In this document: one piece after another, positions 1 through 50,295 of the stretch
Position numbering within the stretch: position 1 is the stretch's first letter
Layout: every line of letters begins with the position of its first letter
From: a candidate division WWE3 bacterium CG_4_9_14_0_2_um_filter_35_11
GTDB taxonomy: Bacteria > Patescibacteriota > WWE3 > 2-01-FULL-39-13
Direction of reading: 5' to 3'
Assembly (NCBI GenBank): GCA_002789015.1
Contig: PFSJ01000026.1
Location: forward strand, 1-50,295
DNA length: 50,295 nt
The notes under the pieces: model-generated
The model's database searches: none
Told to the model about the DNA's origin: nothing
Seen by the model: only the letters and a program-made list of their open reading frames with translations
Program-made: the position numbers and the translations under genes

Positions 1-984
1 AATTTATTTGGGGTCAGCCCAATTAATAAAAACTTACTTGAATCTTATTCAGTTGATTTATCAAAAATAGATGGAGCAATTTCGGTTGATATATCGGGTT
101 TAAAGCCATTTGATAAATCATATATTCCAGGTACTAATTTTTTCAACCCAAATGCGGAAAATTGTGATAATTATAATGAAATCTCTTATGGCCGGGATTT
201 GGTGCAATTAGGCGATAATTTAAGTTATTTATATTCTGCGAAAGACGCTATTAGTTGCGATGTTGTTGAGACAAAGGGTGTGGATCCCAGGGGCGCCTAT
301 TTGTTTGCTGTTGACTCAAAAAATGTTGAAGGAAAGCGTATAGAAGTTTGCCTTGGAGCGCAGAATAATGACAGATGCGTTATTAGGGAAAGGTTAAATG
401 TTGATACAATGTCATATTTGCTTCCTCCGTATCCTCTTGTCGATGCATACAATTTAAGTATTTTAAATAGTTCGGCTGGAAATCATGCAACAGAGAATTA
501 TTTGAATTCGGTTACTTTCAAATATATTCCGTATACGTGGTTAAAAAGTATTTTTGTAACAAAATCTGAACAAGAATTATTAGATACAAATGGAATTACT
601 ATATCAAAGGCAAATAAAAAGGCGATTTATAAATATGAAGTTAGTGTTGAAAAAGTTGAATCTGATTCTACTGAATATTTAGACGACGGTCTTATTATTT
701 TGAACCAATCTTTTGAGAACGGTTGGGGGCTTTATACAAAAGATTCATGTTTATTTGGAATAATAACTTCGTTCATGTGTAAAAAAGCTAATGTAAAACA
801 CGTTTTAGCCAACAACTGGGCAAATGCCTGGGTTGTTCCTTCTGCGTCAGCAACTTATGTAATTATATTCTGGCCACAATACTTACAATTTTTGGGCTAC
901 TTGGTTTTAGCAATGTATATCATCGGATTAGTGTGGATGGTATATAAAAAAGATACAAAAATTGGTAGGCGGAGCACAGCGTAG
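1..984 (+). CDS. C-terminal part of a large membrane protein, possibly a YfhO/arabinofuranosyltransferase-like glycosyltransferase (partial)
   Basis: The reading frame is open from the first base of the window to the TAG at 982-984, so this is the 3' end of a gene that starts upstream; an internal TTG at 199 is not the true start. The visible 327 residues are mostly extracytoplasmic in character with scattered Cys. They end in a hydrophobic segment (about the last 50 residues, containing FWPQYLQFLGYL) followed by a short Lys/Arg-rich tail. The stretch 'NQSFENGW...NNWANAWVV' before the last membrane segment resembles the end of large multi-pass envelope glycosyltransferases of the YfhO or DUF3367 kind common in CPR genomes. 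That assignment is from memory of family appearance and is tentative; the catalytic N-terminal part is outside the window. Confidence 0.6.
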   Translation, partial: NLFGVSPINKNLLESYSVDLSKIDGAISVDISGLKPFDKSYIPGTNFFNPNAENCDNYNEISYGRDLVQLGDNLSYLYSAKDAISCDVVETKGVDPRGAYLFAVDSKNVEGKRIEVCLGAQNNDRCVIRERLNVDTMSYLLPPYPLVDAYNLSILNSSAGNHATENYLNSVTFKYIPYTWLKSIFVTKSEQELLDTNGITISKANKKAIYKYEVSVEKVESDSTEYLDDGLIILNQSFENGWGLYTKDSCLFGIITSFMCKKANVKHVLANNWANAWVVPSASATYVIIFWPQYLQFLGYLVLAMYIIGLVWMVYKKDTKIGRRSTA

Positions 985-1071
985 CCGTTACAATTTGCGG
1001 GGTATATAGTACTTTTACTTACGATTTTGATATTAGCAATAAAAAATCTTAGTAAAGAAAACAACGCATCA

Positions 1072-1479
1072 TCATTGTGATGCCTTTAGCATTTTAAAAG
1101 CCTTTTGTAATTTGATATCAAATGTCGCTATCTCGATCTCTTTGTCAAAACGTATCGCATACGCAATGTTGTAACAGTCTTCCAATTCTAAATTATTTTC
1201 ACCATATAAATCGAGTGCGGACTGCAAAAGTTTTCTTTCTTTAAATTCCACAAAGTCCATCTCTAGTATTTTAGATAATATTTCCATCGCCTTAGCATTT
1301 TCTACTTCGTAACTGCTCACAAGAACCCAGTAAATTTCAAAAAAGACAATTGTTGATGAGAAAAGCTTAACTTTCTCAATTTTCCCGTCATCCAAAAGTG
1401 ATTTTGCTTTTAGCGATTGCTCCTCGTTGTCTTTTACCAGGAAGCGCAAAAAATAATTTGTATCAACAAATGTTTTCAT
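1072..1479 (-). CDS. PIN-domain toxin (VapC-like ribonuclease)
   Basis: A 135-aa single PIN domain. The N-terminal VDTNYFLRF supplies the first metal-binding Asp, a central LELEDCYNIAYA supplies the second acidic pair, and ATFDIKLQKA near the C-terminus supplies the last Asp. VapC-type PIN proteins are Mg-dependent RNases that cut tRNA or rRNA and stop growth when not bound by their antitoxin. The gene overlaps the upstream AbrB-type antitoxin gene by 4 bases (1476-1479), as usual for VapBC operons. The target RNA cannot be read from sequence. Confidence 0.85.
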   Translation of the reverse strand: MKTFVDTNYFLRFLVKDNEEQSLKAKSLLDDGKIEKVKLFSSTIVFFEIYWVLVSSYEVENAKAMEILSKILEMDFVEFKERKLLQSALDLYGENNLELEDCYNIAYAIRFDKEIEIATFDIKLQKAFKMLKASQ

Positions 1480-1730
1480 TGTGAATTAGGAGTCGAAAAA
1501 CGTTTTAACTTGGATGCTTTTATTACCTCGTCGATATCTTTACCTTTTAAATGTTTTGGCGTTGATACACTACCGTAAAGGTCATCCATTACTGATTTTG
1601 TTGGCTTTAGAATAATTAAATTATCTTTTAATGAAACAATTAATTTATCTCCCATTTCGGCATTGATTTCGTTGACTATATATTTGGGGATCGTTATTTG
1701 GTTTTTACTTGTAATTGTTACTGTCTGCAT
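1476..1730 (-). CDS. AbrB/MazE-type antitoxin (VapB-like)
   Basis: An 84-aa protein whose first 45 residues form a SpoVT-AbrB swapped-hairpin DNA-binding domain (TITSKNQITIPKYIVNEI, then GDKL). The C-terminal 40 residues are polar and probably wrap around the PIN toxin encoded just downstream. Antitoxins of this type repress their own operon. A TACATT hexamer lies 9 nt before the ATG on the minus strand, consistent with a very short leader. Confidence 0.85.
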   Translation of the reverse strand: MQTVTITSKNQITIPKYIVNEINAEMGDKLIVSLKDNLIILKPTKSVMDDLYGSVSTPKHLKGKDIDEVIKASKLKRFSTPNSQ

Positions 1731-1796
1731 TGTAGGAAAAATGTATCACGTAGGGGGCTGGTCTGCAAGTAAGGGGTATAGCGTCCCGCCGTGCCA

Positions 1797-1880
1797 TTAT
1801 AGACTTACTCCAGTTCCCTCGTTTGCGTATTTGTGCACAATAGAGCTTTACTTTTGTTCATAACGTATGGTGCCACATAA
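1797..1880 (-). pseudogene. Relic of a second BrnTA-like toxin-antitoxin pair
   Basis: This stretch is a fused, internally deleted copy of the intact pair at 3856-4439. Positions 1797-1848 match 3856-3907, including 22 identical bases at 1820-1841 and 3879-3900. Positions 1852-1880 then match 4229-4257, including 19 identical bases starting at 1852 and 4229. Read on the minus strand it still encodes SIVHKYANEGTGVSL and a stop, against SIVHKYANGEIGVSL in the intact antitoxin. About 320 bp between the two matching parts are missing, so it cannot be functional. It lies directly against the stop codon of the AbiEii-like gene. Confidence 0.8.
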
Positions 1881-2489
1881 TTATTCCAAGCTTCGTTCGC
1901 TTAGTTTTTGTTTTACTTCATTATCCGAGACTTCTTTTCTTTCCATATAATCTATTTTTTCAGAATAGTCTATATCCTTATAGTATGAAAGTTGTTCTCT
2001 AAATAGACGTTCATTAAATTCTGAACCAAATATTTCCATTGATTTCTCAACTATTTCTCCAAATGTGTGAATTTCAAGTATAAAGAAGATGTCTATGTAG
2101 TCTTTCCATTTTGATCTTCTACCAAGTGCAAATGCTTTCATTGCGGCTAATGTTAGAAGGTTTGGAATTTTTATTATATCTTCAAACTTATCTGCGTAAT
2201 TTATGTTGTATGGATAAGTGTAGAAAGTTAATTTCACATTGTTTGAAACTACCGTGAGTTCATCTGGTTCATCTACTATTGTGGTTTGAATATTATTGAT
2301 ACTTTTAATCCTGTTTCGTACTGAATCGTTAGAAAAATTTGACGTGGTAAATAAATCAAAATCTATTGATCTTCTATGTCCTAAATGTAAAGCGATCGCA
2401 GTTCCTCCGACAAGGCCGAAATCTTTTGAAAAAGATTTAATTAAAGGTAATAGCTCAACTTGATTAGTAGAAAATATTTCCTTATGCAT
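1881..2489 (-). CDS. AbiEii-like nucleotidyltransferase toxin
   Basis: A 202-aa nucleotidyltransferase-fold protein of the AbiEii/AbiGii family. The hallmark GLVGGTAIALHLGHR.SIDFDLF is at residues 26-48: GG-T-A followed by the catalytic DFD that binds metal and NTP. The middle segment with KAFALGRRSKWKDYIDI matches the conserved K and D/Y motifs of this family. AbiEii enzymes act as toxins by adding nucleotides, for example to tRNA acceptor ends. The start overlaps the upstream partner gene by 8 bases, so the two are translated from one transcript. Function is assigned by family; the target is unknown. Confidence 0.8.
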   Translation of the reverse strand: MHKEIFSTNQVELLPLIKSFSKDFGLVGGTAIALHLGHRRSIDFDLFTTSNFSNDSVRNRIKSINNIQTTIVDEPDELTVVSNNVKLTFYTYPYNINYADKFEDIIKIPNLLTLAAMKAFALGRRSKWKDYIDIFFILEIHTFGEIVEKSMEIFGSEFNERLFREQLSYYKDIDYSEKIDYMERKEVSDNEVKQKLSERSLE

Positions 2490-2754
2490 GTTTTTTAAAG
2501 TATCTGCTGAAATAATCGTTTGTACGTGGTCTTAAGTTCGATCTCTTTTTATTCTTTAACAGTTCGAATAATTTAGAGTTTTTTTTCATGCCAAATATTT
2601 TTGTGAGGTTTATAAAATCATCCCAATTTCCGTAACTTATGACACATTCTAGGATGCTTTCAGGTGACAGTGTGTTGTAGTTTTGGGTAGACCACATTAG
2701 GTATGGTTTATTTTTAACGATTTCTCTAGCCTTTTGAATATCTGAATTTATCAT
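2482..2754 (-). CDS. Small partner (putative antitoxin) of the AbiEii-like toxin
   Basis: A 90-aa basic, mostly helical protein without a recognisable catalytic motif. Small genes of this type lie directly upstream of AbiEii-like nucleotidyltransferases and are usually taken to be the cognate antitoxin. The assignment rests on position and the 8-bp overlap with the toxin gene. The ATG is preceded on the minus strand by TATAAT at 2761-2766 with exactly 6 nt between, so the transcript probably begins at or next to the start codon. Confidence 0.6.
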   Translation of the reverse strand: MINSDIQKAREIVKNKPYLMWSTQNYNTLSPESILECVISYGNWDDFINLTKIFGMKKNSKLFELLKNKKRSNLRPRTNDYFSRYFKKHA

Positions 2755-2789
2755 AATGAAATTATAACTTAAAATCTTATGGTCTGGGT
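2755..2789 (-). promoter_or_regulatory. Leaderless promoter of the AbiEii-like operon
   Basis: On the minus strand a perfect TATAAT (2761-2766), preceded by AGT, ends 6 nt before the ATG at 2754. The -35 region at the expected distance is poor. Transcription would start at about the A of the start codon. Confidence 0.6.
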
Positions 2790-2870
2790 GGTAGGTTTTG
2801 AATCTTTTTTAGCATTAAAATCACCGACAATATATTCTGGGATTGTGACATAAAGCCTATTATTATTCTG

Positions 2871-3155
2871 TTAGCCGAAACGCGTATCCATATGGAGTGT
2901 TTCGTTTATATCCTTTGGTTTCCCGCCAATTTTAATTATCCCAAAAGGATTTCTGTCTTCGTATAAGACAATTCCTTTTTCTCCTGTTTGCCTGAATTTA
3001 ATTTGCTCTGGTGCGTTATCGCCTACCAAGTAAGTAAAAGCTTCGGGGACGAGGGGGATACCTCCAGATATTGATCTAGTGGCGTCTAAGGCAGATTCAT
3101 AGCCCATAGTACCGGGGGGGGGACAATACTTCTTGGTTGCTATCAAATAGTCCAT
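2871..3155 (-). CDS. Hypothetical protein with a C9 tract near its start
   Basis: A 94-aa protein of unknown function. There is no signal peptide or membrane segment; the middle (PEAFTYLVGDNAPEQIKF) faintly recalls phage tail tape-measure tails, but this is too weak to call. Codons 12-14 are CCC CCC CCC, part of a run of nine C on the coding strand (3114-3122 as G). Loss or gain of one base would put the protein out of frame, so the gene could be phase-variable or misassembled. A promoter (TTGTGC, 17 nt, TAAATA) ends 6 nt before the ATG, which supports a real gene. Confidence 0.55.
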   Translation of the reverse strand: MDYLIATKKYCPPPGTMGYESALDATRSISGGIPLVPEAFTYLVGDNAPEQIKFRQTGEKGIVLYEDRNPFGIIKIGGKPKDINETLHMDTRFG

Positions 3156-3161
3156 TAAACA

Positions 3162-3190
3162 TATTTAAATTAGGTAATATGATAGCACAA
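3162..3190 (-). promoter_or_regulatory. Promoter of the C9-tract gene
   Basis: Minus-strand TTGTGC, a 17-nt spacer and TAAATA (plus-strand positions 3162-3167), then 6 nt to the ATG at 3155. The spacing predicts a leaderless transcript. Confidence 0.55.
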
Positions 3191-3263
3191 ATATTATAAA
3201 TAATTGTAAAGGCACATTTATATTGGAAAGGCGTCAAATAGTGTCAAGGGATTGAATGATTCT

Positions 3264-3292
3264 CCACGGACTCCGCTACGCTACATCCGTGG
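3264..3292. repeat. IS200-like end hairpin (3' side of tnpA)
   Basis: Stem CCACGGA/TCCGTGG (3264-3270 with 3286-3292) around the 15-nt loop ctccgctacgctaca. It overlaps the last codons and stop of tnpA. Confidence 0.8.
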
Positions 3293-3719
3293 TTTCATCT
3301 TCCAAATACACTTCGTGACCTTTGTCTTCTTTCTCCTGATTCCTTATATATTTCCTGATTACACCCTCATTCATCCCAACAGTTGATACGAAATATCCAA
3401 TTGACCACACCGGTTTATTTCCTCTACCTAAATACTCAAACTTTTTTCTAAGTTTTAATGATGTGTTTGATTTAATATCTTGGATTACTTTCGCTACCGA
3501 ATACTCTGGCGGTATTTCTATCAGAATGTGTATATAATCAAGTTGGATATTTCGTTCTTGTATATGTACGTCTGGATACCTTTCAGCAAGATATGTATCC
3601 ATTACTTTTTCTAAATACCTATCAACGCCATCAACCAATACCTTATATCTGTATTTAGGTATCCAAACTATGTGATATTGGGTTTGGTAGACAGAATGTG
3701 CCTGTCTTTTTATTTTCAC
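3276..3719 (-). CDS. tnpA: IS200/IS605-family transposase TnpA (Y1 HUH type, degenerate first His)
   Basis: A Y1 transposase of about 147 aa. It begins with the typical VYQTQYHIVWIPKYR motif, has the PPEYSVAKVIQDIKS segment after the metal site, and keeps the nucleophile Tyr with its Gln (R-K-Y124-I-R-N-Q128). In these enzymes the HUH pair binds the metal needed for single-strand cleavage. Here the motif reads D-Y62-I-H64, so the first His is replaced by Tyr. I place the start at GTG 3719 because TAGAAT (3726-3731) ends exactly 6 nt before it; a TTG at 3725 is the other option. The protein may be inactive or may use a relaxed metal site. Confidence 0.85.
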   Translation of the reverse strand: MKIKRQAHSVYQTQYHIVWIPKYRYKVLVDGVDRYLEKVMDTYLAERYPDVHIQERNIQLDYIHILIEIPPEYSVAKVIQDIKSNTSLKLRKKFEYLGRGNKPVWSIGYFVSTVGMNEGVIRKYIRNQEKEDKGHEVYLEDETTDVA

Positions 3720-3764
3720 ACCCAAATTCTAATCCCTACCAGAAAGAAGACAAAAGCTAACTCC

Positions 3765-3797
3765 ACCCCCGCACTCCGCTACGCTACATACGGGGGT
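3765..3797. repeat. IS200-like end hairpin (5' side of tnpA)
   Basis: Stem ACCCCCG/CGGGGGT (3765-3771 with 3791-3797) around a 19-nt loop that contains the same core as the other end. The stems differ in sequence while the loops match, so the loop core and the fold, rather than the stem bases, are what the two ends share. Confidence 0.8.
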
Positions 3798-3855
3798 CTA
3801 AGTGCGGATTGGCTAGTTTAGAATTTGACGGCGCAAAATGAGCTCTAGGCTTGTT

Positions 3856-4158
3856 TTATAAACTTACCCCAATTTCCCCGTTTGCGTATTTGTGCACAAT
3901 TGAGCTTATTAATGTTTGATATGGAATATTATTGTGCTTTGCTTTTGATTTTACCTTTGCTAAATCTTGATTATTTATTCTAATGTTTATTCGTTTTGAT
4001 ACCTGAAACTGATTATGCATTTTGGCTATTTTTGCAAAGTTTTCCTGTTCGGCCTTTGATATCGAAAAGTAATCACCATCAGCTACAGAATTCTCAATTG
4101 TTTGCTCATACTCATCTAATACTAATCCATCAAATGGATCTTTTATTTGCTTTTTCAT
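3856..4158 (-). CDS. BrnA/CopG-like antitoxin
   Basis: A 100-aa protein with a polar N-terminal half and a C-terminal ribbon-helix-helix region (about residues 55-95: RINIRINNQDLAKVKSKAK, then PYQTLISSIVHKYANG). This is the pattern of antitoxins that pair with BrnT-like toxins: the N-terminal part binds the toxin and the RHH dimer binds the operator. It overlaps the end of the toxin gene by 4 bases. A decayed second copy of its 3' end is at 1797-1848. Confidence 0.75.
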   Translation of the reverse strand: MKKQIKDPFDGLVLDEYEQTIENSVADGDYFSISKAEQENFAKIAKMHNQFQVSKRINIRINNQDLAKVKSKAKHNNIPYQTLISSIVHKYANGEIGVSL

Positions 4159-4439
4159 TTTTTACCTCCATATAACTTATTAAACCTACGACTTGGATAA
4201 ACTGTTTTTAAATATATTTCGTTTTTATTTTTGTTCATAACGTATGGCACCACATAAATATAATCATCAATATTCACTAAGAATAAAAACTGATTTGGAT
4301 ATTCCTTTTTCTTGAAATGTGGAATGTTACCGACCAGCTTTTTCTGTTCAATCGCATTAACAATATCATCAAAGCATATTTTTCTGGATTCTTTCAATAA
4401 CTGATTTTTTTCTTCATTAAAATTAATTGAATAATCCAC
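4155..4439 (-). CDS. BrnT-like toxin
   Basis: A 94-aa basic protein with the layout of BrnT-family RNase toxins: an N-terminal INFNEEKNQLLKESR helix, then FDDIVNAI, then several beta strands (FLFLVNIDDYIYVVPYV) and a C-terminal YLKTVYPSRRFNKLY ending in Lys. The gene comes first in the operon and the RHH antitoxin follows, which is the BrnTA order. The start is GTG 4439. It lies 6 nt after a TAGAAT box with TTGACA 18 nt further upstream, so the start and leaderless expression are well supported. The assignment is by resemblance, not by a search. Confidence 0.7.
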   Translation of the reverse strand: MDYSINFNEEKNQLLKESRKICFDDIVNAIEQKKLVGNIPHFKKKEYPNQFLFLVNIDDYIYVVPYVMNKNKNEIYLKTVYPSRRFNKLYGGKK

Positions 4440-4475
4440 TTACTTATTCTAACAAGTGGTTATTGAAAGTGTCAA
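4436..4475 (-). promoter_or_regulatory. Leaderless promoter and putative operator of the BrnTA-like pair
   Basis: On the minus strand: TTGACA (4470-4475), 18-nt spacer, TAGAAT (4446-4451), 6 nt, GTG start at 4439. An inverted repeat CCACTT (4436-4441) / AAGTGG (4454-4459) brackets the -10 box. This is a natural place for the RHH antitoxin to bind and shut off its own promoter. The operator role is inferred. Confidence 0.65.
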
Positions 4476-4740
4476 TCTTGCAGATGTACAAGTTAGTCCT
4501 TTTGAAAGAATGGTATTCTCATAATCTATGAAAGATCTCAAAGGCGCCCCCTCCGTTTTCGCTATCTTGATATAATTCTTCTTCTATTCTAAGCATAATT
4601 GCCTATGTATGATAACATAATTGCTTTATATTCAGGCTTTTTATACGTTTTTGGGTGTTGACAGAACATCCTATAGCCTGTACTATTTCGCATGTTAATT
4701 AAGTTTACTGCCCCGTTTCCTGCCTAGAAAATATATATAA
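4440..4740. other. Gene-free stretch between the TA island and the surface-protein gene
   Basis: The first 36 bases carry the minus-strand TA promoter and positions 4658-4686 the plus-strand promoter of the next gene. Between about 4476 and 4657 I see no coding frame, no tRNA-like fold and no clear repeat. It may be decayed sequence from the accessory island. Confidence 0.5.
4658..4686 (+). promoter_or_regulatory. Strong sigma70-type promoter of the LPTTG protein gene
   Basis: A perfect TTGACA (4658-4663), a 17-nt spacer and TACTAT (4681-4686). Transcription would start near 4693, giving a leader of about 48 nt. The leader has no Shine-Dalgarno site and ends in a run of AT just before the ATG. 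Confidence 0.7.
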
Positions 4741-5451
4741 ATGAAAGCAATTATAAAAGGCTTTTCTACCCTGATTTTAGCTATCGTCATGTTGGGTGTA
4801 TTTTCTAGTACATCATACGCAAAGCAAATTTGTACCACTCAATATGGTGGAGGAGAAACCTGTATAAATATTGCAGATAATCCAGATCTTGAAATTGATA
4901 AAACAATCTACAATCCAAAAAGTGGTGAGTATGAAAGTGATATCAAATCAAGCGGTGGATCATATCCATACATATTTGAATCAAGTGACAAAATTAAATT
5001 TAGAATAACTGTTAAAAATGTTGGAGATATAGAAATCAAAGACATTAATGCTTACGATGCATTGCCAGCATTTTTAGTATATGACAGTGGAGATGGAGAT
5101 GACAGAAAAGACGGCAAAGAAGTCAAATTTGAAATTGGCGACTTAAAACCAGATGAAAAAAAGAGCTTTACATTTAAAGCTAAAATCGAGAACGACGGAA
5201 TTTCACCAAAAAGTGACAAAATTTGTTTGTCAAATTTTGTCACTGCAAAAGGTAAAAGAGCTGATGATCTTAAAAAATCAGAAGACACTGCAGACTCTGC
5301 AAACTTTTGTATAACTTTAGGCAAAGTTTTAGGAACTTCTAAAGCTAAAATTGCAAAGCTTCCTACAACTGGTGGCGAAAATGTTTTCGCACTTGGTTTA
5401 TCAATTGGACTTGTATTAGTAGGATACGGAATCAAAAAACTTTCTGACTAA
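4741..5451 (+). CDS. Secreted DUF11-like surface protein with LPTTG sortase signal
   Basis: A 236-aa exported protein. Residues 1-27 are a classic signal peptide (Lys-rich start, hydrophobic core, cut near SYAK). Residues about 45-165 form a DUF11/CARDB-like immunoglobulin fold with the phrase FRITVKNVGDIEIKDI and an acidic GDGDDRKDGK loop that may bind metal. Four Cys in the mature part could form disulfides. The C-terminus has LPTTGG, then a hydrophobic helix (ALGLSIGLVLVGYGI) and a KK tail, which is a full sortase anchoring signal. The protein is probably fixed to the cell wall. No sortase gene is in the window. The 3' end overlaps convergent prmC by 20 bp. Confidence 0.8.
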   Translation: MKAIIKGFSTLILAIVMLGVFSSTSYAKQICTTQYGGGETCINIADNPDLEIDKTIYNPKSGEYESDIKSSGGSYPYIFESSDKIKFRITVKNVGDIEIKDINAYDALPAFLVYDSGDGDDRKDGKEVKFEIGDLKPDEKKSFTFKAKIENDGISPKSDKICLSNFVTAKGKRADDLKKSEDTADSANFCITLGKVLGTSKAKIAKLPTTGGENVFALGLSIGLVLVGYGIKKLSD

Positions 5452-6139
5452 GTTTTACGTACCTATCTTTATTGTATTGATCACGGGAAAAAATGGCGGA
5501 GTAGTTAGAATTAATTAACTCCGCAATTCCCCTTTTCTGGTTTGATCCAAATTCCATATAAATTATTCCGTTTTCGTTAAGATAATCTTTTGCTTTATCC
5601 AGAAATTTTTCAATCAAATACATTCCATCATTTTCGCTATAAATTGCGTGTTTGGGTTCATGCTTTATCTCTTCTCCTACAACATCGGATATTCCAACAT
5701 ACGGTGGATTCGCGAAAATATAATCAAACTTGCCATTTATGTTTTTAAAAAGGTTTGATTTTATAACATCATACTTTTTAGTATCTATTTTATTTTCGAT
5801 CAAATTCTCCCTCGTTTGCAAAATTGCATTTTTATCAATATCAGAAAAAGTAACATGAATATTTGGATTTTCGTAAAGCAACGAAATTCCAATGCATCCT
5901 GATCCGCAAAAAACATCTAAAACACGGCCTGATTTAATATCGGATATTAAAGTTGAAACCCAATATTCAGTTTCCGGTCTTGGGATCAAAACTTTATGAT
6001 TTAGTTTGATTTTTGAATTTAAAAAATCCACATATCCAATAATGTAAGCAAGAGGATATCCAGATTCTAAAAGTTCAATATCTTTTTTTGTGTAGTTTGG
6101 TTTATCTTTTTGCAAAAACCGTAGATCATTTTTATTCAT
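5432..6139 (-). CDS. prmC: Peptide chain release factor N5-glutamine methyltransferase PrmC
   Basis: A 235-aa SAM-dependent methyltransferase that modifies the Gln of the GGQ motif in release factors RF1/RF2. Visible motifs are the N-terminal YIIGYVDFLN and VLIPRPETE segment, the SAM-binding VLDVFCGSGCIGISL, and the family signature FANPPYVG, whose NPPY binds the substrate Gln. The N-terminal helical domain is shorter than in E. coli (276 aa). The ATG at 6139 is divergent from mltG with only 15 bp between the two starts. The 3' end overlaps the convergent surface-protein gene. Confidence 0.93.
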   Translation of the reverse strand: MNKNDLRFLQKDKPNYTKKDIELLESGYPLAYIIGYVDFLNSKIKLNHKVLIPRPETEYWVSTLISDIKSGRVLDVFCGSGCIGISLLYENPNIHVTFSDIDKNAILQTRENLIENKIDTKKYDVIKSNLFKNINGKFDYIFANPPYVGISDVVGEEIKHEPKHAIYSENDGMYLIEKFLDKAKDYLNENGIIYMEFGSNQKRGIAELINSNYSAIFSRDQYNKDRYVKLSQKVF

Positions 6140-6154
6140 AATGATAATCTTCTA

Positions 6155-7144
6155 ATGCTTATGGAAAGAACTTTAGCAAGCAAATTCACAATACTTATTT
6201 CAAGCTTATTACTCGTCGTTATTATATCCGCAGTTTTGGCATATGCCTATTATTTGAATGAAATTATATCGCCGATAAATGTCCAACAGGATCAACTAAC
6301 ATTAGTTATCGATAAAGGCATGGGCATAACTCAAGTCGGAGAATATTTAAAAGATCAAAAATTAATAAAATATCCGATTACTTTAAAAGTTTATATGTAT
6401 CTAAATCCAGGAAAATCGATTCAAGCTGGATATTATGAAATTGATACCAAAGATCTTAATTTAACTAAATTGATAGACATTTTCCAAAAAGGCTCATTCG
6501 AAAGAAAATTAACATTTATAGAAGGATGGCGGACAGAAGAATATACAGATTATCTTGAAAAACAAATGGGTTTTGAATTCGCTAATAAATTTTCAAAAAG
6601 CAGTTTGTTAAAAGAAGGATATATGTTTCCTGACACATATATTATTGAACAGGATTATGACCCAGAAAATTTAGCATCATGGATGAGAAATACATTTGAT
6701 AAAAAAGTGCCAGAAGAATTATTCGATAAGGCTGCTCTTCGTGGACTTTCAAAAGACGAAGTTATGATTGTTGCTTCAATTTTAGAAAGAGAAATGAACA
6801 TTCATTCTGAAAGGCCAAAAGTCGCTGGAATTTTAATCAAAAGATGGAAAAATAATTGGGCTATGCAAGCTGATGCAACTGTTCAATATGCAAAAGGATA
6901 TGATGGAAATTGGTGGCCAAAAGTAACAAGAGAAGACTTAAAGAATATTGATTCTCCTTATAATACGTATCAGTCTAAAAATTTGCCCCCAGCTCCAATT
7001 TGTAATCCAAGTTTGGATTCATTCGAGGCTGTTGTTAATTATGTGGAAACACCTTACTGGTTTTATATAACTGGGAATGACGGAGTCACAAGATATGCGG
7101 AAACCCTTGAAAAGCACAATCAAAACGTTGCTAAGTATTTATAA
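6155..7144 (+). CDS. mltG: Endolytic murein transglycosylase MltG (YceG-like)
   Basis: A 329-aa membrane-anchored lytic transglycosylase that cuts nascent glycan strands and so sets their length. One N-terminal membrane helix (residues about 12-33) is followed by a LysM-like region (LVIDKGMGITQVGEYL) and the catalytic YceG domain. Family motifs seen are EGYMFPDTY, ASILERE with the catalytic Glu, MQADATVQYA and SPYNTYQ...LPPAPICNPS. The start may be ATG 6155 (GATAAT ends 6 nt before it) or ATG 6161. It works with the mur products encoded further downstream. Confidence 0.93.
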   Translation: MLMERTLASKFTILISSLLLVVIISAVLAYAYYLNEIISPINVQQDQLTLVIDKGMGITQVGEYLKDQKLIKYPITLKVYMYLNPGKSIQAGYYEIDTKDLNLTKLIDIFQKGSFERKLTFIEGWRTEEYTDYLEKQMGFEFANKFSKSSLLKEGYMFPDTYIIEQDYDPENLASWMRNTFDKKVPEELFDKAALRGLSKDEVMIVASILEREMNIHSERPKVAGILIKRWKNNWAMQADATVQYAKGYDGNWWPKVTREDLKNIDSPYNTYQSKNLPPAPICNPSLDSFEAVVNYVETPYWFYITGNDGVTRYAETLEKHNQNVAKYL

Positions 7145-7216
7145 AAATAAAAATCATTTAACAAAAATTTAGAACTTATTAAAGGATATTTCATCTTCAT
7201 CTGGTATGTTTTTTGT

Positions 7217-8779
7217 ATGTCATTTAGTAAAGTTTTTACAGGTGCGATAGTTGGGCTTGATGCGCATCTAGTTGAAGTAGAAGTAAATATCGATTATCAC
7301 GGATTTCCCGGTTTTGTAATTGTAGGGCTTCCTGCAAAAGAAATTGATGAAGCAAAAGAAAGAGTCAGATCAGCAATAAAAAATTGTGGATATCAATTTC
7401 CAAATAGAAAGATAACCGTAAATTTAGCGCCAGCAGATATTCCGAAAAAAGGTGCATTTTACGACTTGCCAATAGCAATTGGAATTTTAGTCGCGTCTGG
7501 GTTTATAACTAAAGATATCTCTAAATACTTTATTATCGGCGAACTTTCTTTAAATGGAGATGTAAATAAAGTTGCAGGCGTAATCCCTTTGTCGCTTTTT
7601 GCTAAAGATAATTTTGAATATATATTTTTGCCTCACGAGAATTCTTTGGAGGTTGAATTTGTAAAAGGTTTGAAAGCAAAGCCAGTTAAATCTTTGTCTG
7701 AAGTTATTGACGACATAAATGGTGACAAAAACCTAGACCTAATCAAAGTTCGTTCATATTTGGAATATATAACTGAATTAAAAAGTGAAAGCAAAGTTGA
7801 AATTGATTTTAAAGATATAAAAGGCCAGGGAATTGCAAAAAGGGCTTTGGAAATCGCCGCGGCAGGAGGCCACAATATAAGTTTAATTGGTCCTCCGGGA
7901 ACTGGGAAAACTCTTTTGTCAAAAGCATTAGTTTCGATTTTGCCTAATCTCCAAGAAAGAGAAGCTTTTGAAGTTACTAAAATATATTCGATTGCAGGTC
8001 AGCTGAAAAAGGAACAGCCATTTATTTCTTCCAGGCAATTTCGTGCTCCTCATCATTCGACAAGTAAAGCCGGCCTTTTAGGCGGAGGAAATCCGATTGT
8101 TCCTGGTGAAATTTCCATGGCACATCGCGGAGTTTTATTTTTAGATGAATTTCCAGAACTTCCAAGAGAGCATATCGAAGCGTTAAGACAACCGATTGAA
8201 AACCATGAAATTAGAATTAGTCGTGCTTCGGGTGCTGTTATATTCCCGTGCAATTTTATGCTGATTATTGCATCAAATCCGTGTCCGTGCGGTCAATATG
8301 GGAATCCTCAAAAGCAATGTAATTGTGGACCATATCGAGTTAAAAAATACCAAGAAAAATTAAGCGGTCCGATAATTGACCGTATTGATTTGCATGTTGC
8401 TTGTCAGATGATTTCTGTTTCTGAAATTGAATCAGAGTTTGGTCAAAAAGGCGAAGAAAATGAACTTGAGGCTTCTTTAGAAATTAGAAAGCGCGTTCAA
8501 AAAGCGCGTGATATTCAAACAAAAAGATATAAAGGACTTGAAAATATTTATTCTAATTCTGATTTAAACGGTCCAGATATTAAACAATTTTGTGAACTCG
8601 GTTTTGCACAGAAAGCATTAATGGCAAAAGCTGTAACTAATTTTAGATTGTCGGCGCGCGCCTATTATAAAATTCTAAAAGTCGCGCGCACAATTGCCGA
8701 CCTTGCGGAAGCGGAGTCAATATCCATCAATCACTTAGCTGAAGCTTTGCAATATAGATTTATAGAATGGAAAGATTAA
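7217..8779 (+). CDS. comM: ComM/YifB family AAA+ ATPase (Mg-chelatase-like)
   Basis: A 520-aa protein with the three-part ComM layout. An N-terminal Lon-protease-like fold (about 1-180, GFPGFVIVGLPAKEIDEAKERV) is followed by an AAA+ core with Walker A GPPGTGKTLL and Walker B VLFLDEFPEL. It ends in a C-terminal Mg-chelatase domain with SARAYYKILKVARTIADL. The segment CPCGQYG...QCNC has four Cys typical of the family. ComM is a hexameric helicase that promotes branch migration during natural transformation, so the gene hints at DNA uptake and recombination, which is known for CPR relatives. A TATGTT hexamer ends 6 nt before the ATG. The 3' end overlaps the convergent small gene by 20 bp. Confidence 0.93.
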   Translation: MSFSKVFTGAIVGLDAHLVEVEVNIDYHGFPGFVIVGLPAKEIDEAKERVRSAIKNCGYQFPNRKITVNLAPADIPKKGAFYDLPIAIGILVASGFITKDISKYFIIGELSLNGDVNKVAGVIPLSLFAKDNFEYIFLPHENSLEVEFVKGLKAKPVKSLSEVIDDINGDKNLDLIKVRSYLEYITELKSESKVEIDFKDIKGQGIAKRALEIAAAGGHNISLIGPPGTGKTLLSKALVSILPNLQEREAFEVTKIYSIAGQLKKEQPFISSRQFRAPHHSTSKAGLLGGGNPIVPGEISMAHRGVLFLDEFPELPREHIEALRQPIENHEIRISRASGAVIFPCNFMLIIASNPCPCGQYGNPQKQCNCGPYRVKKYQEKLSGPIIDRIDLHVACQMISVSEIESEFGQKGEENELEASLEIRKRVQKARDIQTKRYKGLENIYSNSDLNGPDIKQFCELGFAQKALMAKAVTNFRLSARAYYKILKVARTIADLAEAESISINHLAEALQYRFIEWKD

Positions 8780-9017
8780 TTTTGAGAATCCAAAGTGAAA
8801 TTATTATGCCAAATGCAAACGTAGACAAAATTATTGTTTTAACAAAATCCTTTTTAATAAGTTTAATATCACTGGTTGAAGACTTTGATGAAACTCCGGT
8901 TTCGGGAGACTTCGAGGACGGCTCCTTTTTAGTAGGTGTAAGTCCTCCAGATTTCAATTGTGCGCGAAGTGCTTCCACTTCGCGCCTTAATTCTCTAGTA
9001 TTTTTAGTTTCTGGCAT
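8760..9017 (-). CDS. Small membrane protein with N-terminal coiled coil
   Basis: An 85-aa protein: residues 5-23 form a short heptad-like helix (TRELRREVEALRAQLK), followed by a Ser/Lys/Pro-rich linker and a single membrane helix at about 58-82. The plus-strand frame over the same bases (8767-9027) is less plausible because it lacks any such organisation. Function is unknown; such small coiled-coil/TM proteins often act as envelope or division accessory proteins, which is only a guess. A TATTAT box lies 9 nt before the ATG on the minus strand. A perfect 10-bp hairpin lies within the coding sequence. Confidence 0.6.
   Translation of the reverse strand: MPETKNTRELRREVEALRAQLKSGGLTPTKKEPSSKSPETGVSSKSSTSDIKLIKKDFVKTIILSTFAFGIIISLWILKINLSIL
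8962..8985. repeat. Perfect GC-rich hairpin inside the small membrane protein gene
   Basis: Arms 8962-8971 and 8976-8985 (GCGCGAAGTG/CACTTCGCGC) with a 4-nt loop. It encodes part of the RREVEALRA helix, so it is not a terminator of that gene. A 10-bp stem is only mildly surprising in 50 kb. Confidence 0.6.
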
Positions 9018-9090
9018 ATTAGAGTAATAATATCATGCTAAACAATTTAGACAGAATAGTTTTTCTATATTGGTATCATTAATTTCAATA

Positions 9091-9105
9091 TATAATCAAT
9101 CTATG
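9091..9105 (+). promoter_or_regulatory. Leaderless promoter of the BRO-N gene
   Basis: A perfect TATAAT at 9091-9096 followed by 6 nt and the ATG at 9103. The -35 region (TATTGG at 9068) is weak. The spacing also decides the start codon, since a TTG at 9070 would lie upstream of the transcript. Confidence 0.65.
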
Positions 9106-9951
9106 AATATTGAAAATTTAGACTCAATTACAGTTTTTGAAAATTATAGGATTCGCCGTGTGTATGATGGGATAGCCGAGGTTTGGTATTTTTCTGTGAT
9201 AGATATTGTTGCGGCCCTTACTGATCAAGGGAATTTTCAATTGGCAAGAAATTATTGGAAAGTCTTAAAAAATCGACTTAAAAATGAGGGTAGCGAAGTG
9301 GTTACAAAATGTAACCGGTTAAAACTTTTGGCAGAGGATGGAAAAATGAGAAAGACCGATGTTGCTAGTGTCGAAACGATTTTGCGATTAATTCAGTCGA
9401 TCCCGAGTAGGAAGGCTGAGCCGATAAAGCTTTGGCTTGGAAAAATTGGGTATGAGCGGATGCAGGAAATGGCTGATCCTGAAAGAACGATTGATCGTGG
9501 TCGTGAATATTGGAAAAAACAGGGAAGAAGTGAAAAATGGATTCAACAGCGAATGACAGGTCAGGAAACCAGAAATAAACTAACTGATTATTGGGGATCT
9601 CATGGAGTTAATAAAGATAATGAATTTGCGATTTTAACTAATATTATTCATCAGGAATGGAGTGGTTTTTCTATTAGTGGTCATAAAAAATTAAAAGGAA
9701 TTAAAACGCAAAATCTTCGGGATCATATGAGCGAGGCAGAATTAATATTTGCTGCATTAGCAGAACTTTCGACACGGCAAATTGCTGAAAGCACGCGCTC
9801 TATAGGACTTACTGAAAATATACTTCCGGCCAAGAAAGGTGGAAGAATTGCAAAAGATGCCAGAAAAGCGCTTGAAGCAAAAACTGGTAAGTCTGTTGTT
9901 ACAGGAGAAAACTTCTTGCCAAAAACTGTTAGGAAATTAAAAAATAAATAA
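9103..9951 (+). CDS. BRO-N domain protein (phage antirepressor-like)
   Basis: A protein of about 282 aa with an N-terminal BRO-N domain (about 1-110). Visible features are the TVFENYRIRRVY opening, WYFSVIDIVAALTD, a basic middle, then SVETILRLIQSIPSRKAEPIKLWL. The C-terminal half (GYERMQEMADPERTIDRGREYW, then GFSISGHKKLKG) is a conserved extension in the bacterial antirepressor/DinD-related proteins common in Bacteroidetes and CPR. BRO-N domains bind DNA and are used by phages and mobile islands to overcome repression; the role here is unknown. A relic of a DinD-like gene follows at 9983, so this spot has held more than one gene of this type. Confidence 0.8.
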   Translation: MNIENLDSITVFENYRIRRVYDGIAEVWYFSVIDIVAALTDQGNFQLARNYWKVLKNRLKNEGSEVVTKCNRLKLLAEDGKMRKTDVASVETILRLIQSIPSRKAEPIKLWLGKIGYERMQEMADPERTIDRGREYWKKQGRSEKWIQQRMTGQETRNKLTDYWGSHGVNKDNEFAILTNIIHQEWSGFSISGHKKLKGIKTQNLRDHMSEAELIFAALAELSTRQIAESTRSIGLTENILPAKKGGRIAKDARKALEAKTGKSVVTGENFLPKTVRKLKNK

Positions 9952-9982
9952 TTAGATCAATTTTGACTTATTTAATCTTTGA

Positions 9983-10105
9983 CTTGACCTTGACTATGAC
10001 CGTTGGAAAAATTTTGAGAATGCAATAAGTAAAGCGAAAGTACCAGATCATTTTCGTGACGTCGCGAAAACAATCTTAATGCCAAAAGAAGCTAGTAGTA
10101 ATTAG
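9983..10105 (+). pseudogene. Relic of a DinD-like (DNA-damage-inducible protein D) gene
   Basis: A 40-codon open stretch ending in TAG reads DRWKNFENAISKAK directly followed by PDHFRDVAKTILMPKEAS. Intact DinD-like proteins have a W-x-NF-x-x-AI-x-KA segment, then roughly a dozen residues, then DHF.(D/E)V.K..PMPKGA and a long 'SRYACYLIAQN' region. Here the connecting residues and everything after the MPK motif are missing, and there is no start codon. I read it as a truncated remnant. Confidence 0.6.
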
Positions 10106-10131
10106 TAATTTCGAAATTTTGATCGAAATAG

Positions 10132-10692
10132 ATGATACTATCAAAATACCTTGAAAGAAAAATAAGGTTCAAACACATACTCTATTTCAATATAATATCT
10201 CTTATTGGCATTATCGTAGTTGGATGGTTTAGGCTAGAAGAGATAATTGCTAATCCGTGGTATATGGATAGGGTAGAATTTTTTTGGGATGCCAAAGTAC
10301 TGACTAACTATTTCTGGGGATCGCTTGGAATGTTTGTTATCATGTTTTATGTGGCCTTGCTAATTTTGTTTTTTAACATATGTTTGTTATCGTGGCAAAA
10401 ATTTACTGGGCGTGTGTTTAATAAGGTATCAATTAAGGCTATTTTTTTAAGAGGAGATCGAGTAATTATTAATATTTTTCGTTTAGTAATTTATGTTTTC
10501 CTTCTCATCCCAATATACTTTCTTGGTGAACCGATCATTTATGCGAGAACCTTACTACCATTCACACTTTTGTATCCGATTATAATTTTTGTTGCGATAT
10601 TTTCCCATGGATTACAATTTATCGCAATTCTAGAAAAATTTTCTGCATACGTTAGAAAAAAATATCGAGTGTCAGGAATTTTCAATTATTAA
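10132..10692 (+). CDS. Four-helix membrane protein, paralog of the protein at 35170-35724
   Basis: A 186-aa integral membrane protein with about four hydrophobic segments (approximate residues 18-38, 62-88, 112-132, 140-165) and basic loops. It is not a family I can name. Its second half aligns by eye with the minus-strand protein at 35170-35724. Both have a R-L-V-x-Y-x-x-x-x-x-x-P-Y/I-x-L segment, then LPFT followed by a hydrophobic run and the shared HGLQ near the last helix, ending in a basic tail. The two proteins are also nearly the same length (186 and 184 aa). It stands beside decayed genes here. It could be an orphan copy of the two-gene unit at 35170-37042. Confidence 0.6.
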   Translation: MILSKYLERKIRFKHILYFNIISLIGIIVVGWFRLEEIIANPWYMDRVEFFWDAKVLTNYFWGSLGMFVIMFYVALLILFFNICLLSWQKFTGRVFNKVSIKAIFLRGDRVIINIFRLVIYVFLLIPIYFLGEPIIYARTLLPFTLLYPIIIFVAIFSHGLQFIAILEKFSAYVRKKYRVSGIFNY

Positions 10693-10730
10693 GAAGTTTC
10701 TGGAAAGTTTTAAACAAAGTTTTACAAATT

Positions 10731-11050
10731 ATGAAACTTAAATTATTTTTTTTGCTCATACAATTACTGTTAGTATTTTTTCTATCAACAGAAGCGTCGA
10801 ATGCACGAAGCCCTTTGACATCAAATGCTTATATTAATAATGCTCAAAGTCAAACACCACTTTATTATTTAGGTTCCAAAACTTCTCCAAACAATTTGTA
10901 TAAATTAGAGGCTTTTAGCGGAGATTATAATGTAGAGTTATAAAGACAATTATGCCTGATGAAGTTACTCTGATTTCAGATGGTATCAAGGGGGGAATTA
11001 GCGAACAAAACGGCTGGGAAATTCAATATGCCATGTCTGCAGAACTTTAG
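10731..11050 (+). pseudogene. Decayed gene for a secreted protein
   Basis: The first frame (10731-10943, 70 codons) begins with a good signal peptide (KLKLFFLLIQLLLVFFLST, cut near SNA) and a short polar part, then stops. A second frame opens at ATG 10952 and runs to TAG 11048-11050 (PDEVTLISDGIKGG, then WEIQYAMSAEL). It is offset by one base and continues the same composition. I infer one small secreted protein broken by a frameshift near 10930-10945. I do not recognise the family. If the second frame is not related, the first is simply a 70-aa secreted peptide. Confidence 0.4.
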
Positions 11051-11466
11051 ATGATTACGATTTCTACATCTTTAAATGATTTTAGGTTTTTGTCTGCTCC
11101 GTAGAAATATTTGCATTTTTCAACCTTGGCGGTTGCCAAATGTATTGAGTCCGGAGATCGATAATTATACCTTGCTCGAATTTCAGAAGCACCGATCAAT
11201 ATTTCTTTAGAAATATTGATAAGCTTTAAGCTTGGCATGTAATCCTCTATGTTTTTATATAAATTTAGTATCTTGTTGTTTCTTTCCTTATTTGGCAAAA
11301 CTAATAATTCCAAGTACAACAATTCGCTACTTATAAGCTGTATATTTTTATCTATTGATTCTTCAAATATGGATTCGACCTTACTGGTGTATTTAGGATT
11401 GTTTTCAAAGTAATATATAAATAGGTTTGTGTCTATATAGATTTTTGAATTTGCTACTAATTCCAC
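11047..11466 (-). CDS. PIN-domain toxin (VapC-like), second pair
   Basis: A 139-aa PIN domain: YIDTNLFIYYFE holds the first Asp, SSELLYLELL the conserved Glu, SPDSIHLATA the third acidic residue, and YFYGADKNLKSF the last Asp. This is a Mg-dependent RNase toxin by family. It overlaps the AbrB-type antitoxin gene upstream by 10 bp. The sequence differs clearly from the PIN proteins at 1072 and 22747, so the three pairs are separate acquisitions rather than recent duplicates. Confidence 0.85.
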   Translation of the reverse strand: MELVANSKIYIDTNLFIYYFENNPKYTSKVESIFEESIDKNIQLISSELLYLELLVLPNKERNNKILNLYKNIEDYMPSLKLINISKEILIGASEIRARYNYRSPDSIHLATAKVEKCKYFYGADKNLKSFKDVEIVII

Positions 11467-11696
11467 GAATTTCGTTCGCTATCTAAGTAACCCTTGCTTT
11501 TTTTATACATTTTTTCAGATATGCCCTTAAGCGATTTGAGTGTATTATTTGTTTCGGGAGTTAATGTTGCATATTCGACACCGAGTGCATCTTTAACGAC
11601 TCCCCATGTTAGCCTATTGCCAGGTTTTACTCCAAGTTGTTTTCTTATTTTTGAAGGAATTGTGGTTTGATATTGTTTCGACATTTGCGACTTCAT
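11457..11696 (-). CDS. AbrB-type antitoxin (VapB-like), second pair
   Basis: A 79-aa protein with an AbrB fold at the start (SKQYQTTIPSKIRKQLGVKPGNRLTW) and a polar tail that should bind the PIN toxin. The start may be ATG 11696 or the ATG four codons later. Upstream, GGTTT (11700-11704) and AAACC (11714-11718) form an inverted repeat close to the start, a candidate autoregulatory operator. Confidence 0.82.
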   Translation of the reverse strand: MKSQMSKQYQTTIPSKIRKQLGVKPGNRLTWGVVKDALGVEYATLTPETNNTLKSLKGISEKMYKKSKGYLDSERNSWN

Positions 11697-11763
11697 AATG
11701 GTTTAACTTTACCAAACCGTTTAAGATTTGTAAATCGTTTATCTGAATTAGTTTTTTCCCTCT

Positions 11764-11793
11764 TTGACTTGACCTCCTAAGTGACGCTAAAAT
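11764..11793 (+). promoter_or_regulatory. Promoter of the DUF3048 gene
   Basis: TTGACT (11764-11769), an 18-nt spacer and TAAAAT (11788-11793). The end of the -10 box is 7 nt before ATG 11801. This favours that codon over ATG 11792, which overlaps the box. Confidence 0.6.
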
Positions 11794-11800
11794 GTACTCA

Positions 11801-13159
11801 ATGAAAGAAGAAATTATAAACAACAACTCTGCCGGATCCGAACTGGATTCTATAAGTAGTTTAGTTTCTGAACCAGTAAAAAAGAAAGATGTTATTAGAG
11901 TTATTTCAAGCGAGGAGTCAGACAGCAAGAGAAAGTGGATTATTATAGTTTTATCCATAGTGGCTGTGTTGCTTGTTTCCGGTCTTGTTTATGCATTTGC
12001 ATTCTCTCGTGGAAGTATTATCAATCCTTTAGCCGATAAATCTGGTAATACAGGTTCGGGTGGTCTTTCAGGAATTCTTTCTAAAGATCAAATGTTTGAA
12101 GATCCAATTAATGGAATGCTTTTTCCTAAAGATGAAGCTAAGAATTTTCGAAATAAGAAGCCAATAGCAGCCATGGTGAATAATTATGTAATTGCAAGAC
12201 CAAGCGCTGGTCTTTCTAAGGCTGATATTGTGTATGAGGCCGTCGCAGAAGGTGGAATAACAAGGCTAATGCCTGTTTTTTATTCGCGAATTCCAAGTGT
12301 CGTAAGTTCGATTAGGTCTGCAAGATATTATTTTGTTCAACTTGCATCTGCATATAGCGCAATTTATGTGCACTGGGGAGCCGCCTATGTTCCTGATTGT
12401 CAAAAGGCTCCTGCTACTTCGAGCTCGTATTGTCCTCCTGTTAACGGGCAAGTTGAAACAAATCCAGCAGTTGATGCTTATGACATGATTGTCAAATTAG
12501 GAGTGCCTAATCTAGATGGCGGAAATTACTCCTGTGATAGTGAAAATTGTGCTTTTGGAAGAGATCCAAATAAAGTAGGCAAAATTCCGTTGGAACACAC
12601 TGCATTTACAAGACTTCCTTTAATTTACGAACTAGCAAGAAAAATAAGGCCTCAAGATAGTTGGAATACGTTTACAGAATTTACTCCTTGGAAATTTAAA
12701 GACGAAGCAACTTTGGCAGATCGTGGGAATATAGGGCAAGAAACACCAATCACTTACAATTATTGGGATACAATGGCTGGTTTTAATGTTAAATGGGTTT
12801 ATGATAAAGAGAAAAATGAATATATAAGGTACCAGGGAGATGTAAAACAAATTGATGGTTTGTCAGGTGAAGAGCTTCGCGCGAAGGTTGTTGTAATACG
12901 TTTTACAAAACAAGAATTAGTTGGTGATAAGAAGAGTCATTTGTATCACGACATAGTTGGAAGTGGAAAAGCCTTGATTTTTCAAGATGGAAATGTCATA
13001 AATGCAAGTTGGACACGTTCAAACCCTGATGTTCTTGACGTGTATACTGATTCAAGTGGAAATGAAGTTGAATTTGTAAGAGGACAGATTTGGGTACAGC
13101 TTGTTCCTACGGATAATGTAGTGACATATGGAAAAGCTGAATCTGTTATGTCTCAATAA
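11801..13159 (+). CDS. DUF3048 (YerB-like) membrane-anchored envelope protein
   Basis: A protein of about 452 aa. After a cytoplasmic N-terminus of about 45 residues there is one membrane helix (WIIIVLSIVAVLLVSGLVYA) and then the two DUF3048 domains. Signature pieces are INGMLFPKDEAKNFRNKKP, the ARPSAGLSKADIVYEAVAEGGITR motif split across the N domain, and SIRSARYYFVQLA. The C domain includes the PEST-like 'FTKQELVGDKKSHLYHD' stretch and ends GQIWVQLVPTD. DUF3048 proteins are extracytoplasmic and of unknown biochemical function, often lipoproteins in Firmicutes; here anchoring is by a helix. An insert with four Cys (DCQK...YC) near residues 195-215 may hold disulfides. Confidence 0.85.
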   Translation: MKEEIINNNSAGSELDSISSLVSEPVKKKDVIRVISSEESDSKRKWIIIVLSIVAVLLVSGLVYAFAFSRGSIINPLADKSGNTGSGGLSGILSKDQMFEDPINGMLFPKDEAKNFRNKKPIAAMVNNYVIARPSAGLSKADIVYEAVAEGGITRLMPVFYSRIPSVVSSIRSARYYFVQLASAYSAIYVHWGAAYVPDCQKAPATSSSYCPPVNGQVETNPAVDAYDMIVKLGVPNLDGGNYSCDSENCAFGRDPNKVGKIPLEHTAFTRLPLIYELARKIRPQDSWNTFTEFTPWKFKDEATLADRGNIGQETPITYNYWDTMAGFNVKWVYDKEKNEYIRYQGDVKQIDGLSGEELRAKVVVIRFTKQELVGDKKSHLYHDIVGSGKALIFQDGNVINASWTRSNPDVLDVYTDSSGNEVEFVRGQIWVQLVPTDNVVTYGKAESVMSQ

Positions 13160-13160
13160 A

Positions 13161-13742
13161 ATGTATTTATCTGACATTATTACATCGGAAGTAAGAATTA
13201 AGCTTTTAATTGAGCTTTTTTCTGAAACTAGAAAACATTTATATGTTAGAGAACTAACAAGAAGAGTAGGAACTGAAATAAATGCAGTCAGAAGAGAATT
13301 AAAAAGATTAAATAAAGCAGGAATAATAAAAAAAGAAAAAAGAGGGAATCGACTTTATTACTTGTTAAGAAAGGACCACCCATTTTATTTTGAATTAACC
13401 GGAATGGTTGCAAAAGAAGCTGGAATCGGTAAGGGCATTATCGAAAATCTTTCTGATTTAGGAAAAGTCAGATTATCTCTTTTATCAACTGAATATGCAG
13501 AAGGCAGAGAGTCTGCTAAAAACGAATTGGATCTTTTGGTAGTCGGTGATATAAATCTTCCAAAACTATCAGAGATAGTTAAAGAGGTTTCCGCACTTTC
13601 GAAAAGGGAAATAAACTATACCGTTTTAGGAGAAGAGGAATTCGAATACTTAAAAAATAGAAGAGACGCTTTTTTACTTTCGTTTTTAATGTCACCAAAT
13701 ATTTTCCTGGCAGGTGATATTATGAAGATGTCGTTAACTTAA
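13161..13742 (+). CDS. Winged-helix regulator fused to a nucleotidyltransferase-like domain
   Basis: A 193-aa protein. Residues about 1-75 form an ArsR/MarR-like winged helix (LIELFSETRKHLYVRELTRRV, then INAVRRELKRLNKAGIIKKEK, with the wing at RGNRLYYLLRKDH). Residues about 95-190 look like a minimal nucleotidyltransferase fold whose ELDLLVVGDI corresponds to the usual D-x-D strand. Proteins of this build are common in CPR and archaea and are thought to be transcription factors. I choose ATG 13161, two nt after the stop of the DUF3048 gene, rather than a GTG/ATG inside that gene. It lies directly upstream of secD, and could regulate it, but this is not shown. Confidence 0.75.
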   Translation: MYLSDIITSEVRIKLLIELFSETRKHLYVRELTRRVGTEINAVRRELKRLNKAGIIKKEKRGNRLYYLLRKDHPFYFELTGMVAKEAGIGKGIIENLSDLGKVRLSLLSTEYAEGRESAKNELDLLVVGDINLPKLSEIVKEVSALSKREINYTVLGEEEFEYLKNRRDAFLLSFLMSPNIFLAGDIMKMSLT

Positions 13743-13751
13743 ATATCCACA

Positions 13752-15152
13752 ATGAAAAAATTCTTCCAAAATCCTAAAAATGTTCTTTTAATGGTTATGA
13801 CACTTGTTGCTTTTGTCATAATGATTGATTTGCCCTTGATTCCTGTGAAAATAAATTACGAGTTACCTAAGTTTTTAGGTGGACAGACAATTAAATATGA
13901 TCGGATGATCGGTGGTTATGATCTATATGCATTCAACGGAAAATTAAGAAGAGATTTGTCTATTAGAAAAGGTTTAGATATTGCAGGTGGAGTTAGCGTT
14001 CTTTTAGAAGCAGATATGTCTTCAATTGTTGATTCTGATAGGGCAGATGCTCTTAATTCGCTAAAAGATGTTATCGAGAGAAGGGTCAATTTACTCGGAA
14101 TATCAGAGGCGTCTGTTCAGACTTCGAATGTTTCAGATAAGTATCGAATTATTGTTGAATTAGCTGGTGTATTTGACACAAACCAGGCGTTATCAACGAT
14201 CGGCCAGGTTGCACAGTTAGATTTTAGAATTGAGGACACTGAAACTCCGCCAGATGAGACAACTGGTGTTCCGAATTTTATTCCGACAGATTTAAGCGGA
14301 GCTAACTTGCAAAAAGCTTCAGTTGTATTTGACCAAGATCAAACATTAAATTCATCAGAGCCAAAAATACAGCTTCAATTTAATACTGAAGGTGCTAAAA
14401 AATTTAAGGAAATAACAGAGCAAAATATTGGAAAAAGAGTCGCCATTTATTTAGATAACCAAATTGTGATTGCTCCAGTTGTTCAAAGTGCAATTTTAGA
14501 CGGCAGGGCAATAATTACCGGACAATTTACTCTTGATGACGCAAAAATATTAGTTACACAATTAAACGCAGGGGCACTGCCTGTTCCTGTTAAGGTTTTA
14601 GAACAACGAACAGTTGGTCCTACACTTGGTCAGGAATCAGTTAATAAAAGTGTTTTTGCCGGTATTGTCGGTTTATCGCTTGTTATTTTGTTTATGATTT
14701 TTTATTATGGTCGATTGGGGTTTCTGGCGAGTATTGCGCTTGTGATTTATGGATTAGTTACATTGGCCATATATAAATTTGTTCCAGTTGTATTGACTCT
14801 TCCGGGGCTTGCAGGGTTCATATTATCAATTGGAATGGCAGTTGATGCCAATATTTTGATTTTTGAAAGGATAAAAGAAGAATTGCGACTCGATAAACCG
14901 TTAAGTATTGCTTTGGAAAATGGATTTGGAAGATCATGGGATTCGATTAGAGATGCAAACTTAGTGACCATAATAACGGCGTTCATATTATTTAATCCAT
15001 TTGAGTGGGGCTTTTTGCCAACTTCTGGGCCTGTTCGCGGATTCGCATTAACATTAGCACTTGGAATATTTATTAGTTTGTTTACTGGGGTGATAATTAC
15101 AAGGAATCTTGTAAGAGTTTTTTATAAACGAAGTTTGAGGACTAAAAAATGA
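13752..15152 (+). CDS. secD: Protein translocase subunit SecD
   Basis: A 466-aa SecD, which with SecF uses the proton-motive force to complete export through SecYEG. There is an N-terminal membrane helix (about 11-31). The periplasmic P1 domain starts at RKGLDIAGGVSVLLEAD and has the ferredoxin-like half VIERRVNLLGISEASVQ. Five C-terminal helices follow, including the conserved GMAVDANILIFERIKEEL and a GFGRSWDSIRDAN loop. The length is shorter than E. coli SecD (615 aa) but normal for small genomes. The stop overlaps the secF start (ATGA at 15149). Confidence 0.95.
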   Translation: MKKFFQNPKNVLLMVMTLVAFVIMIDLPLIPVKINYELPKFLGGQTIKYDRMIGGYDLYAFNGKLRRDLSIRKGLDIAGGVSVLLEADMSSIVDSDRADALNSLKDVIERRVNLLGISEASVQTSNVSDKYRIIVELAGVFDTNQALSTIGQVAQLDFRIEDTETPPDETTGVPNFIPTDLSGANLQKASVVFDQDQTLNSSEPKIQLQFNTEGAKKFKEITEQNIGKRVAIYLDNQIVIAPVVQSAILDGRAIITGQFTLDDAKILVTQLNAGALPVPVKVLEQRTVGPTLGQESVNKSVFAGIVGLSLVILFMIFYYGRLGFLASIALVIYGLVTLAIYKFVPVVLTLPGLAGFILSIGMAVDANILIFERIKEELRLDKPLSIALENGFGRSWDSIRDANLVTIITAFILFNPFEWGFLPTSGPVRGFALTLALGIFISLFTGVIITRNLVRVFYKRSLRTKK

Positions 15153-16033
15153 TTAACTTCATGAAGTTTAGAAATCTATATTTTTTAATATCAGGAATAT
15201 TTTTGTTAGCATCCATTTTATCTTTGATATTTTGGGGTTTAAGGCCCGCAATTGATTTTACTGGCGGAGCATTGCTTGAAGTAACAATAGAAAACCCAGA
15301 GAAAATTATTGCTACGGATGATATGGAAACTTTTGTATCTGAAGTTAGTGATGTAAAAATAAATTCAATTCAATCTGTCAGTGATACACAAAATTATATT
15401 TTAAAACTTAATAACATTGATGAAGCCAAAAAGACAGAAATAATCTCAAAACTTGAAGAGCAATATCAAACTGTAACAGAGATAAGATTTGAAACAGTTG
15501 GTCCAACTTTAGGAAAAGAACTTTTGGTAAAGACGGCGGCGGCGATTTTAATCGCCGCCGCCCTAATTCTCTTATATGTCGCATACCAATTTAAAAGCAG
15601 AATTTATGGTATGTCTGCAATTTTAGCTATGCTTCACGATACATTAATTTTGGTTGGGTCTTTTGCAATTTTTGGGCGCCTTGCAGGCGTAGAAATCGAT
15701 ACACTTTTTGTTACAGCGGTTTTAACGACTTTAAGTTTTAGCGTCCATGATACGATAGTCGTTTTCGATAGAATCCGTGAGTCTTTAAAGCAAAGTCCAA
15801 ATTCAAAACCGGTTGATCTTGTCAATAAGGCGGTTACAGGAACTCTTTCAAGGTCAATCAATAATTCAATGACAATAATTTTTATGCTTACAGCGTTATC
15901 TTTACTTGGTGGAATTTCTATCAAGTGGTTTTCTGTTGCTCTTTTAGTTGGAACAGTAACGGGAACCTATTCCTCGACTTTCGTCGCAGTTCCATTATTA
16001 TTAGTATTTCTTAGAAACAAGAAAACCTTTTGA
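15149..16033 (+). CDS. secF: Protein translocase subunit SecF
   Basis: A 294-aa SecF. The first helix is followed by the signature DFTGGALLEV, a small periplasmic domain ending ETVGPTLGKEL, and five membrane helices with the conserved VHDTIVVFDRIRES and NKAVTGTLSRSINNSMTI motifs. It forms one complex with the preceding SecD. The first helix after the periplasmic domain is coded by GCG and GCC alanine codons arranged as a perfect palindrome (15535-15562). The gene is translationally coupled to secD by a 4-base overlap. Confidence 0.95.
   Translation: MINFMKFRNLYFLISGIFLLASILSLIFWGLRPAIDFTGGALLEVTIENPEKIIATDDMETFVSEVSDVKINSIQSVSDTQNYILKLNNIDEAKKTEIISKLEEQYQTVTEIRFETVGPTLGKELLVKTAAAILIAAALILLYVAYQFKSRIYGMSAILAMLHDTLILVGSFAIFGRLAGVEIDTLFVTAVLTTLSFSVHDTIVVFDRIRESLKQSPNSKPVDLVNKAVTGTLSRSINNSMTIIFMLTALSLLGGISIKWFSVALLVGTVTGTYSSTFVAVPLLLVFLRNKKTF
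15535..15562. repeat. Perfect 13-bp palindrome inside secF
   Basis: Arms GGCGGCGGCGATT (15535-15547) and its exact complement (15550-15562), separated by 2 nt. It encodes the Ala-rich start of a membrane helix (AAAAILIAAAL), with GCG codons on one arm and GCC codons on the other. Almost pure GC arms stand out in this AT-rich gene. Confidence 0.85.
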
Positions 16034-16038
16034 TTAGA

Positions 16039-16067
16039 TTGTTAAACTGCCTTTTTCGTGCTAGTTT
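16039..16067 (+). promoter_or_regulatory. Promoter of the mur gene cluster
   Basis: TTGTTA (16039-16044), a 17-nt spacer and TAGTTT (16062-16067), then 9 nt to ATG 16077. Transcription would start about 3 nt before the murA start codon. This is the only clear promoter between secF and murA. Confidence 0.55.
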
Positions 16068-16076
16068 TGAATCAAG

Positions 16077-17387
16077 ATGAATGGCACAGTAAAAATAAGA
16101 GGTGGCAGAAAACTTTCTGGTACCGTGACACCGATTCCAAATAAAAATGCTATTGTTGCTGCAATTCCAGCCGCAATATTAACAAACGAAACGATTGTTT
16201 TCCATAATGTTCCAAAATCAACAGATGTAGAGAAGCTTTTAGAAATGATGAAGCTTTTGGGAGCCGATATTGATGATTCAAGTTATGATAATCTTAAAAT
16301 AAATTGTTCAAAGGTCGAGTCTTATAAAGTAGATAAAACTTTAGGTGAAAAAATCAGAGCCTCAATAATGTTTGCAGGACCGCTTCTTGCAAGGTTTGGC
16401 GTTGCTGAAATTCCTGTTCCTGGCGGGTGTGTACTTGGAGCAAGATCAATTTCTGCACATGTTGATGTGTTTCAAAAAGCTGGCGTAAAAATTGAATATA
16501 TGGGTAATTTTGTTAGGTTTACTGCTCCTTCAAATGTAAAGAAAGATTATTTTATATGGCAAACCGAAGCAAGCGTTACAGCAACTGAAAATTTGGCAAT
16601 GTATGCAAGTGGAGTTGAAAATAAATTTGAGATTGTTGATGCTGCATGTGAGCCACATGTTTCCCAGGTTTTAAAACTTTTATCTGATATGGGGGCTGAT
16701 GTTAAAGGAATCGGTTCAAATAAAATTGTTATCACCGGAAGCAAATCTTTAAAAAGTGCCGAGTTTACACCAGAACCAGATTTTGTTGATATCGCAGGAT
16801 ACATTGTAGCTGCTGCAATTACACGTGGAGAAATTACAATTAAAGGCGCGAATAAATCAGATTCAATTGGCGGAATTGTTCAATGGTTTGAGAAATTTAA
16901 TATTTCTATCAAGCAGGACGGCGATGATTTAATTGTAAATGGAAGTTCTGATTTGGAAATTGATATTGAAAGTTCTGGATTTCCTTTAGCAGGGAAAGGT
17001 CTTCCAAAACTTTATCCAAGGCCGTGGCCTGGTTTTCCAGTTGATGTGATTCCAGTTATGGTAACACTTGCTTGCAAGCTTCGTGGCCAGCTTTTAATTT
17101 CAAATTGGATGTATGAAACTGGGCTTGATTTTGCGCGAGAACTTAATTCAATCGGTGCAGATATTTTAGTTTTGGATCCACAAAGAATAATTGTAAGAGG
17201 TCCAATTAATTTTAAAGGTGGAGAACTTGTTTCACCTGGAGTTATTCAAGCTTGCAAAGCATTATTTTTGGCAAGTCTTTGTGACGATGTGGAAACTACA
17301 ATACATGGTGTTGATATTCTAAAAAGACGTTACCCTGATATTTTTGAGACGTATAAAAGTCTTGGCGCAGATATAACTTTATTGTGA
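16077..17387 (+). CDS. murA: UDP-N-acetylglucosamine 1-carboxyvinyltransferase MurA
   Basis: A 436-aa EPSP-synthase-fold enzyme that transfers enolpyruvate from PEP to UDP-GlcNAc, the first committed step of peptidoglycan synthesis. The N-terminal PNKNA holds the substrate-binding Lys-Asn. The active-site loop reads PVPGGCVLGARSISAH and contains the catalytic Cys that fosfomycin attacks in sensitive enzymes. The C-terminal RRYPDIFETYKSLGADI is the family end motif. The central region is more divergent than in model bacteria (for example PRPWPGFPVD). It is the first gene of the mur cluster. Confidence 0.93.
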   Translation: MNGTVKIRGGRKLSGTVTPIPNKNAIVAAIPAAILTNETIVFHNVPKSTDVEKLLEMMKLLGADIDDSSYDNLKINCSKVESYKVDKTLGEKIRASIMFAGPLLARFGVAEIPVPGGCVLGARSISAHVDVFQKAGVKIEYMGNFVRFTAPSNVKKDYFIWQTEASVTATENLAMYASGVENKFEIVDAACEPHVSQVLKLLSDMGADVKGIGSNKIVITGSKSLKSAEFTPEPDFVDIAGYIVAAAITRGEITIKGANKSDSIGGIVQWFEKFNISIKQDGDDLIVNGSSDLEIDIESSGFPLAGKGLPKLYPRPWPGFPVDVIPVMVTLACKLRGQLLISNWMYETGLDFARELNSIGADILVLDPQRIIVRGPINFKGGELVSPGVIQACKALFLASLCDDVETTIHGVDILKRRYPDIFETYKSLGADITLL

Positions 17388-17403
17388 TTGTCTATAAACT
17401 TGT

Positions 17404-18390
17404 ATGTATAACACATTTGGCGTAAAGGCCAGCTCCTTGTACTACGAGGATGCGAATTCACTTCCAGAGCTTATTGAAATTCTAAATAATCCTTTGTACG
17501 AAAATGTTAAGAAATTTATTCTTGGTGGTGGAAGTAATACTTTGTTTACGCAAGATTTTAATGGACTTGTCATAAAAATTTCTTTAAAAGGAATTGATGT
17601 TGAAAAATCTGATGATAAAAATATTTATTTGCGAGCTTTTGCTGGTGAGATTTGGGATGACATAGTTTCGTATTGTGTAGACCATAAATATCATGGCATG
17701 GAGAATTTATCTGGTATTCCTGGTCTTGTTGGGGCAACTCCAATTCAAAATATCGGTGCTTATGGTCTAGAAGTAAAAGACACTATTGAATCTGTCAACG
17801 CAATAAATGTCGATACAAAAGAACTAAAAACCTTTTCAAATGTTGAATGTAAGTTTGGCTATCGTGATAGTCTTTTCAAGACAGAGCATAAAGGGAAATA
17901 TATTGTTGTTTCAGTTTTATACAAATTGTCAAAAGATTCGGCTCTAAATTTATCGTATAAAGCTTTAAAGGATTATTTTGATTTAGCGGGAAACAACAAT
18001 CCAAAAATTTCAGACGTGCGTGATGCTGTTTTGAAAATTAGAGGTGAAAAACTTCCAGATCAAAATAAATATGGAACAGCGGGATCCTTTTTTAAAAATC
18101 CAATCGTTTCGAAACCAAAATTCGAAAATTTACAAATTAAATATACTGATATGCCTTTTTATATAATTGACGATGAAAATTATAAAGTTCCTGCTGGATG
18201 GTTGATTGAAAAGGCTGGATTTAAAGGAAAGCGATTTGGTAATTGTGGCGTATATGAAAAACAAGCTTTGGTTTTAATAAATTATGGAGGAGCTACTGGA
18301 CTCGAAATCTTGAAGTTGTCCGAACAGATTCAAGATAAAGTTAATGGTTTGTTTAATATTAAACTGGAAAGAGAGGTTATTGTTGTATGA
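17404..18390 (+). CDS. murB: UDP-N-acetylenolpyruvoylglucosamine reductase MurB
   Basis: A 328-aa FAD-dependent reductase that turns the MurA product into UDP-MurNAc. Visible are the FAD-binding FILGGGSNTLF, the second FAD segment NLSGIPGLVGATPIQNIGAYG, FGYRDSLFK, and the C-terminal substrate segment YGTAGSFFKNP, whose Ser is the proton donor. The end pattern (PAGWLIEKAGFKGKRFGNCGVY) fits type I enzymes. TATAAA ends 5 nt before the ATG, although the gene is 16 nt after murA and is probably in its operon. The stop overlaps the murC start (ATGA). Confidence 0.94.
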   Translation: MYNTFGVKASSLYYEDANSLPELIEILNNPLYENVKKFILGGGSNTLFTQDFNGLVIKISLKGIDVEKSDDKNIYLRAFAGEIWDDIVSYCVDHKYHGMENLSGIPGLVGATPIQNIGAYGLEVKDTIESVNAINVDTKELKTFSNVECKFGYRDSLFKTEHKGKYIVVSVLYKLSKDSALNLSYKALKDYFDLAGNNNPKISDVRDAVLKIRGEKLPDQNKYGTAGSFFKNPIVSKPKFENLQIKYTDMPFYIIDDENYKVPAGWLIEKAGFKGKRFGNCGVYEKQALVLINYGGATGLEILKLSEQIQDKVNGLFNIKLEREVIVV

Positions 18391-19736
18391 AAGTTCACAT
18401 CGCAGGAATAGGGGGAGAAGGTTGGTCTTGGATTGCAAAGGTTCTTATTGAAAAAGGTTGGGATGTTTCTGGATGCGATATTTCGGAAAATAATAGAATT
18501 TTGGATTTGAAAAAACTTGGATTTAAAGATTTTAAATTAGGAAATTCACCTTCGCATATCAAGAAGGATTTGGACGCATTTTTATATACATCGGCGATTA
18601 AATATAATGTCGAAAATAAAAAAGAGCTTGATAAAGCGCTTGAGGTTGGTGTGAAGTCGTATGAAAGAAATGAATTCTTGCCAATTTTATTAAACGATAG
18701 AGATATTATTGCGATTTCAGGAACACACGGAAAGACAACCACGACTTCGATGGTTGCTTATTTAATTGATGCTTTGGGTGATAAATGCGGATTTGGAATT
18801 GGTGGAACTTCTTTAAACTTAAAGACAAATGGAAGAAATGGAGAATCTAAAAACTTTGTAATCGAAGCAGATGAATTCGCTGATGCATTTTTAGGATTAA
18901 ATCCGAAGCTTGCAGTTATCACATCTTTGGAAATGGATCATCACGATTATTTCCCTGATTTTGATTTATACGTAAATTCTTTTTGTAAGTTTGTATCAAA
19001 TGTTAAACCAGATGGAACTGTTTTGATGTGGGGAGATGAAACGCCTGTGGAAAAATTTAAGTCTATTTCTACTGGAAACTTTATGACGTATGGTGAAAGC
19101 AAGTCTAATGATATTGTGATAAGTGAAATTGAAATAAATGGATTTGAAACGAGTTGGAATTTTGAAATAGGAAAAAATATTTATAACGCGAAAGTTTTGT
19201 TTCCTGGGAAGCAGTATGCATTTGATGCTACGGCGGCCCTGGTTGTTTGTATGATTATGGGTTTTGATATCAACGATGCAATCTCAAAGTTAAACTTATT
19301 TAAAGGGACGGGCCGCCGGTTTCAATCATCTGTCAAAAATGGAATTACCGTTGTAAATGATTACGGTCATCATCCAACCGAAATTAAAGTAACTGTTAAC
19401 GCAGCAAAATCAACTGGAAAGCATGTGATCGTTATTTACGAACCTCATCAATATAAAAGATGCGCGGAGCTTCTAAATGAATTTGGCGGAGTTTTTAGTG
19501 GAATTGATTTAATTCAATGTCCGATTTATGCATCTAGAGAAAATCCTCCATATCCAATTACGAACGAAGATTTTTTTAATGTGACAAAGTCGGGGACAGT
19601 TAGCTCCATTTTGTGTAGTTCACTAGATGAAGCAATCTCAAAAACTTTAGAAAAATCTAAAAAAAATGATTTAATTTTGGTTCTTGCTGTTGGGCATGGA
19701 GATTTCATAGTTCATAGTTTACTGGAAAGGATATAA
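18387..19736 (+). CDS. murC: UDP-N-acetylmuramate--L-alanine ligase MurC
   Basis: A 449-aa Mur ligase that adds L-Ala to UDP-MurNAc. The N-terminal Rossmann-like domain begins HIAGIGGEGWSWIAK. The ATPase domain has the P-loop SGTHGKTTTTS, EADEFADAF and LEMDHHDYF. The C-terminal domain has VNDYGHHPTEI and YEPHQYKR. The GHHPTEI motif separates MurC from MurD/E/F; an Mpl-type ligase would look similar, but the operon position favours MurC. It is coupled to murB by a 4-base overlap. Confidence 0.92.
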   Translation: MKVHIAGIGGEGWSWIAKVLIEKGWDVSGCDISENNRILDLKKLGFKDFKLGNSPSHIKKDLDAFLYTSAIKYNVENKKELDKALEVGVKSYERNEFLPILLNDRDIIAISGTHGKTTTTSMVAYLIDALGDKCGFGIGGTSLNLKTNGRNGESKNFVIEADEFADAFLGLNPKLAVITSLEMDHHDYFPDFDLYVNSFCKFVSNVKPDGTVLMWGDETPVEKFKSISTGNFMTYGESKSNDIVISEIEINGFETSWNFEIGKNIYNAKVLFPGKQYAFDATAALVVCMIMGFDINDAISKLNLFKGTGRRFQSSVKNGITVVNDYGHHPTEIKVTVNAAKSTGKHVIVIYEPHQYKRCAELLNEFGGVFSGIDLIQCPIYASRENPPYPITNEDFFNVTKSGTVSSILCSSLDEAISKTLEKSKKNDLILVLAVGHGDFIVHSLLERI

Positions 19737-19745
19737 TCCTTGAAC

Positions 19746-21071
19746 ATGAATATTTTTCCTGAATTTAAAAATAAAAAAATTGTTATTTGGGGTTTTGGAA
19801 TTCATGGAAATGGTCCAGCCGCCGTAAAGTTTTTTTCCCAAAATAGCGCGAATATTTTAGTAACAGATTTAAAAACCAAGGCAGAGCTTACTGATTCACT
19901 AAATGGGATTAAAGATATTCCAAATGTCGAATATGTTTTAGGTGAGCATAGGGAATCTGATTTTATAAATGCAGATATGGTTTTTAGATCTCCTGCAATT
20001 CCAAAAGAGGTTCCACTTTTTAAGTTTATTAAAGATTATGAAATTGAAATACAAATGGCCGAGGGTTTCTTTTTAAAATATTCCAAAACAAAAAATGTTA
20101 TTGGAGTAACTGGTACAAAAGGAAAAACGACGACTTCGACTTTATTGACTGAAGTTATTAGAGATCAAGGTTTGAATGTTTATCAAGCTGGAACTCCTGG
20201 AAATTCCGCGATGGATTTAGTTACAAAAGTAACGCCTACAGATTGGGTTGTTTTGGAAATTTCAAGTTGGGATTGTGAAGGTTTGGATGAGAATAAAGTT
20301 TCTCCGCATGTCGGAATTATTACAAATATTTCACATGATCATCTAAATCGTTATGCGTCGTATAAAGATTATGCAATGTCAAAAGTTTCGATTTTTAAAT
20401 ATCAAAATTTAGATGATTTTTTTGTGACAATTAAAGACGGCGAATTTACAAAAGATTTTTTGGATATTTCTAAATCGAAGAATATTTTGATTGATACAAA
20501 TTCGCAAGAATATGATTTTTCTAGCGCTCATTTAAAAGGTGAACACAATGTTAGAAATATGGCATTGTGCTTTGAGGTTGCAAAGGTTTTAGGTTTTGAT
20601 TTGCAAAAAACCAAAAAGGCGATTTTGAATTTTAGAGGAGTTCCTTATAGGCAAGAAGAACTTGGTGAAATTAATGGCGTTTTGTTTGTAAATGATTCGG
20701 CGGCGACCGCTCCTGTCGCCGCAATATCAGGTATTAAAACTTATTTAGATAAAAGCCCAGTTGTGATTTTAGGTGGAGCAGATAAAAAACTAGATTATTC
20801 GGGTTTAGTAAATTATGTTTTAGAGACAAAAGTTGATTATCTTCTTTTGAAGGGCACCGCAACGGATATTTACGTGAATTTAGGACTTGATGCAAGTAAG
20901 GTTTATGATGATTTTGAAACTGCAATTAGATGTGCATTTAATATCGCAAAAAATAAAAATGGTGTTGTTTTGCTTTCACCTGGGACTGCTAGTTTTGGAA
21001 TGTTTAAAAATGAGTTTGATCGTGGAGATAAGTTTAATTTGATTTTTAATGAACTGAAGAATGAAAATTGA
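19746..21071 (+). CDS. murD: UDP-N-acetylmuramoylalanine--D-glutamate ligase MurD
   Basis: A 441-aa ligase that adds D-Glu to UDP-MurNAc-L-Ala. Domain 1 starts IVIWGFGIHGNGPAAVKF. Domain 2 has the P-loop GVTGTKGKTTTS, LEISSWDCEGL, TNISHDHLNRYAS and the Lys (YAMSKVSIF) that is carbamylated in the family. Domain 3 has VNDSAATAPVAA and a final LLSPGTASFGMFKNEFDRGDKF, where the model-bacterial NDSKATN is changed. I choose ATG 19746: TATAAT (19732-19737) ends 8 nt before it, inside the end of murC, so an internal promoter is possible. A TTG at 19740 would also fit the frame. Confidence 0.92.
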   Translation: MNIFPEFKNKKIVIWGFGIHGNGPAAVKFFSQNSANILVTDLKTKAELTDSLNGIKDIPNVEYVLGEHRESDFINADMVFRSPAIPKEVPLFKFIKDYEIEIQMAEGFFLKYSKTKNVIGVTGTKGKTTTSTLLTEVIRDQGLNVYQAGTPGNSAMDLVTKVTPTDWVVLEISSWDCEGLDENKVSPHVGIITNISHDHLNRYASYKDYAMSKVSIFKYQNLDDFFVTIKDGEFTKDFLDISKSKNILIDTNSQEYDFSSAHLKGEHNVRNMALCFEVAKVLGFDLQKTKKAILNFRGVPYRQEELGEINGVLFVNDSAATAPVAAISGIKTYLDKSPVVILGGADKKLDYSGLVNYVLETKVDYLLLKGTATDIYVNLGLDASKVYDDFETAIRCAFNIAKNKNGVVLLSPGTASFGMFKNEFDRGDKFNLIFNELKNEN

Positions 21072-22449
21072 AGTAAACGGAAATTCTTATGAAGTTAACG
21101 AAATACGTACTGATTCGAGGAAAGTGCAAAAAGGAGATTTGTTTATCGCTTATAAAGGCGTTAAGGTTGATGGCCATGATTACATAAATCAAGCAATTGA
21201 AAACGGAGCGAATGTCATAGTTTACGATGAGGGTAGCCCTTCTTCGAAAAGGGCTACCCTCATAAAAGTTGAGAACTCCCGCGAAATTTGGGCGAACCTT
21301 ATGTCCCAAAAGTATGACAATCCTCAAAAGAATTTAAAGTTCATAGGAATTACAGGCACAGATGGCAAAACAACAACCTCAAATTTTATTTATGAAATAT
21401 TAAAAGGCGCTGGCAAAAAGGTTGGAATAATTTCTACAGTTTCTGCTAAATATGGTGATATTGAGATTTCAACTGGACTTCACACAACTTCACCAGGTCC
21501 TGATGTTTTGTTTAAAATTCTTTCTGAAATGGTTGACGACAATGTCGAATATGTTGTTTTAGAAGTTACTTCTCATGCATTAATTCATAAAAGATTTTTT
21601 GGAATTCATTTTGAGGTTTGTGGTGTTACAAACGTTACTCCAGAGCATCTTGATGCTCATGGTAGTTATGAACAGTTAATAAAAGATAAGGCACTCTTAT
21701 TTGAAGCTTCAAATGTAATTACTTTAAATAAAAGTGGAACTGGGATTTCTGAAATTTCTAAATATGCAAAGAAAGAAATAATTTATAGCAGTCCTGATGA
21801 TGAATTTGTTTCGTCGCTCGGAGATTTTTTCAAAGGAATTTTTCCAGGTGAATATAATTTACAAAACGCTGCTTTAGCAGTTGAGATTTCAAAAAAGCTT
21901 GGAGTTGACTCTGCGGTTGCTATTATGGCTGTTTTAAATGCAACTCCACCAAAAGGAAGATTTCATCGTATAAAAAATCCTTTTGGCATAAATGTAATTG
22001 TTGATTTTGCTCATACTGAAAATGCTATGCGGAAAGTTTTGTCAGCCGTTTGTGAAATGAAAAAGCCAAATGAAAAATTAATTACTGTTTTTGGATGTGC
22101 GGGAGAAAGGGATTTTTATAAAAGACCAAATATGGGAAAGTCTTCTTCAGAACTTTCAGACATAGTAATTCTGACTGCAGAAGACCCACGTTCTGAAGAC
22201 GCTAATGAAATTATTAAACAAATTATAAACGGAAATCCATCCTACGAATTTATCGTTGAAGCTGATAGGCACAATGCAATTTATAAGGCAATCGAAATGG
22301 CAAAAAAAGGCGACTGGGTTTTGATTTTAGGAAAAGGCCATGAAGAATCTATGAATATAAGTGGGACCGAATATCCATGGTCTGACATAAAAGAGGCCAA
22401 AAGCTTTTTCTTTAAAAAGCGTAATGACGGTGATACACTTTTGTCATGA
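21061..22449 (+). CDS. murE: UDP-MurNAc-tripeptide synthetase MurE
   Basis: A 462-aa ligase that adds the third amino acid (a diamino acid) to UDP-MurNAc-L-Ala-D-Glu. Motifs are IRTDSRKVQKGDLFIAYKG, the P-loop GITGTDGKTTTS, the substrate segment HTTSPGPDVL, VLEVTSHAL, and VDFAHTENAMRKVL. The pocket that selects the diamino acid reads DPRSED, where mDAP enzymes have DNPR, so the third residue cannot be safely assigned; Lys is possible. The gene overlaps murD by 11 bp and the antitoxin gene by 4 bp. It contains a perfect 15-bp hairpin at 21227-21263. Confidence 0.92.
   Translation: MKIEVNGNSYEVNEIRTDSRKVQKGDLFIAYKGVKVDGHDYINQAIENGANVIVYDEGSPSSKRATLIKVENSREIWANLMSQKYDNPQKNLKFIGITGTDGKTTTSNFIYEILKGAGKKVGIISTVSAKYGDIEISTGLHTTSPGPDVLFKILSEMVDDNVEYVVLEVTSHALIHKRFFGIHFEVCGVTNVTPEHLDAHGSYEQLIKDKALLFEASNVITLNKSGTGISEISKYAKKEIIYSSPDDEFVSSLGDFFKGIFPGEYNLQNAALAVEISKKLGVDSAVAIMAVLNATPPKGRFHRIKNPFGINVIVDFAHTENAMRKVLSAVCEMKKPNEKLITVFGCAGERDFYKRPNMGKSSSELSDIVILTAEDPRSEDANEIIKQIINGNPSYEFIVEADRHNAIYKAIEMAKKGDWVLILGKGHEESMNISGTEYPWSDIKEAKSFFFKKRNDGDTLLS
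21227..21263. repeat. Perfect 15-bp hairpin inside murE
   Basis: Arms 21227-21241 and 21249-21263 (ATGAGGGTAGCCCTT and its exact complement) with a 7-nt loop. It codes for the surface loop DEGSPSSKRATL between two strands of the N-terminal domain. The same 12-base string agggtagccctt occurs in the hairpin just after rpsG. Confidence 0.9.
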
Positions 22450-22754
22450 CAAGAACGCCTAAAGAGAAAAAATTAAATAATGCTAACGGGTTTTATGTTC
22501 GTGACGAACCACTTACGATTTATAAAAGTGGCAACAGCAAAGTTGTAACTATTCCTGCTGAATTTCCTTTTGAAATCGGGGACGTTTTAAATGTTTCATA
22601 TGAAGGGGAGTCTATTAAGATGGTGAAGAGGGTTAAAGTTAAAGACGATTCAGCTCAAAGTGAACTTGCTAAACTTCAAAAAAAATATGCTGGGAATTTT
22701 GGAAACATGTCAATTGATGAACTCGAAGAATTTTTAGAGGGTATATATGAATGA
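22446..22754 (+). CDS. AbrB-type antitoxin inside the mur operon
   Basis: A 102-aa protein. After a basic start, residues about 20-62 form an AbrB/MazE-type DNA-binding domain (PLTIYKSGNSKVVTIPAEFPFEIGD). The acidic tail (MSIDELEEFLEGIYE) is typical of the toxin-binding part of VapB-like antitoxins. The ATG lies in the murE stop (ATGA at 22446), and the end overlaps the PIN toxin gene by 8 bp. It has no promoter of its own that I can see, so it is probably made from the mur transcript. Confidence 0.82.
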   Translation: MTRTPKEKKLNNANGFYVRDEPLTIYKSGNSKVVTIPAEFPFEIGDVLNVSYEGESIKMVKRVKVKDDSAQSELAKLQKKYAGNFGNMSIDELEEFLEGIYE

Positions 22755-23163
22755 GGATAGAATCTTTATAGATACAAACGTTTTTATAAGTGTATTTAAT
22801 CTCGATTCTACATTTTTTAAACAGGCCTCAAATTTGATTAATATGCTTGATACTAAAAATAAAATTGGAATTGTTACTCCTTATGTCATTAACGAAGCCC
22901 ATTACTTTTTCTTAAGAAAGCATGGTCAAGAAATTGCATTCAGACTTTGTAAAGATATTTTGAAAATGAAGCGGATAGCATTAATTGATTTAGAATTGAT
23001 CTCAACTGACGTGATTGATATCCTTAGCTTGGCAAAAAAATATAATCTTAAAACATTCGATTCCTATCACGCATATTACTGCAAAAAGCTAGGCATTAAA
23101 AAAATCGCAACATTCGATAGTGACTTTAAAAAAATAAAATGGTTGAAGGTGGTTGGATCGTAA
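22747..23163 (+). CDS. PIN-domain toxin inside the mur operon (VapC-like)
   Basis: A 138-aa PIN RNase: FIDTNVFISVF with the first Asp, TPYVINEAHYF with the Glu, TFDSYHAYYCKKL with the third acidic residue and IATFDSDFKKI with the last. Family members cleave tRNA or rRNA. The gene overlaps its antitoxin by 8 bp and ends 11 nt before the likely murF start, with no room for a terminator. Together with its antitoxin it sits between two essential cell-wall genes. Confidence 0.85.
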   Translation: MNEDRIFIDTNVFISVFNLDSTFFKQASNLINMLDTKNKIGIVTPYVINEAHYFFLRKHGQEIAFRLCKDILKMKRIALIDLELISTDVIDILSLAKKYNLKTFDSYHAYYCKKLGIKKIATFDSDFKKIKWLKVVGS

Positions 23164-23174
23164 TATCTAACAAA

Positions 23175-24449
23175 ATGAAAAATAAATTAAACGATTATCG
23201 CCGTGTGTCTATAGATTCTCGTCTTGTAAAGCCCGGTGATTATTTTGTCCCAGTTGTCGGTGAGACTTCCAATGGCCATGATTATATTGATTCGGCAATT
23301 AAAAACGGTGCTGTAGGTGTAATCGAAGAACAAGAGTTGTATGAAATTGCTTCCGAGAAACTTGCAATTATTAATCCCAAAGTTATTGCGATTACCGGTT
23401 CGGTTGGGAAAACGACAATGCGAAATTTTCTTTCAACTATTCTTTCTGAAAAATATAAGGTTTGTGTTGGCTCATTAAATACGAAGCTAGGGCTTGCTGT
23501 AAATATTGTGAACAGCCTTAAGGATACCGACGAAGTATTTGTTGCCGAAGCAGGCATGGACCGTGCTGGTGAGCTTTTGGAAACAGGTAATTTTATAAAA
23601 CCAGAATATGCAGTAATAACAAATATAAGTCAAAGCCATATGGCAAAACTCGGTTCTTTAGAAGCTATTAAACGCGCAAAAGCTGAACTACTTGAAACGA
23701 TAACCTTAGGAGGGAAAGCTTTTTTAAATTGGGATTCAGAAAATGTTCGCGATATTATTGGCTTTGTGCCAGAAAATGTTGAAATAATAAAGTATTCATT
23801 AGAAAACTTGGAAAGCGAAATCGATTTGAAAAATCTTAAACTTAATTTTATAGTAGGACCTAATTATTTAAACGCAATTGGAGCGATCTTAATATGCATG
23901 AAACTTGGTTTATCAGTCGAAGAAACTATAGGAGGATTAGAAAAAATAAAACCAGAAAAAGGTCGTTTGAATATTTTAAAAGGAATTAACAACTCCACTA
24001 TCATTGATGATACATACAATGCATCACCTGTTTCGATGATTGCAGGTATAAAAGCTACTTCTGATTATTATTCAAAATCTAATTTAAATGGTAGAAAAAT
24101 TGCAGTGATTGGTGGGATGCTTGAGCTTGGATTATACGAAGATGAAGGACATAAAGTTAGCGGAGAAGAGATTTTGAAAGAAGGTTTCTCTGAGGTTGTT
24201 TTAGTAGGTGAGTTGGCGAAAAAGTATTGTATAAAAGATACTCCTGGAGTCATTGTCTTTGCGTGCCTTGATGTTGTATCTGCGATAGAAATTATTAAAA
24301 ATAAAATAAAGCCAAAGGAAGGTGATATTATTCTTGTAAAGGCTTCGCAAGGAATCCGTTTAGAAAAAGTTGTAAAAGAGATTTTGCTTGATACGTCTTT
24401 AGCCCAGAGTCTATTAGTTCGCCAGGATGAAAGGTGGAACTCCAAATGA
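23175..24449 (+). CDS. murF: UDP-MurNAc-tripeptide--D-Ala-D-Ala ligase MurF
   Basis: A 424-aa ligase that adds D-Ala-D-Ala to the UDP-MurNAc-tripeptide. It has VSIDSRLVKPGDYFVPVVGE, the P-loop AITGSVGKTTM, EAGMDRAGELLE, TNISQSHM, and the C-terminal IIDDTYNASPVSM, VIGGMLELG and LVKASQGIRLE motifs typical of MurF. TAATAT (23161-23166) ends 8 nt before ATG 23175, so I prefer this start to ATG 23139 inside the toxin gene. This also suggests an internal promoter that would keep murF expressed independently of the TA pair. The stop overlaps mraY (ATGA). Confidence 0.92.
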   Translation: MKNKLNDYRRVSIDSRLVKPGDYFVPVVGETSNGHDYIDSAIKNGAVGVIEEQELYEIASEKLAIINPKVIAITGSVGKTTMRNFLSTILSEKYKVCVGSLNTKLGLAVNIVNSLKDTDEVFVAEAGMDRAGELLETGNFIKPEYAVITNISQSHMAKLGSLEAIKRAKAELLETITLGGKAFLNWDSENVRDIIGFVPENVEIIKYSLENLESEIDLKNLKLNFIVGPNYLNAIGAILICMKLGLSVEETIGGLEKIKPEKGRLNILKGINNSTIIDDTYNASPVSMIAGIKATSDYYSKSNLNGRKIAVIGGMLELGLYEDEGHKVSGEEILKEGFSEVVLVGELAKKYCIKDTPGVIVFACLDVVSAIEIIKNKIKPKEGDIILVKASQGIRLEKVVKEILLDTSLAQSLLVRQDERWNSK

Positions 24450-25549
24450 TTGATTATGTTCTTACAATTTTAGCTTCGTTTTTTTTGAGTTTTGCAATTA
24501 CTCTTCCATTTATAAATCTTTTGTATAAGTTTAATATCAGGCGTATTTCTAAACTTGATTTAGAAAAGCTTCTTCCAGGGCGAACAATTAAAATGGGAAC
24601 TCCTGTTATGGGGGGGGCTGTAATAATCTTTTCCACAATCGTGGTGTCGCTTTTTCTTTTGAATGATTGGAATTATTTGCCAATGATTATTTTGGTTTTA
24701 ATTTTTGGCGCAATTTTTGGTGGAATTGATGAATATGTAAATACCTTAGGCAGAACTTTTTTGGCGTTAAGGATAAGCCAAAGCACAGATAAAGTTGTTA
24801 GAAGCTTTTTCCCAACAAATGGAATTTTCAATCACATAAAAAAAACTTTGCTTGTTCCCTGGAAACTTTTTGAAGAAACCTTAAGAATCATGGGCGGGGA
24901 ACAGCGTGGCCTTAAAAATCATTATAAATTCTTAATGTATTTATCTGTTGCGATTATTCCGATTATTTATATGGAAGCAAATTCTCATGTTACATCGCTT
25001 TATCTTCCATATCTTGGATCATTTGAGCTTGGGTATTTCTACTATATCTTCCTAGCATTTTTGCTTTTTGGATTTGGAACAGCTTTAGGCATAACTGATG
25101 GTATGGATGGACTTTCCGCGGGAACTCACTCTGTTGCCTTTTTGTGCTATGGAATTTTAGCCAGCTACCTTGGTTATACTGAAGTTGCAACGCTTTCATT
25201 TATATTGCTTGGAACTGAACTCGCGTTTTTATATTTCAACATTAATCCCGCAAGGTTTGAAATGTCCGATGTCGGAACATTGCCAATTGGTATGGTAATG
25301 GTTCTAATTGCTTCTTTAATTCATAGAGAGGCCACATTACTTCTGATCGGAGGTGTTTTTGTGATTGAAATACTCTCGAGTGTTTCTCAACAGTTGGCTG
25401 TGAGATTTTTCAAAAAAAGACTATTTCTTGTTGCGCCAATTCATCATCACTTTGAAAAACTTGGATGGCCGGAAACAAAGGTGACTATGAGGTTTTGGAT
25501 AATTAGTATTATATTGGGTTTATTAGGCCTTGCACTTGGTTTATCTTAA
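24446..25549 (+). CDS. mraY: Phospho-N-acetylmuramoyl-pentapeptide transferase MraY
   Basis: A 367-aa polytopic enzyme of about ten helices that moves phospho-MurNAc-pentapeptide to undecaprenyl phosphate, giving lipid I. The family signatures are present but drifted. The first acidic motif, usually DD, reads G-G-I-D95-E96-Y-V-N. The second is ITDGMDGLSAG, the third SDVGTLPIG, and the APIHHHFEKLGWPETKVTMRFW segment is intact. A run of eight G codes for M-G-G-A near residue 55. I use ATG 24446, which overlaps the murF stop, not the ATG four codons upstream. No murG or ftsW follows here. Confidence 0.9.
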   Translation: MIDYVLTILASFFLSFAITLPFINLLYKFNIRRISKLDLEKLLPGRTIKMGTPVMGGAVIIFSTIVVSLFLLNDWNYLPMIILVLIFGAIFGGIDEYVNTLGRTFLALRISQSTDKVVRSFFPTNGIFNHIKKTLLVPWKLFEETLRIMGGEQRGLKNHYKFLMYLSVAIIPIIYMEANSHVTSLYLPYLGSFELGYFYYIFLAFLLFGFGTALGITDGMDGLSAGTHSVAFLCYGILASYLGYTEVATLSFILLGTELAFLYFNINPARFEMSDVGTLPIGMVMVLIASLIHREATLLLIGGVFVIEILSSVSQQLAVRFFKKRLFLVAPIHHHFEKLGWPETKVTMRFWIISIILGLLGLALGLS

Positions 25550-25623
25550 GGCCTGGTGCTTGCTCTTACGTTTATGATAAGGTAGAATCTCTCGCATAGC
25601 CAAAAAATTGCGTATTTTGTGTA

Positions 25624-25652
25624 TTGCACTAATAGAATCAATTTGTTATATT
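25624..25652 (+). promoter_or_regulatory. Promoter of the rpoB-rpoC-rpsL-rpsG operon
   Basis: TTGCAC (25624-25629), a 17-nt spacer and TATATT (25647-25652). Transcription would start near 25659, leaving a leader of about 64 nt. AAGGA at 25708-25712 lies 10 nt before the rpoB ATG and is a usable ribosome binding site. Confidence 0.65.
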
Positions 25653-25722
25653 TGCACTCGCGAAGAGAGGGTTTGCTTGTTTACTTGCATTAATATTCGG
25701 ATTTAATAAGGAAAACACTTTA

Positions 25723-28700
25723 ATGAGAATTGCTTTCTCAAAACAAAACATAGAATTCCCCCTGCCGAATCCAATAGAGGTTCAACTTAATTCATTCAAT
25801 TGGCTGATTGGTCAAGGCGTGAAGGAAACTCTAGAAGAAGTTGGCGACATACATGATAACACCGGACGTGGGTGGGTTCTTTCATTTTCAGACCCAAGAA
25901 TTGATAAACCAAACAGAACTCCGGAAGAAGCTAAGTCAATGGGCCTTACTTATGACGCTCCATGGTATATAACAGCAACCATTTCTAAAATTGGGACAAA
26001 ACAAGAAAAAAGAAAAGAAATCTACATGGGCGATTTTCCAATGATGACTGATGATGGAATTTTCGTTTCTAATGGTGTTTCAAAAGTTATTATTAATCAG
26101 CTGTCTAGGTCACAAGGTGTGTTTTTCGGCATCGACATTGATCCTATTACAGGTTTAAGACTTCCGAATGCAAAGATTTTGCCTAAAACAGGTGTTTGGA
26201 TTGATTTTGAAACGAGCAAATATGGGGTTATGTATGTCAGGATTGATAGAAAGCGAAAAATAGCAGCAACAACTTTGTTAAGAGTTTTTGGTTTAGAAAC
26301 AGATAAAGACATTCTTAATGTTTTTAGCGATTACGTCGAAGAGCCGATAGGCTCTTTCATATCAAAAACTCTCGAAAAAGATGTTACAACAAACTACGAA
26401 GAAGCCGTACTGGAAATTTATAAAAAAATGAGACCAGGCGAGCCTGTTGTTTTGGAAGGTGCAAAATCCTTGGTTGATAATATGTTCTTTAATTTAAGAA
26501 GATATAGTCTTGGAGATGTCGGAAGATTCAAACTTAACATGAAACTTAAGGTTGACACCCCAAATGAAGAAAAATATTTTGGGTTGCAGCAATCAGATAT
26601 TGTCGAAATTATAAAATACCTAATTCATTTAGCTAAAAAAGACGAAGGATATGCAGATGATGATATTGATAGTCTTTCAAATAGAAGATTAAGATCTGTT
26701 GGCGAATTGATTCAAGCTGAAATGAGATACGGATTTTATCAATTAGAAAGACTAGCTCGTGAAAAAATGGCTTTACAACCAAGGGAAGTTTTGCCAGATC
26801 CTTCTGTCTTAATTTCTCCAAGACCAGTTTCGGCAAGAATAGTTTCGTTTTTGTCTTCTGGCCAACTTTCACAACTTTTAGGTGAATATAATCCTTTGGA
26901 TTCCTTAGATCATAAAAGAAGGCTTAGCGTTATGGGCAAAGGTGGACTTACGAAGGAAAGAGCAAGTTATGCAGTTAGAGACGCTCATCCAACTCACTAT
27001 GGAAAAATTGATGCTATCAGGAGTCCTGAAGGTCAGAATATTGGTCTTGTTACCTATCTAGCACTATATGCCAAAGTAAACAAATATGGATTTATAGAAA
27101 CTCCATATGCAAAATTAACGAAAGATAAATCTGGAATGATGAAGGTAACTTCACAGGTTGATTATCTCGCGGCTTATGATGAAGAACACACAAACATAAT
27201 CGGTGGTGACGTTATTGTAGATGAAAATGGTTTTATTTCCGAAAAACGTGTCCCAATTAGACGTGGTTTAGATTTCTTTATTGGGTTTGCAACTGATGCA
27301 GAATATATTGAAGTCGCACCTCAACAAATACTGGGAGTTTCAACAGGTCTTATTCCATTTATTGGAAATAATGATGTTGCTCGTGCTTTAATTACGGCTC
27401 AACAATCATCTCAGGCCGTTCCTTTAGTAAAAGCAGAAGAACCTATAATAGGAACAGGACTTGAAGGTTACATCGCTGATCAAGCTGGACTTACTGTTCG
27501 TGCAGAAGAAGATGGTGTTGCTGAATACGTAGATTCAAACAAAATAATTATCAAAGAAGGTCGTAAATCTCATGAATATAAGTTGGTGAAGTTTTCTCAA
27601 TCAAATATGGATTCGAGTTATTCTCAAAATCCAGTTGTAAATGTTGGCACAAAAATTAAAAAGGGCGACTTATTGGCCGAGGGTCCTTCATCTAGTAATG
27701 GAGAATTAGCACTTGGAACAAATCTTAGAGTTGCATATATGAGTTATGATGGATTCAACTACGAAGACGCTTTTATTTTATCTGATCGTGTAGTTAAAGA
27801 AGACGTCTTGTCTTCAATAAATATATCTGATTATACGATTCAGGTTATGGATACAAAGCTTGGTCCTGAAGAATTAACAAATGATATTCCTAATGTTTCA
27901 GAAGATTCTTTGAGGAATTTAGATACAGACGGTATTGTCATTATTGGTTCACAAGTTAAATCAGGCGATATTCTCGTAGGCAAAATTGCACCAAAAGGAC
28001 AGTCTGAACTTTCTGCTGAAGAAAGATTATTAAGAGCTGTTTTTGGTGAAAGAGTAAAAGAAGTAAAAGATAACTCATTAAGGTTGCCACATGGTAGATC
28101 AGGGGTTGTTATCGATGTAAAAGTCATGACTCCCCACGATAAAGAACAAATGTCAAAAGGTGTGTTAAGAGAAGTAAATGTTAAGGTTGCGGAATTTAGA
28201 AAAATCACAATTGGAGATAAACTTTCAAATAGGCACGGTCAAAAAGGAGTTATCGCAAAGATAGTTCCAGAAGCTGATATGCCATATTTGGCAGATGGAA
28301 CATCTGTTGATGTTATCGTTTCACCAGCTTCTATTCTTGGACGTATGAATATTGGAAACATTCTAGAATCACATCTAGGTTGGGTTGGTTACAAAACTGG
28401 AAATAAATACGCAATGCCTCCTTTTAGAAAAGTTGAAGTTGAAACAATTGCTGAGGAACTTAAAAAAGCTGGACTTCCAGAGTCTGGTAAAACAACATTA
28501 TTCGATGGACGAACTGGAGAGCCATTTGATCATGATGTGACTGTTGGTTCAATTTACATTTATAAATTGCATCATATGGCTGAAGAAAAAATTCATGCTA
28601 GATCAACAGGACCATATTCTTTGATTACTCAACAACCATTGGGTGGAAAGGCCCAATTTGGAGGCCAAAGGTTCGGGGAAATGGAAGTTTGGGCACTTGA

Positions 28701-29016
28701 AGGTTATGGAGCTTCCAATCTTTTGCATGAAATGTTGACAATTAAATCTGACGACATTAAGGGAAGATATGTTGCATTCCAATCAATTATTAAGGGATTG
28801 CCAATTCCTGACTCTCATGTTCCAGAATCATTTAAACTTTTGGTTAGGCAATTAAATGGTTTAATGATGGCAATAACTCCAATTGGAAGATCAGCTTCAG
28901 TTGAAGAAGAGGTGGAAACGCCAGTCGTTCTTGATTCAGAAGATGAAATAATCGAAAGACCTAGCGACACTGATAAACCAGACACAGTAGAAGTTGATAG
29001 TTCAGAAAAAGAATAA
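25723..29016 (+). CDS. rpoB: DNA-directed RNA polymerase subunit beta
   Basis: A 1097-aa beta subunit, within the usual range for compact genomes. Seen in order: the N-terminal lobe with FPMMTDDGIFVSNGVSKVIINQL, the rifampicin region (QLSQLLGEYNPLDSLDHKRRL), AHPTHYGKIDAIRSPEGQNIGL, the active-site DKLSNRHGQKGVIAKIV, and the C-terminal clamp GGKAQFGGQRFGEMEVWALEGYG. In the rifampicin region the position of E. coli Asp516 is Gly, which could lower rifampicin binding (inference). The protein ends in a Glu/Asp-rich tail of about 40 residues. rpoC begins 6 nt later. Confidence 0.97.
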   Translation: MRIAFSKQNIEFPLPNPIEVQLNSFNWLIGQGVKETLEEVGDIHDNTGRGWVLSFSDPRIDKPNRTPEEAKSMGLTYDAPWYITATISKIGTKQEKRKEIYMGDFPMMTDDGIFVSNGVSKVIINQLSRSQGVFFGIDIDPITGLRLPNAKILPKTGVWIDFETSKYGVMYVRIDRKRKIAATTLLRVFGLETDKDILNVFSDYVEEPIGSFISKTLEKDVTTNYEEAVLEIYKKMRPGEPVVLEGAKSLVDNMFFNLRRYSLGDVGRFKLNMKLKVDTPNEEKYFGLQQSDIVEIIKYLIHLAKKDEGYADDDIDSLSNRRLRSVGELIQAEMRYGFYQLERLAREKMALQPREVLPDPSVLISPRPVSARIVSFLSSGQLSQLLGEYNPLDSLDHKRRLSVMGKGGLTKERASYAVRDAHPTHYGKIDAIRSPEGQNIGLVTYLALYAKVNKYGFIETPYAKLTKDKSGMMKVTSQVDYLAAYDEEHTNIIGGDVIVDENGFISEKRVPIRRGLDFFIGFATDAEYIEVAPQQILGVSTGLIPFIGNNDVARALITAQQSSQAVPLVKAEEPIIGTGLEGYIADQAGLTVRAEEDGVAEYVDSNKIIIKEGRKSHEYKLVKFSQSNMDSSYSQNPVVNVGTKIKKGDLLAEGPSSSNGELALGTNLRVAYMSYDGFNYEDAFILSDRVVKEDVLSSINISDYTIQVMDTKLGPEELTNDIPNVSEDSLRNLDTDGIVIIGSQVKSGDILVGKIAPKGQSELSAEERLLRAVFGERVKEVKDNSLRLPHGRSGVVIDVKVMTPHDKEQMSKGVLREVNVKVAEFRKITIGDKLSNRHGQKGVIAKIVPEADMPYLADGTSVDVIVSPASILGRMNIGNILESHLGWVGYKTGNKYAMPPFRKVEVETIAEELKKAGLPESGKTTLFDGRTGEPFDHDVTVGSIYIYKLHHMAEEKIHARSTGPYSLITQQPLGGKAQFGGQRFGEMEVWALEGYGASNLLHEMLTIKSDDIKGRYVAFQSIIKGLPIPDSHVPESFKLLVRQLNGLMMAITPIGRSASVEEEVETPVVLDSEDEIIERPSDTDKPDTVEVDSSEKE

Positions 29017-29022
29017 ATTATT

Positions 29023-32000
29023 ATGGAAGATCTAAATAAATTAAGAGATATCGATGCTTTAAAAATTACATTGGCATCTTCAGATGATGTATTGTCATGG
29101 TCCTACGGTGAGGTTACGAAACCAGAGACTATTAACTATCGTACTTTTAAGCCAGAGAAAGATGGTTTATTTTGCGAAAAAATATTTGGACCTGTAAAAG
29201 ATTACGAATGTTATTGCGGAAAATATAAAAGAATAAGATATAAAGGTGTTGTTTGTGACAGGTGTGGTGTTCAAGTAACAACTTCAAAAGTAAGAAGAGA
29301 AAGAATGGGCCACATAAAGCTTGCTTCACCTGTTGCTCACGTTTGGTTTTTCAAAAATATTCCTTCTGTTCTAGCTAATGTTTTGGGGATTGCTCCAAGA
29401 AGCTTAGAACTTGTCATTTATTTTTCATCTTTTATAGTTACGGAAATTGACCAAGAGGCAAAAGAAGGGGTTTTTGAACAATTCGAAGACAAAATTCTTG
29501 AAGCAAGGAATTTGGTTCATGAAGAAATTGAAGCAAAGATAAAAGTCACCTTAGAAGAAGCAGAAGGAAAAGTTTCATCTCTTGATTCAAGGCCTCAAGA
29601 TAAATGGGAGAAAACATTATTAGATAAGGCAGAAAAAATAAGACAAAAAGTTAACGAAAAAGTAGCAGAAATAAGAGAAAAAGAAGTCGAAGAACAAGAG
29701 AAGGCAGAGTTAGAACTTAAAAAGATAGAGAAGAAATTACATGAGGTTGAACTGTATACTGTTATGACTGACAAAGAATACATTTCTTTGGAAGAATACC
29801 TTGATGAATTTTGCGAAGTTTCAATCGGAGCTGAAGCAATTCAAAAAATATTAGCTGAACTTGATATACACAAAGTGGCTACTGATTTAAGAGAAGAGCT
29901 TTTGCATGCGAAGTCAACAAAGGCTGAAAAAATCAAAAAGAGATTAAAAACAATCGATAGTTTTATAAAAGGCGGAGTGAATCCTTACTCTACGATAATC
30001 TCATATTTGCCGGTTATTCCACCAGATCTTAGACCCATGGTTCAATTAGAAGGTGGAAGATTTGCAACTTCTGATTTGAATGATCTTTATAGAAGAATCA
30101 TTAATAGAAATAATAGGTTAAAAAGGTTGATGGAACTTGGTGCTCCTGAAATTATTGTTCGAAATGAAAAAAGAATGTTGCAAGAAGCAGTTGACGCATT
30201 AATTGATGCTTCAAAAGTAAGAAAATCAAGAACAAGAGATAGAAAAACTTATAGGTCTTTAGCTGATTCTATAAAAGGAAAGCAAGGACATTTTAGATCC
30301 AACCTTTTGGGTAAACGCGTTGACTATTCTGGTCGTGCAGTTATTGTCGCTGGTCCTAATTTAAAGCTTGATGAATGTGGTTTACCAACCGAGATGGCTT
30401 TAGAATTATTTAAGCCGTTTTTAATCAGGGAACTTATGGAAAGAGGTTTTGCTCCTAATATGAAAACCGCTAAATCGGTATTAGAAGAAAAACCAGGAGA
30501 GGTATATTCGATATTAGAAGAACTTGTATCGAAAAGACCTGTTCTTTTAAATCGTGCACCTACATTACATAGATTAAGTATTCAAGCATTTTGGCCAAAA
30601 TTGACAGATGGGAAAGCTATTCAGCTGCATCCTGTCGTTTGTGCAGGTTTTAACGCTGATTTTGATGGAGATCAAATGGCTGTTCATCTTCCACTTTCAG
30701 AAAGAGCGGTGAATGAAGCAAAAGACTTAATGCTTGCAAGCCACAACTTATTAAAACCCGCAGATGGTTCAGTCGTGACTATTCCATCAAAAGAAATGGT
30801 ATTAGGTCTTTATTACATGACGACAGTTGATAAAGGACTTCCAGAATCAAAGACAATCTTTGCAGATAAAGAAGAAGTTTTAAGAGCTTATGGTAATAAG
30901 TCCGTGAATTTAAGACAAAAGATTAAGGTTATGATTTCCGGGGAAATTGTTGAGACAACGGTAGGATTTGTGATATTGAATAAAGTTATTCCTTCTGAAT
31001 TCGGATATTTTAATAAGCTACTCGGAAAATCGGGCGTTAAAAACCTTGTTCAAGATTCATTAGATATTGCAGGAATATCAAAAACAGTCAAGTTGATTGA
31101 TGATCTGAAATATTACGGATTTAGGTTTTCTACATTATCAGGTATTTCTTTATCAATTTTTGATTGCGGGAAGCCTTCTGATATGGATGCGGTTTTGAAA
31201 TCTGCACACGGTGAAATTGCCCAGATCGAGCAGAATTATCATATGGGTTTGATAACTCAAGGCGAAATGAGCAAGATGAGCCATAAGGTATGGCAGGGAG
31301 TAACTGATCATTTTGATGAAACTATAATTGGTGCAATGGATGATGAAAATCCAGTAAAGATAATTATTGCCGCTGGTGCAGGTAAAGCTTCTCCAGCACA
31401 GATGAGACAAATTTCAGCAATAAAAGGATTAATCGCTGATCCATCTGGAAGACTTATTGATATGCCAGTTCTTGGTAATCACGCAGTTGGTATGTCTAGT
31501 TTTGATTATTTCTTAGCAGGGAGAGGTACTAGAAGAAACTACATGGATAAAGGTCTTGGAACTGCAGATGCAGGGTATTTAACAAGAAGGCTTGTTAATA
31601 TTGCCCAAGATGTAATGATTAGAACAGAAGATTGTGGTACCAAAGCAGGTAGAACAATAAGACGTGGACAAGACGTTCCTTTGCATCAATGGTATCTAAG
31701 ACTTATTGGCAGATATTCTGCTGAAGACGTGAAGTTTGGATCAAAGGTAATTATAAAAAGAGGTCAATTGATTACGAAGGCAATGGCCGAGGAAGTCAAC
31801 AACTCCAAAACTGATAGCGTTAAAATTAGGTCAGCTTTGACTTGTGATGCTATGTATGGTGTTTGTTCAAAGTGTTATGGAACAGATCTTTCAACTAACA
31901 ATGATGTTGTCGTTGGAACTGCTGTAGGTATTATCGCAGCTCAATCAATTGGGGAGCCAGGTACACAGCTTACAATGAGAACTTTCCATAGCGGTGGAAT

Positions 32001-32721
32001 TGCTGCAAAAAATATTACGCAAGGTCTTCCAAGGATTGAAGAATTATTTGAAGCTAGAAGGCCAAAATCTCAAGCGGTTATGTCCTCAATCACAGGAAAA
32101 GTTGCGATTGATCAAGGGGACGTTACAAAGATTACTATTGTTCCTACAAGTAAGGATGATGAAGAAGAAGCATATATCGTTGAGAAATCGATGGAGATTA
32201 TTGTTTCTGATGGTGATCTTGTGGTTCCAGGCACAAAATTAACAGAAGGAGCTTTGAATTTGCAAGATATGTATGAAGCTTTAGGATCTATGCTTGTACA
32301 ACTTTATGTTTTGGAAGAGGTTCAACAAGTTTATGGATCACAAGGTGTTGCGATTAATGACAAACATGTCGAAGTAATTATTAGACAAATGTTTAATAGA
32401 GTCAGGATTAAAAAACAGGGTGACACGTCACTCTTACCAGGCGATATTGTGAGCGTGTTTAAATTGATTTCTGAGAATGATGAAATAAAAGCAAAAGGTG
32501 GAACTCCAGCAGAGGCAAAACCTGTGTTATTAGGAATTTCTAAAGCTTCTAGAATGTCAGAAAGTTGGCTTGATGCCGCTTCATTCGAAGAAACTTCTGG
32601 TGTATTAACTGAAAGCGCAATTTCTGGTAAAGTTGATCATCTTATCGGACTCAAAGAAAATGTTATAATTGGTCGCAGGATTCCAGTCGGTGAGGCTGCA
32701 AGGATCGATATGATAAGGTAA
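29023..32721 (+). CDS. rpoC: DNA-directed RNA polymerase subunit beta'
   Basis: A 1232-aa beta' subunit. The N-terminal zinc ribbon (four Cys at about 63-81, [20 protein letters not shown]) is followed by an extended Glu/Lys-rich coiled coil at about 155-245. Then come the lid/rudder region, the catalytic [12 protein letters not shown] at about 543-554 binding the active-site Mg, the bridge helix and trigger loop ([23 protein letters not shown]), and the second zinc site (CGT..., [13 protein letters not shown]). The C-terminal motif [16 protein letters not shown] is intact. It forms the enzyme core with rpoB. Confidence 0.97.
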
Positions 32722-32726
32722 ATATT

Positions 32727-33152
32727 ATGCCAACAATAAATCAATTAGTAAGAAATAACAGAAAAAAGAGGAAGGCAAAGGTTTCGACTCCAGCTCTTTC
32801 TGTTATGTATAACACAAAAAAAAGAGAATATATAAAGACAGAATCATCTTTTAAAAGAGGGGTTTGTGTAAGTGTTAGAACAACGACTCCAAAAAAGCCA
32901 AACTCTGCTTTAAGAAAAGTTGCTAGAGTTAGGTTATCAAATAGGAGGGAAGTTACAGCTTATATTCCAGGTGAAGGTCATAATTTACAAGAGCATTCTG
33001 TTGTTTTAATTAGAGGTGGAAGAGTAAAAGATCTTCCTGGAGTTAGATATACAGTCGTTAGAGGAACTTATGACTTGCAAGGTGTTGCAAATAGAATGAA
33101 TAGCAGGTCACGTTATGGTGTCAAAAAGTCAAAGACGAAAGGGGCAGAATAA
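32727..33152 (+). CDS. rpsL: 30S ribosomal protein S12
   Basis: A 141-aa S12, part of the decoding centre. [19 protein letters not shown] and [18 protein letters not shown] are intact, including the Lys residues where streptomycin-resistance changes occur and the Asp that is beta-methylthiolated in many bacteria. The C-terminus is a basic tail. It follows rpoC by 5 nt and precedes rpsG by 1 nt. Confidence 0.97.
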
Positions 33153-33153
33153 T

Positions 33154-33624
33154 ATGTCACGCGGGAGAATAGCAGCCAGGGAACCAAAAGAGCCAGATAC
33201 AAAATATAAATCAAGAGTAGTTTCTAAATTTATAAATATGGTTATGCTTGGTGGCAAGAAATCTACTGCAAGAAAAATTGTTTATACTATGCTCGAATCA
33301 ATTGATAATGAAGACGTAAAAGAAGCAAGAAGATATTTTGAGGAAGCTGTTAAAAACGTAATGCCAGAAGTTGAAGTTAGAACAAGAAGAGTTGGTGGCG
33401 CAAATTATCAAGTCCCAGTACCTGTTAAGCATGATAGAGCAGAGACTGTCGCAATGAGATGGATTTTAACAGCTGCAAAAAATCAAAAGGGATCTCCAAT
33501 TTCCGTGACATTATCAAATGAAATAAAATCTGCATATAGTGGAGAAGGTTCAGCTGTAAAAAAGAAACAAGAAACACACAAAATGGCAGAAGCGAATAAG
33601 GCTTTTGCTCATTTCAAATGGTAA
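33154..33624 (+). CDS. rpsG: 30S ribosomal protein S7
   Basis: A 156-aa S7, the assembly head protein of the small subunit. The start at ATG 33154 gives the normal N-terminus (SRGRIAAREPKEPDTKY); an ATG 39 bases upstream lies inside rpsL. Family motifs KFINMVMLGGKKSTA and EVRTRRVGGANYQVPVPV are clear. It is the last gene of the operon; a small hairpin with a T run follows. Confidence 0.97.
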   Translation: MSRGRIAAREPKEPDTKYKSRVVSKFINMVMLGGKKSTARKIVYTMLESIDNEDVKEARRYFEEAVKNVMPEVEVRTRRVGGANYQVPVPVKHDRAETVAMRWILTAAKNQKGSPISVTLSNEIKSAYSGEGSAVKKKQETHKMAEANKAFAHFKW

Positions 33625-33627
33625 TAT

Positions 33628-33643
33628 AAGGGTAGCCCTTTTT
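33628..33643 (+). terminator. Short terminator-like hairpin after rpsG
   Basis: AAGGG (33628-33632), loop TAG, CCCTT (33636-33640) and a T run to 33643. The stem is only 5 bp, so termination may be partial. It ends the rpoB-rpsG unit before the separate purF promoter region. Confidence 0.5.
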
Positions 33644-33708
33644 GTCACTTTTTGTCAAACAGCGACAGTATGTATCGATCCAACACACTTCAAGCGATAG
33701 GTTTAACA

Positions 33709-33749
33709 ATATCCGATATTAAACTTTCTAGTGCTAGAATGATTGTGTG
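33709..33749 (+). promoter_or_regulatory. purF upstream region with leaderless -10 box and AATATCCGATATT palindrome
   Basis: TAGAAT (33735-33740) ends 6 nt before GTG 33747, predicting a leaderless transcript. A near-palindrome AATATCCGATATT at 33708-33720 lies just upstream, near the -35 position, with GTTTAA and TTAAAC on either side. Similar strings occur after purF and before the gene at 37142. An operator role is possible but unproven. Confidence 0.4.
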
Positions 33750-35108
33750 TTTCTAAACGAAAAGTGTGGTATTTTTGGAATTTATGGTAATCAAAGTGAT
33801 GCTTCTAGGCTTGTTTATTATGGGCTTTGGGCACTGCAACATCGTGGGCAAGAAAATTCAGGAATCGCATCTTCAACCGGCCGAAAAATATATTGTCATA
33901 AAGGACAAGGACTTGTAGCTCAAGCTTATAGGGAATCCGATTTTAAAACTCTTAGAGGAAATATTGCGATAGGCCATAACAGGTATTCCACTTTCGGAAA
34001 ATCGCAAATCGATCATGCACAACCAGTATATACACAACAAAATATAATGGCTTCGGCTCACAATGGAAATCTTCCTATTGTAAGTAAACTGAAAAGATTT
34101 TTGAAGAATGCTGGTCTTCCAACTGACGGGTTAAATGACTCCGAGATGATGTATAAGGCAATTGAATATTGGCTAATTAAGGGAAAAAATATCGAGGATG
34201 CCATAAAGTTATCTTTTCCACTTTTCCATGGTGCGTTTAGTCTTTTAGTAATGACGAAAAAGGAATTGGTTGCAGTAAGAGATGCAAATGGTATCAGGCC
34301 ACTTTGTATGGGAAGAGTAAATGGATCATATGTCTTTGCTTCTGAAACTTGTGCGCTTGATACAATTGGTGCTGAATTTGTTCGAGATGTTGCTCCTGGG
34401 GAAATGGTTGTTGTCGATAAAGATGGGCCGAGATTTGTTCAGATTCAGAAAGGCAAAGAAAGGTTGGATATTTTTGAATATATTTATTTTGCGCGTCCAG
34501 ATTCCTATTTACAAGGAAAAAGTATTTATCAGATCAGAAAAAATTTAGGAATAGCTTTGGCAAGAAAGGTAAAGATTTCTGCAGATATGATAATTCCGGT
34601 TCCGGATTCTGGGATTCCTGCAGCAATAGGATTTTCACAGGAATCAGGAATAAAACTTGAAGAGGTGTTGGTTAAAAACAGGTACATTCATAGAACTTTT
34701 ATACAACCATCTCAAAGGCAAAGGTCAAGTGGTGTCAAAATGAAGCTAAATTTGATAAAGGAGGTTGTCAAGGGGAAGCGAGTAATTTTGATTGATGATT
34801 CGATTGTCAGAGGAACTACATCAAAATTACTCGCGGAAATATTAAGATCTGCTGGTCCAAAAGAAATACATATGGTTATAACTTCTCCGCCTGTAAAATT
34901 CCCAGATTTTTATGGAATCAATACTCCAAAGAAAAAGGATCTTGTTGCTGCTAATATGTCTATTGAGCAATTGAGAAAATATATAGGCGTGGATTCGCTA
35001 ACTTTTTTAACTCTAAAAGAAACTATCGATGCGATCGGCGTTCCCAAAAATAAATTATGTACATCATGCTTTGATGGGGAATATCCAGTAAAGGTGCCAG
35101 TTTTTTAA
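33747..35108 (+). CDS. purF: Amidophosphoribosyltransferase PurF
   Basis: A 453-aa enzyme of the first step of de novo purine synthesis (PRPP plus Gln to phosphoribosylamine). The N-terminal glutaminase domain has the nucleophile Cys7 in KCGIFGIYG, HRGQENSGIA, GHNRYSTFG and HNGNL. The phosphoribosyltransferase domain has the PRPP loop VILIDDSIVRGTTSK. Of the four Cys that hold the Fe-S cluster in Bacillus PurF, the C-terminal CTSC pair remains. The one before EYIYFARPDS and the one in the PxFYGI segment (here PDFYGI) are gone, so a cluster is unlikely. The start is GTG, fixed by the 6-nt distance to the -10 box. No other purine gene is nearby. Confidence 0.94.
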   Translation: MFLNEKCGIFGIYGNQSDASRLVYYGLWALQHRGQENSGIASSTGRKIYCHKGQGLVAQAYRESDFKTLRGNIAIGHNRYSTFGKSQIDHAQPVYTQQNIMASAHNGNLPIVSKLKRFLKNAGLPTDGLNDSEMMYKAIEYWLIKGKNIEDAIKLSFPLFHGAFSLLVMTKKELVAVRDANGIRPLCMGRVNGSYVFASETCALDTIGAEFVRDVAPGEMVVVDKDGPRFVQIQKGKERLDIFEYIYFARPDSYLQGKSIYQIRKNLGIALARKVKISADMIIPVPDSGIPAAIGFSQESGIKLEEVLVKNRYIHRTFIQPSQRQRSSGVKMKLNLIKEVVKGKRVILIDDSIVRGTTSKLLAEILRSAGPKEIHMVITSPPVKFPDFYGINTPKKKDLVAANMSIEQLRKYIGVDSLTFLTLKETIDAIGVPKNKLCTSCFDGEYPVKVPVF

Positions 35109-35139
35109 TATCGGATATAACGCTTGCCTTGCTCGCTAC

Positions 35140-35163
35140 CAATTCTCGCTTTGCTTCGAATTG
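35140..35163. terminator. Candidate hairpin between convergent genes
   Basis: CAATTC (35140-35145) and GAATTG (35158-35163) can pair around a 12-nt loop, between the ends of purF and the minus-strand membrane protein gene. The stem is weak and lacks a clear T run on either side. Position is the main support. Confidence 0.3.
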
Positions 35164-35169
35164 TAAAGT

Positions 35170-35724
35170 TTATTGGCAAAGCATTGTCATAATTTTAAAC
35201 CTTCGGAGTTTAGATTTGTTAAGATGGTGGCCAATCACTCGATATATCACTAATAGCTGAAGTCCGTGCATGAAAGTTGCAATCGCCATTAATATCATGT
35301 GGAAAAACGTGAATGGGAGTATCAAGAGTGTGTTTGTTATGAATATTATTAAAAGATATGGAGTCAAACACATCAATGCATAGGTTACAAGTCGAATTAA
35401 GTTCTCGATATATTTGCCTTTCTTAAATTTCATATCGCTTGGTGAAACAGAAGTATCTTTAGTGAATTTTTTGGAAAGTTTAGCAATGAATAAATCAAAC
35501 AGTGCAACCGGAGTATAAACGAAGACGAGCATAAACATAAAAATTCCTGCTAATCCAAATAAAATATACTGATCTACATGAAAGCCAATCTTCAACATTA
35601 TTGATCTTATAAACATTGGATTAAAGAAAACCTCGTCATAGAAGCTTAACCAATGAAAAACCACCGTGGCAATGATAAGCTTTAAGTTAAGATATGCAAG
35701 GTCAGTCAAGTTAAAATGTTTCAT
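35170..35724 (-). CDS. Four-helix membrane protein partner of the 444-aa protein
   Basis: A 184-aa membrane protein with about four helices (approximate residues 12-30, 52-78, 108-130, 136-160), a basic cytoplasmic loop (LSKKFTKD) between helices 2 and 3, and a basic C-terminus. The second half is related to the plus-strand protein at 10132-10692: both have the LIRLVTYA/IFRLVIYV segment, LPFT and HGLQ at matching places. It is encoded downstream of, and overlapping by 14 bp, the gene for a 444-aa protein, so the two are made together. I do not recognise the family. An immunity or membrane-anchor role for the partner is a hypothesis only. Confidence 0.65.
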   Translation of the reverse strand: MKHFNLTDLAYLNLKLIIATVVFHWLSFYDEVFFNPMFIRSIMLKIGFHVDQYILFGLAGIFMFMLVFVYTPVALFDLFIAKLSKKFTKDTSVSPSDMKFKKGKYIENLIRLVTYALMCLTPYLLIIFITNTLLILPFTFFHMILMAIATFMHGLQLLVIYRVIGHHLNKSKLRRFKIMTMLCQ

Positions 35725-37042
35725 GGATTTTAATTAGTATCTCAAAATTTTTTATAACACCAAGTGATTCGCCTTGATCTGCTAGTACAACTAATTCTTC
35801 TATCGGATTTACGCTATAGTCGATGTTATTTGGATCAAAATCATAAATATCGTAAAGGTTTATATCAACCTTGTAGTGTGAATTGCCATCTTTGTTTGCT
35901 GTATAACTTATTTTTTTAATTCCGTGAATAGCGGAATATAAATCCCACGAATTGAAAATAATTGTATTTTCAGGTGTGTTTCCCGTGAATATTTCATCAA
36001 TAAGAAGACCATTTTTAATCTTTTCTTTTATTAGGGTAATGATTTTTTTATATTCACTGTCCTTTTTTATTAGCTGTGCAAGTTTGCTTCTATTTCCAAA
36101 GACAAGGTTTTTAGGATTTCGACTTATTGCGTTCCGCATAAATTCTGCAGTGTATTTCATTTTAGCAATTTGCATAATGTTGGAGAAAGACTGAAGACTT
36201 AAATAAATAAAGTCTTTTTGAAAAGAAGCGTCGGAGAGTTCTGATAGATTGGAATAGTTTTCTGAAAATTCAATGTTCATTTGTTGAATAGTTGGGTTTT
36301 GGTCATACCAAATTTCAATAGAGTTTTCTAGGGATGCAAAACTTTCTCCTTTTGTTGTTAAGGTCTTTGTGGACCTTTGAAGTTGATCTCCTGAAAAATA
36401 GAAGTTCTTGTATTTGTCTGCCGTTGGAGCTTTTTCGTTTTGAATTATTCTTCCATTTACTAATACCTTTAGATTGTCTCCATCTGTTGAGCTTTTCTGT
36501 TTTCCACTTTGTGCAGATGCGATAATTTCCAAGTTACGAGGAGCTGGGCCAATAAAAATGAAGCTCATCCAGGGTATGCCTGATCTATCCACATCATTTG
36601 CATTATCTGGTTTTAAGTCGTTGAGGCTAAATGTTTCATTAGTACCAAATCTATAAAATTCAATTGAATCTAGATGTGGCTTTCTGTCGGCATAAAATTG
36701 CAATTGGTTATCACCTACTTGAGTTGCATAAAAAAATATATATACGATTTTGGAATTACCTTTTAATGTTGCTCCATTCCATGAAGCGGCGTTGTCAAAT
36801 CCTTTATAATGTTCTTTTCCTTGTGGAATTTCATATTTTCCTAGCTCGTAGTCGTTTAGCACCATACGCAAGTCGTCATCGTCTGTGGAATCTTTCTGTT
36901 TGGCGTTTTTTGCACTTGCTATAATTTTGATTAAATGCCAGCCTCTTTCTACACACAAAAGTGATGTTTCTGCTTCTTTCCATTCGTAATTATCTCCGCC
37001 TGGAGCTGTAAGATTGAAGGCTTTTGCAAACAGCTTTTTCAT
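35711..37042 (-). CDS. Two-repeat 'IIASA-KQK-STD' protein with an unknown C-terminal domain
   Basis: A 443-aa protein without a signal peptide. Residues about 12-130 and 155-265 are two copies of one domain, each with IIASA(K/Q), KQK and STD-x-D-x-L, then Y-K-(G/N)-F and a closing beta stretch about a predicted ligand-contacting strand. Such beta domains in CPR proteins look carbohydrate-binding-like, which is my impression rather than a database result. The C-terminal 180 residues contain AEFMRNAISRNPKNLVFG and a later NSWDLYSAIHGIKKISY...YDIYDF. These recall effector-type domains (DUF3289-like), again only weakly. ATG 37042 is chosen because TAGATT ends 6 nt before it. The gene is first in a two-gene unit with the membrane protein. 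Confidence 0.6.
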   Translation of the reverse strand: MKKLFAKAFNLTAPGGDNYEWKEAETSLLCVERGWHLIKIIASAKNAKQKDSTDDDDLRMVLNDYELGKYEIPQGKEHYKGFDNAASWNGATLKGNSKIVYIFFYATQVGDNQLQFYADRKPHLDSIEFYRFGTNETFSLNDLKPDNANDVDRSGIPWMSFIFIGPAPRNLEIIASAQSGKQKSSTDGDNLKVLVNGRIIQNEKAPTADKYKNFYFSGDQLQRSTKTLTTKGESFASLENSIEIWYDQNPTIQQMNIEFSENYSNLSELSDASFQKDFIYLSLQSFSNIMQIAKMKYTAEFMRNAISRNPKNLVFGNRSKLAQLIKKDSEYKKIITLIKEKIKNGLLIDEIFTGNTPENTIIFNSWDLYSAIHGIKKISYTANKDGNSHYKVDINLYDIYDFDPNNIDYSVNPIEELVVLADQGESLGVIKNFEILIKIHETF

Positions 37043-37048
37043 CAAAGC

Positions 37049-37077
37049 AATCTAGCATTTAAGTGGGACGTTATCAA
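37049..37077 (-). promoter_or_regulatory. Leaderless promoter of the two-repeat/membrane protein unit
   Basis: On the minus strand: TTGATA (37072-37077), a 17-nt spacer, TAGATT (37049-37054), 6 nt, ATG at 37042. Both boxes are near consensus. It is back to back with the promoter of the gene at 37142. Confidence 0.65.
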
Positions 37078-37103
37078 TCTCATTAATATCCGATGTTATT
37101 TCA

Positions 37104-37132
37104 TTGACTTTGATTGTTGATATCCATAAACT
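37104..37132 (+). promoter_or_regulatory. Promoter of the PsbP-like gene
   Basis: TTGACT (37104-37109), a 17-nt spacer and TAAACT (37127-37132), then 9 nt to ATG 37142. The predicted start of transcription is 1-3 nt before the start codon. Confidence 0.6.
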
Positions 37133-37141
37133 TTTAAATAT

Positions 37142-37645
37142 ATGGAAGATAAGATTCCCCAAGAAGAGGTTTTAGAAGAAATCCCACAAACTACAATAAA
37201 AACAAAGAAGCCAGTTAATAGAAAAGTAATTTTGGTTTTGCTTGGATTAGTGATTGCACTTGGATTGGCATTGACATATGTTTCATATCTTTTAAATAAC
37301 TCGAGGACGTTTATTGTTGAGAATACTCCAATATCGGAAGTTGTGGCACCAGGATCCCCCGAATCACAAGGAATCTCCGAAGATCCAACTGCAAATTGGA
37401 AGACATATACGAATGAAGGATATGGATTTGAGTTTAAATATCCAGCAACTTTTCATGTTCGTGAAGACTTGGGGCCAAATTTCGTAATGGGTTTGAGTAG
37501 ACCTGCTGGTATGACAAAGGAAGCACCTTTTCCCATATTAAGATTGAGACATATTGTGTTGTCAAAATCTTCCACGTATCAAAAAACTTTGATAGACGAT
37601 GTTATCTATGATGGATCTGGATTGCATCCCCAAATGATGATTTAG
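37142..37645 (+). pseudogene. PsbP-like membrane-anchored protein, N-terminal part (frameshifted)
   Basis: A 167-aa frame: a charged cytoplasmic start, one membrane helix (VILVLLGLVIALGLALTYVSYLL, about residues 30-52), a linker, then the opening of a PsbP/PsbP-like beta domain (DPTANWKTYTNEGYGFEFKYP). The frame stops at 37643-37645. The next frame, read from 37624 as ASPNDDLENWLKMNDF, continues the same domain without a start codon of its own. One missing base near 37622-37624 explains this, so the intact gene would run 37142-38397. The break may be real or a sequencing error. The product would be an extracytoplasmic lipid- or metal-binding type protein of unknown role. Confidence 0.65.
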
Positions 37646-37653
37646 AAAACTGG

Positions 37654-38397
37654 TTGAAAATGAATGATTTCTATATCAGTGCAATGTCAGGAGCACCTCT
37701 GTCAACAAGAAAAATTTCTATAAATGGCAATAATCAAGGGTTGGAGTTGGAATATAGGGGAAGTGGAAAGTCATATATTCTGACAGATTACAAAAAAGTA
37801 TTTTTTGCATACTATGGTCCTGACTACTCTGAATATAGTTCAGTGTTCAGCCAAATCCTCTCGACGTTTAAGTTTGTTTCTGTGGACGCGAAAGTACCTG
37901 GCCAAACTGATCTTATCGTTCCGCGTCCTAAGTCCGATGCGGAGGAGGTTTCTACAAAGGCAACGAAGTATACTTTTTCCTATACGCCTAGTTTTGTTAA
38001 GTCTGTGAAGCCTATTACTGATCCATATTACAATGTCGATTTCGCTTTATCTAGCGGCGCTAATTTATCTATATCAATTCCGTTTATGGGTGAAGCAACA
38101 GTGTTTGATAAAAAACCAAATTTGAAAATTATTGAAAATTATAATTTTAAAGATAAGATTTATCGCATTAAACATAATGATTCAGAAAATACGTATCGAT
38201 ATGTTACAGGGTATTCCGAAGACATGGATGATTGTGGTTTTGTTGATGATTCACATTTTGCATGTGGTGATGGTGACTCACTTTTAGGTGAAGGAATCTT
38301 TAGTATATCGTGCGTTGCAAGTTCCCCTGCTGCATTAAAAGGTTGCGATGATTTTATGAAAAATCTAAATATTTCAGTTAGCGTTATTGATTTATAG
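37654..38397 (+). pseudogene. PsbP-like protein, C-terminal part after the frameshift
   Basis: A frame of 247 codons opening at a TTG, but the coding sense extends back to about 37624. It holds the rest of the first beta domain (SYILTDYKKVFFAYYGPDY, then QILSTFKFV). A second, similar region follows from about residue 95, with three Cys (DDCGFVDDSHFACGDG and SCVASSPAALKGC) that may form disulfides outside the cell. It ends 3 nt before the next PsbP-like gene. Alone it would lack the membrane anchor, which supports reading it as the second half of the gene at 37142. Confidence 0.6.
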
Positions 38398-38400
38398 ATA

Positions 38401-38910
38401 ATGCCCAAGGATATTCCAAATCTCATTTCAACTTCTAAGCCAGATTATGTCGCAAAAAGGCTTATTATTGTTTTGTTTTCTGTGATTATTTTACTTGGAA
38501 TTTCTAAAGACCCTTTTGAAAATTGGACGTTATATACAAATGATGATGCAGGATTTTCGTTTAAATATCCAAGTGCGTGGGAATTAAACGGAAAGATGTT
38601 TATTTCGCCAAATAAAAGTGAATCTTTGACGGTTTTCGTTAATACTCCAATTGGATTTGAATGTTATAAAAGAACTTCAGTAGAAAATATTAATATCGGC
38701 CAAATTAAAGGTACAAAAGAAAATTATCAAGGAGTATCGAGTGATCTTTGCGGAAACTCTGATTCAGAAATGATGACTATAAATTTTCGTTTAAACTCAA
38801 AGGTTATTAATTTTTTATATTCAATAAATAAGGATGTTTTAACAGTTGACCCTGGGAATTTCGACAAAATAATTTCAACAATTGAATTTAATAATCCCGT
38901 GTTAAATTGA
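38401..38910 (+). CDS. PsbP-like membrane-anchored protein, tandem paralog
   Basis: A 169-aa protein: a short cytoplasmic start, one membrane helix (about 20-38), then DPFENWTLYTNDDAGFSFKYPSAWEL. This parallels DPTANWKTYTNEGYGFEFKYP of the gene before it, so the two are tandem duplicates. Two Cys (FECYKR and DLCGNS) may bridge. PsbP-like domains with the 'Y.N...GFSFKYP..W' opening are widespread in CPR and Firmicutes envelope proteins; no activity is known. It begins 3 nt after the previous frame and probably shares its transcript. Confidence 0.7.
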   Translation: MPKDIPNLISTSKPDYVAKRLIIVLFSVIILLGISKDPFENWTLYTNDDAGFSFKYPSAWELNGKMFISPNKSESLTVFVNTPIGFECYKRTSVENINIGQIKGTKENYQGVSSDLCGNSDSEMMTINFRLNSKVINFLYSINKDVLTVDPGNFDKIISTIEFNNPVLN

Positions 38911-39007
38911 GGTTTTGGTGACATTATCTCTTTATTTTAATTTCCTGTTTCCCAAAATTTAATACTCTTTTCAGTATTTATTCATTTCCATTTACTAGTA
39001 TTGGTTT

Positions 39008-39766
39008 ATGGCAGAACAAATGTTATTCACCAAGAGCTCTTCAAAAAACATAGATATTTTAAAGGAGAGTAATAAATTAATCGGTGATTTTGCTATAAAA
39101 GGCCTGCCAAGTGAGGAGCGCCCTAGGGAACGGTTGCTGTTAAAGGGTCCGTCGGCTTTGTCAACGAGTGAACTTTTGGCAATTGTTATTGGAAAGGGCG
39201 CTCCTGGGATCTCTGCAGTTATGCTTTCTCAAAAAATAATTTCTGCATTTGGCGATTTAAATTCTTTATGTAAAGTTTCGGTAACAGAGCTTTTAGCATT
39301 TAATGGCGTGGGTTTAGCAAAAGCCTGTCAAATAATGGCAATTGCGGAAATTTCAAGAAGGCTTTCTGGAGCTCCAGTTTTAAAATCGCAAATATATTCT
39401 TCGTCAAAGAGTCTTTATCATTTAATAAGACCTCATTTGACTAATAAAGATCGTGAACATTTCTTGGTTGTGGCATTAGACTCTAGGCGGCGATTAATCG
39501 CGGTTGATAATATCTCAATCGGAACAATTAATCAAAGTCTTGTCCATCCGCGCGAGGTTTTCAAGGTTGCGATTAATCGCCGCGCATCTTTTATCGTAAT
39601 TGCTCACAATCACCCATCCGGTGATACAAGCCCAAGTTCCGAAGACTTGGCAGTAACAAATCGACTTGTGGCTGTTTCCCATACAATCGGAATTCCAATT
39701 TTGGATCATCTGATAGTTTCTGATTCTGGTTATCTGTCGTTTAAGCACGAAGAATACATAGTGTAG
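39008..39766 (+). CDS. radC: DNA repair protein RadC (JAB/MPN domain)
   Basis: A 252-aa RadC. The N-terminal helix-hairpin-helix-like half has ERPRERLLLKGPSALSTSELLAI and FNGVGLAKACQIMA. The C-terminal JAB-type metalloprotein domain has the full metal motif: the Glu in HPREVFKVA, then HNHPSGDTSPSSED. Despite the name its cellular role is unclear; it is often found in mobile or competence settings, and here it shares the window with comM. TAGTAT (38996-39001) ends 6 nt before the ATG. The coding sequence holds a 15-bp inverted repeat at 39487-39583. Confidence 0.92.
   Translation: MAEQMLFTKSSSKNIDILKESNKLIGDFAIKGLPSEERPRERLLLKGPSALSTSELLAIVIGKGAPGISAVMLSQKIISAFGDLNSLCKVSVTELLAFNGVGLAKACQIMAIAEISRRLSGAPVLKSQIYSSSKSLYHLIRPHLTNKDREHFLVVALDSRRRLIAVDNISIGTINQSLVHPREVFKVAINRRASFIVIAHNHPSGDTSPSSEDLAVTNRLVAVSHTIGIPILDHLIVSDSGYLSFKHEEYIV
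39487..39583. repeat. 15-bp inverted repeat inside radC
   Basis: GCGGCGATTAATCGC at 39487-39501 and its exact complement at 39569-39583, 67 bases apart. Each arm also contains the self-complementary GCGATTAATCGC. The arms code for the RRRLIA and VAINRR segments. Confidence 0.8.
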
Positions 39767-39787
39767 GTATGTGTTAATATATTCGTA

Positions 39788-40741
39788 ATGGCAAAAACAG
39801 TAACAATATCGGAATTAAGAATAGATCAAAGGATACAAAATGAAGCCTTTTCACTGAAAGAATTTGAGAAGAAAGTTAGCAGGGTAGGCAAGTATTACTA
39901 TAATATTTTGCTTGGAGATAAAACCGGCGAAATTCGCGGAAAACTTTGGAGCGAAAATGTCGATTCTTCTTTGGAATCATTAACACCTGGGGAAATAGTT
40001 TCTATTACTGGTTATATTCAAGAATACGCAGGAAAGCCACAAATCATTGCAGAAAAAATTACTGTGGTAACAGATATGGCCCCGGAAGAATTTCTTCCCG
40101 TCACTTCAAGAGATCGATCCATGATGAGAGAAGATCTTGAATCTGGTATGCAGACTGTCAAAAATCCTCATTTAAAACAAATCTTAGATTTGTTTTGGAA
40201 TGACGAATCTTCACGTGATAATTATTTGAATTTTCCAGCTGGCATGTATGTCCATCATGGCTACGTCGGTGGACTTTTGGAACACGTTTGGGAAATGTGG
40301 CAGTTGAGTCAGCCATTTTTGAATATTTATGCGAATCTAGACAGGGATCTATATTTTGCGGGACTATTTTTCCACGATGTAGGAAAGCTTGAAGAACTAA
40401 ATATTGTTGGAGCTACGATTGTTATGACAAAAGAAGGCTCTTTGAATGGTCATGTTGTTCAAGGTGCACTTAAGGTTCAATCATTAATTAATCAAATTCC
40501 AGATTTCCCAGAAGACCTAAGGGTAAAATTACTCCATCTAATATTAAGTCACCAAGGACACCTTGAATTCGGCAGTCCTGTCAAGCCTTTGATGCTTGAA
40601 GCTTTGATATTAAGTATGGTCGATACAAATGGAGCTGATATGAATCAGGCAACAAAACACATAGAAAAACAAGCAGATTCTGATGATGATTTTACCGACT
40701 ATCACAAACAACTTGGTAGAAGCTTATATAAAGGTAGCTAA
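39788..40741 (+). CDS. YhaM-like 3'-5' exoribonuclease (OB fold plus HD domain)
   Basis: A 317-aa protein. Residues about 20-95 form an OB fold for nucleic acid (YYYNILLGDKTGEIRGKLW, GEIVSITGYIQEYAGKPQI). Residues about 150-300 are an HD phosphohydrolase domain with HHGYVGGLLEHVWEM, then LFFHDVGKLEEL as the HD pair, and LSHQGHLEFGSP with a further metal His. This is the build of Bacillus YhaM/CBF1, an Mn-dependent RNase also reported on DNA. TAATAT (39775-39780) ends 7 nt before the ATG. Confidence 0.88.
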   Translation: MAKTVTISELRIDQRIQNEAFSLKEFEKKVSRVGKYYYNILLGDKTGEIRGKLWSENVDSSLESLTPGEIVSITGYIQEYAGKPQIIAEKITVVTDMAPEEFLPVTSRDRSMMREDLESGMQTVKNPHLKQILDLFWNDESSRDNYLNFPAGMYVHHGYVGGLLEHVWEMWQLSQPFLNIYANLDRDLYFAGLFFHDVGKLEELNIVGATIVMTKEGSLNGHVVQGALKVQSLINQIPDFPEDLRVKLLHLILSHQGHLEFGSPVKPLMLEALILSMVDTNGADMNQATKHIEKQADSDDDFTDYHKQLGRSLYKGS

Positions 40742-40755
40742 ATCAACCGAAATCA

Positions 40756-40784
40756 TTGCATAGTTTAGTTATATATGTTTAAAT
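40756..40784 (+). promoter_or_regulatory. Promoter of fusA
   Basis: TTGCAT (40756-40761), a 17-nt spacer and TTAAAT (40779-40784). ATG 40794 is 9 nt beyond the box, so the leader would be about 3 nt or none, which is striking for such an abundant protein. Confidence 0.6.
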
Positions 40785-40793
40785 ATCCGTCGT

Positions 40794-42887
40794 ATGGCTG
40801 ATGTTCACGTTGCCGATCAGGCACAAAAATACCCAATTAATAAGATTAGAAATATAGGAATTATTGCACACATAGATGCAGGTAAAACTACTACCACTGA
40901 GGCAATTCTTTATATGACAGGATTAAAGCACAAGATTGGAGTTGTTCATGATGGAGATACATCAACAGACTGGATGGTACAAGAAAAAGAGCGCGGTGTA
41001 ACTATCGTCTCTGCTGCTATAACTTCATTTTGGAAAGGTTTCAGGGTTAATATTATTGATACGCCAGGACATGTCGATTTTACTGCTGAAGTAGAAAGGT
41101 CTTTGCGTGTTTTAGATGGTGCAGTTGTTGTCCTAGACGGCAAGATGGGAGTTGAAGCTCAAACCGAAACTGTTTGGAGGCAAGCTAATAAATATAAAGT
41201 TCCAAGAATTTTTGCAATAAATAAAATAAACCAAATTGGTGGAAATTTTGACAAAACATTAGCTTCTATAAAAAATAGATTAACACCAAATGCTTTCCCG
41301 ATTATTCTCCCTATTGGATTTGAGAAAGAAATTAATGGATGGGTTGATCTTGTAGAGCGAAAAGGCTATAAATATAGCGATTATTCTGATAAGGATGTTG
41401 TAGAGACTGATATTCCAGAAAGCATGAAAGATCAGGTTGAAAAGTACAGAACAGAGCTTATTGAAAAAGCTGTTGAATCAGATGAAAAATTAATGGAAAA
41501 ATATTTAGCTGGTATAGAGCTTTCTGTAGCTGAAATAAAATCTGCCATAAGAATAAGTGTTATAGATTTTGATACGCATTTTTATCCGGTCGTTGCCGGC
41601 GACTTTAGAGGTATCGCTGTAAAACTTATTTTAGACGCAGTGACGGATTATTTACCATCGCCTCTCGAAGTTGTTCCAGCTGAGGGCATAAATTTAAAGA
41701 CAAATGAAACAGTGATTTGTAAACCTGATGCGAACGAAGACTTTGCAGCACTTGCATTTAAAGTCGTAACTGATCCATATGTTGGACGTCTCGTTTATTT
41801 TAGAGTTTATTCTGGCTCAGTTGAGGCAGGTTCCTATATTTATAATTCAACAAAAGATAATAAAGAAAGAGCTGGACGTATAGTGCTGATGCATGCAAAT
41901 GATCGCGAAGAAGTAAAAGTTGTTCGTGCTGGAGAAATTGCAGCAGTAGTAGGACTAAAGGAAACCGGGACCGGAGATACGCTTTGTGATGAAGATAAAC
42001 CAATTTTGCTTGAAAGAATTACATTTCAAGAGCCAGTTATCTCGATGGCTATTGAACCAAAAACAAAATCTGATCAAGAAAAAATGGGCCTTGCATTAAA
42101 GAAACTTTCTGATGAAGATCCAACTTTTCATATTTCGAATGATCCTGATTCTGGACAAACATTAATTTCTGGAGTTGGAGAATTTCAGTTAGAAATTAAG
42201 GTTGACCTCTTAAAAAGAGATCATGGTGTAGATGTTACTGTGGGTGCTCCACAAGTTGCATTTAGGGAAACTATAAAATCTGAAGTTAAAGTTGAAGGTA
42301 AATATATACGACAATCTGGTGGACGTGGCCAATATGGTCATGTTTATTTAAGGCTTAAGCCAAGGGAAAGAGGCGAAGGCTTTATCTTTTTGAATGAGAT
42401 TGTTGGTGGTTCGATTCCTAGAGAATATATTCCAGCAATCGAAAAAGGAGTGAAAGACGCACTGTCAAAAGGTGTTCAGTGGGGTTACCCGCTTGTAGAT
42501 ATTGAGGTTGCCGTATATGATGGTTCATATCACGATGTTGACTCTTCTGAAATGGCTTTCCATATTGCCGCAAGTACAGCACTTCAAGAAGGAGCAAAGA
42601 AAGCAGGTATGAATTTGCTTGAACCAATTATGACTATTGAAGTTGTAACTCCTGACGAATTCATGGGAGACGTAATTGGTGACCTTTCCTCAAAGAGAGC
42701 AATTGTTGAAGGTACGACACAAATAAGTGGAGCGCAGGTTATAAAAGCTCAAGTTCCGCTTTCGGAAATGTTTGGGTATATAACAAATTTGCGTGGAATG
42801 TCACAAGGCCGAGCTTCATTTAGCATGGAGCCAAGCCATTATGACGTTGTTCCAGCGAATATCGCAGAGAAGCTAAAACTTGCGTAA
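40794..42887 (+). CDS. fusA: Elongation factor G with altered G4 motif
   Basis: A 697-aa EF-G, the GTPase that moves tRNA and mRNA after peptide bond formation. G1 is AHIDAGKTTTTE, G2 is RGVTIVSAAITSFW and G3 is DTPGHVDFT. The G4 motif, normally NKMDR, reads N143-K-I-N146-Q: the Asp that contacts the guanine base is Asn. Domains II to V look normal, with GVGEFQLEIKVDLL, RQSGGRGQYGHVYLRL in domain IV, and a C-terminal LRGMSQGRASFSMEPSHYD. Length and the rest of the sequence argue that it is the housekeeping EF-G. A promoter sits just upstream; tuf follows after 134 bp with its own promoter. Confidence 0.95.
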   Translation: MADVHVADQAQKYPINKIRNIGIIAHIDAGKTTTTEAILYMTGLKHKIGVVHDGDTSTDWMVQEKERGVTIVSAAITSFWKGFRVNIIDTPGHVDFTAEVERSLRVLDGAVVVLDGKMGVEAQTETVWRQANKYKVPRIFAINKINQIGGNFDKTLASIKNRLTPNAFPIILPIGFEKEINGWVDLVERKGYKYSDYSDKDVVETDIPESMKDQVEKYRTELIEKAVESDEKLMEKYLAGIELSVAEIKSAIRISVIDFDTHFYPVVAGDFRGIAVKLILDAVTDYLPSPLEVVPAEGINLKTNETVICKPDANEDFAALAFKVVTDPYVGRLVYFRVYSGSVEAGSYIYNSTKDNKERAGRIVLMHANDREEVKVVRAGEIAAVVGLKETGTGDTLCDEDKPILLERITFQEPVISMAIEPKTKSDQEKMGLALKKLSDEDPTFHISNDPDSGQTLISGVGEFQLEIKVDLLKRDHGVDVTVGAPQVAFRETIKSEVKVEGKYIRQSGGRGQYGHVYLRLKPRERGEGFIFLNEIVGGSIPREYIPAIEKGVKDALSKGVQWGYPLVDIEVAVYDGSYHDVDSSEMAFHIAASTALQEGAKKAGMNLLEPIMTIEVVTPDEFMGDVIGDLSSKRAIVEGTTQISGAQVIKAQVPLSEMFGYITNLRGMSQGRASFSMEPSHYDVVPANIAEKLKLA

Positions 42888-42906
42888 TCGGATTTTGCTA
42901 TTGGTG

Positions 42907-42935
42907 TTGAATATTTAGTGTTATATTGATAAAAT
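42907..42935 (+). promoter_or_regulatory. Promoter of tuf
   Basis: TTGAAT (42907-42912), a 17-nt spacer and TAAAAT (42930-42935). Transcription would start near 42942 and give an 80-nt leader. The leader can form a small hairpin (AAAAAC/GTTTTT near 42984-42998) flanked by GATAG and CTATC, which could be regulatory. No Shine-Dalgarno site is visible before the ATG. Confidence 0.55.
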
Positions 42936-43021
42936 TGCATACAGCGATTTTAGTAGATAGTTTATTTTCTAGGGATATGCTAAAAACTTAGTTTTTGGTC
43001 TATCCATAAAAAAACAAAAAT

Positions 43022-44194
43022 ATGGTATTTGACAGAAGTAAACCACATGTCAACATTGGAACCATTGGTCATGTTGATCATGGAAAGACAACCCTGACGG
43101 CCGCAATAACAAAGATGCTGGCAGGTAAAGGACTGGCTGATTTTAAGGCATTCGAAAATATCGATAATGCTCCAGAGGAAAGAGCTCGTGGAATTACTAT
43201 TAATGTATCCCACGTCGAGTATAGTACTGAAAAAAGACACTACGCTCATATTGATGCTCCAGGTCATGCTGACTACATCAAGAATATGATTACAGGTGCG
43301 GCTCAAATGGATGGAGCTATATTGGTTGTATCTGCAGCAGATGGACCAATGCCTCAAACCAGAGAGCATATCTTACTAGCAAGGCAGGTCGGAGTTCCAA
43401 AATTAGTAGTTTTTTTAAATAAAGCAGACGTTGTAGAAGACGAGAGCTTAGTAGAGCTTGTAAAAGAAGAGCTCAAAGAATTATTGGTTAAGTATGAATA
43501 CGAAGCAGACACTCCAATGATAGTTGGGTCAGCATTAAAAGCTTTAGAAGGTGATGAAAAATACCTAAAATCAATTGAGGAATTAATGGATGCAGTAGAT
43601 TCATGGATTCCAACTCCTGTAAGAGATTTGGAAAAACCATTCTTATTACCAGTCGAAGACGTATTTTCTATCAAAGGTAGAGGAACAGTTGCAACTGGTC
43701 GTATAGAGAGAGGTAAAATTAGTGTTAATGATGAGGTTGAAATTGTTGGAATTAAAGCGACAAGAAAGAGCGTTGTTACTGGGGTTGAAATGTTCAATAA
43801 ATCGTTGGACCAAGGTTTGGCCGGAGATAATGTTGGTATCTTGTTAAGAGGTGTAGAGCGTGATGATATAGAAAGAGGTCAAGTTATTGCTATTCCTGGA
43901 AGTATTACTCCTCATACTAAGTTTGAGGCAAAGATATACGTTCTTACAAAAGAGGAAGGTGGAAGACACACGCCATTTTTCCCAGGATATAGACCTCAAT
44001 TCTATATTAGAACAACAGACGTTACTGGTGACGTTACTCTTCCAGAGGGAGCCGAAATGGTTATGCCTGGAGATAATGTAGAGATTACTGTGGAGTTAAT
44101 AACTCCGGTTGCAGTTGAAGAAGGTCTAAGGTTTGCAATTAGAGAGGGAAGCAAGACTGTCGGAGCAGGCGTTGTATCAAAGATAATAAAGTAA
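43022..44194 (+). CDS. tuf: Elongation factor Tu
   Basis: A 390-aa EF-Tu, which delivers aminoacyl-tRNA to the ribosome. G1 is [11 protein letters not shown]2 lies in [15 protein letters not shown]3 is DAPGHADY, G4 is NKADVV with the normal Asp, and G5 is GSALKAL. Domains II and III are complete and end VSKIIK. The intact G4 here contrasts with the altered one in the neighbouring fusA, so the change in fusA is not a general feature of this organism's GTPases. Confidence 0.97.
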
Positions 44195-44202
44195 GATAAA
44201 TC

Positions 44203-44239
44203 GGCGGGGAATTTCATGAACTTCATGAAATTCCCCGCC
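44203..44239 (+). terminator. Long palindrome between tuf and rpsJ
   Basis: 18-bp arms (44203-44220 and 44222-44239; GGCGGGGAATTTCATGAA and its complement) around a single central base, so the folded form would have a slightly shorter stem. It follows the tuf stop by 8 nt. There is no strong T run after it, so it may act as a partial terminator, an RNA end-stabiliser or a processing site ahead of the S10 operon. Confidence 0.6.
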
Positions 44240-44255
44240 TTACAGTTTGCACATT

Positions 44256-44591
44256 ATGGCTAAAGAAAATAACAACAAAAAGGACAATAATAATAAATTG
44301 AGGGTTAAGCTTAAATCTTATGATGTAGGCACTATTGACCAAAGTACTCAGAGGATTGTTGATGTGGCAATAAGAACTGGTGCAAAAATCTCTGGTCCGG
44401 TTCCGTTACCAACGAGAGTAGAGATATTTAGCTACCAAAGAGCCGCGAATAATGATAAAAGATCATTTGAGCAATTTGAAAGAAGAACTCACAATAGAAT
44501 CATCGATATTTTAGATCCTACCGCGAATACAATTGCAGAGTTGTCTAATCTTAAGTTGCCTACTGGAGTTGGAATAACAATTAAAAGTTAA
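44256..44591 (+). CDS. rpsJ: 30S ribosomal protein S10
   Basis: A 111-aa S10, first gene of the S10-spc cluster. It starts at ATG 44256 with an Asn/Lys-rich lead of about 14 residues not seen in model S10. The core then follows: RVKLKSYDVGTIDQSTQRIV, GPVPLPTR and FERRTHNRIIDI. Beyond ribosome assembly, S10 also serves in antitermination (NusE). An upstream TTG in frame is less likely. Confidence 0.95.
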   Translation: MAKENNNKKDNNNKLRVKLKSYDVGTIDQSTQRIVDVAIRTGAKISGPVPLPTRVEIFSYQRAANNDKRSFEQFERRTHNRIIDILDPTANTIAELSNLKLPTGVGITIKS

Positions 44592-44622
44592 GGCACTATC
44601 TCAATGAGATTTGCATCAATGT

Positions 44623-45108
44623 ATGAAACAAATGAAGCTTACAAGCAACAATTACAAAAGAATAAATTTATTAAAAGTTGGGATGTCTCAGCAATTTTCA
44701 GATGATTCAAGGGTTGTTCCATACACTGGTTTAAAACTTATTAACCAAGAAGATAAGATTTTGTTTGATTCCTGTGAAGTTAATACAAAGTTAAATGTGA
44801 CTGGCGTAACAAAAGGACGTGGATTTTCTGGTGTTATGAAAAGATGGAATTTCCATGGAGGTCCTAAAACACATGGTCAATCCGATCGCAGCCGTGCACC
44901 TGGATCTATTGGAACTCAGGGCCAAGGGAGAGTTATTCCTGGTAAAAAAATGCCTGGAAGATATGGAAATGATAAACATTCTATTGTTACTAAGTATTTG
45001 GGATATGATGAATCGTTAGGATTGATTAAAATAAAAGGTTGTGTTCCGGGAAGCAGAAATTCAAAGGTTACTGTTTATCTTCCTTTAGATTTATTGAAAA
45101 AAGGTTAA
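44623..45108 (+). CDS. rplC: 50S ribosomal protein L3, shortened
   Basis: A protein of about 161 aa, clearly L3 by NLLKVGMSQQF at the start, the VTGVTKGRGFSGVMKRWNFHGGP loop that reaches the peptidyl transferase centre, and the KKMPGRYGNDKHSIVTKYL...VPGSRN end. Bacterial L3 is usually about 205-215 aa. The missing part is the segment between the GMTQ strand and the VDVTG loop: only about 30 residues (from VVPYTGLKL to NVTG) stand where some 80 are normal. The start could be ATG 44623 or ATG 44632. It lies 2 nt before rplD. Confidence 0.9.
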   Translation: MKQMKLTSNNYKRINLLKVGMSQQFSDDSRVVPYTGLKLINQEDKILFDSCEVNTKLNVTGVTKGRGFSGVMKRWNFHGGPKTHGQSDRSRAPGSIGTQGQGRVIPGKKMPGRYGNDKHSIVTKYLGYDESLGLIKIKGCVPGSRNSKVTVYLPLDLLKKG

Positions 45109-45109
45109 A

Positions 45110-45724
45110 ATGAAAATTAAATTATTCGATTACAACGGAAAAGAAACTGGAGATGTAAATATTACAAGCATTGATGGAGTTGAGAAAGTTAATGTTGATT
45201 TGATATCTCAATACATTAGATCTTTTTTGTTGAGCCAAAGACATGGAACTGTAAAAGTTAAAGGTAAGGGTGAAGTAAGGGGTGGTGGTAAAAAACCTTG
45301 GAGACAAAAAGGAACAGGACGTGCAAGATCTGGTTCAAACAGGTCTCCTCTTTGGGTCGGCGGTGGAGTTTCACACGGTCCAAGTCCTAGGAACTGGGCA
45401 TCTGATTTATCTAAGAAAATGAAGAAGGTTGCTTTTATTCATTGTGTATTTGCAAAAGTTCAAGAAGGAAGTGTTAGAGCTTTTTCATACAATGACGAGG
45501 AATTTTCAACAAAAAACGCAATGGTTTTTTTAAAAAATCTTGGAAATGACTCCCAAATTCTAATTGTTCATAATAGTGACGATAAATTATTTAGATCTTT
45601 TAGGAATTTGGCATTAGTTGATATCAAAAGTGTTGAAAATTTGAATGTTTTTGACGTGTTTAAAGCTAAGAATGTTATGTTTGAGGAAAAATCAATTGAG
45701 GCTTTAAATAGGAGGTTATCATGA
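45110..45724 (+). CDS. rplD: 50S ribosomal protein L4
   Basis: A 204-aa L4. The exit-tunnel loop is intact (GGGKKPWRQKGTGRARSGSNRSPLW, with VSHGPSPR after it), as in macrolide-relevant L4. The C-terminal half is the globular Rossmann-like part. It overlaps rplW by 4 bases, and an AGGAGG at 45710-45715 inside its last codons serves rplW. Confidence 0.96.
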   Translation: MKIKLFDYNGKETGDVNITSIDGVEKVNVDLISQYIRSFLLSQRHGTVKVKGKGEVRGGGKKPWRQKGTGRARSGSNRSPLWVGGGVSHGPSPRNWASDLSKKMKKVAFIHCVFAKVQEGSVRAFSYNDEEFSTKNAMVFLKNLGNDSQILIVHNSDDKLFRSFRNLALVDIKSVENLNVFDVFKAKNVMFEEKSIEALNRRLS

Positions 45725-46023
45725 ATTATTCAGAAATCCTAAAATCAGTAATCATCACAGAAAAAGGTGCAACAAACGTGAAGAAAGGTAATAAATATAC
45801 TTTTCTAATTACCGACTCTGCGACAAAAGGTCAAGTTAAAGAGGCAGTTGAAACTTTATATAAAGTTAAGGTGATTTCCGTAAATACTCTTAAAAATAAA
45901 GGTAAAATTAAACGTAGTATGGTAAAAAATAGAGTTGAATTCAAGACATCCTATGTAAAAAAGGCGATTGTTCAGCTGGATCCAAAAAATACATTGAAAT
46001 TTTATGACGGAGGTAAAGAATGA
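45721..46023 (+). CDS. rplW: 50S ribosomal protein L23
   Basis: A 100-aa L23, which sits at the tunnel exit and docks trigger factor and SRP. Motifs are SVIITEKGATNVKKGNKYTF, TKGQVKEAVETLYKVKV and VNTLKNKGKIKR. A full Shine-Dalgarno AGGAGG lies 5 nt before the ATG, in contrast to the leaderless first genes of operons in this window. Confidence 0.95.
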   Translation: MNYSEILKSVIITEKGATNVKKGNKYTFLITDSATKGQVKEAVETLYKVKVISVNTLKNKGKIKRSMVKNRVEFKTSYVKKAIVQLDPKNTLKFYDGGKE

Positions 46024-46847
46024 TTAAGAAAATGAAACCAACAAGCCCAGGAAGAAGAGCTCAATCGTACTTAAAAAATGGAAATGGGTCAACGAAGTCT
46101 ACAAAAGCTGTAAGAAAGAACCTGACTTCTGCCTTAAAAGGGCCAGTCGCAAGGTCCGCAGGTAGGATATCGATTCAATGCAGATGGAGGGGTGCAAAAA
46201 GCAGATATAGATTAATTGATTTCAAAAGAAGTAAATATGAAGTTGAAGGAACCGTTGAATCTTTTGAGTATGATCCAAACAGGTCATGTGATATAGCATT
46301 GATTTTGTATGTTGATGGAGATAGACGATATATTTTGGCTCCTAATGGTTTGAAAATTGGAGATAATGTCAAATCAGGAGAAAGTGTTGATATTGTAACC
46401 GGGAATGCATTGCCATTAAAGCAAATTCCAGTTGGGGTGCCTGTCCATAATCTTGAAATGTATCCAAAAGCTGGTGGTAAATTTATTAGAGGAGCTGGAA
46501 CCGCTGCTTACGTAACAGCCAAGGAAGGTAAATATGTTGATATAAAATTGCCAAGTGGGGAAATAAAGAAGTTTTTGGGGGATTGTTATGGTACTATAGG
46601 GCAAATCGGAAACGAAGAGCACAAGCTCGTTTCGCTTGGAAAAGCGGGAAGAGCATATCATATGGGGAAGAGACCGAAAAATAGAGGTAAGGCAAGGTCT
46701 GATGGGCATCCACACGGTGGTTCATACAGTAGAAGAGTTGGAAGGCAGCCTGTCGACCAGTGGGGGAACCTCGCAAAAGGTGGAAAAACACGAAAACGAA
46801 AACATACTAATAAGTTTATAGTCAAGTCTAGGAGGTTGCGAAAGTAA
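46020..46847 (+). CDS. rplB: 50S ribosomal protein L2
   Basis: A 275-aa L2 needed for subunit joining and the peptidyl transferase centre. It opens [13 protein letters not shown], has [13 protein letters not shown] and VVG-like core strands, and keeps the [28 protein letters not shown] segment with the conserved His. ATG 46020 overlaps the rplW stop and is preceded by GGAGG. Confidence 0.96.
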
Positions 46848-46851
46848 TATC

Positions 46852-47121
46852 ATGTCTAGATCATCTAAAAAAGGTCCATTTGTTGACGAAAAACTAATGA
46901 AGAAGGTTATAAAAGCGAAGGAAGATCGTAGCATAAGGTCGATTAAAACTTGGGCGAGATCTTCAAGCATTACGCCAGAGATGGTTGGCATGACTTTTGA
47001 TGTTCATAATGGAAAAAAACATTTGCCGGTATTTGTTTCTGAATCTATGGTGGGCCATAAGCTTGGTGAATTCGCATTAACTAGAACGTTTAGAGCTCAC
47101 GCAAAGAAAAAGGGTGTTTAA
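46852..47121 (+). CDS. rpsS: 30S ribosomal protein S19
   Basis: An 89-aa S19 of the small-subunit head. [34 protein letters not shown], and the [19 protein letters not shown] end are standard. It follows rplB by 4 nt, in the usual S10-operon order. Confidence 0.96.
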
Positions 47122-47149
47122 TTTTGCTAAATAAAATATTTAATAAATT

Positions 47150-47503
47150 ATGGAAGAAAAAAAGATAATTAAAAGTAAACATGCAGGCATAGACCTTTCT
47201 TCTACGAAGATAATGCCAATTGCTAGATATATCAGAGGAAAGACTGTTTCTGACGCTTTAGCTTTTTTGCACTTTAATGAGAAAAAGGCTTCTGGTATCA
47301 TTTACCACATTGTTAAATCTGCAATTGCTAACGGAGTTTCGAACCTGAAAATAGATAGTCAGGATTTATATGTAAAAGATGTTGTTGTTGGTCCTGGGAA
47401 ATCGCGAAAATGGAGAAGATACAGGGGTAAAGGAAGCATGAATCCTATACTTAGGAGAACTAGCAATGTAACTGTTGTACTTGATGTTAAGGAGAATAAA
47501 TAA
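47150..47503 (+). CDS. rplV: 50S ribosomal protein L22
   Basis: A 117-aa L22 lining the exit tunnel. SSTKIMPIARYIRGKTVSDAL, HIVKSAIANGVSN and VGPGKSRKWRRYRGKGS are clear, with the hairpin tip GSMNPILRRTSNV. A Lys-rich lead of about 10 residues precedes the core. rpsC starts directly after its stop. Confidence 0.95.
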   Translation: MEEKKIIKSKHAGIDLSSTKIMPIARYIRGKTVSDALAFLHFNEKKASGIIYHIVKSAIANGVSNLKIDSQDLYVKDVVVGPGKSRKWRRYRGKGSMNPILRRTSNVTVVLDVKENK

Positions 47504-48145
47504 ATGAGTCGAAAGATAAATCCTACAGGTTTAAGAGTTGGCGTAACAAAAGGTTGGAAGTCAATTTGGTTTGCTGAAGGCTCTAGATATGCAGATGGAG
47601 TTATTGAAGATTATAAGATAAGGTCATATTTAGGAAAAGCCTTAAGATCAGCTGGACTTTCTGCAATTATTATTGAAAGATCCTTGAAGGCCGTAAAGCT
47701 TTTGATAAAAGTTTCTAAACCGGGGGTTGTTATCGGAAGAAAAGGTTCGGGATTGGCTTTAATCAGGGAAGGAATCAAGAAAATTACTAGTTCAGATATT
47801 GATTTGCAGGTAGAAGAGGTTTTGAAGCCAGAAGCAGATGCAAAGATAGTAGCTGAATTTATCGCAATGCAACTTGAAAGACGTGTTCATGCAAGAAGAG
47901 CCATAAATGCCGCAGCTGATAAGACCGTAGATGCTGGCGTAAAGGGAGTCAAGATTCAAATTAGAGGTACTGTTCATGGGCCAAATTCAATTGCTACAGA
48001 AGAAGTTGTTAGTAGAGGTTCGGTTCCTACACAGACATTAAGAGCTGATATTGATTTTGCACGTGCTATTTCGTATACAAGAGGTGGTACTATCGGAATA
48101 AAAGTTTGGATATATAAGGGTGAAGTTAATGAAAAAGTTATATAA
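47504..48145 (+). CDS. rpsC: 30S ribosomal protein S3
   Basis: A 213-aa S3 with NPTGLRVGVTKGWKSIWFA at the start, the KH domain loop VSKPGVVIGRKGSGLALIREGI, and a C-terminal domain ending GTIGIKVWIYKGEV. It forms part of the mRNA entry tunnel. AAGGAG lies 10-15 nt upstream of the ATG inside rplV. Confidence 0.96.
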   Translation: MSRKINPTGLRVGVTKGWKSIWFAEGSRYADGVIEDYKIRSYLGKALRSAGLSAIIIERSLKAVKLLIKVSKPGVVIGRKGSGLALIREGIKKITSSDIDLQVEEVLKPEADAKIVAEFIAMQLERRVHARRAINAAADKTVDAGVKGVKIQIRGTVHGPNSIATEEVVSRGSVPTQTLRADIDFARAISYTRGGTIGIKVWIYKGEVNEKVI

Positions 48146-48151
48146 ACGATT

Positions 48152-48559
48152 ATGTTGATACCTAAAAGAACAAAATTTAGAAAAGATATGAGAGGTAAAA
48201 ACAGAGGTTTAAGCCAAAGGGGAAATTCCTTGAATTTTGGTGAATTTGGGCTAAAGGCTATTGACCGAGGGTTTTTGACTAGTAGACAAATCGAATCTGC
48301 AAGAAAAGCAATTGCAGGCGCAACAAAACGTGGAGGGAAAGTTTGGATAAGAATATTTCCTGCAAAACCAATCACGATGAAACCATTAGCAGTCAGAATG
48401 GGAAAAGGAAAGGGCGCCGTTGATCATTATGTTGCTGTTATTAAGCCTGGGAAAATTTTATTTGAGATGTCTGGGTTAGAGTCTATAGTTGCGAAGGAAG
48501 CGTTTAGGCTTGCAGCAGAAAAACTTCCAATGAAAACTAAATTTATTAGTAACGAATAA
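48152..48559 (+). CDS. rplP: 50S ribosomal protein L16
   Basis: A 135-aa L16, close to the A-site tRNA elbow. [44 protein letters not shown], the conserved [30 protein letters not shown], and a final [12 protein letters not shown] identify it. The order after rpsC is standard. Confidence 0.96.
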
Positions 48560-48564
48560 ATATT

Positions 48565-48762
48565 ATGGAAAAAATTGATACTCTTAGAAAACTGGATATA
48601 GAAAAGCTTAAGACAACGTTATCAGAAGCTAGAGAAAAACATATGGATAAAAGATTAAACAAGGGATTTGCAAAAGTTAAAGATACAACATTATTTGCGA
48701 AATCAAAAAAGTATATTGCAAGAATTCAGACGTTAATACAGGAAAAGGAGATATTAAAATGA
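48565..48762 (+). CDS. rpmC: 50S ribosomal protein L29
   Basis: A 65-aa two-helix L29 near the tunnel exit. The sequence is more divergent than its neighbours (DIEKLKTTLSEAREKHMDKRLNKG, then KKYIARIQTLIQEKE), but length, helix pattern and position between rplP and rpsQ decide it. It overlaps rpsQ by 4 bases. Confidence 0.9.
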   Translation: MEKIDTLRKLDIEKLKTTLSEAREKHMDKRLNKGFAKVKDTTLFAKSKKYIARIQTLIQEKEILK

Positions 48763-49007
48763 GCGGAAAAATCTTAAAAGGAAATGTAGTTTTATCAAAA
48801 ATGTTAAAAACTTTACGAGTTAAAGTTGGTTTTTCGAAAAAACATGCAAGATACAACAAAAGATTTGTGTTTCATAATACTTTTAAAGTTCATTGTGAAG
48901 ATGTTTCTAAATATAAAGAAGGCGATTTAGTACAGATTATAGAATGTGCCCCAATTAGTAAATCGAAAAGTTGGAAATTGTTAGATGATGTGAAGGAGAC
49001 GAAATGA
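48759..49007 (+). CDS. rpsQ: 30S ribosomal protein S17
   Basis: An 82-aa OB-fold S17: [22 protein letters not shown], then [22 protein letters not shown] and [22 protein letters not shown] strong AAGGAG at 48745-48750 precedes the ATG. The stop overlaps the rplN start. Confidence 0.94.
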
Positions 49008-49375
49008 TTCAAGTTGGAACTTTATTAAATAGTGCAGATAATTCAGGTGCAAAGACTTTAAATGTTGTTGGTATTCCAGGATCTTCTGTAAGAAGGTTCG
49101 CCCAAATTGGTGATGTTGTCACTTGTTCAGTTAGAGGAACCACCGGAGTTGGTACAAATATAAAAGATCACGAAGTCGTTAGCGTTGTTATCGTGAGAAC
49201 TAGAAAAGAAATCCGAAGATTAGATGGCAGTTATATTCGATTTGATGATAATTCTGGAGTCATTGTTGATAAAGCTAAAGCCCCGCATGGAACGAGAATT
49301 TTTGGTCCAGTAGCTCGTGAACTTAGAGATTTAGGTTTTAGTAAAATAGTTTCTTTGGCACCAGAAGTCTGGTAA
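49004..49375 (+). CDS. rplN: 50S ribosomal protein L14
   Basis: A 123-aa L14 of full normal length. [45 protein letters not shown], and [27 protein letters not shown] are nearly consensus. AAGGAGA at 48993-48999 is its ribosome binding site. Confidence 0.97.
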
Positions 49376-49380
49376 ACGAT

Positions 49381-49683
49381 ATGAAAATTCATAAAGGCGA
49401 TAAAGTAAAAATAATTTCGGGAAAACAAAAAGGTACGGAATCTGTAGTCGAGAAAGTGTACAAAGAGAATAATAAAATATTGGTTGAAAATGTTAATATT
49501 GTAACCAAGCACGCAAAGCCAACTGCAAACACTGCAGGTGGCTTACTTAAAGTAAACAGACCAATTAATGTATCAAACGCAATGGTTGTTTGTCCAAAAT
49601 GTTCAAAGTCGGTTCGTATTGGTTATAAATTTGTCGACGGGAAAAAATTTCGAGTATGTAAGAAGTGCAATGAGGTAATTTAA
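49381..49683 (+). CDS. rplX: 50S ribosomal protein L24
   Basis: A 100-aa L24. The KOW motif is at the start (HKGDKVKIISGKQKGTESVVEKV), followed by VENVNIVTKHAKP. The C-terminal zinc-ribbon-like end has two CxxC pairs (CPKCSKSVRIGYKF and VCKKCNEVI); both pairs are kept, so metal binding is likely. Confidence 0.95.
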   Translation: MKIHKGDKVKIISGKQKGTESVVEKVYKENNKILVENVNIVTKHAKPTANTAGGLLKVNRPINVSNAMVVCPKCSKSVRIGYKFVDGKKFRVCKKCNEVI

Positions 49684-49684
49684 A

Positions 49685-50227
49685 ATGTCATTAAAAGAAG
49701 AGTTTTACAACAAAATAAGAATTGATTTAAAAAAAGACCTAGCAGTTAATTCGGTCGAGGCCGTGCCACAAATCAAGAAAATTGTTGTAAATATGGGGGT
49801 AGGAAGTAATAAAGACAATAAGGTTTTTATGAAAGAAGCTATCAATGAGCTAGAGATTATTACTGGTTTAAAGCCATCAGAGAGAAAATCGAAAACATCA
49901 ATTTCTAATTTTAAAATCAGAAAGGGTCAAGTTGTTGGATTAACAGTAACTCTTAGAGGTAATAAAATGTGGTCTTTTTACGAAAAATTTGTAAAAATCG
50001 CACTTCCAAGAGTCAAGGATTTTAGAGGCATCTCAAAAAAATCATTTGATGGATCTGGTAATTATAGTTTGGGAATTATTGAGCAGGTTATTTTTTCTGA
50101 AATTGATGCAAACAAAATCGTGTATAATAAGCCTTTGCAGGTTACTATAAATACTTCTGCGAAAAATGATGAGTTGGGTTTAAAGTTATTGTCGGCCTTA
50201 AATATGCCGTTTAGAGAAGGAAAATAA
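49685..50227 (+). CDS. rplE: 50S ribosomal protein L5
   Basis: A 180-aa L5 of the central protuberance, which contacts 5S rRNA and P-site tRNA. VPQIKKIVVNMGVGSN, ITGLKPSERKSKTSISNFKIRKGQ, the VGLTVTLRGNKMWSFYEKFV strand and RVKDFRGISKKSFDGSGNYSLGI are standard. Confidence 0.96.
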   Translation: MSLKEEFYNKIRIDLKKDLAVNSVEAVPQIKKIVVNMGVGSNKDNKVFMKEAINELEIITGLKPSERKSKTSISNFKIRKGQVVGLTVTLRGNKMWSFYEKFVKIALPRVKDFRGISKKSFDGSGNYSLGIIEQVIFSEIDANKIVYNKPLQVTINTSAKNDELGLKLLSALNMPFREGK

Positions 50228-50228
50228 A

Positions 50229-50295
50229 ATGTCACGAAAAGGTTTGATAGAAAGATGGAAAAAAGCGAAAAAATTTAAAGTAAGAGAATATAGCA
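50229..50295 (+). CDS. rpsN: 30S ribosomal protein S14, N-terminal part (cut by window end)
   Basis: Only 22 codons are visible: a basic start with GLIERWKKAKKFKVREYS. The KFKVREY string right before the edge is typical of the short zinc-binding type of S14, whose first Cys would come next. The gene follows rplE by 1 nt in the normal spc order. Confidence 0.85.
   Translation, partial: MSRKGLIERWKKAKKFKVREYS

Follow-up and report, generated by a model that had tools for sequence, protein, structure and literature searches.

A VapBC-type toxin-antitoxin pair inside the mur operon of a WWE3 bacterium, with a candidate promoter of its own in the end of murE

The interval between murE and murF

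In the 750-kb genome of this WWE3 bacterium (Patescibacteria; hereafter G000), two small open reading frames lie between murE and murF, where the initial annotation had placed an antitoxin and a PIN toxin. The features of this part of the window, that is, of the whole stretch of 50,295 nucleotides that was analysed, are as follows:

21061-22449, plus strand: murE, UDP-MurNAc-tripeptide synthetase (TIGR01085, 404.9 bits; cut-off 257.3)
22446-22754, plus strand: VapB-like antitoxin ORF of 102 aa, with an AbrB/MazE-type N-terminal domain
22732-22746, plus strand: ribosome-binding region of the toxin gene (GAGGG), inside the LEGIYE codons of the antitoxin
22747-23163, plus strand: VapC-like PIN-domain toxin ORF of 138 aa
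23175-24449, plus strand: murF (best match TIGR01143, 287.0 bits, just under the cut-off of 288.6; start taken from homology to the MurF of G002)
24434-25549, plus strand: mraY, 3' of murF in the same operon (TIGR00445, 182.5 bits; cut-off 192.05)

The stop codon of murE and the start codon of the antitoxin gene share four nucleotides (ATGA, 22446-22449), the antitoxin and PIN ORFs overlap by 8 nt, and 11 nt separate the PIN stop codon from the murF ATG at 23175; all three junctions are present as originally described. The GAGGG sequence is found at the same place in three WWE3 relatives that are considered below (G001, G002 and G006). The start of murF was set by homology, as the MurF of G002, a member of the same family, begins with MKNNIKVRLDSRL..., which aligns with MKNKLNDYRRVSIDSRL... 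in G000. A longer murF ORF starting at 23139 is without support, the same homology favouring 23175, and a truncation of MurF by insertion of the pair is ruled out, since the N-terminus of the G002 protein is equally short.

Profile searches also identified the MurD, MurC and MraY products near the pair. The two genes belong to a co-directional run with small gaps that comprises a DUF3048 gene (11792), secD, secF, murA, murB, murC, murD, murE, the pair, murF and mraY, with rpoB lying 173 nt beyond the mraY end. A terminator scan of positions 20500-25800 returned a single terminator-like site, inside mraY, and none between the PIN gene and murF. Given this shared direction and the lack of a terminator before murF, the pair is expected to be co-transcribed with the mur genes to some extent.

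Identity of the toxin and the antitoxin

The toxin matches PF01850 above the cut-off (E 1.8e-16), and its acidic residues D9, E50, D105 and D124 are intact and invariant in seven homologues. The best fold match of its AlphaFold model (pLDDT 94.3) is VapC20 of M. tuberculosis (5wzf, E 5.1e-7), followed in Foldseek by VapC of Shigella, Rickettsia and Salmonella. The VapBC structures of the latter three share the PIN toxin fold seen here, although the VapC structural matches listed are only 12-21% identical to this toxin, and a PDB sequence search with the toxin family profile gave no match. The assignment to the VapBC type, already made in the initial annotation, is thus borne out by both the PIN family score and the VapC fold.

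The antitoxin appears AbrB/MazE-like, weakly by profile: it reaches 18.8 bits against PF04014 (cut-off 24.7; E 0.0016), its family profile matches Haemophilus VapB1 (6nkl, E 0.002), and a GNS..TIP motif is invariant in seven homologues. Its predicted fold consists of four strands followed by two helices, in a poor model of low confidence. The curated defence models of PADLOC matched neither protein. Here and in all homologues of the class that were listed, the antitoxin gene lies upstream of the toxin gene and overlaps it. We infer that the two genes constitute a type II VapBC-like toxin-antitoxin (TA) cassette, in which the PIN protein would be toxic and its partner would neutralise it. Taken together, the locus is an otherwise ordinary VapBC-type pair inside a mur operon.

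A candidate promoter and operator in the end of murE

The 3' end of murE holds two further elements:

22411-22439, plus strand: candidate sigma70-type promoter, TTTAAA (22411-22416), 17 nt, TACACT (22434-22439)
22424-22447: palindrome ATGAC-N14-GTCAT (arms 22424-22428 and 22443-22447), a candidate VapBC operator and the only such site in the window

Promoters were scored against TTGACA/TATAAT with a spacing of 16-18 nt, at 1-15 nt from the antitoxin ATG, in 30 TA loci of G000 and its congener G001 (the window, L025, L061-L069 and L071-L083). The scores peak only at 6 nt, with a mean of 7.8/12 as compared with 4.0-6.3 at the other distances and 5.6 for control ORFs at 6 nt, and in the majority of the TA loci of this genus a sigma70-like promoter occupies exactly this position. 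The -10 box of the candidate in murE likewise stands 6 nt from the ATG, and its matches to the consensus amount to 8 of 12 in G000 and 7 of 12 in G001. A -10 box so close to the ATG would yield a leaderless antitoxin mRNA, which may be a common tendency in the genus.

Homologous pairs outside the mur operon show the register TTGACA-17-TATAAT-6-ATG with 12 of 12 matches in G006 and G011 and 11 of 12 in G012 and G028. Along the sec-mur-rpoBC run, no other gene start exceeds 7/12 in the TA register. Scores of at least 8 in the exact register occur at about 0.2-0.3% of all ATGs in the window, and the composition-based P of reaching at least 8 in one fixed register is ~0.009. The site before the mur pair is therefore weaker than those of its free-standing relatives, yet above what is usually expected by chance. 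The lower scores (8 and 7 against 11-12 of 12) may also indicate that the site has decayed and that the pair depends on the operon after all.

The palindrome is centred on the -10 box, reaches into the antitoxin ATG and lies inside the 3' end of murE. It recurs in G001 at the corresponding position and also precedes the pair of G002, a relative from another genus, where the DNA is non-coding; the G006 pair has the variant ATGAC-N14-GTAAT. Positions -22 to -1 of the murE tail agree with the non-coding DNA of G002 at 15 of 22 positions in G000 (shuffle P 6e-5) and at 17 of 22 in G001, a value that none of 200,000 shuffles reached. Additionally, the MurE tail NDGDTLLS extends past most MurE homologues of the class, and the last murE codons (about 22417-22449) overlap the candidate TA promoter and the palindrome. 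The simplest account would be that the cassette brought its own control DNA and that murE now reads through it. A test of whether silent sites in the last murE codons are under additional constraint was not significant and was dropped; all seven codons are identical, but 5% of windows are as extreme.

In light of these features, the claim of the initial annotation that the pair lacks a separate promoter is probably wrong, as the register typical of the genus is occupied in the murE end and the palindrome is common to relatives. The TAATAT box to which the same annotation had assigned an insulating role does exist 8 nt before murF (23161-23166), but its reading as an insulating promoter does not hold: there is no -35 partner at 16-18 nt, the box includes the PIN stop codon, and murF scores 3/12 in the TA register.

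A comparable arrangement is known from vapBC-1 of nontypeable Haemophilus influenzae, where an AbrB-like antitoxin also comes first and an inverted repeat also lies at the antitoxin translation start; there, the complex leaves a footprint on this repeat, no more than 50 bases from the vapB-1 ATG (PMC3302801). Compared with VapBC systems that have a SpoVT/AbrB-type VapB, the pair described here differs in that its antitoxin mRNA is predicted to be leaderless and its candidate promoter/operator shares DNA with the 3' end of an essential gene.

Conservation of the pair after murE

A metagenome-assembled WWE3 genome of the same genus, G001 (CALRDH010000001.1; MurE 81% identical), carries the pair at the identical site after murE, with both the ATGA and the 8-nt overlaps kept. 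Between the two genomes, dN/dS is 0.115 for the PIN toxin, 0.194 for the antitoxin and 0.116 for murE, and dS is 1.26, 1.05 and 0.96, respectively. The toxin is thus under purifying selection much as murE is, and the dS of the pair resembles that of its neighbours. A recent insertion in one strain is ruled out by the shared site and by these dS values. Judged from the two genomes, the pair at the murE site is as old as the split between the two species and has been kept as protein. The initial annotation had proposed to compare the murE-murF content of related genomes, taking conservation as a sign of function; by that reasoning, the pair found at the same site in G001 would be functional.

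Eight of the 15 PIN pairs of G000, the mur pair among them, have a syntenic orthologue in G001. The persistence of the pair had also been explained by parasitism of an essential transcript. The seven syntenic PIN pairs outside the mur operon are kept equally well, however, and retention can therefore be understood without any need for such parasitism.

Similarity between the toxin genes of G000 (22747-23163) and G001 (L025:8448-8864) is uneven, with 88% nucleotide identity in the 3' half and 65% in the 5' half. This contrast could reflect recombination within the gene.

Relatives of the pair and the variability of its surroundings

In G001, the pair is followed downstream by genes for an alpha/beta-hydrolase and a divergent Mur ligase (30% to murF) and then, on the opposite strand, by alanine racemase and D-Ala-D-Ala ligase genes before mraY is reached (replaced segment, L025:3988-8438). 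Since murF was replaced while the pair stayed, the pair has outlived a change of its downstream neighbour and is not bound to a particular downstream gene.

An NlpC/P60-like gene follows murE in G002 and G003 (L026:6138-6917 and L027:5091-5840), lying between murE and murF in G002. This gene is absent altogether from G000 and G001, and G003 has no pair. Across this family, the content of the murE-murF interval thus seems to be variable.

Close relatives of the pair occur in seven of the 45 genomes of the class. The G002 pair is located between secF and murA, and its toxin is 44% identical to that of G000. The G006 pair follows atpC, adjoins a phage-integrase-family gene and is enclosed by two 39-nt direct repeats that contain a hairpin (L029:4543-4581 and 5320-5358). 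The core of these repeats occurs nowhere else in the G006 genome and has no copies in six relatives, which rules them out as a general mark of the cassette. The pairs of G011 and G012 adjoin membrane and glycoside-hydrolase-like genes, and that of G028 occupies another site. The WWE3 pairs of G002, G006, G011 and G012 resemble the mur pair in toxin sequence (41-46% identity), in the LEGxY tail of the antitoxin and in promoter register; they differ from it in being at other sites and, except for G002, in having a promoter of their own near consensus. Carriage by phages or plasmids was considered and set aside, as no relative of the pair was found in phages, plasmids or IMG/VR.

In a protein tree of seven taxa (UFBoot 78-97), the G002 pair does not group with the mur pair of G000 and G001, whereas the promoter DNA groups them. 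As regards a common mur-operon origin of these pairs, the protein tree speaks against it and the promoter DNA for it.

Origin and expression of the pair

The findings presented here allow a model in which the end of murE received a VapBC cassette complete with promoter and operator, and in which the cassette is now transcribed from two sources, the operon and this promoter. We regard this model as reasonably probable. The cassette, carrying a promoter and a palindromic operator, would have come to the 3' end of murE in an ancestor of the WWE3 genus; its control DNA would now also encode the last MurE residues, with the murE stop overlapping the antitoxin start at ATGA. The first gene would encode an antitoxin of the AbrB/MazE fold, expected to bind its own control DNA as well as the toxin, and the second a PIN-fold ribonuclease toxin. 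The pair could be read by two routes: from a long sec-mur transcript, with translation of the antitoxin by reinitiation at the ATGA, and from a promoter of its own that probably gives a leaderless mRNA and is repressed by the VapBC complex. In this regard, we infer both promoter activity and autoregulation of the mur pair from the arrangement of the DNA, and the pair seems to have a promoter of its own hidden in the murE end.

In an alternative account, the promoter has been lost and the mur transcript is the sole source of expression of the pair; the toxin would then be released when cell-wall gene expression drops. The overlaps, the 11 nt to murF and the lack of a terminator are consistent with this, as is the promoter-like site, which falls short of those in the free-standing relatives. 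However, no other gene start of the operon scores as high as this site in the TA register, and G000 and G001 both have the complete palindrome; we consider exclusive expression from the mur transcript unlikely. The premise on which a coupling of the toxin to mur expression had been suggested, namely that the pair has no promoter of its own, is weakened accordingly. Even less probable, in our opinion, is that VapBC, when bound to the palindrome inside murE, blocks murF and mraY or boosts them once released, so that the state of the TA system would set cell-wall precursor synthesis. The palindrome does lie upstream of both genes with no terminator in between, and the pair has been retained at the site; in G001, though, the pair stayed when murF gave way to the hydrolase and divergent ligase genes described above. 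If true, this would be the interesting outcome, with a TA autoregulatory circuit acting as an internal regulator of a cell-wall operon.

A third account concerns the benefit of the pair and is compatible with the mechanism that we favour, namely, that of a cassette arriving with its own promoter. The pair could be a selfish hitch-hiker without a cellular role, a mobile cassette that reached an operon site by chance and is kept because its deletion is costly (addiction). Related pairs at unrelated sites (after atpC in G006, before murA in G002, and those of G011 and G012) and the absence of the pair from most of the class point in this direction, but long retention with a dN/dS of about 0.12 fits a useful role equally, and we hold the selfish account to be a serious possibility, somewhat short of an even chance. 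That the ORFs are chance non-genes or the product of an assembly join can be practically dismissed: the weak family score of the antitoxin, and nothing else, would favour it, whereas the two genes recur at this site in the independently assembled genome of another species, G001, and purifying selection is evident at the codon level.

Should the promoter/operator inside murE work, a single stretch of DNA would encode the last part of an essential protein and at the same time control a TA pair, and one could examine there whether TA autoregulation reaches cell-wall genes. Should it fail, the locus would still illustrate cleanly how an essential operon can take in a TA pair. Among the papers that we searched for TA pairs in mur or dcw operons, or for VapBC of CPR bacteria, none offered a direct precedent. 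YlmD/YlmE of the Streptomyces dcw cluster, a two-part system called reminiscent of toxin-antitoxin systems by its authors (PMC5943314), resembles the mur pair in having two parts and in lying near cell-division genes; the proteins are different, however, and are not described as VapBC.

Bacteria and archaea with small genomes have been hypothesised to be largely devoid of defence-type systems, TA included (PMC12455944). By contrast, the genus studied here carries about 15 PIN pairs in less than 1 Mb. G000 has 16 PIN-domain matches, one of them a 329-aa protein, and 15 have a small ORF just upstream; besides the mur pair, two lie in the window on the minus strand (11074-11442 and 1102-1470) and 13 are at other places in G000. 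G001 also has 16 such matches, whereas 0-4 is the usual number in the remaining genomes of the class.
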